Source: a virus
Reading direction: 5' to 3' (one strand)
IMG/VR virus record: IMGVR_UViG_3300032241_002170
Location: 1 to 29,835 of that record
DNA length: 29,835 nucleotides
The translations under genes were made by a program, and so were the position numbers. The notes below the pieces were generated by a model that was given only the letters and a program-made list of their open reading frames with translations, searched no databases and was not told where the DNA came from. Positions 1-29,835 of the stretch are shown in pieces (position 1 is the stretch's first letter; every line of letters begins with the position of its first letter).

Positions 1-1
1 A

Positions 2-136
2 TATGGTAGCCGTTATGGTGATAAAGATGGTCGCAACAAACGTGACTTGATGAAAGTGATTCACTATGCTATGCTACTGCTTCACTTTGATGGTCATTAT
101 TCTCGTGTTGATAATGGTCTTGCCGAATTCCGTTGA
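2..136 (+). CDS. C-terminal end of an unrecognised protein (partial)
   Basis: An open frame runs in from the left edge and ends at TGA 134-136, giving 44 residues. The tail is basic and aromatic (YGSRYGDKDGRNKR near the edge, then a helix-like stretch with MKVIHYAMLLLHF). It is in the same direction as gp45 and only a few bases upstream, so it is probably cotranscribed with it. I do not recognise the family from this fragment. The reading frame is supported by position and by the lack of any alternative rather than by a motif. Confidence 0.45.
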   Translation, partial: YGSRYGDKDGRNKRDLMKVIHYAMLLLHFDGHYSRVDNGLAEFR

Positions 137-159
137 TTATGAAACTCAAACCACAAATT

Positions 160-828
160 ATGAAACTTTCTGAAAAAACCATCTCCATTCTCAAAAACTT
201 TTCTTCTATTAATCAATCTATTTTGATTAAAAAAGGAAACAAACTTCGCACAATTTCTGTGATGAAGAATATCCTTGCCGAAGCAGAGATTGATGAAACA
301 TTTGAAAAGGATTTTGCGATTTATGATTTGAACCAGTTTTTGAATGGTTTGAATCTTCATCAAAGTGCCGATCTTGATTTTGCAAATGATACTCATCTTG
401 TAATTCGTGATGGTAAATATCGGGTGAAGTATTTCTTTGCCGATCCTGAAGTAATTGTTGCTCCTCCAGAGAAAGAAATTCAACTTCCATCAAAAGATGT
501 TTGTTTCCAATTGGAACATTCACAGTTGGATAAAATTCTGAAAGCAGCAGCAGTTTATCAACTTCCTGATCTTTCCGTAATTGGAGAAGCAGGAGTGATT
601 CGTTTGGTGGTTCGTGATAAAAAGAACGATACTTCAAATGAATATTCAATCGTTGTGGGTGAAACTGATCAGGAATTCACACTCAACTTCAAGGTTGAGA
701 ACACCAACAAGATCATTTCTGGATCTTACGAGGTGGTAATTTCATCTAAACTTTTGTCACATTTCAAAAATTCCAGGTATAATGTAGAGTATTATATTGC
801 TCTTGAACCCGATTCTACCTTTGGTTGA
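160..828 (+). CDS. gp45: DNA polymerase sliding clamp gp45
   Basis: Processivity factor: the trimeric ring that tethers gp43 polymerase to DNA and, in T4, also activates late transcription. The protein is 222 residues from this start (T4 gp45 is 228). The N-terminus MKLSEKTISILKNF matches the T4 start MKLSKDT, and the family patterns FAIYDLNQFL and the C-terminal YIALEPDSTFG are visible. I chose ATG 160 because of that match. An ATG at 139, seven codons earlier and two bases after the upstream stop, is also possible, and neither has a clear Shine-Dalgarno. In T4-like phages gp45, gp44 and gp62 are adjacent; here other genes are inserted between them. Confidence 0.93.
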   Translation: MKLSEKTISILKNFSSINQSILIKKGNKLRTISVMKNILAEAEIDETFEKDFAIYDLNQFLNGLNLHQSADLDFANDTHLVIRDGKYRVKYFFADPEVIVAPPEKEIQLPSKDVCFQLEHSQLDKILKAAAVYQLPDLSVIGEAGVIRLVVRDKKNDTSNEYSIVVGETDQEFTLNFKVENTNKIISGSYEVVISSKLLSHFKNSRYNVEYYIALEPDSTFG

Positions 829-1241
829 TGGAATTTCTTCTTTATCTCACTCCGATTGGGCATCAAATACTCAATCGTGTGATGATGAGACATTATCATG
901 TCGTTGAAAATGCCCCTATTTGTAGGGGTCATAATCTGTTTGGGGTTCGTAATACTCCAAATTTTACCATTTGCACTGACAACATCAAAAAATATGATGT
1001 AAATTCTACTGAGTTTTATGTGAATGAAACCATTTACCATGAGTCAGTTCATGTCGCACAAGAATGTAAAGGTGGTTCTCTTGGTATTACTAACATACAT
1101 CTAAGTTCTAATAAAATGAAAGATGTTATGAATTCAGTAAATGGATACAATCCACATGGTAAAATACTTGAAATGGAAGCTTATTCCTTAGAAGACAATC
1201 CCGAACAAGTTCTTTATTATTTGAAAAAGTTCTGTTTTTAA
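828..1241 (+). CDS. Small HEXXH-motif protein, putative metallopeptidase-like
   Basis: 137 residues, starting at an ATG that overlaps the gp45 stop (TGATG), so translation is probably coupled to gp45. Residues 71-75 read HESVH, an exact HEXXH zinc-binding signature inside the helix-like stretch ETIYHESVHVAQEC. An acidic segment with several Glu (EMEAYSLED, around residues 115-123) could supply a third ligand, as in gluzincin-like folds. This is a minimal domain with no signal peptide or membrane segment. The motif is seen directly; proteolytic activity is inference, since single HEXXH hits occur by chance and many small phage members are uncharacterised. A DNA-protein-crosslink protease of SprT type is one possibility. 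Confidence 0.6.
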   Translation: MEFLLYLTPIGHQILNRVMMRHYHVVENAPICRGHNLFGVRNTPNFTICTDNIKKYDVNSTEFYVNETIYHESVHVAQECKGGSLGITNIHLSSNKMKDVMNSVNGYNPHGKILEMEAYSLEDNPEQVLYYLKKFCF

Positions 1242-1252
1242 TTATGAACATT

Positions 1253-1309
1253 ACATTTGCAAGTATTCTTTTTATAAATAGTTATGTAGTTGGAAGACAA
1301 TCAAATGTA
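1253..1309 (+). promoter_or_regulatory. Late promoter TATAAATA inside a hairpin covering the HNH start codon
   Basis: TATAAATA at 1273-1280 matches the T4/cyanophage late promoter and lies 24 bases before ATG 1305. It sits in the loop of an inverted repeat: TACATTTG (1253-1260) pairs with CAAATGTA (1302-1309), with an A-T pair continuing inward. The 3' arm contains the ATG. A read-through mRNA from gp45 could hide the start codon, while an mRNA started at the late promoter would lack the 5' arm. The pairing is visible in the sequence; regulation is inference by analogy with T4 homing endonucleases. Confidence 0.55.
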
Positions 1310-1886
1310 TTGCTTGGAATGTAATTCTCCTCTTGGAAGAAGACAAAAAAAATTCTGTTCTTGTAAATGTATGAATGTATATAATGCAAGAGAATTTGGT
1401 ATGAAGCACCGAGAGGAAAAACCAAATAGATACAAAATTTGTAAAGAATGCAATCAATCATTAAATCTCAATAAGTTTAGTTTGATTGAAAAATGGAATC
1501 CAAATTCTGATACTAAAAATACTTGCAAAAAATGTTCCGCAAAATTAAATGAAAAAAATAGGAGAGATAGAGATTGGAAAGTTGATGCTGCCAGACTTCT
1601 TTATAGTAATATAAAATCAAGATGTAGAAGATTGGGGAGAGAGTTCTCTATTGAATTAGAAGACATTGTTATTCCCGAAAAATGTCCTGTATTTGGATTT
1701 GATTTAAAAAGAGAAGATAGAGAAACTTGGATGTTTGCTCCAAGTGTTGATAGAATAGACAGTTCCAAAGGGTATATAAAAGGAAATGTTACAGTTGTCA
1801 GCAGAAGAGCAAACATACTCAAAAGGGATGCTACACTAGAAGAGTTAGAGCAACTATTTAATTATTACAAAACTTTGAGGAACTAA
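1305..1886 (+). CDS. HNH homing endonuclease (free-standing)
   Basis: 193 residues. The N-terminus has two zinc-finger-like Cys pairs (CLECNSPLG...FCSCKC, then CKECNQS...CKKCSAK). The C-terminal nuclease part has CPVFGFDL followed by PSVDRIDSSKGYIKGNV and a run ending RRANILKRDA, the pattern of phage HNH homing endonucleases of the DRID type. ATG 1305 was chosen; a TTG at 1290 is in frame but less likely. The gene has its own late promoter and lies between replication genes without being inside an intron or intein, so it is a free-standing mobile gene. It ends two bases before the next gene, whose start is an unusual TTG. Confidence 0.85.
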   Translation: MYCLECNSPLGRRQKKFCSCKCMNVYNAREFGMKHREEKPNRYKICKECNQSLNLNKFSLIEKWNPNSDTKNTCKKCSAKLNEKNRRDRDWKVDAARLLYSNIKSRCRRLGREFSIELEDIVIPEKCPVFGFDLKREDRETWMFAPSVDRIDSSKGYIKGNVTVVSRRANILKRDATLEELEQLFNYYKTLRN

Positions 1887-1888
1887 CT

Positions 1889-2416
1889 TTGAATATTTTC
1901 GTTAATGATCCGTGCCCGGTTCTTTCTGCCGTGGCACTTCCTGACAAACATATCGTAAAAATGCCTTTAGAGACATGTCAACTAATTTCTGTCATCTACT
2001 CCAAGTGGTATTATAATTGGGGAACCATTCCCAAGAAAGACGGAACTCCCTATAATACTGAGAAGGGTGCCTTCCGCAATCATCCCTGCACTCAATGGGC
2101 AGCAAAATCCCATGAGAACCTTGCCTGGTTGATTCGGCATGGTTATGCCCTGTGTAATGAGTATCGGCATCGTTATGGCAAAATTCATGCTTGCTTTAAT
2201 GGAATTCAAGCAGCAGAAGTTATCTTTCTCGATAACTCTGGTAAAAGCCTTAACATCTATAATAATGTGGTAGAATTCACAAGGGCTATGCCTGACGAAT
2301 ACAAACTTAATGGGAGTATTGATACGTTTACAGCATACAAAATGTATATTGCTTCCAAACCTTGGGTTGCGGAGAACTATCTTCGCATTCCTGAAAGAAA
2401 ACCTGATTGGATTTAA
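1889..2416 (+). CDS. Conserved phage protein of unknown function, TTG start
   Basis: 175 residues if translation begins at TTG 1889, giving MNIFVNDPCPVLSA and then DKHIVKMPLETCQL. This N-terminal layout (a short beta strand, then an Asp/Lys/His-containing helix) matches a conserved phage and bacterial family I have seen beginning MNIF; the function is not established, although some relatives are labelled pyrimidine-dimer glycosylase-like. No in-frame ATG gives a full-length product, so TTG is the likely start. It follows the HNH stop by two bases and ends two bases before gp44. The nonstandard start may be a scar of the endonuclease insertion. Confidence 0.65.
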   Translation: MNIFVNDPCPVLSAVALPDKHIVKMPLETCQLISVIYSKWYYNWGTIPKKDGTPYNTEKGAFRNHPCTQWAAKSHENLAWLIRHGYALCNEYRHRYGKIHACFNGIQAAEVIFLDNSGKSLNIYNNVVEFTRAMPDEYKLNGSIDTFTAYKMYIASKPWVAENYLRIPERKPDWI

Positions 2417-2418
2417 TT

Positions 2419-3369
2419 ATGAAAGAACGAAATGACTTTATCTGGACGGAACGATATCGCCCAAAAACTATTGAAGATTGTATTCTTCCTGAGAATATTA
2501 AGAAAACCTTTAGTGATTTTCTAAATAAAGGTGAAATTCCAAATATGCTACTTGCTGGTCCCCCAGGAGTTGGTAAGACCACAGTAGCAAAAGCATTATG
2601 TAATGAGTTAGGAGTAGATTTTTATGTCATTAACGGATCCGACGAAGGTAGATTCCTCGATACTGTCAGAAACAATGCGAAGAACTTCGCTTCGACCCTC
2701 TCGCTTTCGTCAACTGCTAAGCACAAAGTCATCATCATTGATGAGGCAGACAACACAACCAATGATGTTCAACTCCTCTTACGGGCGTTTACTGAGGAAT
2801 TTAGTAGAAATTGCAGATTCATCTTCACCTGTAACTACAAAAACAAAATTATCGAACCCCTCCATTCCAGATGTGCAGTCGTCGAATTTGCAATCACAAA
2901 TAAAGACCGACCAAAAATTGCATCAAAATTCTTTAAGCGATTGGGCGAAATCTTGGTTAAAGAGAACATTAGATACGACGACAAAGTAATTATTGAGTTA
3001 ATTAATAAGCACTTTCCAGATTGGCGTAGAGTTCTTAACGAATGTCAAAAATATTCTTCTAGTGGTGAAATTGATGCTGCAATTCTTGCATCATTTTCGG
3101 ATATAAAAACTAATGATCTTATCAAATATCTGAAGGAAAAGAACTTTACAGAAGTTCGTAAGTGGGTGGTTGCCAACTTGGATAATGATTCTTCAGTAAT
3201 TCTTCGTAAGGTTTATGATGCTTGTTATGAGTGTCTTTCTCCAGCATCAATCCCTGCTGCTGTTCTTATTATTGCTAAGTATTTGTATCAAGGTGGATTT
3301 GTTGCCGATCAGGAAATAAATCTTCTTGCTGCTCTTACGGAGATAATGTGTGAGTGTGAGTTTACATGA
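2419..3369 (+). CDS. gp44: Clamp loader large subunit gp44 (AAA+ ATPase)
   Basis: 316 residues, close to T4 gp44 (319). It hydrolyses ATP to open and load the gp45 ring together with gp62. Walker A GPPGVGKT is at residues 47-54, Walker B IIIDEAD has its Asp-Glu at 108-109, and an SRC motif (HSRC) follows, as in replication-factor-C-type loaders. The N-terminal WTERYRPKTIEDCILP is typical of the family. ATG 2419 follows the previous stop by two bases (TAATTATG). The stop overlaps the next start (ATGA). Unlike T4, gp62 does not follow directly; three genes lie between. Confidence 0.96.
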   Translation: MKERNDFIWTERYRPKTIEDCILPENIKKTFSDFLNKGEIPNMLLAGPPGVGKTTVAKALCNELGVDFYVINGSDEGRFLDTVRNNAKNFASTLSLSSTAKHKVIIIDEADNTTNDVQLLLRAFTEEFSRNCRFIFTCNYKNKIIEPLHSRCAVVEFAITNKDRPKIASKFFKRLGEILVKENIRYDDKVIIELINKHFPDWRRVLNECQKYSSSGEIDAAILASFSDIKTNDLIKYLKEKNFTEVRKWVVANLDNDSSVILRKVYDACYECLSPASIPAAVLIIAKYLYQGGFVADQEINLLAALTEIMCECEFT

Positions 3370-3575
3370 ATTTTTTTAAAATTGATAAACGGAACTTATA
3401 TGAAGTTCCTGTAAAAACAACTCCTACAAATGTGAGGGAGGCAAACGAAGGTCTTTTTCGTGCTAAAATGACTTTGCCCGCTGCTGCTGCCCATTGTGGC
3501 ATGACGCAGAAAGAAATGAAACTTACTTTTTTTGAATACCTAAAGTATAACAAACCTGATTATAAAAATGATTAA
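3366..3575 (+). CDS. Small conserved protein between gp44 and dam
   Basis: 69 residues, ATG overlapping the gp44 stop. The middle, FRAKMTLPAAAAHCGMTQKE, looks like a short helix-turn-helix (an Ala-rich helix, a turn with Gly, then a second helix). The rest is basic (MNFFKIDKRN at the start, KPDYKND at the end). Tight coupling to gp44 and the next gene supports a real gene. Function is unknown; a small DNA-binding role is only a suggestion from the helical pattern. Confidence 0.65.
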   Translation: MNFFKIDKRNLYEVPVKTTPTNVREANEGLFRAKMTLPAAAAHCGMTQKEMKLTFFEYLKYNKPDYKND

Positions 3576-4101
3576 TTTTATTGAAACTATTGATTTGATG
3601 CGTTTGTCTTTCTTTTTTTCTAGTTTATCTGGAAATATAGATCCAACTCAATATTTTGATGTTGGTAGAATGATTGAATTTGCATATGAAGAGTATAGTA
3701 ATGGGAAACTAAAAAGAATTAATGAAACAGGTAAAGATTTAATTGATTTGAATGGTAAAACATATGAAAGTAAGAAGGTAACATTTAAGAATAAAAATGA
3801 AATGGCAGTCAGGGATTTTGTTATAAAAAATGGAAGAGGTGCTTCTAAAGATATTTCTGACTTTGTTCCCGCTGATTATTACATTTTTAGCGATCCTGAA
3901 AAATTAAAAGCATGTTGCGTTCCTGGAAATATGCTTTATAATTTTAAAAAATCCGGCAGTAATGATATTACAGCAAGTTGTAATCCAGAACATAAACATT
4001 TTTTTCTTTATAGTGGACCTTCTTGGAATAGAAATTATTTTCAAGAAAAGCATGATTTTATTATAAATTTTATACGGAGCGTTCCTCATGAAATCTCTTA
4101 A
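3568..4101 (+). CDS. Hypothetical protein with a possible PD-(D/E)XK nuclease site, paired with Dam
   Basis: 177 residues, overlapping the genes on both sides by a few bases. I do not recognise the family. Residues 54-70 read TGKDLIDLNGKTYESKK: an Asp (57 or 60) followed ten or so residues later by Glu67-x-Lys69, which is the spacing of a PD-(D/E)XK restriction-enzyme core, after an acidic helix (MIEFAYEEY). The gene is followed directly by a DNA adenine methyltransferase whose start lies inside it, so a restriction-modification-like pair is possible. The C-terminal part is rich in aromatic residues, Asn and His. The motif is short and could be accidental. Nuclease activity is inference. Confidence 0.55.
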   Translation: MINFIETIDLMRLSFFFSSLSGNIDPTQYFDVGRMIEFAYEEYSNGKLKRINETGKDLIDLNGKTYESKKVTFKNKNEMAVRDFVIKNGRGASKDISDFVPADYYIFSDPEKLKACCVPGNMLYNFKKSGSNDITASCNPEHKHFFLYSGPSWNRNYFQEKHDFIINFIRSVPHEIS

Positions 4102-4966
4102 AACCCCGTTAAGGTACCCTGGAGGTAAGTCCCGTGCTTGCATTAAGATAGACGCCTATTTCCCAGATCTACGAAACTATGATGAGTTCCGAGAACCATT
4201 TCTTGGTGGTGGAAGTGTTGCTATTCATATTACCAAAAAATATCCTAACTTGGATATTTGGGTGAATGATCTGTATGAACCTCTTGTAAACTTCTGGCAA
4301 CAACTCCAGATGTTTGGTATAGATCTTAAAGATAAACTTACAGAACTTAAACTAGCAAATAATACACCAGAATTAGCAAAAGATCTTTTTTTAAAATCAA
4401 AGGAACTTGTTAATGACCAAGAGACATCTAGTCTTGATCGTGCCGTAGCATTTTATGTTGTAAATAAGTGTTCTTTCAGTGGTCTCACAGAGAGTTCTTC
4501 ATTTTCAGAACAGGCATCTAACTCTAACTTCAGTTTGCGGGGGATTGAAAAATTGCCTGAATATTCTAAACTGATTGCTAACTGGCGTATAACTAATTAC
4601 TCCTACGATTATCTGATGGATGGAAATATGGGTGCTTTTATGTATCTTGATCCTCCTTATGATATTAAGGATAATCTCTATGGCAGAAAGGGATCAATGC
4701 ACAAGGAATTTGATCACGATAAGTTTGCTGCTGATTGCAATTCCAACAATATGGATATGTTGGTAAGTTATAATACTGATCAACTTGTAAAAAACCGCTT
4801 TTCAGGTGGAAAATGGAACGCTGCTGAGTTTGATTTGACTTATACGATGCGTTCTGTTGGTGAATATATGCGTGAGCAAAAACAACGTAAAGAACTCTTA
4901 CTTTTTAATTATGGAATTGAAGGACTGGTTAAACTCGATCAATCAAACGAAAAAGAATCTGATTGA
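4088..4966 (+). CDS. dam: DNA adenine N6-methyltransferase (Dam, D12 class)
   Basis: 292 residues. Transfers a methyl group from S-adenosylmethionine to adenine N6. N-terminal KTPLRYPGGKSRA is the hallmark of the D12/Dam class. The AdoMet-binding FLGGGSV is near residues 38-44, and catalytic motif IV DPPY is at 188-191. FYVVNKCSFSG is also typical. The target is probably GATC-like, but specificity cannot be read from sequence. It overlaps the preceding possible nuclease gene by 14 bases, and its end overlaps the gp62 start by 56 bases. It could protect phage DNA from host or phage restriction. Confidence 0.93.
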   Translation: MKSLKTPLRYPGGKSRACIKIDAYFPDLRNYDEFREPFLGGGSVAIHITKKYPNLDIWVNDLYEPLVNFWQQLQMFGIDLKDKLTELKLANNTPELAKDLFLKSKELVNDQETSSLDRAVAFYVVNKCSFSGLTESSSFSEQASNSNFSLRGIEKLPEYSKLIANWRITNYSYDYLMDGNMGAFMYLDPPYDIKDNLYGRKGSMHKEFDHDKFAADCNSNNMDMLVSYNTDQLVKNRFSGGKWNAAEFDLTYTMRSVGEYMREQKQRKELLLFNYGIEGLVKLDQSNEKESD

Positions 4967-5291
4967 TGAAGATCCTTCACTTGAGAAGGATTATGCACCA
5001 TATATTATCAATCGATGTCTTTCTGGGTATATTGAATGTTTAATGTATGCGAATGAAATGAACAGATATCATTTTCTTCCAAAGAAACTCCAGTATGACT
5101 TTTTTATAAATAGTCTGAGAACTAAGAAGAGATTTACTCCTTGGCTCCGTAAAGATACGATCAAAGATCTTGATTATGTCAAACAATACTATGGTTATAG
5201 TAATGAAAAGGCAAAGCAAGCTTTGAGAATTTTAACAAAAGAACAGATCGATTTTATTAAATCAAAACTTGATATTGGAGGATCAAAATGA
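4911..5291 (+). CDS. gp62: Clamp loader small subunit gp62
   Basis: 126 residues. Partner of gp44 in the gp44/62 loader. Recognised from the cyanophage-type pattern: YAPYIINRCLS, then CLMYANEMN, QYDFFINSLR, KKRFTPWLRK and YYGYSNEKAKQAL. Cyanophage versions are shorter than T4 gp62 (187). The start ATG 4911 (MELKDWLNSINQT) lies inside dam in another frame; this is the first Met giving the family N-terminus. The stop overlaps the regA start (AAATGA). Separation from gp44 by dam and two other genes is a local rearrangement of the T4 order. Confidence 0.88.
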   Translation: MELKDWLNSINQTKKNLIDEDPSLEKDYAPYIINRCLSGYIECLMYANEMNRYHFLPKKLQYDFFINSLRTKKRFTPWLRKDTIKDLDYVKQYYGYSNEKAKQALRILTKEQIDFIKSKLDIGGSK

Positions 5292-5725
5292 GCGTTGTAA
5301 AAGAACCTATTGTGAATTGGGCACCAAACCAAATGGTTGAGGTAATCCTCAACGAACCTGATGATTTTTTGAAGGTTCGTGAGACTTTGACTCGTATCGG
5401 AGTTGCTTCACGCAAGGAAAAGAAACTCTATCAGTCATGCCACATTCTTCACAAGCAAGGTAGGTATTATCTTGTTCACTTTAAAGAATTGTTTGCCCTT
5501 GATGGTAAACATGCTAATCTGACTGTAAATGACGTTCAACGTCGTAATCGTATTACTCAATTGATTGCTGATTGGGGTTTGGTTACTGTAGTTAATCCAG
5601 ATCAGATTTCTGATATTGCTCCTTTGAATCAAATCAAAGTGCTTTCTTATAAGGATAAGGGTGATTGGATTTTGGAAACCAAATATAATATTGGTGCAAA
5701 ACGAAAGGTTGAGGAAACCGAATAA
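5288..5725 (+). CDS. regA: RegA translational repressor of early genes
   Basis: 145 residues. RegA binds initiation regions of early phage mRNAs and blocks ribosome entry. Features seen: MVEVILNEPDDFLKVRETLTRIG at the N-terminus, SCHILHKQGRYYLVHFKELF in the middle and a later DWGLVTVV strand, as in T4-like RegA (T4: 122 residues; cyanophage forms are longer). It has a good ribosome site (GGAG at 5277-5280). The start region is nearly identical to that of nrdB, which suggests both may be RegA targets. It ends the clamp-loader operon, just before a strong terminator. Confidence 0.93.
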   Translation: MSVVKEPIVNWAPNQMVEVILNEPDDFLKVRETLTRIGVASRKEKKLYQSCHILHKQGRYYLVHFKELFALDGKHANLTVNDVQRRNRITQLIADWGLVTVVNPDQISDIAPLNQIKVLSYKDKGDWILETKYNIGAKRKVEETE

Positions 5726-5732
5726 TTTTTGG

Positions 5733-5757
5733 GGGGAGTTCCACACTCCCCTTTTTT
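5733..5757 (+). terminator. Rho-independent terminator after regA
   Basis: Stem GGGGAGT (5733-5739) with ACTCCCC (5745-5751), five-base loop, followed by six T. It lies seven bases after the regA stop and closes the replication-accessory operon. Confidence 0.85.
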
Positions 5758-5770
5758 GTATCTTTGAATA

Positions 5771-5776
5771 TATAAT
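5771..5776 (+). promoter_or_regulatory. Possible -10 element (TATAAT) for hsp20
   Basis: TATAAT at 5771-5776 lies 56 bases before the hsp20 ribosome site, after the terminator. No convincing -35 is found at 16-18 bp spacing, so this would have to be an extended or activator-dependent promoter. Weak call. Confidence 0.35.
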
Positions 5777-5818
5777 AATGATGTTGCCTTTGGGGACATT
5801 ATTAATTTACAGACGCTT

Positions 5819-5827
5819 TAAGGAGGT
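5819..5827 (+). promoter_or_regulatory. Strong ribosome binding site of hsp20
   Basis: TAAGGAGGT is an almost complete anti-16S match five bases before ATG 5833. It is the strongest Shine-Dalgarno in the window, where most genes have weak or no site. Confidence 0.8.
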
Positions 5828-5832
5828 CTATT

Positions 5833-6276
5833 ATGTTTGGAACAAGTTCGCTTACACTCTCAGTACCAGAAACTGCAAAGTATCTGATGGAGATTCAGAA
5901 AAACAGCATTGGGTTGGATGAGTGGTTTAAAAGGTTTGATACTGCGTTTGAATCGCATACCAACTATCCACCATACAATCTAGTCAAAGAAAGTAATGTT
6001 GATTTCAGATTAGAAATTGCACTTGCTGGATATAAAAGAGAAGATATTGAAGTCACTACGGAATGGAATAAACTCTTTGTGGAAGCAAAGAAATCTGGAA
6101 ATTCAGATGATGAATACTTACATCAGGGATTAGCAAAAAGAGCATTTACTCGCACTTGGACTTTATCTGACGATGTAGTTGTTGGAGATGTTTCTTTTGA
6201 AGATGGATTACTCACAATTAAACTAAATAGAGTTATTCCAGAGCATCAGAAGAAAAAAGTTTATGAAATCGTATAA
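5833..6276 (+). CDS. hsp20: Small heat shock protein Hsp20 (alpha-crystallin domain)
   Basis: 147 residues. ATP-independent holdase chaperone. The alpha-crystallin domain is visible from YNLVKESNVDFRLEIALAGYKREDIEV (about residue 48) to the A-x-x-R-x-W region (KRAFTRTWTLSDDV) and DGLLTIKLNR. Cyanomyoviruses typically carry hsp20 between regA and gp43, which fits here. Likely role is protecting host or virion proteins during infection, or assembly. Own ribosome site and possible own promoter. The following tiny gene starts inside its last codons. Confidence 0.93.
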   Translation: MFGTSSLTLSVPETAKYLMEIQKNSIGLDEWFKRFDTAFESHTNYPPYNLVKESNVDFRLEIALAGYKREDIEVTTEWNKLFVEAKKSGNSDDEYLHQGLAKRAFTRTWTLSDDVVVGDVSFEDGLLTIKLNRVIPEHQKKKVYEIV

Positions 6277-6415
6277 AAGGTTTCTTGAGATTGCTAATAA
6301 AAAAGTAAAATTAAAAAAACCTAAAGTAAAAGAAGGTGAAGATAAACCAGAAGATTATGAATATATGGGGTCTGATGATCAAATGCTACATGAACCTGGT
6401 GATACTGGAATTTGA
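6263..6415 (+). CDS. 50-residue protein with capsid-targeting-like N-terminus
   Basis: Starts at an ATG within the last codons of hsp20 (other frame) and ends at TGA 6413-6415. Sequence begins MKSYKRFLEIANKK, then a Lys-rich stretch, then an acidic, Met-containing tail (EDYEYMGSDDQML). The MK(S/T)-x3-F(L/I) opening resembles the T4 internal-protein capsid-targeting peptide (MKTYQEFI) and recurs in four other genes here. Function unknown. Real-gene support: tight packing and the shared N-terminus with its neighbours. Confidence 0.6.
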   Translation: MKSYKRFLEIANKKVKLKKPKVKEGEDKPEDYEYMGSDDQMLHEPGDTGI

Positions 6416-6419
6416 TTAG

Positions 6420-6427
6420 AATAAATA
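6420..6427 (+). promoter_or_regulatory. Late promoter-like AATAAATA
   Basis: AATAAATA lies nine bases before ATG 6437. It matches the core ATAAATA but leaves almost no leader, so it is less convincing than those 21-33 bases upstream of starts. Confidence 0.4.
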
Positions 6428-6436
6428 ATTTAAAAA

Positions 6437-6583
6437 ATGAAAACCTTCAAGCAATTCATGAAAGAAATGGAAGGTGACTTTGGATCTCCAGCACCTAAAC
6501 CGGTAGAAAAGTGCTATGGTAAAAAAATTACCTATGCAGGATTGAAAAGAAAAGTTTGTGCTTTTCATAGAAAACGAGAGTAA
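6437..6583 (+). CDS. 48-residue basic protein with capsid-targeting-like N-terminus
   Basis: Starts MKTFKQFMKEMEGDFGSP, then a Pro/Lys linker and a basic C-terminus (GKKITYAGLKRKVCAFHRKRE) with two Cys. Ends TAA 6581-6583, two bases before the next ATG (TAATTATG). The opening resembles the T4 internal-protein signal, with a Glu at position 10 in the place where T4 gp21 protease would cut. A small basic packaged protein is plausible; function is unknown. Confidence 0.6.
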   Translation: MKTFKQFMKEMEGDFGSPAPKPVEKCYGKKITYAGLKRKVCAFHRKRE

Positions 6584-6585
6584 TT

Positions 6586-6705
6586 ATGAAAACTTTATCT
6601 CAATTTTTATATGAAGTTCGTGGATGCTCTACTTGCAAAAAAATGAGCTGCAAATGTGGTTCTCCCCCCGAAAATAATGATCCAACTCCAGGTCAGGCAG
6701 GTTGA
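6586..6705 (+). CDS. 39-residue Cys-rich protein with capsid-targeting-like N-terminus
   Basis: Starts MKTLSQFLYEVRG; LYE at positions 8-10 fits the T4 prohead protease consensus L/I-x-E. Next comes GCSTCKKMSCKCG, four Cys in a CxxC...CxC arrangement that could bind metal, then a Pro/Asn-rich tail ending at TGA 6703-6705. The same frame stays open after this TGA for 19 more codons to TGA 6763-6765, so the gene may be truncated by a point change (for example TGG to TGA) or read through. Function unknown. Confidence 0.55.
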   Translation: MKTLSQFLYEVRGCSTCKKMSCKCGSPPENNDPTPGQAG

Positions 6706-6763
6706 AAAAAAGAAAAGAAAATTATTGATAGAATCAATAATTCTGATGGTACTAATGTTAATT

Positions 6764-6771
6764 GATAAATA
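6764..6771 (+). promoter_or_regulatory. Late promoter-like GATAAATA
   Basis: GATAAATA overlaps the second TGA downstream of the Cys-rich gene. No gene starts within 100 bases and a terminator follows at 6802, so it may be only a remnant or drive a short RNA. Confidence 0.3.
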
Positions 6772-6801
6772 ATTTGGGCTACCCACAATTATTGTCGCCG
6801 C

Positions 6802-6844
6802 AGAGGGGCACCTGGCAAAATCCAGGTTGACACCCCTCTTTTTT
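6802..6844 (+). terminator. Two-part terminator hairpin before the gp43 operon
   Basis: Outer stem AGAGGGG (6802-6808) with CCCCTCT (6833-6839), inner stem ACCTGG (6810-6815) with CCAGGT (6822-6827), then a run of T to 6844. It ends transcription from the hsp20 region. The early promoter for the next operon is built into its 3' half. Confidence 0.85.
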
Positions 6845-6855
6845 CTTGCTATAAT
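6827..6855 (+). promoter_or_regulatory. Consensus sigma-70 early promoter of the gp43 operon
   Basis: TTGACA (6827-6832), exactly 17 bp, TATAAT (6850-6855), with a TG one base before the -10 (extended -10). All 12 positions match consensus. It lies 22 bases before ATG 6878. The -35 and spacer are made from the terminator hairpin's 3' arm and T-tract. Confidence 0.92.
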
Positions 6856-6877
6856 GTATTGAAGAGGAAATTTAAAA

Positions 6878-7219
6878 ATGTCAATTAAAATTGTTTTATT
6901 GAAATCTGGAGAATCTATTATCTCCGATGCCAAAGAACTTGTTTTAGAAGATAAACCTTGTGGATATTTGCTTAAAAATCCACATAAAATTCAATTAAAT
7001 TATGATGGTGGAATTCTTCTTACGGAAAATAAAAATTCTACTCAAAGTGGAGAAGTAGAAGTTACGTTTTCAACTTGGATCCCACTAACTAGTGATAATG
7101 AAATTGTTATCCCGAAAGATTGGGTTGTTACTATTGTAGAACCGCTTAAAACTATAACGGAAATGTATGAAGAAAAAATCAACGAACAAAATAATAAAGT
7201 GTCTAATTCTCAAAATTGA
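6878..7219 (+). CDS. Small conserved cyanophage-type protein, beta-rich (paralogue 1)
   Basis: 113 residues: MSIKIVLLKSGESIISDAKE, a GYLLKNPHKIQL strand, a WIPLTSDNEIVIP turn and VVTIVEPLKTITEMYEE near the end. The alternating hydrophobic pattern suggests a small beta-barrel. Similar proteins sit just upstream of gp43 in cyanomyoviruses; function is not known. First gene after a perfect early promoter, so expressed early with gp43. The next gene shares its overall plan, including the TIV(E/D)P signature, suggesting tandem duplication. Confidence 0.75.
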   Translation: MSIKIVLLKSGESIISDAKELVLEDKPCGYLLKNPHKIQLNYDGGILLTENKNSTQSGEVEVTFSTWIPLTSDNEIVIPKDWVVTIVEPLKTITEMYEEKINEQNNKVSNSQN

Positions 7220-7448
7220 TACTACCGTAATTTCTGAAATTGATGAAGTTCCTTCAGAATTGGGAGAACCAGATTGTAAATTAATTAATCCATTTGAATT
7301 ATCTAAAGGAATTGCTGGAGATTATTATTTGAAGGTTTGGCCTGATGTCACAGAACAGAGAGAAATGATGATTCACTCAGATAGTATTTTAACTATCGTG
7401 GATCCAAAATCTGATTTAATTGATAAGTATCTTGAATTAACTAAGTAA
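7167..7448 (+). CDS. Small conserved protein (paralogue 2) upstream of gp43
   Basis: Up to 93 residues from ATG 7167, which lies 53 bases inside the previous gene. The first ten residues (Lys-rich) look artificial, and the family-like part begins near KCLILKIDTTVISEIDEV, so a non-ATG start closer to 7197 is possible. Core features are GEPDCKLINPFEL and a C-terminal SILTIVDPKSDLIDKYLE that mirrors paralogue 1. The stop overlaps the gp43A start (TAATG). Function unknown; position suggests a polymerase-linked or early role. Confidence 0.7.
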   Translation: MKKKSTNKIIKCLILKIDTTVISEIDEVPSELGEPDCKLINPFELSKGIAGDYYLKVWPDVTEQREMMIHSDSILTIVDPKSDLIDKYLELTK

Positions 7449-8725
7449 TGTCTTTACGCTTTTACACTAACGTTCAAATGGTCGGAGATCAATTTCTCGT
7501 TCGTGGTTATGAAAATGGGCAAAGTTTCATGACTCGTGAGAAATTTTCTCCGACTCTTTTTGTGCCTTCTAAAAAACAAACCAAATACAAGACTCTCACT
7601 GGAGAATGTGTAGAAGCAGTTCAACCAGGATCTGTGAGAGACTGTCGTGACTTTATTAAAAGGTATGACGGAGTAGAAGGATTTAAAATTTATGGAAATG
7701 ATCGTTACATCTATCAGTATATTTCTGATAATTATCCCGAAGATGAAATTAAATTTGATATTTCAAAAATCAAACTAGCTACGATTGACATTGAGGTTGC
7801 TTCCGAAAATGGATTTCCAGATGTAGAAAGTTCTGCAGAAGAAATTCTCTTGATTACTATTCAAGATTATAATACAAAAGGAATTCGCACTTGGGGGAAG
7901 GGTGAATTTAAGAATAATCAAAAAAACGTTCAGTATCGGGGATTTTCTAATGAATACGATCTTTTAAATGACTTTATTCATTGGTGGATGGATCATACTC
8001 CTGAAGTTATAACTGGATGGAATAGTGAATTGTATGACATTCCATATCTTGTTCGTCGTTTAGATAGAATTCTTGGAGAAAAGTTAATGAAACGTATGTC
8101 ACCCTGGGGATTGGTGACAGAAAATGAAGTATTCATTTCTGGGCGTAAACATATTTCTTATGATATTGGTGGAATTACTCAGCTTGATTATCTCAATCTT
8201 TATAAGAAGTTCACTTATACCAATCAAGAATCTTATCGCTTGGATCATATTGCTTTTGTTGAACTTGGTCAAAATAAGTTAGATCACTCTGAGTATGATA
8301 CCTTTAAAGACTTTTATACAAAAGGTTGGCAGAAGTTTGTAGAATACAATATTATTGACGTGGAACTTGTTGACCGATTGGAAGACAAGATGAAATTGAT
8401 TGAACTTGCAATTACGATGGCATATGATGCTAAAGCAAATTATGCTGATGTATTTTCTCAGGTTCGTATGTGGGATACAATTATTTACAACTATCTTAAA
8501 AAAAAGAATATTGTAATTCCCCCAAAAGAAAGAACCGATAAAGATTCTAAGTATGCTGGTGCATATGTGAAAGAGCCAATTCCTGGTGTATATGATTATG
8601 TTGTCAATTTCGATTTAAATTCACTTTATCCTCATCTTATTATGCAATACAGCATAAGCCCTGAAACATTAATTGAAAAACATCAACTTAATAATCGTAT
8701 TGCAGAATTGGAGAAAATGTTGTAG
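7448..8725 (+). CDS. gp43A: DNA polymerase gp43, N-terminal half (exonuclease and palm motif A)
   Basis: 425 residues of a family B polymerase. Contains the N-terminal domain and the 3'-5' proofreading exonuclease: Exo I TIDIEVA (Asp114, Glu116), Exo II TGWNSELYDIPYL, Exo III EYNIIDVELVD. Palm motif A FDLNSLYP (Asp389) is present. It stops 30 residues after motif A, following ISPETLIEKHQ and a charged helical segment (NNRIAELEKML). Motifs B and C are on the next polymerase gene. The break is caused by the inserted HNH gene. The two halves presumably assemble as a two-chain enzyme, as reported for split gp43 in T4-related Aeromonas phages. Confidence 0.93.
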   Translation: MSLRFYTNVQMVGDQFLVRGYENGQSFMTREKFSPTLFVPSKKQTKYKTLTGECVEAVQPGSVRDCRDFIKRYDGVEGFKIYGNDRYIYQYISDNYPEDEIKFDISKIKLATIDIEVASENGFPDVESSAEEILLITIQDYNTKGIRTWGKGEFKNNQKNVQYRGFSNEYDLLNDFIHWWMDHTPEVITGWNSELYDIPYLVRRLDRILGEKLMKRMSPWGLVTENEVFISGRKHISYDIGGITQLDYLNLYKKFTYTNQESYRLDHIAFVELGQNKLDHSEYDTFKDFYTKGWQKFVEYNIIDVELVDRLEDKMKLIELAITMAYDAKANYADVFSQVRMWDTIIYNYLKKKNIVIPPKERTDKDSKYAGAYVKEPIPGVYDYVVNFDLNSLYPHLIMQYSISPETLIEKHQLNNRIAELEKML

Positions 8726-8770
8726 AATATCCTCAACTTATAAATAATAATGTGTGGATACAATAAAACA
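8718..8770 (+). promoter_or_regulatory. Late promoter in a weak hairpin before the gp43-embedded HNH gene
   Basis: TATAAATA (8739-8746) lies 25 bases before ATG 8772. It is in the loop of an interrupted stem: TATCC (8728-8732) with GGATA (8756-8760), then, past a 3x3 internal loop, TA with TA and TGTT (8718-8721) with AACA (8767-8770). The 3' arm ends one base before the ATG. Weaker than the GIY-YIG hairpin but the same layout. Confidence 0.45.
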
Positions 8771-8771
8771 A

Positions 8772-9338
8772 ATGCAACCAAAATTTAACATAACACAAGA
8801 ACAACTACATCAACTTTATATTGTTGAAAACAAAAGTCGCAAAGAATGTGCTGAATTTTTTGGATGTTCCGACCCTCTTATTAAGCAGAAAATACGAAAG
8901 TATGGACTCCAAAAACCTAAACATTTGGAGAATAAAAATAAAGAGAGAAAGGAAACTCTTTATTGTGAAAATTGCGGTTCACCATTTATTGTAAGCAGAT
9001 TTAGAGCAACAAGTGAGAAATGGAAACTTCAATTTTGTTCTCATTCTTGTTCTTCTAAATTTAGATATTTGGGAGAAGACCATAAAAGAGCATCAATAAA
9101 TTATCACGCATCGTTAAGGAGAAGTAGAACTAAATATGCTTTTGATGAAACCGCAAATCAACAAAAAATAAATTCTTTTTATGAAGAAGCAGTTAAATTG
9201 ACAGAAGAAACTGGTATTCCCCACGAAGTGGACCACATCATTCCAATTTCCAAAGGAGGAAAACATCACGAAAATAATTTGCAAATACTAACAGCAACTG
9301 AAAATCGCAAAAAATATAATAAAATTATGGAGAATTGA
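8772..9338 (+). CDS. HNH homing endonuclease splitting gp43
   Basis: 188 residues from ATG 8772 (GTG 8754 is an in-frame alternative). The N-terminal helix-turn-helix (QEQLHQLYIVENKSRKECAE, then FFGCSDPLIKQKIRKYGL) probably reads DNA. A zinc-finger-like CENCGSPF...FCSHSC follows. The C-terminal HNH core is HEVDHIIPISKGGKHHENNLQIL. The gene fills almost all of the gap between the polymerase halves (28 bases to GTG or 46 to ATG before it, one base after), leaving no room for a group I intron core, so it interrupts gp43 as a free-standing gene. Its last codons (ATGGAGAATTGA) provide the GGAG ribosome site for gp43B. Confidence 0.9.
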   Translation: MQPKFNITQEQLHQLYIVENKSRKECAEFFGCSDPLIKQKIRKYGLQKPKHLENKNKERKETLYCENCGSPFIVSRFRATSEKWKLQFCSHSCSSKFRYLGEDHKRASINYHASLRRSRTKYAFDETANQQKINSFYEEAVKLTEETGIPHEVDHIIPISKGGKHHENNLQILTATENRKKYNKIMEN

Positions 9339-9339
9339 G

Positions 9340-10686
9340 ATGTGGAAAGATGTTCGTCAAATGTCTCCTCAAGAAATTAAGGAGGAACTTGAGGCACTTA
9401 AACAGGTAAGAGAACTTACTACAAAGGTGAGTGTAGACAAACTTCTAAATCAAGAGTTGGATTTAACACCACTAACAAAAGTAAATCTCACCATGACTGC
9501 GAATGGGGCACTCTACCGCAGGGTAAAGGGATTTCTTCCAGAACTGATGGAGAAAATCTATAAAGATCGCACCATCTATAAAAAGAAAATGATTGCGGCA
9601 AAACAGGAATATGAAAAGAAAAAAACGAAGGCACTGGAAAAGGAAATTGCAAGGTGTAACAACATTCAAATGGCAAGGAAGATTCAACTTAATAGTGCTT
9701 ATGGTGCTATTGGCAATCAGTACTTCCGTTATTTTAAACTAGCGAATGCTGAGGCAATTACTCTTTCAGGTCAAGTTTCAATTCGTTGGATTGAAGATAA
9801 AATTAACAAGTACTTAAACAAAATTCTTAAAACAAATGATGTTGACTATGTTATTGCTTCGGATACTGATTCTATCTATCTTAATATGGGTCCTTTGGTG
9901 GAGACTGTATACAAAGGAAGAGAAAAAACTACTGAAGGCGTTGTTTCGTTCCTTGATAAGGTCGCTAAGGTGGAACTTGAAAAACATATTGAAAGTTGTT
10001 ACCAAGAACTGGCGGATTATGTGAATGCATATGACCAGAAGATGCAGATGAAACGGGAGAATATTGCCGACCGTGGAATCTGGACTGCCAAAAAACGTTA
10101 TATTCTCAATGTTTGGGATAGTGAAGGTGTTCGTTATGAACAACCTAAACTTAAGATGATGGGTATTGAGGCAGTTAAATCTTCTACTCCTGCACCTTGT
10201 CGCCAGATGATTAAGGATGGTCTGAAACTGATGATGAGTGGAACTGAAGAAGAGGTGATTGAGTTTATTGATAAATGCCGTGCTGAATTCAAAAAACTTC
10301 CTCCAGAACAGATTGCTTTTCCAAGAACTGCTTCTGATGTTAAAAAGTATCAATCTTTTAATTCAATTTATGCTGAAAAAACTCCCATTCATATTCGTGG
10401 GGCACTTCTTTTTAATCACTATGTGAAGGAAAAAAATCTTACCAATAAGTATTCACTTATTAATAATGGAGAAAAAATAAAATATCTTTATTTAAAAACT
10501 CCAAATACAATTCGTGAAAATGTCATTTCCTTTATTTCGGATTTTCCAAAAGAACTCTCACTTGACAAATACATAGATTATGAATTACAATTTGAGAAAG
10601 CATTCTTAGATCCACTTAAATCAATTTTGAATTCAATTGGGTGGAAAATTGAGAAAACTATAAATCTTGATTCTTTTTTCAATTAA
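9340..10686 (+). CDS. gp43B: DNA polymerase gp43, C-terminal half (palm motifs B and C, thumb)
   Basis: 448 residues. Begins with a charged helical segment (MWKDVRQMSPQEIKEELEAL) and then typical gp43 sequence (VSVDKLLNQELDL, TANGALYRRVKGFLPELME). Motif B is KIQLNSAYGA (Lys114-Tyr121) and motif C is ASDTDSIYL (Asp175, Asp177). The palm aspartates 175/177 must combine with Asp389 of gp43A for catalysis. The C-terminus INLDSFFN resembles the clamp-binding tail of gp43. ATG 9340 follows the HNH stop by one base with GGAG seven bases upstream. Together the halves total 873 residues, as expected for a full gp43. Confidence 0.93.
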   Translation: MWKDVRQMSPQEIKEELEALKQVRELTTKVSVDKLLNQELDLTPLTKVNLTMTANGALYRRVKGFLPELMEKIYKDRTIYKKKMIAAKQEYEKKKTKALEKEIARCNNIQMARKIQLNSAYGAIGNQYFRYFKLANAEAITLSGQVSIRWIEDKINKYLNKILKTNDVDYVIASDTDSIYLNMGPLVETVYKGREKTTEGVVSFLDKVAKVELEKHIESCYQELADYVNAYDQKMQMKRENIADRGIWTAKKRYILNVWDSEGVRYEQPKLKMMGIEAVKSSTPAPCRQMIKDGLKLMMSGTEEEVIEFIDKCRAEFKKLPPEQIAFPRTASDVKKYQSFNSIYAEKTPIHIRGALLFNHYVKEKNLTNKYSLINNGEKIKYLYLKTPNTIRENVISFISDFPKELSLDKYIDYELQFEKAFLDPLKSILNSIGWKIEKTINLDSFFN

Positions 10687-10802
10687 TGGAACTTCCAATA
10701 TCAGAATCAGAATTTCAAAAGATTCTTGAACTTCTTCAAAAATCTAATGAAAAACAATTATATGCTAAATTGTGGACTTTTAATTTTAATCGTAAAAAAT
10801 AA
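10686..10802 (+). CDS. 38-residue conserved protein between gp43 and uvsX
   Basis: ATG overlaps the gp43B stop (TAATG), and the gene ends two bases before uvsX. Sequence MELPISESEFQKILELLQKS, then a basic end with KLWTFNFNRKK. An amphipathic helix plus an aromatic-basic tail. A short gene in this place is common in cyanomyoviruses. Function unknown. The coupled start and stop argue that it is real. Confidence 0.6.
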   Translation: MELPISESEFQKILELLQKSNEKQLYAKLWTFNFNRKK

Positions 10803-10804
10803 TT

Positions 10805-11812
10805 ATGGATTTTCTTAAGGATATTGTAAAAGAAATCGGCGGTGAGTATACACAACTTGCTTCTGATATTGATGAGACTGAGACTTATGTTGATACAGGT
10901 TCATACATTTTTAATGCATTGGTTTCAGGTAGCATATTTGGTGGTGTATCTGGGAATAAGATTACTGCTATTGCTGGAGAGTCTTCTACTGGAAAGACTT
11001 TTTTCTCTCTCGCCGTGGTTAAGAACTTTCTTGATACTCATCCCGATGGTTACTGTCTCTACTTTGACACTGAGGCTGCTATCACTAAATCTCTATTAGA
11101 ATCTCGTGGAATTGATACTTCTCGCCTTGTGGTTGTTAATGTTGTTACTGTTGAAGAGTTTCGTGGAAAGGCACTCAAAGCAGTAGATTTGTATATGAAA
11201 AAACCTGAAGGAGAACGCAAACCCTGTATGTTTGTGTTAGACTCTCTAGGTATGCTCTCTACAGAAAAAGAAATTACTGATGCACTAAACGACAAACAAG
11301 TTCGTGATATGACCAAATCACAACTGATTAAAGGTGCATTTCGTATGCTTACTTTGAAACTTGGTCAAGCAAACATTCCAATGATCGTTACGAATCATAC
11401 CTACGATGTTATCGGTGCTTATGTTCCTACTAAAGAGATGGGAGGTGGTAGTGGTCTTAAGTATGCTGCTTCTACCATCATTCATCTCTCAAAGAAAAAA
11501 GAAAAGGATGGAACAGAAGTCATTGGAAACATTATCAAGGCAAAGACTGCTAAGTCGCGTTTGAGTAAGGAAAATAAAGATGTTGAAGTTCGTCTTTATT
11601 ATGATGAACGTGGTCTTGATAGGTATTACGGTTTGCTTGAATTAGGAGAACTTGGTGGTATGTGGAAAAACGTTGCGGGTCGTTATGAAATTGATGGTAA
11701 GAAAATTTATGGAAAGGAAATTCTAAAAAATCCTGAACAATATTTTAATCCACAAATAATGCAAGCTCTGGATGAAATCGCACAAAAGGAATTTTCTTAT
11801 GGCAAATCTTAG
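10805..11812 (+). CDS. uvsX: UvsX RecA-like recombinase
   Basis: 335 residues. Forms filaments on single-stranded DNA and catalyses strand exchange for recombination-dependent replication. Walker A GESSTGKT is at residues 58-65, Walker B-like MFVLDSLGML is present, and TEKEITDALNDKQVRDMTK and the MGGGSGLKYAASTIIHL segment are UvsX/RecA features. Located after gp43 as in cyanomyoviruses. The end overlaps the next gene by 14 bases. Confidence 0.95.
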   Translation: MDFLKDIVKEIGGEYTQLASDIDETETYVDTGSYIFNALVSGSIFGGVSGNKITAIAGESSTGKTFFSLAVVKNFLDTHPDGYCLYFDTEAAITKSLLESRGIDTSRLVVVNVVTVEEFRGKALKAVDLYMKKPEGERKPCMFVLDSLGMLSTEKEITDALNDKQVRDMTKSQLIKGAFRMLTLKLGQANIPMIVTNHTYDVIGAYVPTKEMGGGSGLKYAASTIIHLSKKKEKDGTEVIGNIIKAKTAKSRLSKENKDVEVRLYYDERGLDRYYGLLELGELGGMWKNVAGRYEIDGKKIYGKEILKNPEQYFNPQIMQALDEIAQKEFSYGKS

Positions 11813-12356
11813 TGAATTGATTCAAATTTATGATGATGCTTTAGAACCAAATATTTGTGAGTTTTTGATTGGAATATTTGAACAGTTTCAAAATAACCAT
11901 GAAAGAATTCAAAATGATGGTAAACAATGTTTTACACAATTTAATCTAACTGAAAATTGTAAAATTGCTCAAGAAGTTGATCAAATTCATAATCATTTAA
12001 TTAGAAAAACTTTAGAGTATAAAGAAAAATATTATGAATTGATGGATAACAGATGTTTTCCTTCAGAACATGCTTTTGAACAATATAGGATTAAAAAATA
12101 TAATCCTGGAGGGGAAGATTGGTTTGATACTCATGTTGATGTTGTCAATCATGAAACTGCAAGAAGATACCTTTCATTTTTTTGGTATTTGAATGATGTG
12201 GAAACTGGAGGTCAAACTCAATTTTTGAATACAAGTGTAACTCCAAAAACAGGAAGATTGGTTATGTTCCCACCTATGTGGATGTATCCTCATAAAGCTC
12301 AACCACCTTTGAGTGGAGCAAAATATCTTTTACATACATATCTTCACTATAAATGA
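11799..12356 (+). CDS. 2-oxoglutarate/Fe(II) oxygenase, prolyl-4-hydroxylase type
   Basis: 185 residues from ATG 11799, which lies inside the uvsX end. Iron ligands are clear: His112-x-Asp114 in FDTHVDV and His165 in MYPHKAQP. SFFWYLNDVETGGQTQF is the typical strand before the second half, and a basic residue (Lys175) may hold 2-oxoglutarate. Many T4-like cyanophages carry such enzymes, but the substrate is unknown; a protein residue or a nucleic acid base are both possible. Overlaps the next gene, a second oxygenase of a different subfamily. Confidence 0.88.
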   Translation: MANLSELIQIYDDALEPNICEFLIGIFEQFQNNHERIQNDGKQCFTQFNLTENCKIAQEVDQIHNHLIRKTLEYKEKYYELMDNRCFPSEHAFEQYRIKKYNPGGEDWFDTHVDVVNHETARRYLSFFWYLNDVETGGQTQFLNTSVTPKTGRLVMFPPMWMYPHKAQPPLSGAKYLLHTYLHYK

Positions 12357-12898
12357 AAAATATTCGTATTATTGAAACTAACGTTGATGTATCTGGTATT
12401 TTAAAACAACTGGAACAATATTCTGGAGATTGGGGATCTCAAAAGAAAATCAAAGATGCGGAACAACTTGATTCTAAAAAATATACTGTTACTGTTGATG
12501 TTCTTCAACTAATTGTTGGTGGAATTACCAAAGAAGGTGAATATGTTGGAAATACTGAAATTTGTGAAAAAACTCCAGCATATGAGCATCATACTGAAGT
12601 TCTTAAATTTGTTTTTAACAGATTCAAAAAATTAAGACGTTGTGCTTTTTTGTCTCTTCCTGTTGGGCAAATAGTTGGAACTCATACTGATGAAGGAACT
12701 TATTACCTTACAAAAGATAGATACCATCTTTCCATTCAGGGAAAATACGAGTATAATGTGGGTGATGAAAAGATAATTGTTGAACCAGGAACTTTCTTTT
12801 GGTTCAACAATAAACTTCCACATAGTGCAATAAACATTGGAGAGGAACCAAGAATTACATTTGTTTTTGATGTTCCTCATCACAAGAAAAATCTTTAG
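12353..12898 (+). CDS. Aspartyl/asparaginyl beta-hydroxylase-like oxygenase
   Basis: 181 residues, ATG overlapping the previous stop (ATGA). Double-stranded beta-helix with iron ligands His111-x-Asp113 (GTHTDEGT) and His157 (NKLPHSAIN), and Arg167 (EPRITFVFDV) placed to bind 2-oxoglutarate. VEPGTFFWFNNKLPHSAIN is typical of the Asp/Asn hydroxylase family. Substrate unknown. It stands between uvsX and gp41 in the replication operon, so it is expressed early or middle. Pairing with a prolyl-hydroxylase-type enzyme suggests linked modification steps, but this is inference. Confidence 0.83.
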   Translation: MKNIRIIETNVDVSGILKQLEQYSGDWGSQKKIKDAEQLDSKKYTVTVDVLQLIVGGITKEGEYVGNTEICEKTPAYEHHTEVLKFVFNRFKKLRRCAFLSLPVGQIVGTHTDEGTYYLTKDRYHLSIQGKYEYNVGDEKIIVEPGTFFWFNNKLPHSAINIGEEPRITFVFDVPHHKKNL

Positions 12899-12907
12899 AT
12901 TCTTATA

Positions 12908-14287
12908 ATGGAAAAACTTGAGCTTACTATTCTCCGAAATTTAATTTATAATGAAGATTACTCTAGAAAAGTTATACCTTTTATACAACCAGATTATTTT
13001 GAACAAAGATCTGAAAAAGTTATATTTGAAGAAATTTCTAAGTTCATTGTCAAATATGGATCAGCAATTACAGTTGAAGCACTTAGTATTGAGATAGAAA
13101 ACCGAACCGATTTAACTGAATCTGAAAATAAGGAGATTCATGATTTTGTTTCTAAGCTTCATGATGGTGTTGTAGAAAAACAATGGATTCTTGATACTAC
13201 TGAAAAGTGGTGTAGAGATCGAGCAATTTATCTCGCCCTTATGCAATCAATTCATATTGCTGATGGTAAAGATGATAAAAAGAATCGTGACGCAATTCCA
13301 AGTATTCTTTCTGATGCCCTTGCAGTATCATTTGATAATAATATTGGGCACGATTACTTGGCAAATTATGCTGAACGTTATGACTATTACCACAAAAAGG
13401 AGGAAAAAATTGAATTTGATCTGGAATATTTTAACAAAATTACCAAAGGTGGTTTACCTCCTAAGACTCTTAACATCGCACTTGCTGGTACAGGTGTCGG
13501 CAAATCTTTATTCATGTGCCACGTGGCTAGCTCCGTGCTGCTCCAGGGGAGGAATGTATTATACATTACGCTTGAAATGGCAGAAGAAAAAATTGCTGAA
13601 CGAATTGATGCAAACTTATTAAATGTTCCAATTCAGCAATTGACTGATTTACCAAGAGCAATGTTTGAGAATAAGGTTACAAGTATTTCTAAAAAAACTC
13701 AAGGAACCTTAATCATTAAAGAGTATCCTACTGCTTCTGCTCATTCAGGTCATTTTAAAGCACTTTTGACTGAACTTGCTCTAAAGAAATCATTTCGCCC
13801 AGATATTATCTTTATTGACTATCTGAATATTTGTGCTTCTTCTCGTTATAAGGGTAATATTGGAGTTAATTCCTATTCCTATATTAAAGCAATTGCTGAA
13901 GAACTTCGTGGATTAGCAGTTGAGTTTGATTTGCCGATTGTATCCGCAACACAAACGACTCGTTCTGGATATGGTAATTCTGATGTAGAATTAACTGATA
14001 CTTCCGAATCTTTTGGTTTGCCTGCGACTGCCGATCTTATGTTTGCTTTAATTAGCACAGAAGAATTGGAAGGTTTGGGGCAACTCATGGTGAAGCAACT
14101 CAAAAATCGTTATAATGATCCAACAATGTATAAAAGGTTCATTATTGGTATTGATCGTGCCAAAATGAGACTTTATGATTGTGAGCAGAAAGCCCAGGAT
14201 GACATTCTTGACAAAGGAAAAGAAGAGGAGTATAATTACGAAGAAGATAAACCACTTACTAAAAAATTTGAGGGATTTAAATTTTAA
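12908..14287 (+). CDS. gp41: Replicative DNA helicase gp41 (DnaB-like)
   Basis: 459 residues (T4 gp41 475). Hexameric 5'-3' helicase that travels on the lagging strand and activates primase gp61. RecA-like core: Walker A GTGVGKS near residues 195-201, GRNVLYITLEMAEEKIAERID (motif H1a region), DIIFIDYLNICASSRYKG (Walker B) and LPIVSATQTTRSGYG (motif H3). Start ATG 12908. The last codons contain a perfect sigma-70 promoter for the genes downstream. The stop overlaps the mazG start (TAATG). Confidence 0.96.
   Translation: MEKLELTILRNLIYNEDYSRKVIPFIQPDYFEQRSEKVIFEEISKFIVKYGSAITVEALSIEIENRTDLTESENKEIHDFVSKLHDGVVEKQWILDTTEKWCRDRAIYLALMQSIHIADGKDDKKNRDAIPSILSDALAVSFDNNIGHDYLANYAERYDYYHKKEEKIEFDLEYFNKITKGGLPPKTLNIALAGTGVGKSLFMCHVASSVLLQGRNVLYITLEMAEEKIAERIDANLLNVPIQQLTDLPRAMFENKVTSISKKTQGTLIIKEYPTASAHSGHFKALLTELALKKSFRPDIIFIDYLNICASSRYKGNIGVNSYSYIKAIAEELRGLAVEFDLPIVSATQTTRSGYGNSDVELTDTSESFGLPATADLMFALISTEELEGLGQLMVKQLKNRYNDPTMYKRFIIGIDRAKMRLYDCEQKAQDDILDKGKEEEYNYEEDKPLTKKFEGFKF
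14208..14236 (+). promoter_or_regulatory. Consensus sigma-70 promoter inside the end of gp41
   Basis: TTGACA (14208-14213), 17 bp, TATAAT (14231-14236): all 12 consensus positions match. It is within the gp41 coding region, 50 bases before mazG, and would give mazG and the following small gene independent early expression. Confidence 0.8.
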
Positions 14288-14697
14288 TGGATAAACACGT
14301 GCAATTTGATAAATATGTAGAATTTGTGGATGAAGTAACTTCAGACGCATCCAAAGATTTTCTTGCTCTTTCTGATCGGTTAGTTGAACTTGATGAGAAA
14401 GGTGCAAACATTGAACGTCTTCTGACTGCTGGTGTTGGTATCAATGCTGAAGGTGGTGAGTTTCTTGAGATTATCAAGAAAATGATCTTCCAAGGTAAAC
14501 CCTGGAATGCAGACAACAAAGAACACTTGATTATTGAACTTGGTGATATTATGTGGTATATTGCTCAAGCATGTAAAGCACTTGAAGTTTCAATTGATGA
14601 TGTAGTTGCTCGTAACGTAACTAAACTTCTGAAGCGTTATCCTGAAGGTGCATTTGATGCTTATTTCTCTGAAAATCGTGCTAAAGGTGATCGATAA
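14287..14697 (+). CDS. mazG: MazG nucleotide pyrophosphohydrolase
   Basis: 136 residues. All-alpha NTP pyrophosphatase: the metal-binding motif appears as GGEFLEIIKKM and then HLIIELGDIMWYIAQ (E-x2-E...E-x2-D type). Cyanophage MazG proteins have been reported to act on deoxynucleoside triphosphates such as dGTP and dCTP rather than ppGpp, so a role in recycling host nucleotides is likely. It is served by an early promoter within gp41 and overlaps both neighbours by one base (TAATG). Confidence 0.9.
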   Translation: MDKHVQFDKYVEFVDEVTSDASKDFLALSDRLVELDEKGANIERLLTAGVGINAEGGEFLEIIKKMIFQGKPWNADNKEHLIIELGDIMWYIAQACKALEVSIDDVVARNVTKLLKRYPEGAFDAYFSENRAKGDR

Positions 14698-14873
14698 TGG
14701 CAAAATCTGTAACTATTGAACTGGATGTTCGTTCTGCGGCTGCAGTTCGTCAACTTCTTTTTGAACATCAAAAAGGATATACTTATGATGAGGTTTCTGT
14801 TCCTCCTCGTATTTCTGATATTCGTGCTGTAATTTCTGATCTGGATGAGAAAATTGGTGCAGCAGTAGAATAA
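14697..14873 (+). CDS. Small conserved protein (58 residues) after mazG
   Basis: ATG overlaps the mazG stop. Sequence MAKSVTIELDVRSAAAVRQL, then HQKGYTYDEVSVPPRI and a final helix ISDLDEKIGAAVE. The beta strand plus two helices resemble a small regulator or a MazG-associated protein. I do not recognise the family. Good codon use and coupled start support a real gene. The stop codon TAA is part of an AATAAATA late-promoter-like motif (14869-14876). Confidence 0.7.
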   Translation: MAKSVTIELDVRSAAAVRQLLFEHQKGYTYDEVSVPPRISDIRAVISDLDEKIGAAVE

Positions 14874-14876
14874 ATA
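14869..14876 (+). promoter_or_regulatory. Late promoter-like AATAAATA before tRNA-Ala
   Basis: AATAAATA overlaps the stop of the preceding gene and lies 24 bases before the tRNA gene, similar to the spacing to start codons elsewhere in the window. It could drive late tRNA transcription. Confidence 0.4.
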
Positions 14877-14879
14877 AAC

Positions 14880-14897
14880 AACCCTTTCGGGGGTTTT
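14880..14897 (+). terminator. Weak terminator-like hairpin before tRNA-Ala
   Basis: AACCC (14880-14884) pairs with GGGTT (14891-14895) around a loop containing TTCG, followed by only a short T run (TTTTATT). Probably a weak terminator or processing signal between the small gene and the tRNA. Confidence 0.45.
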
Positions 14898-14900
14898 ATT

Positions 14901-14973
14901 GGGGGCATAGCTCAATTGGTAGAGCACTTGATTTGCATTCAAGAGGTTTCGAGTTCGAGACTCGATGCTTCCA
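14901..14973 (+). tRNA. tRNA-Ala (anticodon UGC)
   Basis: 73 bases fold as a full cloverleaf: acceptor GGGGGCA with TGCTTCC (two G-T pairs), D arm GCTC/GAGC, anticodon stem CTTGA/TCAAG with loop TTTGCAT (anticodon TGC), and T arm TCGAG/CTCGA with loop TTCGAGA, discriminator A. CCA is not encoded. The anticodon loop and stems are unambiguous. It could supplement the host for GCA codons used by Ala-rich late proteins here. It lies between replication and late gene blocks. Confidence 0.93.
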
Positions 14974-14984
14974 TACCTGTAGAA

Positions 14985-14992
14985 AATAAATA
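14985..14992 (+). promoter_or_regulatory. Late promoter AATAAATA
   Basis: AATAAATA ends 25 bases before ATG 15018, the standard spacing in this window. It opens the first late-type unit after the tRNA. Confidence 0.6.
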
Positions 14993-15017
14993 TAATAAGA
15001 TATTTCATGTAGGATAA

Positions 15018-15767
15018 ATGCAAGTAGTGCAATCTTTTTCAATTAAAGATCCTAGTGGAAATGAGCAAGCGGCATATAATAAATTTAAACTTTATCGGGA
15101 TAAAATTAATACAATTATATTTAAATCTGGAACAAAACAAATTGTATTAAATGATGTAACTAAAGTAGATTTTGTTGGTGGGGCAAATAAAAAAAATGAA
15201 AAAACAGATTTTAATATTATCTATGGTGGTAATAAAAAATTTAATATTTCTTTAAAACTTCCAAAATTTGATTCTTGGGAATCTGCTGATACTTTAATTG
15301 GGGATGTTGTTGCGGAAAAAATATTAGCATATCTATTAGAAGATTTGGATAATGCAAATACTCAACGGGAATTTATTGTTCAATCTATTCCTGATGCTTC
15401 TTTAAGTGGCAAAGTAAGATATTCAATAGTTAAAAAAAGAACAAATATTGTAGTTAATATTGCATATAAATGTAGCACTCAAGATACAAATTATGTTGTT
15501 TTTGGAAGTGATATATTAGGAATGGGTGCAATTATTGGGCACGATTTTACTGGAGATTCTAGTGTTGCTGATGCAAACGGAGTTTTAACTTTAAATGTTG
15601 AAAAAATAATTCAAAATGAAAATGAAATCTCTGAAGATTATTATCCATATTTCCAAGTTACTAGTAGAAGAGAAATTAGAAATCTATATAGATTTCCTGG
15701 ATTGAGAGTTCAGGCAAAACCTAAAAAAGAATTGGGATCCTCAATTATATTACCACCTTTAAGATAA
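15018..15767 (+). CDS. Unrecognised late protein with possible PD-(D/E)XK-like segment
   Basis: 249 residues after a late promoter. Residues 62-83 read KTDFNIIYGG...FNISLKLPKF: an Asp (64) followed by a strand ending S-L-K (80), a pattern I associate with a phage restriction-endonuclease-like family written D...iSLK, with Ser in place of the usual Glu. The C-terminal half is beta-rich, with DTNYVVFGSDILGMGAIIGH, and ends in YYPYFQVTSRREIRNLYRFPG and a Pro-rich tail. No signal peptide. Function is uncertain; a nuclease-like fold or a structural protein are both possible. Confidence 0.6.
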   Translation: MQVVQSFSIKDPSGNEQAAYNKFKLYRDKINTIIFKSGTKQIVLNDVTKVDFVGGANKKNEKTDFNIIYGGNKKFNISLKLPKFDSWESADTLIGDVVAEKILAYLLEDLDNANTQREFIVQSIPDASLSGKVRYSIVKKRTNIVVNIAYKCSTQDTNYVVFGSDILGMGAIIGHDFTGDSSVADANGVLTLNVEKIIQNENEISEDYYPYFQVTSRREIRNLYRFPGLRVQAKPKKELGSSIILPPLR

Positions 15768-16018
15768 TGAACAAAGAAATAAAAGAATTCATAGAAGAAC
15801 TGATTTCAAAATTTCCAGAAAAAGTAAGAAACTCAAAGGATATTTTTAAGGAGTTTATTACTTATGTTTATTCTACAATTGAAGATAAAATCAACTCAAC
15901 AAAACAGATTTCATCAAAGAATAAATATATAAAGATTAGGAAAAGTGTTTTACGATACTTTGTTGCAAACGAAAAAGCAATAACGTCTGAAATTCTTAAA
16001 AAGAAGACTATACAATAA
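15767..16018 (+). CDS. Small Lys/Glu-rich helical protein
   Basis: 83 residues, starting on the previous stop (TAATG) and ending on the next start (TAATG). Mostly helical and highly charged: MNKEIKEFIEELISKFPEKV, then KDIFKEFITYVYSTIEDKIN and a basic end (KYIKIRKSVLRYF). Not recognised. The shared-base junctions on both sides support a real gene in the late operon. Confidence 0.6.
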   Translation: MNKEIKEFIEELISKFPEKVRNSKDIFKEFITYVYSTIEDKINSTKQISSKNKYIKIRKSVLRYFVANEKAITSEILKKKTIQ

Positions 16019-16626
16019 TGAAATCATTTTCTCAATTTTTAGAAGCAACATTTTCCAGAGCGGTTCAACAAGCAACCCGAATGGGATTGAAGTCGGATGG
16101 TCATGGTGGATATCATGATAATACTGGAGAATTTATTGCTAAAGATGTTCAGGGAAGATTAGTTTTTTATAATAAAAGACAAAGACCTGGGAAGGATCCT
16201 GCACAAACACCAAAAGAAAAACTTTTATCAGCACCAACACTAATAAGTGCTCCTCCAATTAATGAAAGTGAATTGAGGGAAAAATATATTGCTGGAGAAA
16301 TATTTAACGAAGGTGATATTGTTGAAAGTATAGTAAATGGAATGATTGGTAAAATCATTCGCAGAGGTGCAAATCATTTGATTTGTGTTACTGAAGATGA
16401 AGAGATGTTCAAGTCTTGGATTAAGGATGTTAGGGAATATACTGAAGTCAGAATGGATCGTATGATGAGAGAACCTGGAAAACCAAATACATTAGAAGGA
16501 ACCAAAGGATATTTTAAATACGTGGCACAACAAACTCCAGGAGCACTTGGAACTGGAAAAGAAAATTTACAACAAGGTGGAAAAGCATATGGTATTGATT
16601 TCATAAATAAATATAGAAAAAAGTAA
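16018..16626 (+). CDS. Virion-associated candidate with capsid-targeting-like N-terminus and SH3-like segment
   Basis: 202 residues. Begins MKSFSQFLEATFSRAV, similar to the T4 internal-protein targeting peptide. After a basic, disordered linker comes a segment near residues 96-130, FNEGDIVESIVNGMIGKIIRRGANHLICVTEDEE, that looks like a small SH3/KOW-type barrel found in several cyanophage structural proteins. The C-terminus is GGKAYGIDFINKYRKK. It is followed by another virion-like gene whose late promoter overlaps the end of this one. Role in or on the head is inference. Confidence 0.65.
   Translation: MKSFSQFLEATFSRAVQQATRMGLKSDGHGGYHDNTGEFIAKDVQGRLVFYNKRQRPGKDPAQTPKEKLLSAPTLISAPPINESELREKYIAGEIFNEGDIVESIVNGMIGKIIRRGANHLICVTEDEEMFKSWIKDVREYTEVRMDRMMREPGKPNTLEGTKGYFKYVAQQTPGALGTGKENLQQGGKAYGIDFINKYRKK
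16606..16613 (+). promoter_or_regulatory. Late promoter AATAAATA
   Basis: AATAAATA (with an overlapping CATAAATA at 16602-16609) lies inside the end of the preceding gene and 27 bases before ATG 16641. Confidence 0.55.
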
Positions 16627-16640
16627 GTGGTAAAATTTAA

Positions 16641-18098
16641 ATGAGCACTCGTATTTTTGAAGATCTTCCTTCAAGAAAGGATATTCCCGTCGCATCTCCA
16701 AGACCTGAAAAAGGTAGGGAAGATAAAAAAGATAGTGGTGCCGAGGGTGGAGAAAAAAGAGTTCGCCAAGCAGTTTATGATATTCGCTATAGGGCAAGGA
16801 GAGAAGAGATTCCTGTAATGCAGGCTTTTTCGCAATATATGCAAAATACTTCCATGAGTGGTGCCGAAAGAGCAGCAGTAAAAGCAAAACTCAGCGAAGA
16901 GTATGTAATTAATGAAATGGCTGTTGATACTGTCGCAACTGCGATGTTTAAAGTTTTTGTTGAAGGTATTGAAGAAGAAGTAGAAGAACTTGAGTATCTT
17001 CAACAACTTGCCGAGATGCAAGAAAGAAAATATAAAGTAAGAGTTACTGATAAGAATTCTGGTAAATCTTATGTAAGATATGCGACTCGTGAAAAAATTA
17101 ATGAATTGAGAGCAAATCCAAATATTGAGTCAGTAGAAATGACTGAATATGGTGAGCCTTATGAAGGTGAGAAAAAGAAAGGTGAACAAACCGCAAGAGC
17201 AAAGGCTGGTAAAGGATTAGATCCAGTTGGTAAAGAAGATTCTGATGTAAATAACGATGGCAAAGTGGATAAAACCGATAAGTATCTTCTTCATCGTAGA
17301 GAAGTTCGTGGTAAAGCAATTGCCTCACATCATGAAGCATATGATATTTTTGAAAAAACTGCCCCAACAGTAGATCAAAATGATACTGAAATTGTATCAA
17401 ATGAAGAAAAGGGTGCTAATAATTATGCCAAAAATAGAAAAGGAAAAGCAGCGGTTACTTTATATCCAACTATTCAACCAGCAGGTGGAATGCAGAATGA
17501 GGAAGTTATTTCTGAAAAATCAGTAAGCACTGCTCAACAGAAATTTATGGGTATGGTTCATGCTCTTAAAAAAGGTAAAATGAAAAATGCTTCACCAGAA
17601 GTCAAAAAAGCGGCAGGATCTATGAGTGATACTGAAGCAACTAAATTTGCTTCTACAAAGCACAAAGGACTTCCAGCACATGTTGCTAAAGAAGAAGTTC
17701 AACTTGACGAAATGGGAATGCCCATCATTGTAATGAAAAAGAATTCTAAAGAAGGATCCTTTGATAGAATGGATACTTATGAGACTGATGATGTGAAAAA
17801 AATCAATAAGGATGATCCAAGAGGGAAATTTGGTAAGGATCAAAAAGTAAAAAATACCCTACATTCTATGGGTGCTAAAAAGGTAATGGTTGTTGGTGAA
17901 TCATCTGCTGATGATGCTATGAATGTAGTTAAAAAAAATATGGTAAAACAGTATGGTGCTAAAGCAATTGTAGGTTCTGCTGCAAATAAAAGAGCACAAG
18001 CAGAAAAAGCATCAGAACCAAAACCAAAAAAACCAAAAAGAAAACTTCCAGGATATAGTATTCCTGGAGCACCTCCCGAAAAATCATACCACGATTGA
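16641..18098 (+). CDS. Multi-module virion-like protein with EF-hand-like loop and DUF3008 segment
   Basis: 485 residues, low complexity and modular. An acidic helical region ([19 protein letters not shown]) lies near residues 90-110. A following module, [20 protein letters not shown], is then followed by [20 protein letters not shown], which contains a D-x-N-x-D-G-K-V-D loop like an EF-hand or dockerin calcium site. Next is [19 protein letters not shown] with [20 protein letters not shown], matching the DUF3008 pattern. The tail is basic, Pro-rich. Such mosaic proteins occur in cyanophage and pelagiphage virions. Repeated acidic L/I-x-E sites could be cut by the prohead protease. Function unknown. 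Confidence 0.75.
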
Positions 18099-18104
18099 TA
18101 AATA
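18097..18104 (+). promoter_or_regulatory. Late promoter GATAAATA
   Basis: GATAAATA overlaps the TGA stop of the preceding gene and lies 33 bases before ATG 18138. Confidence 0.55.
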
Positions 18105-18137
18105 ACTCAGGTTTCACTTATTACAATAGAGGTTATT

Positions 18138-18323
18138 ATGACTACCGCACTTATTTTTGCTACAATTAAAGGACTGAGCGCAGCAAATGTTCAACTTGGA
18201 CTTGGCGCTCTTTTAGCAGTATCTGAGGTTCTTGGAGCAGATCCAAGAGTTAAAGCAAACGGAATTGCTTCATTTATTTTGATTCAAGCACAAAATTTCT
18301 TAAAATCAAAAGAATCTAAGTGA
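18138..18323 (+). CDS. 61-residue hydrophobic late protein
   Basis: MTTALIFATIKGLSAANVQLGLGALLAVSEVLGADPRVKANGIASFILIQAQNF and a basic end. Residues 4-33 are hydrophobic and Ala/Gly/Leu-rich, followed by a second hydrophobic patch at 42-52. The two hydrophobic patches flanking a charged turn could be membrane helices, so a holin-like or membrane-associated role is possible. It is also short enough to be a virion peptide. It forms a single-gene unit with its own late promoter and terminator, suggesting high late expression. RBS GAGGTTATTATG-like just before the start. Confidence 0.65.
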   Translation: MTTALIFATIKGLSAANVQLGLGALLAVSEVLGADPRVKANGIASFILIQAQNFLKSKESK

Positions 18324-18346
18324 TTTTTGAATAGGATTAATAAATG

Positions 18347-18376
18347 GGAGATCCAAAAACTGGATCTCCTTTTTTT
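18347..18376 (+). terminator. Strong terminator fused to a late promoter
   Basis: Perfect 9-bp stem GGAGATCCA (18347-18355) with TGGATCTCC (18361-18369), loop AAAAC, then seven T. The final T is the first base of the TATAAATA promoter. Confidence 0.93.
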
Positions 18377-18383
18377 ATAAATA
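18376..18383 (+). promoter_or_regulatory. Late promoter TATAAATA
   Basis: Full TATAAATA directly continuing from the terminator's T-tract, 30 bases before ATG 18414. Confidence 0.75.
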
Positions 18384-18413
18384 TTCATAGAAAAAGAATT
18401 ATAGGTAAAAAAC

Positions 18414-19244
18414 ATGGCTCTCTGGGGGATTTCAACAGCGGCAGAAACTGCAGCAAACCAGTATGCTTTGCCTAAGTATGTTCACCAAGTAGCAAGATCA
18501 AATAGCAGACACGATGTTTTTGCTGATGCTCGTGGGTGGGTTCAAAGACATTACAAGACACAAGAACATTCAGGGATTTCTACTCGTTTTTGGGATGAAG
18601 TTTTAGTTCCTATTGCCCAACCTGGTCTTGCTGGAACTGGTGGTTATAGTGTTTCTCTCGGAAGTACCTTGACTGGTTTGGGACTTGCTACTCCCGTTGC
18701 AGTATTTTTTGAAGATCCGAATAAATCATCAGTTATTTCAGTAGGCGCTGGTGGAACAACTGGAATTGGAACTGGTAAAACCGGATACGTTCATTTAGTA
18801 TTTAATGAAGTTGTATTTGCTGGTGCTGGTGCAACGATTTCAATTAATCGTTCTACAGGAACACCAATTGTTGCAACAGCAGCTTCTGTAACTCCAGGAG
18901 TAACTGTTGCTAGTTGGACTTATCAATATCCTAATGCTGGTGTGGGAACTGTTACTAATGCTGGTGGACCTCAATTAGTTACAAATTATAATGGACAAAT
19001 TACCAATAGAGTTGCATTTGCCTTTACTGTACCATCTACTGGAATTGGAACGGTATTAACAATTGATACAACTAAGGGATTTATTGGTGTAATTACTGAT
19101 ATGTACTTTGGTTCTGGTGTTACAAGTTCATTTACTTCTGATATGATTCGTAATGTTGGTGGAGCAGGAACTTATCTTTCAGTTCAAAAAGATGGTGTGA
19201 CTGCTGTTGGACTTGGAACAACTACTTTAACTATTACTGCATGA
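18414..19244 (+). CDS. Putative virion structural protein
   Basis: 276 residues. N-terminus MALWGISTAAETAANQYALP, followed by ADARGWVQRHYKTQEHSG and STRFWDEVLVPI, is a conserved opening of cyanophage virion proteins. The rest is Gly/Thr/Val-rich and beta (many GTG, TGIGTG and VTAVGLGTTTLTI-type strands), as in tail-fibre or decoration proteins. It has an isolated strong late promoter. No transmembrane segment. Exact virion location is unknown. Confidence 0.75.
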   Translation: MALWGISTAAETAANQYALPKYVHQVARSNSRHDVFADARGWVQRHYKTQEHSGISTRFWDEVLVPIAQPGLAGTGGYSVSLGSTLTGLGLATPVAVFFEDPNKSSVISVGAGGTTGIGTGKTGYVHLVFNEVVFAGAGATISINRSTGTPIVATAASVTPGVTVASWTYQYPNAGVGTVTNAGGPQLVTNYNGQITNRVAFAFTVPSTGIGTVLTIDTTKGFIGVITDMYFGSGVTSSFTSDMIRNVGGAGTYLSVQKDGVTAVGLGTTTLTITA

Positions 19245-19245
19245 T

Positions 19246-19617
19246 ATGAGATTTGATGAATTGAACGAAAATAACTACATGTTATTTGCTATAAAATTCT
19301 ACGATAATCCTCAAGCACTTACGAAAGAAGATTTTGAGGATGATTTAAAAAGAATTAAATATATCAAAAGATTATTGAAAAGATATAAGAATACTGGAGT
19401 TCTTAAAACTCATTTAGTATTAAATCATCTTACTATTCTTTTTAATGTCTTTAATGATGCTGCAGTTCCTTTGTTATTTTATAATTTAGATAGAGATCTT
19501 TGGCCGGTGATTAAAAGTTTTTTGGTATTTTTGAATAGACTTCCAGAATACCCAAAAACCGAAATTAATAGTATTGATCAAGATGATAATTGTCTTTCTA
19601 TGTTACAACTAATCTAA
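19246..19617 (+). CDS. Conserved cyanophage protein of unknown function (123 residues)
   Basis: MRFDELNENNYMLFAIKFYDNP, then a basic helix DDLKRIKYIKRLLKRYKNTG and the conserved LKTHLVLNHLTILFNVFNDAAVPLLFY, ending with a hydrophobic helix FLVFLNRLP. This arrangement recurs next to structural genes in T4-like cyanophages. It is one base apart from the preceding stop and overlaps the next ATG. Function unknown; possibly an assembly factor since it sits among virion genes. Confidence 0.75.
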   Translation: MRFDELNENNYMLFAIKFYDNPQALTKEDFEDDLKRIKYIKRLLKRYKNTGVLKTHLVLNHLTILFNVFNDAAVPLLFYNLDRDLWPVIKSFLVFLNRLPEYPKTEINSIDQDDNCLSMLQLI

Positions 19618-19850
19618 TGGATATCAATAAAATCATTTCAATTATTCGTAACCTTAAAGAAGATGGTGGAGCTGCTGGTGGTGGAATGGTTGCGAATGCT
19701 CCTGGAACTCAAGGAGGATTTGGTGCATCTTCTGATCCAAAAGGACCCACTGCTGGATTTGATCCAGTAATGGGTGGAATACAAAGAAGAAAATATGCAA
19801 GAGGTGGAAGAGGATCCCGTATAAATTGGTTACCCAAAAAATCTAAATAG
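19617..19850 (+). CDS. Gly-rich small protein with basic tail (77 residues)
   Basis: Starts at ATG 19617 on the previous stop. MDINKIISIIRNLKEDGG is a short helix, then Gly/Ala-rich linker AAGGGMVANAPGTQGGFGAS, the conserved DPKGPTAGFDPVM, and an Arg-rich tail (RRKYARGGRGSR, ending NWLPKKSK). The DPKGPTAG-DPVM signature occurs in small proteins of marine T4-like phages. Probably a minor virion or assembly protein; unproven. Confidence 0.7.
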   Translation: MDINKIISIIRNLKEDGGAAGGGMVANAPGTQGGFGASSDPKGPTAGFDPVMGGIQRRKYARGGRGSRINWLPKKSK

Positions 19851-19890
19851 TTGAAGATCACCAAATCTGCACCACTATCCCACCAAACCA

Positions 19891-20316
19891 ATGGCAGACG
19901 AAGTTAAGTTGGCAGTTCTAGAACAGAAGTTTGCCGATTTTGCAAATATTGTGAATCGTCTAGATGATGCTATTGATAAATTGAGTGAAGTAAGTTCAAA
20001 TGTAGTTAAAATGTTAGCAGTTCATGAAGAAAGAATTGAGCAAGCTGTGAAAACAAATGATATCTTGTTTAAGCTTGTTGAAGAACGCAAAAAGGAAAAT
20101 GAAAAACACTATGAAAGAACCTGTGAAAGAATTGAAGAACTTGAAATTAAAGTAGAAGAAGTTAAAAAAGTCAAATGGATGATTATTGGAATGGGAGTTT
20201 TGGTTGCCACTGCCTCAAGCCTACTTGGAAATTATCTGGCAAATTCCTTGACACCAAACAATACTTCTGTTAGAATGGATCACCAGATAGTTTCTCCACA
20301 GAATGGATCTAATTGA
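19891..20316 (+). CDS. Coiled-coil protein with C-terminal membrane segment (XhlA-like layout)
   Basis: 141 residues. Residues 1-95 are a long charged coiled coil (EQKFADFANIVNRLDDAIDK through ERIEELEIKVEEVKKVK). About 22 hydrophobic residues follow (WMIIGMGVLVATASSLLGNY), then a polar tail. This N-terminal coiled coil plus C-terminal anchor is the layout of XhlA-type lysis accessory proteins. There is no sequence-level proof. It lies just upstream of primase, which its end overlaps by 14 bases. Confidence 0.7.
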   Translation: MADEVKLAVLEQKFADFANIVNRLDDAIDKLSEVSSNVVKMLAVHEERIEQAVKTNDILFKLVEERKKENEKHYERTCERIEELEIKVEEVKKVKWMIIGMGVLVATASSLLGNYLANSLTPNNTSVRMDHQIVSPQNGSN

Positions 20317-21274
20317 CTCCAAATATATTGGACTTTTATCATCAAGACTTGAAAAATTCAAACAAGTAAAACAAAATCTTTATAATTTTAGATGCCCCAT
20401 TTGTGGTGATTCTCAAAAAAATAAGAATAAGACTCGTGGATATCTTTATTCCTTAAAGAATAATACAAACTTTAAATGCCATAATTGCGGAGCAAGCACC
20501 TCCTTTAATAACTTTCTCAAGAAATTAGATTCAACTCTTCATAAACAATACACGCTTGAAAAGTTTAAAGATGGTTTTACTGGTAAAAACTTTGTAGTTG
20601 AAGAACCAAAGTTTGAATTTAAACAACCAGTATTTGTAAAGAAAATTGATCTTCCAAAAGCGTCGGAGAATGAACTTGCAAAAAAGTATCTAGAAAGTCG
20701 GAGACTTGATCCCGACCGATTTTACTATGCTGAAAAGTTTAAAGAATGGACAAATACTCAAATTGAAACTTTTTCTAATTTGAAATATGATGAACCAAGA
20801 ATTATTATTCCTCTTCGTAAAAAAGATGGAAGTATGTTTGGATTTCAAGGAAGATCTATTCTTCCCAGTAAGGTTAAATATATTACAATCATGTTAGATG
20901 ATGAGCAACCAAAAATTTATGGGTTAGATCGAGTAAATGAAAATGAAGAAGTTTATGTTACTGAAGGACCATTTGATTCAGAATTTATACCCAATTCGTT
21001 GGCAATGTGCGGGGCTGATGTTATACTTGATTGCATACTCTTTCGTAGTCGTACATTTATTTACGACAATGAGCCCCGCAACAAAGAGATCGTTCAACGA
21101 TATGAAAAGTGTATCTCTAACGGAGAAAAAATTGTAATTTGGCCCAGATCAATTAAAGAAAAAGATATTAATGATATGGTGATCTCTAGACATAATGTCA
21201 TGGAAGTGATAAAATTAAATACATATAAAGGCTTAGAAGCAAAGGTTAAACTCAACGAATGGAAAAAGGTATGA
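20303..21274 (+). CDS. gp61: DNA primase gp61
   Basis: 323 residues. Makes RNA primers on the lagging strand with gp41. N-terminal zinc finger: CPICGD (about residues 31-36) and CHNCG (52-56). TOPRIM core: EEVYVTEGPFDSEF (catalytic Glu) and FIYDNEPRN (Asp-x-Glu type). Start ATG 20303 lies inside the preceding gene. The stop overlaps the nrdA start (ATGA). A ribosome site GGAAAAAGG precedes nrdA within its last codons. Confidence 0.93.
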   Translation: MDLIDSKYIGLLSSRLEKFKQVKQNLYNFRCPICGDSQKNKNKTRGYLYSLKNNTNFKCHNCGASTSFNNFLKKLDSTLHKQYTLEKFKDGFTGKNFVVEEPKFEFKQPVFVKKIDLPKASENELAKKYLESRRLDPDRFYYAEKFKEWTNTQIETFSNLKYDEPRIIIPLRKKDGSMFGFQGRSILPSKVKYITIMLDDEQPKIYGLDRVNENEEVYVTEGPFDSEFIPNSLAMCGADVILDCILFRSRTFIYDNEPRNKEIVQRYEKCISNGEKIVIWPRSIKEKDINDMVISRHNVMEVIKLNTYKGLEAKVKLNEWKKV

Positions 21275-23571
21275 CTAACGGAACCCGAGTAATAAAAAGA
21301 TCTGGTGATATTGAGAGTTTAAATCTCAATAAACTTCATGTAATGGTAGAAGAATCCTGCAAAGATCTTGCTGGGGTTTCTGCTTCTCAAGTGGAGATGA
21401 AATCTGGTATTCAGTTTTATGATGGAATTACCACCGCAGAGATTCAAGAAATTTTAATTCGTTCGGCATCGGATTTGATTGATCTTGATCATCCAAACTA
21501 TCAATTTGTTGCCGCTCGTCTTCTTTTGTTCTCTTTGAGAAAGCAATTGTTTGGATTGATGCATGAATGCCCAACTGTATTGGAGCATACCAAGCAGTGT
21601 GTAAATCTGGGAATTTATGATGAAGAAATTCTGGATCTTTATTCTGAAGAAGAATTTGATAAACTCAATTCTTTTATTGATCATGATAGAGATATGCTCT
21701 TTACCTATGCAGGTCTTCGCCAAGTAGTTGATAAGTATCTTGTTCAGGATCGTAGTTCTGGAAAGATCTATGAGACTCCGCAGTTCATGTATATGTTGAT
21801 TGCCGCTACAATTTTTTCTAAGTATTCCAAAGAAACCCGTTTAGACTACGTTAAGAAGTATTATGACGCAATCTCAAAACACAAAATCAACATCCCAACA
21901 CCAATCATGGCGGGTGTTAGAACACCCCTTCGTCAATATGCATCTTGTGTTCTCGTTGATGTTGATGACTCCCTCGATAGTATCTTTACTAGTGATATGG
22001 CTATTGGCAGATACGTCGCTCAAAGGGCTGGTATCGGCATTAACGCAGGTAGAATCCGTGGGATCAACTCTAAAATCAGAGGTGGAGAGGTACAACACAC
22101 AGGCATTATCCCCTTCCTTAAAAAGTTTGAATCAACTGTACGATGCTGCACACAAAACGGTATCAGAGGTGGTTCTGCTACAGTTCACTTTCCTATCTGG
22201 CACCAAGAAATAAGTGATATCCTTGTATTAAAAAATAATAAAGGAACCGAAGATAATCGTGTTCGTAAGTTAGACTATAGTATCCAAATCAGTAAGTTGT
22301 TCTATGAACGATTCATCGCCAACGAAGAAATTTCGTTATTCTCCCCACACGACGTTCCTGGTTTGTATGATGTTTTTGGCACTGATCGATTTGACGATCT
22401 ATATGTGGATTATGAACGAAATGAGTCTATTCCAAGAAAAACTATCTCAGCTCAAGAACTCTTCTTGGATCTTCTGAAAGAAAGGGCAGAGACGGGTCGT
22501 ATTTACATCATGAATATTGATCACTGCAATTCTCATAGTTCTTTCTTAGATAAGATTAATATGAGTAATCTTTGCCAAGAAATTACTCTTCCAACTGATC
22601 CTATTGAACATATTGATTCTACCGATGGAGAAATTGCTCTGTGTATACTTAGTGCTATTAATATTGGAAAAATTAAGACCAATGAGGATCTTGAAGTTCT
22701 TTGCGATCTTGCTGTTCGCAGTTTGGATGAGCTCATTGATTTCCAAAACTACCCCGTCAAATCTGCAGAAGTCGCCACAAAGGCACGTAGATCGCTTGGG
22801 GTTGGTTATATCGGTCTTGCCCACTTCCTTGCTAAACATGGCGTCAAATACGACTCTCCAAAGGCATGGGAACTTGTTCATGATCTCACCGAATCTTTCC
22901 AATATTACTTAATCAAGGCAACTGTAAATCTTGCTAGAGAAAAGGGTGCTTGTGAATATTCTCATAGAACTAAGTATGCTCAAGGAATTCTTCCAATTGA
23001 TACTTACAAAAAAGATGTAGATGAGTTGGTTCCAAATAACTTAAAACATAACTGGGAAAGACTGAGAGAGAAGGTCATCAAATATGGCGTCAGAAACTCC
23101 ACTCTATCCGCTCAGATGCCCTCTGAAAGCAGTTCTGTAGTTTCTAATGCCACAAATGGTATTGAACCTCCTAGAGGATTTCTATCCATCAAGAAGTCAA
23201 AGAAAGGACCACTAAAACAAATCGTTCCTCAGTATCAAACTCTCAAGAATAACTATACTCTTCTTTGGGATATGAAATCTAATGAGGGTTATATCAATAT
23301 TGTTGCCGTGATGCAAAAGTTCTTTGATCAGGCGATCTCAGGAAATTGGTCGTATAATCCAGAGAACTATCCTGATAATGAAGTTCCCGTTTCAGTCATG
23401 GCGGCAGATCTTCTTACAACTTACAAATATGGTTGGAAAACTTCATATTATCAAAATACTTATGATATTAAATCCGATGAAGTTAAAGAAGATAATCAAC
23501 CAGAACTACAAGCACTTTTGGATGATATTCTAAGTTCTGGTGAAGAAGATTGCGAAAGTTGTAAAATTTGA
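21271..23571 (+). CDS. nrdA: Ribonucleotide reductase class Ia, large subunit NrdA
   Basis: 766 residues. Reduces ribonucleotides to deoxyribonucleotides. N-terminal KRSGDIESLNLNKLH belongs to an ATP-cone-like region. Active-site Cys226 is in YASCVLVDVDDS. The N-x-C-x-E triad NLCQEI gives Asn433, Cys435 (thiyl radical), Glu437, and the partner Cys is in GEIALCILSAIN. The radical-transfer Tyr pair is in KTSYYQNTYD, and the C-terminal CESCKI holds the shuttle Cys pair. ATG 21271 is preferred to 21259 because it sits behind GGAAAAAGG and overlaps the primase stop. Supplies dNTPs for replication, together with NrdB. Confidence 0.97.
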   Translation: MTNGTRVIKRSGDIESLNLNKLHVMVEESCKDLAGVSASQVEMKSGIQFYDGITTAEIQEILIRSASDLIDLDHPNYQFVAARLLLFSLRKQLFGLMHECPTVLEHTKQCVNLGIYDEEILDLYSEEEFDKLNSFIDHDRDMLFTYAGLRQVVDKYLVQDRSSGKIYETPQFMYMLIAATIFSKYSKETRLDYVKKYYDAISKHKINIPTPIMAGVRTPLRQYASCVLVDVDDSLDSIFTSDMAIGRYVAQRAGIGINAGRIRGINSKIRGGEVQHTGIIPFLKKFESTVRCCTQNGIRGGSATVHFPIWHQEISDILVLKNNKGTEDNRVRKLDYSIQISKLFYERFIANEEISLFSPHDVPGLYDVFGTDRFDDLYVDYERNESIPRKTISAQELFLDLLKERAETGRIYIMNIDHCNSHSSFLDKINMSNLCQEITLPTDPIEHIDSTDGEIALCILSAINIGKIKTNEDLEVLCDLAVRSLDELIDFQNYPVKSAEVATKARRSLGVGYIGLAHFLAKHGVKYDSPKAWELVHDLTESFQYYLIKATVNLAREKGACEYSHRTKYAQGILPIDTYKKDVDELVPNNLKHNWERLREKVIKYGVRNSTLSAQMPSESSSVVSNATNGIEPPRGFLSIKKSKKGPLKQIVPQYQTLKNNYTLLWDMKSNEGYINIVAVMQKFFDQAISGNWSYNPENYPDNEVPVSVMAADLLTTYKYGWKTSYYQNTYDIKSDEVKEDNQPELQALLDDILSSGEEDCESCKI

Positions 23572-23610
23572 TTGATAAAAAAACTTAATAAATTTTTTGG
23601 TTAAATATTA

Positions 23611-23649
23611 ATGCATGACTTTAAATTTGTAAGAGAGGAAATCAAGTGA
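23611..23649 (+). other. Possible 12-codon leader ORF coupled to nrdB
   Basis: ATG 23611 opens MHDFKFVREEIK and stops at TGA 23647-23649, overlapping the nrdB GTG start (GTGA). The nrdB ribosome site lies inside it. It may act by translational coupling or may be accidental. The rest of the 74-base nrdA-nrdB gap is AT-rich without a clear promoter. Confidence 0.3.
23632..23648 (+). promoter_or_regulatory. Initiation region of nrdB (possible RegA operator)
   Basis: AGAGAGGAAATCAAGTG: GAGGA Shine-Dalgarno before a GTG start. The region continues TGAGCGTTGTAAA, 13 bases identical to the regA start (5289-5301), and both share GAGGA and TCAA upstream. GAGGAAAT also resembles the T4 gene 44 RegA site (recalled as AAUGAGGAAAUUAUG). 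RegA binding is inference. Confidence 0.45.
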
Positions 23650-24839
23650 GCGTTGTAAATTTCAAAATCAATTCCAATTCTACCCAGGAGCAAAGCATGG
23701 TCAATTCCATGACCGTTTTTAATTCTGAAGAAGTAGATACTAAAAAACAACCCATGTTTTTCGGAAAACCATTAGGAATACAACGCTACGATACTTACAA
23801 GTATCCAATCTTTGAGAAATTAACTACACAACAATTAGGTTATTTCTGGAGACCTGAAGAGGTTTCATTACAGAAGGATCGTGGAGATTACCAATCTTTA
23901 CGACCTGAGCAAAAGCATATATTCACTTCTAACCTGAAGTATCAGGTTATGCTTGATAGTGTTCAGGGACGTGGTCCTGGAATGGCATTCGCACCATACT
24001 GTTCTCTTCCAGAATTGGAAGCATGTATGAAAGTATGGGAGTTCATGGAAATGATACATTCCCGTTCCTACACATACATAATTAAAAATGTTTATTCTGA
24101 TCCATCAGAGGTATTTGATACCATTTTGAAGGATGAACGAATTTTAGAACGCGCACATAGCGTAACTGAGGCATATGATTCTTTTATCAATAGTGCTCAG
24201 CATTATGGTTCTTCTGAACTTTGGAAATTTGCTAACGAAGATATCCCATACGCCAAAGGAGAACAATATGAACTCAAACGCAAGCTGTTCAGAGCAGTTG
24301 CAAACGTTAATATTCTTGAAGGTATTCGCTTTTATGTCAGTTTCGCTTGCAGTTTTGCATTTGGCGAACTCAAGCTTATGGAAGGAAGTGCAAAAATCAT
24401 CTCCCTCATTGCAAGAGACGAAAATCAGCATCTAGTTATCACTCAAAATATTTTGAATAATTGGGCAAAGGGTGATGATAAGGAAATGCAACAAATTGCT
24501 AAAGAAGAAGAACAGTGGGTTTATAAAACTTTTGAAAACGCAGTCAATCAAGAAAAGCTTTGGGCAGAATATCTGTTTAAGGATGGATCAATGATTGGTT
24601 TGAATGATAAACTTCTTTGTCAGTATGTTGAATGGATAGCAAATCGTCGCATGAAAGCGATTGGATTGAAACCACTTTATGATATTGCTGCTAAAAATAA
24701 TCCACTTCCTTGGACGGAACATTGGATTAGTTCTAAGGGTCTTCAAACGGCAAATCAAGAAACGGAAAATGAATCTTATATCGTTGGTGGTATCAAACAC
24801 GATGTTACTATTGATACTTTTAGTGGATTTAAACTTTGA
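23646..24839 (+). CDS. nrdB: Ribonucleotide reductase class Ia, small subunit NrdB
   Basis: 397 residues with GTG start (MSVVNFKI) behind a GAGGA site. Holds the di-iron/tyrosyl radical cofactor. Ligands Glu135 and His138 and the radical Tyr142 are in EMIHSRSYTYI, matching E. coli Glu115/His118/Tyr122; the second Glu-x-x-His is in RDENQHLVIT. The C-terminus DTFSGFKL is the NrdA-binding tail. The stop codon overlaps the -35 of an early promoter. A homing endonuclease follows, a typical invasion site near nrd genes. Confidence 0.97.
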   Translation: MSVVNFKINSNSTQEQSMVNSMTVFNSEEVDTKKQPMFFGKPLGIQRYDTYKYPIFEKLTTQQLGYFWRPEEVSLQKDRGDYQSLRPEQKHIFTSNLKYQVMLDSVQGRGPGMAFAPYCSLPELEACMKVWEFMEMIHSRSYTYIIKNVYSDPSEVFDTILKDERILERAHSVTEAYDSFINSAQHYGSSELWKFANEDIPYAKGEQYELKRKLFRAVANVNILEGIRFYVSFACSFAFGELKLMEGSAKIISLIARDENQHLVITQNILNNWAKGDDKEMQQIAKEEEQWVYKTFENAVNQEKLWAEYLFKDGSMIGLNDKLLCQYVEWIANRRMKAIGLKPLYDIAAKNNPLPWTEHWISSKGLQTANQETENESYIVGGIKHDVTIDTFSGFKL

Positions 24840-24864
24840 CAAAAGTAAGAAACTGAAATATAAT
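24836..24864 (+). promoter_or_regulatory. Consensus sigma-70 early promoter at the nrdB end
   Basis: TTGACA (24836-24841) overlapping the nrdB stop, 17 bp, TATAAT (24859-24864). All 12 consensus positions match. The spacer contains the 5' arm of the GIY-YIG hairpin, so transcripts starting here (about 24871) lack that arm. Confidence 0.85.
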
Positions 24865-24900
24865 AATATATAAATAGTATTAGAGTTCAGTTTCTTACTT
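24843..24900 (+). promoter_or_regulatory. Perfect 15-bp hairpin abutting the GIY-YIG start, with late promoter in its loop
   Basis: AAGTAAGAAACTGAA (24843-24857) is the exact reverse complement of TTCAGTTTCTTACTT (24886-24900); the next base is the A of ATG 24901. The 28-base loop holds the early -10 and the late TATAAATA (24869-24876). Read-through RNA from nrdB folds across the ribosome landing site; RNA started in the loop does not. No T run follows, so it is not a simple terminator. Confidence 0.85.
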
Positions 24901-25647
24901 ATGTATTATGTTTATGAATTAATAGACCCGAGAGTTAATCTTCCTTTCTATGTTGGAAAGGGGAAAGATAATCGGGTCTATTTTCATTTGTCTGAAAAAT
25001 CAAGAGCAAAAAGTGATAATGAAAGAAAATTTAATAAAATACAAAAAATAAGAAAAGAAGGATATGAACCAGAAATCAAAATAGTTCAATATTTTGAAAA
25101 TGAAAATGATGCCTATAATTATGAAGAGCAGTTAATAAAAAAATACGGTAGAATTAGATATGATGAAGGTGGAATATTAACAAATATATGTGAGAGTTCA
25201 AGACCACCAAAATTAAAAGGTAAAACTTACCAAGAAATATATGGTGACAATTGGGAATACCAGATAGAAAACAGAAGACAGGCACAAATAGATGCAGGTG
25301 GGTATGGTCCCAAAAAACATACTGAAGAAACTAAAAGAAAAATAAGTGAAAAAGTGGCAGGAAAAAACAATCCAAGTTATGGTGTTCCTTGCAGTGAAGA
25401 TAAAAAAAGAAAAATAAGCGAAAGAGCAAAGGAAAGATTTTCTACAGGATTTAAATCTCCATCATCTAAAACTTGGAAACTTATTTCACCAGAAGGAACA
25501 GAATATACTATTATTGGCGGATTGCAAGAATTTTGCAAATTTCATAATATTTCTTATGCTACTATGTGTGCTGCTATTAAATATAATAGAACTGGTCCAA
25601 GGAAAAACGGATGGAGTATAAAAAATGAAACCAAAAATACTCAATGA
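24901..25647 (+). CDS. GIY-YIG homing endonuclease with NUMOD-type DNA-binding modules
   Basis: 248 residues. N-terminal GIY-YIG nuclease: MYYVYELIDPR...PFYVGKGKDNR, with Arg and the catalytic Glu in YNYEEQLIKKYGR. The C-terminal half has a NUMOD3-like repeat (HTEETKRKISEKVAGKNNPS and SEDKKRKISERAKERF), then a helix-turn-helix-like module (TWKLISPEGTEYTIIGG, LQEFCKFHNISYATMCAAIK, GWSI). Free-standing mobile gene after nrdB. Preceded by early and late promoters and a start-blocking hairpin. The last codons overlap the next small gene. Confidence 0.93.
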   Translation: MYYVYELIDPRVNLPFYVGKGKDNRVYFHLSEKSRAKSDNERKFNKIQKIRKEGYEPEIKIVQYFENENDAYNYEEQLIKKYGRIRYDEGGILTNICESSRPPKLKGKTYQEIYGDNWEYQIENRRQAQIDAGGYGPKKHTEETKRKISEKVAGKNNPSYGVPCSEDKKRKISERAKERFSTGFKSPSSKTWKLISPEGTEYTIIGGLQEFCKFHNISYATMCAAIKYNRTGPRKNGWSIKNETKNTQ

Positions 25648-25786
25648 CGATGGAAATTATGATGAATGGTGTGAGGCAGAACTTTTAAATGCATTTAAAG
25701 ATGCTGCCGAATATGATGATTTTATTTTTGGAAATTTTGATTGGAATGAGTATTGGTTAAATCAAGAAACAAATGATGTTTATTGA
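25625..25786 (+). CDS. 53-residue acidic protein
   Basis: ATG 25625 lies 23 bases inside the GIY-YIG end, in another frame. Sequence MKPKILNDDGNYDEWCEAEL, then AFKDAAEYDDFIFGNFDWNE and a short tail ending DVY. Very acidic and aromatic, one Cys. The TGA stop is part of the following terminator stem. Not recognised. It may have been the original gene next to nrdB that the endonuclease gene joined. Confidence 0.55.
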   Translation: MKPKILNDDGNYDEWCEAELLNAFKDAAEYDDFIFGNFDWNEYWLNQETNDVY

Positions 25787-25809
25787 GGGTCTTCGGGCCC
25801 TCTTTTTTT
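25785..25809 (+). terminator. UUCG-loop terminator fused to a late promoter
   Basis: GAGGGTC (25785-25791) with GGCCCTC (25796-25802; one G-T pair), closing a TTCG tetraloop with C-G, then seven T. The last T begins TATAAATA. Confidence 0.92.
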
Positions 25810-25816
25810 ATAAATA
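25809..25816 (+). promoter_or_regulatory. Late promoter TATAAATA
   Basis: Full TATAAATA continuing from the terminator T-tract, 28 bases before ATG 25845. Confidence 0.75.
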
Positions 25817-25844
25817 ACCATATAACAGGAATTTTTATAGAAAA

Positions 25845-26921
25845 ATGAGTTCTCTTTCTTCGGGCAAATTAGAAGACATTAAATATCTCTACGAAAATGT
25901 TGTTAATAGTAATCAAGAGCAGTTAGATGAAGTATCAATGCCTGGAGCGGGAGCACCAACAGCAGCATCTTCTGCAAGAAGTTCATATATGAGATCTGCA
26001 GGTCAACAAGCAGTCAAAGGATATCAACAATCTCAAGCAGATGATAAAGCAGTTCAAGCAAGGCAAAATGCTTATAGAGCTGCAAGAACAAACACTCTTC
26101 CTGGTGCAACTACAAAATCTCAATTGATGGGAGGTTCTAAACCCACTACTCCCGTAGCTCCTGCTAAAACAGCACCAACAGCTCGCACTGCTCCTTCAGC
26201 CCCTACTGCTCCTAAAGCACCAGTGGCTCCTGCTAAAACAGCACCAGCTGCGGCAAAACCAGCAGGTTCTCCAATGCAGCAATGGGCAGCAGCACATCCA
26301 GATCTTGCTGCTAAAGTAAAATCAGGACAATCTGGTTATGCTGATATTCAACAACAAAGAAATGCAGCATCATTAAGTGCTCCTAAAGCACCTGCATCTT
26401 CTACTTTGGGTCAAACAGTTTCCGCAGCGTCTCAACCATCAGCATTCAAACCTGTAACTCCTTCTGCTGCCACGGCTGCTGCTCCCAGCACCTCTTCTGC
26501 TGCCTCTGGAAGCGTTGTTCCAGCAACCAATAAGATTGCTGCAATGAAGCAACAACCTGCTGTAGCACCTTCTGGAACCCTCTCACAATCCTATGAGTAT
26601 GATGATGCTTATGATGTAGTTCTTGAGTATCTTCTTGATACTGGACACGCTGAAACCATCGCAGAAGCACAATATATTATGACTGAACTGGATGAAGAAA
26701 CGATTGCTGAAATCGCTCATGGAACTGGTAAAAGAGTCATGCCTTCCGCTAAGAAGCGTTCAGAACTTGCTAAGAGAGCAAGAGCAGGTAAAGATATTGG
26801 ACACAAAGGAAAGGGATTTGAGGCGGTAGCAGCGAAGGCTGAGAAGCAATATGGATCCAAAGAAGCTGGTGAAAGAGTTGCTGCTGCTGCGATGTTCAAA
26901 GCACAGGCAAAAAAAGGTTGA
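25845..26921 (+). CDS. Ala/Pro-rich virion-like protein with conserved C-terminal helices
   Basis: 358 residues. Begins MSSLSSGKLEDIKYLYENVV. The middle is low-complexity Ala/Pro/Lys/Ser, including repeated APAKTAP blocks. The C-terminal YDDAYDVVLEYLLDTGHAET with AEAQYIMTELDEE, then a basic region ending KQYGSKEAGERVAAAAMFKA, is a combination I recognise from virion proteins of cyanophages and relatives. A strong late promoter precedes it and a terminator follows, so it is a single-gene late unit. Probably a packaged or structural protein. Codon choice is Ala-GCA/GCT rich, which the tRNA-Ala(UGC) would serve. Confidence 0.75.
   Translation: MSSLSSGKLEDIKYLYENVVNSNQEQLDEVSMPGAGAPTAASSARSSYMRSAGQQAVKGYQQSQADDKAVQARQNAYRAARTNTLPGATTKSQLMGGSKPTTPVAPAKTAPTARTAPSAPTAPKAPVAPAKTAPAAAKPAGSPMQQWAAAHPDLAAKVKSGQSGYADIQQQRNAASLSAPKAPASSTLGQTVSAASQPSAFKPVTPSAATAAAPSTSSAASGSVVPATNKIAAMKQQPAVAPSGTLSQSYEYDDAYDVVLEYLLDTGHAETIAEAQYIMTELDEETIAEIAHGTGKRVMPSAKKRSELAKRARAGKDIGHKGKGFEAVAAKAEKQYGSKEAGERVAAAAMFKAQAKKG
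26157..26246 (+). repeat. 21-bp direct repeat in the Ala/Pro-rich region
   Basis: GCTCCTGCTAAAACAGCACC occurs at 26157-26176 and again at 26226-26245, each followed by A, so 21 bases match. Each copy encodes APAKTAP. The copies are 69 bases apart start to start, with similar GCTCCT-type triplets between, indicating slippage or recombination of the Ala/Pro linker. Confidence 0.8.
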
Positions 26922-26942
26922 TAAGAACCTAACATAATTCTT

Positions 26943-26968
26943 AAGAGGGCTTGACAGCCCTCTTTTTT
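26943..26968 (+). terminator. Terminator with TTGACA across its loop
   Basis: Stem AAGAGGGCT (26943-26951) with AGCCCTCTT (26956-26964), loop TGAC, run of T to 26968. Ends the virion gene unit and supplies the -35 of the next promoter. Confidence 0.92.
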
Positions 26969-26979
26969 ATGAGTAGAAT
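26951..26979 (+). promoter_or_regulatory. Sigma-70-type early promoter built on the terminator
   Basis: TTGACA (26951-26956), 17 bp, TAGAAT (26974-26979): 11 of 12 consensus positions. The -35 is the hairpin loop and closing pairs; the T-tract is in the spacer. Upstream of the SegE-like gene. Confidence 0.75.
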
Positions 26980-26996
26980 AGGTTTGTTCCGGTTGA

Positions 26997-27004
26997 GATA
27001 AATA
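26997..27004 (+). promoter_or_regulatory. Late promoter GATAAATA
   Basis: GATAAATA lies 28 bases before ATG 27033 and after the early promoter, giving the gene both early and late promoters. Confidence 0.55.
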
Positions 27005-27032
27005 AGGCTTAATAATACTTTAAGTTCTTAAG

Positions 27033-27470
27033 ATGAGTTATGATAATCCGTGGAGATATAACGGAGAGATATTTGATAGTGATGATATCAAAGATTACTA
27101 CGGATTTGTGTATTTAATAGAATGTTTAGAGAATGATAGAAAATATTTGGGAAGAAAGTATTTTTGGTCATTTAGAACCCCAAAAGGAAAGAAAAGAAAA
27201 GTAAAGAATGAAAGTGATTGGAAAAAATACTACGGATCATGCCCAGAACTCAAAGAAGATATTGTAAAGTTAGGAAAAGATAAGTTTAAAAGAAGTATTT
27301 TGTCTCTTCATAAGACATTAGGTAAAACTAACTATGAAGAAACTAGAATGTTATTTCTCAATAATGTTTTAACGGAAGCATTGGAAGATGGATGCCCAAG
27401 GTATTACAATTCACAAATTTTAAATCGTTACTACAAAAAAGATTATTTTGATAAGGAGTTGCTAAACTGA
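27033..27470 (+). CDS. SegE-like GIY-YIG endonuclease
   Basis: 145 residues. FVYLIECLENDRKYLGRKYFW corresponds to the GIY...YIG strands in the divergent SegE-type family. KKYYGSCPELKEDIVKLGKDKF, the basic RSILSLHKTL strand and ETRMLFLNNVLTEAL (catalytic Glu candidate) continue the fold, and PRYYNSQILNRYY closes it. Similar proteins occur in many T4-like cyanophages, sometimes at constant positions, so it may be a domesticated nuclease rather than an active mobile gene. It has early and late promoters. Confidence 0.78.
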   Translation: MSYDNPWRYNGEIFDSDDIKDYYGFVYLIECLENDRKYLGRKYFWSFRTPKGKKRKVKNESDWKKYYGSCPELKEDIVKLGKDKFKRSILSLHKTLGKTNYEETRMLFLNNVLTEALEDGCPRYYNSQILNRYYKKDYFDKELLN

Positions 27471-27496
27471 TTGGGGTGTGATAAACTGGTGGAAGC

Positions 27497-27504
27497 AATA
27501 AATA
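27497..27504 (+). promoter_or_regulatory. Late promoter-like AATAAATA
   Basis: AATAAATA is nine bases before ATG 27514, leaving almost no leader; weaker call than those at 21-33 bases. Confidence 0.4.
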
Positions 27505-27513
27505 AATGTGGTT

Positions 27514-27690
27514 ATGAAAACTTTGGAAGAGGCTCTTCGCCACTCACATGATTGGGCAATAGATAGAATTCATCAGTTAAGTGAAAATAAATATTATGAT
27601 GATGCATATGCAATTCAACAAGAATTTAAAGAATGGTTTGATCCGACCATAGAGGATCACGATATTTTTTCCTTACAAGAACTAGAATAA
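27514..27690 (+). CDS. 58-residue acidic helical protein upstream of the endolysin
   Basis: ATG 27514 (an in-frame GTG 27508 also exists). [20 protein letters not shown], then [20 protein letters not shown] and an acidic end [11 protein letters not shown]. The stop overlaps the endolysin start (TAATG), so the two are probably translated together. The MKT opening is only loosely like the capsid-targeting set. Function unknown; a lysis-related partner is possible from position alone. Confidence 0.6.
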
Positions 27691-28499
27691 TGACTATTCA
27701 ACTTACAGATGTAGCAAAATATTATACTGGAACTGATGAGCAGAAAGCAGCTCTTGAGTTTCTTCAAAGTAAAGTTTTAGAAAAAACATTAACTGAATTT
27801 GCTTGTAAGTATCGTGGAAGTGCCGTTGATACTTCTCCAATCACCTTGGTAAATGCCGCAACTTATTATAAGGGAACAGCAGCACAGATTTCTGCATTTA
27901 CTTATCTTCAAAGTTTGATTGATACTGCAACGTTAACTCAATTTGAAACTCTTTGGAGAAAACAACCAGCAGAATTGGTATCAAAGGCACAACTGGCACA
28001 TGTCTGGGGATGCTCTACTGCTGATATTCCAACAAGTCAAGTAGCAGATTTAAATAATTGTCTGAGAACTTTTAGTATTAATAAAACTCTTCGTATGCGT
28101 CATTTTATTTCACAGATTTCTCATGAATCTTGTGGTGGAAGATATACAGAAGAACTTGCTTCTGGTTGGGATTATGAAGGTAGAAGTGATCTTGGAAATA
28201 CTCAACCTGGAGATGGTCCTAAGTATAAAGGCGCAGGATTTATTCAATTGACTGGTAGAGCAAACTATCAGGCATTTGCTAATTATATTCATGATCCAAA
28301 AGTCATGGATGGAGTTTCTTATGTTGGTAACAAGTATCCTGCAACCAGTGCAGGATTCTGGTGGTATAGAAATGGAATGAATGCTCTGTGTGATAAGAAT
28401 CCATCAGTAGAGCAAGTTACCTTGAGAGTCAATGGTGGTTATAATGGTCTTTCAAGTAGAGAAGCATACTTTCAAAAGTGTTGTGAGGTGATTAAATAA
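27690..28499 (+). CDS. Endolysin, GH19 chitinase/lysozyme-like, with two N-terminal repeats
   Basis: 269 residues. The C-terminal catalytic part (about 105-269) has [20 protein letters not shown] with the likely catalytic Glu after SH, then [20 protein letters not shown] and [16 protein letters not shown], the pattern of GH19-type phage endolysins. Residues 4-42 and 50-87 are two related repeats ([20 protein letters not shown] versus [20 protein letters not shown], each ending TLT-x-F), likely cell-wall-binding. No signal peptide, so export needs a holin. Late operon with the next genes. Confidence 0.87.
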
Positions 28500-28502
28500 A
28501 TA
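28495..28502 (+). promoter_or_regulatory. Late promoter AATAAATA
   Basis: AATAAATA overlaps the endolysin stop and lies 21 bases before ATG 28524; ribosome site CTGGAG follows it. Confidence 0.55.
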
Positions 28503-28523
28503 CATTATACCTGGAGTGCTTGA

Positions 28524-28844
28524 ATGCTGTCTACACAATATCGTTTAAGATTAGAGGCAATTTGCGATAAAATTATTAAAAGAGAAAGTGTTGAATTGAG
28601 TGAAATGATATGGGCAGAAAAACTTGCAAAAGCAAATCGTTCTGCCGCAACAATACTTCGCCAGGCAAGAAGAAAGGCAGAAAATCCAGACATGGTTGAA
28701 GGTGATATGGATGACTTTCTCAATCAATTAGACATTGGTGGAATTGGGGATGAGAGAAAGGGCATATCTGGATTCAATAGTGCAGATGATATTGTAGATT
28801 GGTTTAAACAAGATAAAAATGAAGACTGGAGGCAAAGAGATTAA
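28524..28844 (+). CDS. Conserved cyanophage protein (106 residues)
   Basis: MLSTQYRLRLEAICDKIIKR, then WAEKLAKANRSAATILRQARRKAEN, an acidic GDMDDFLNQLDIGG and a C-terminal SADDIVDWFKQDKNEDWRQRD. The helical N-terminal half and DDFLNQLDIG are conserved among T4-like cyanophages as I recall them; function unknown. It ends directly before the next ATG, so the two are probably coexpressed late. Confidence 0.75.
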   Translation: MLSTQYRLRLEAICDKIIKRESVELSEMIWAEKLAKANRSAATILRQARRKAENPDMVEGDMDDFLNQLDIGGIGDERKGISGFNSADDIVDWFKQDKNEDWRQRD

Positions 28845-29300
28845 ATGAAATCGTTTAAAAACTTTTTAAAAAATTCTTGTAATTTAAAAGAAAGCAAAGA
28901 ATCTTCAGATAAAAAGATTCATAATGATGCTTTTGTATATCTTGATCCCAAACCTCCAGAAAATAAGTTTGCACAATGTTCAACTTGTTCCTTATTTTTA
29001 CCAGGAAAACAAAGGTGTGCAATTTTCAGTGAAGATTTTAAAGTTGTAGCAAATGCTGCATGTAGTTTGTATGTTCATGGAAAACCGCATGATGATCAAA
29101 AAATTATCAATTCAGTTTCTCCAGAAGAAGCAGGATATGTAGTTGGTCAAGTTCGTTGTGAAAATTGTGGTTGGTATGAAACCGATCATAAAGAATGTGG
29201 ATTATATGAAATGTTAAATAAAAAACTTCCTGATGTTTTTGATTTGGATGAATATGTAGATCCCAAAGGTTGCTGTAATGCTTGGGGTAAAAAAGAATAA
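28845..29300 (+). CDS. Cys-rich protein with two HiPIP-like Cys4 modules
   Basis: 151 residues. Starts MKSFKNFLKNSCNL, a capsid-targeting-like opening. Module 1: CSTCSLFLPGKQRCAIF with KVVANAACSLYV (C-x2-C...C...C-S-x-Y). Module 2: CENCGWYETDHKECGLYEML and, after an insert, VDPKGCCNAWGKK. The order CxxC, C-x-(L/I)-(F/Y), then (G)C-x-x-(W/Y) is that of high-potential iron-sulfur proteins, suggesting two [4Fe-4S] or zinc sites. No export signal. Fe-S binding is inference, but the two modules support each other. It ends base to base with a minus-strand gene. Confidence 0.7.
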   Translation: MKSFKNFLKNSCNLKESKESSDKKIHNDAFVYLDPKPPENKFAQCSTCSLFLPGKQRCAIFSEDFKVVANAACSLYVHGKPHDDQKIINSVSPEEAGYVVGQVRCENCGWYETDHKECGLYEMLNKKLPDVFDLDEYVDPKGCCNAWGKKE

Positions 29301-29753
29301 TTAAATAATAACTCTTTTTACACCAATATCATCTCCAGTTCTTGTAGTCACTAAAGGAATGATTTCAATTCCACGAGAAGAGAGTTCTTTTTGCCTTTCT
29401 TTAAATACTCTAATTACACTTTTACTGTATTCTCCGGCAAGAATAACTACTTTCTTTACGGTAGGAAGAACCTTTGGATCATAGAGATAATTTCCAAGTG
29501 CTTTACCAAGATGAAGTTCATCAAGTTCTTCGCCTTTATGAATACCAGCCTGACACTCATAAATTGAGATGATGTGTCCATTCTCATCAAACTCAACTCC
29601 ATCAATTTCTCCAGCATCAGTATAAAACTCTGCCTGTAGATTTTCTAATACCATTCCAGAAGCTTCACAAACTAGAGAGCAAAACATTGGCGACATTGTT
29701 GCTCCACGTTCCTTAAGACCATCAAATTGAGTTCCCTCAAATAAGACGCCCAT
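29301..29753 (-). CDS. Minus-strand protein with weak nuclease-like motif
   Basis: 150 residues, the only reverse gene here. N-terminus MGVLFEGTQFDGLKERGATM, then GEIDGVEFDENGHIISIYEC: Asp51/Asp56 followed by Glu66-x-Gln68, faintly like PD-(D/E)XK with Gln for Lys. The C-terminal half has a Rossmann-like VKKVVILAGEYSKSVIRVF and ends GDDIGVKRVII. Its stop is base-to-base with the convergent Cys-rich gene, with no terminator between. No clear promoter is seen upstream (29754-29835). The family is not recognised. Confidence 0.7.
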   Translation of the reverse strand: MGVLFEGTQFDGLKERGATMSPMFCSLVCEASGMVLENLQAEFYTDAGEIDGVEFDENGHIISIYECQAGIHKGEELDELHLGKALGNYLYDPKVLPTVKKVVILAGEYSKSVIRVFKERQKELSSRGIEIIPLVTTRTGDDIGVKRVII

Positions 29754-29786
29754 TTTAGTTGGTGATAGTTGAATATATTATTTAGT

Positions 29787-29794
29787 AATAAATA
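29787..29794 (+). promoter_or_regulatory. Late promoter AATAAATA for a gene beyond the edge
   Basis: AATAAATA on the plus strand lies 23 bases before ATG 29818, the same spacing as other late genes. It diverges from the minus-strand gene. Confidence 0.5.
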
Positions 29795-29817
29795 GTAGTA
29801 TCCCACTCTATAGGGCA

Positions 29818-29835
29818 ATGAAACATAAATGTTTC
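29818..29835 (+). CDS. Possible start of a gene cut by the window edge
   Basis: ATG 29818 opens MKHKCF up to the last base. Support is only the late promoter 23 bases upstream. The bases form a 7-bp inverted repeat, GAAACAT (29820-29826) with ATGTTTC (29829-29835), which may be a structure or chance. Confidence 0.35.

Follow-up and report, generated by a model that had tools for sequence, protein, structure and literature searches.

The DNA analysed here (hereafter the window) is an IMG/VR record of 29,835 bases from a T4-like cyanophage. Its genes run in the order clamp (gp45), clamp loader, regA, hsp20, gp43, uvsX, gp41, primase and nrdA/nrdB, and its closest isolate, Synechococcus phage S-SRM01, came from a Singapore reservoir. 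The DNA polymerase gene gp43 (7448-10686) is split in two (7448-8725 and 9340-10686), and an HNH endonuclease-like gene (8754-9338) separates the parts; gp43 is split in phage S-CREM2 too and is one long gene in S-SRM01.

Five open reading frames (ORFs) in the window share a start of about ten residues (the leader) and open with MK[S/T]-[F/Y/L]-x-x-F-[L/M], all of them as listed in a first-pass annotation of the sequence (Table 1). Three lie in tandem (6263-6705) next to hsp20: P1 starts 14 nt upstream of the end of the hsp20 ORF, and P2 and P3 follow directly. The same annotation had described the trio as one basic, one Cys-rich and one acidic-tailed protein. This detail needs correcting: P1 combines a basic middle with an acidic tail (pI 6.6), P2 is basic (pI 9.9) and carries two Cys, and P3 has four Cys.

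Table 1. Leader-bearing ORFs and the promoter-like motif in the window; a slash in a sequence follows the Glu of the leader.
Feature	Position	Strand	Length	Description
P1	6263..6415	+	50 aa	Leader MKSYKRFLEI with Y4 and F7; same gene in related loci L020 and L066
ATAAATA	6421..6427	+		Resembles a T4-type late promoter; lies 16 nt before the P2 start codon, as it does in L020 and L066
P2	6437..6583	+	48 aa	Leader MKTFKQFMKE/MEGDFG; body GDFG..CYG..Y..VCA; homologue in S-SRM01
P3	6586..6705	+	39 aa	Leader MKTLSQFLYE/VRG; body CxxC...CxC
16018 gene	16018..16626	+	202 aa	Leader MKSFSQFLEAT; C-terminal domain of the cyanophage cytidylyltransferase/NMNAT-like virion protein
28845 gene	28845..29300	+	151 aa	Leader MKSFKNFLKN; L-x-E at 14-16; ten Cys

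Between the window and loci L020 and L066, pN/pS was 0.30-0.39 for P1, 0.05-0.09 for P2 and 0.10-0.11 for P3, so that P1-P3 all have the appearance of translated genes kept by purifying selection. P3 is cut down in the window, where a TGA stands in place of the TGG codon (Trp40) of L020 and L066 and about 20 C-terminal residues are lost; past the TGA, the frame (6586-6765) still holds 20 conserved residues matching both loci. Searches of Pfam and PHROGs gave no match for P1, P2 or P3, tblastn against isolated phages gave none for P1 and P3, and the 28845 protein had no relative in the phages or viral contigs searched. AlphaFold modelled the P2 family with low confidence (mean pLDDT 63, pTM 0.22), as a weak hairpin plus a helix spanning the leader.

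The cassette was compared across 80 loci collected via hsp20. In most of them the hsp20 stop codon is overlapped by the start of a tiny ORF, and these ORFs open with MKS[FY][QKR][EKDR]F[MVIL], followed by one of three unrelated body types: GDFG..CYG..VCA (the P2 type), YPMAQAHTVIDPKTHKKQRVPKG or the P1 type. A P1-type gene comes first and a P2-type gene second in the window; in relatives, P2-family genes mostly have their start at the stop codon of hsp20.

The ATAAATA motif before P2 sits within the block of replication genes. The window holds 19 copies on the + (coding) strand and none on the − strand, and over all loci the coding strand carried 660 copies versus 37 on the other strand. Leader ORFs had the motif close upstream more often than other ORFs did (odds ratio 2.8, from related contigs that are not independent). 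By analogy with T4, it may act as a promoter in the window phage. Copies at 1274, 8740 and 24870 directly precede endonuclease-like genes (1290, 8754 and 24901).

Residue by residue, the leader agrees with the capsid-targeting sequence of T4 (MKTYQEFIAE/A). Mutants of T4 IPIII assigned targeting to residues 4 and 7 and processing to residues 8 and 10, and cleavage by the prohead protease gp21 follows L/I-x-E (PMC9026906). Phe7 is present in five of five window leaders, and residue 4 is Y, F, L, F and F in P1, P2, P3, 16018 and 28845, so that P3, with Leu, deviates from the rule of an aromatic residue 4. The first-pass annotation, which had likened the proteins to T4 internal proteins cut by gp21 after I/L-x-E, is not borne out in this form on the last point: the exact site at residue 10 occurs in P3, whereas the other four ORFs lack it there. 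P2 has M-x-E at residue 10 (L/I-x-E in 19 of 23 relatives), 28845 has L-x-E only at residue 16, and P1 and 16018 have no L/I-x-E near the leader. Judging from these residues, it is plausible that P2 and P3 are cut by gp21, and a cut in 28845 would fall at residue 16. P1 and 16018 are predicted to be targeted without being cut, as the T4 mutant data imply that proteins lacking the cut site could still be targeted (PMC9026906).

Across related phages, residues 4 and 7 of the leader were kept in the P2 and 16018 families. In the P2 family, F7 and an aromatic residue 4 each occurred in 23/23 members, and in an alignment of 21 sequences M1, K2, F7, E10, GDFG, CYG, Y and C were invariant, with a Glu preceding GDFG in all. 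Among 55 distinct N-termini of the 16018 family, F4 and F7 were present in 55, L/I8 in 53 and E10 in 53, and residue 11 was Ala, Thr or Ser (Tyr once). The two exceptions at E10 are the window protein and its nearest relative, on locus L129, in which the leader is one residue shorter (FLEAT versus FIxEAT in the relatives). Codons varied synonymously at F4, F7, K2 and E10, which indicates conservation of the protein rather than of the RNA.

As a positive control, the leader motif recovered T4 IPII and IPIII. The T7-like cyanophages P-SSP7 and Syn5, used as negative controls, had neither an MK-type leader nor gp21. Phage Syn9 contained one credible leader gene, of 382 aa and resembling the cytidylyltransferase family; its other matches look like chance ORFs and were rejected. 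Within the 30-kb window itself gp21, gp22 and gp23 were not found. A gp21-type prohead protease and gp22/gp23 were present in S-SRM01 and in all the large T4-like relatives tested, and gp21 was found in every T4-like record >125 kb tested. Near the N-terminus of the major capsid proteins stand GLLTE/AP (S-CREM2) and GILTE/AA (S-SZBM1), which resemble the cut site of T4 gp23.

The 16018 protein shares its leader and C-terminal part with the cyanophage cytidylyltransferase/NMNAT-like protein (T4-GC190, phrog_395) but lacks the catalytic middle. Proteins on loci L129 and L130 match it over the same 202 residues, so this loss is common to the lineage. The cytidylyltransferase is reported from virions of S-SM1 (PMC3037559), S-SZBM1 (PMC9146016) and S-CREM2 (PMC10665884), and from those of S-SCSM1 (PMC9602691) as an NMNAT-like protein.

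The leader stands on proteins that are otherwise unrelated, and its recurrence cannot be put down to chance. In 1.56 Mb of related loci it occurred 166 times, versus once for a motif of scrambled order; a few of the 166 matches are internal Met codons of other genes, e.g. gp44, and counts over related contigs are not independent. The internal gp44 match and a putative family, MKTFIIFLNRLPEYP, likewise an internal Met of another gene, were dropped. In S-SZBM1, the motif followed 3 of 218 start Mets and 0 of 865 internal Mets. A DNA pattern combining the leader, a Shine-Dalgarno site and E/A at residues 10-11 matched 81 stretches in the whole viral_contigs collection (IMG/VR), versus 0 for a codon-permuted control. 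The 61 distinct proteins found in this way fall into 34 body families without detectable mutual similarity, and their resemblance stops abruptly past the leader. Pfam matches above the cut-off were a SAM lyase on L263 (4e-14) and a GNAT acetyltransferase on L245 (5e-9); a cytidylyltransferase on L258 fell just below it, and L219 gave a weak ADP-ribosyltransferase match (E 0.024). T4-type core genes were present on at least 46 of 80 leader loci, within the few kilobases examined per locus.

The leader was also associated with proteins detected in virions of relatives. The published S-CREM2 virion proteome (PMC10665884) was mapped onto its 219 annotated genes, and leaders with a correctly spaced E were found in 5 of 52 virion-detected versus 0 of 167 undetected proteins (p = 6.5e-4, a post hoc value, since the motif was loosened after the list had been viewed, and thus not a clean test). 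These are a SAM hydrolase (MKDFDSFLEE), gp13 (MKDLHSFLTE), an APH-like kinase (MKRFDAFLTE), gp136 (MQTFSMFFSE) and the cytidylyltransferase (MKNFSSFLTE). A narrower motif fixed beforehand gave one S-CREM2 match, which was detected in the virion. The virion-detected Cas9-like nuclease of S-CREM2 carries RFASFMAE/AA at residues 18-25. In the 30-protein proteome of S-SZBM1 (PMC9146016), one of three leader proteins was detected (p = 0.36), namely the cytidylyltransferase; gp191 (MKSFKSFLSE) and gp57, probably a chance match, were not. With five of five in S-CREM2 and one of three in S-SZBM1, support for the link between leader and virion is uneven, and the authors of the S-CREM2 (PMC10665884) and S-SCSM1 (PMC9602691) studies note that co-purified contaminants cannot be excluded in their mass spectrometry data.

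We consider it likely, at a probability of roughly 0.78, that the common start is a capsid-targeting sequence of the T4 internal-protein type and that P1-P3 are packaged, co-injected cargo. The leader match, the unrelated bodies, the presence of gp21 in related phages and the S-CREM2 virion proteins support the first-pass reading in part. From the T4 system we infer the following course. The leader proteins would be made late in infection and bind the gp22 scaffold core of the prohead via residues 4 (aromatic) and 7 (Phe), closure of the shell would trap them, and gp21 would remove the leader where L/I(M)-x-E follows. The mature bodies would remain beside the packaged DNA and be delivered to the host together with it. 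P1-P3 would then be small accessory cargo, a variable cassette after hsp20, probably acting early on host defence or takeover. T4 Ip1-3 block type IV restriction enzymes (PMC12373910), and this precedent, together with the SAM lyase in relatives, makes anti-defence a first guess for the role of the bodies.

The leader proteins of the window are best filed among the T4 internal proteins, here in cyanophages. Like IPI, IPII and IPIII of Tequatrovirus, they combine a leader broadly of the form MK-T-aromatic-x-x-F-I/L-x-E with unrelated small bodies encoded by accessory genes, an arrangement described for T-even phages (Rao & Black 2010 and Silas 2025, the latter citing Repoila 1994), and the relatives of the window phage have a T4-type head with gp21 and gp22. 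They differ in the cyanobacterial hosts, in the lack of visible body similarity to the internal proteins, in a cut site that is shifted or missing in three of the five window proteins, and in that the cargo of relatives includes enzymes. The SAM hydrolase and the APH-like kinase of S-CREM2 virions share the leader; like the Cas9-like nuclease, they are large enzymes, unlike the tiny window proteins. The available part of the S-CREM2 report (PMC10665884) makes no mention of a packaging signal for these virion enzymes.

The leader might instead target the prohead core, with the tiny proteins helping in morphogenesis or scaffolding and being largely degraded rather than injected. Their small size fits such a role; in T4, gp22 is fragmented by cleavage along with other proteins of the core, and head assembly is affected in IPIII mutants as well (PMC9026906). 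An essential scaffold, however, would not be expected to behave like these bodies, which are accessory and replace one another at one site from relative to relative, and large enzymes that carry this leader persist sufficiently for detection in S-CREM2 virions (PMC10665884); we regard this explanation as unlikely.

Two further explanations are less likely still. A translation or mRNA feature, whether an A-rich start that promotes initiation or coupling to hsp20, would suit the A/T-richness of the leader and the several starts that overlap the hsp20 stop codon and lack a clear Shine-Dalgarno site. We hold this to be very improbable, since F4, F7, K2 and E10 are kept at the protein level despite codon variation, residue order matters (81 versus 0), and leader ORFs occur both with and without Shine-Dalgarno sites. 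The tandem of three could also reflect diverged paralogues of one family, with the leader as the last remaining resemblance. The 34 mutually dissimilar body families, which include enzymes as unrelated as SAM lyase, GNAT acetyltransferase and cytidylyltransferase, and the abrupt end of conservation after the leader leave shared ancestry with scarcely any credibility.

The leader may belong to a general system of leader-addressed cargo in T4-like cyanophages and their environmental relatives, a broader proposal to which we give somewhat better than even credence. A sequence of about ten residues would have been grafted onto dozens of unrelated proteins, from tiny peptides exchanged at fixed sites (after hsp20) to enzymes (SAM lyase, kinase, NMNAT-like, GNAT, perhaps ADP-ribosyltransferase and Cas9-like nuclease), and injected effectors could be read from sequence alone. 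We found no report of leader-addressed proteins in cyanophages in the openly accessible main texts searched, in which 'capsid targeting sequence' and 'cyanophage' co-occurred only in a T4 review with one cyanophage mention. Few of the proteins that cyanophages inject with their DNA are known, and enzymes found in cyanophage virions have so far been regarded as potential contaminants. If virion cargo could be predicted from such a leader, the question would become readable from sequence and directly testable, and the leader would nominate dozens of candidate early-acting effectors as well as unrecognised ones in T4, such as gp61.1.

T4 gp61.1 (L209:467-631, corresponding to T4 18966-19130) opens with MKTFKEFIKE behind a good Shine-Dalgarno site and is annotated only as hypothetical; by its leader it is a candidate for a further T4 internal protein. 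A 76-aa T4 ORF overlapping the end of uvsW is another candidate. Two other genes of the window have a link to virion proteins of S-CREM2 (PMC10665884). A small protein at 19590-19850 is similar to the S-CREM2 virion protein gp160 and contains TAGFDPVMGG, a stretch resembling the N-arm of mature gp23, the major capsid protein (phrog_696). A 485-aa protein at 16641-18098, with a dockerin-like stretch of 20 residues and DUF3008, belongs to a gene block that in S-CREM2 codes for virion proteins.
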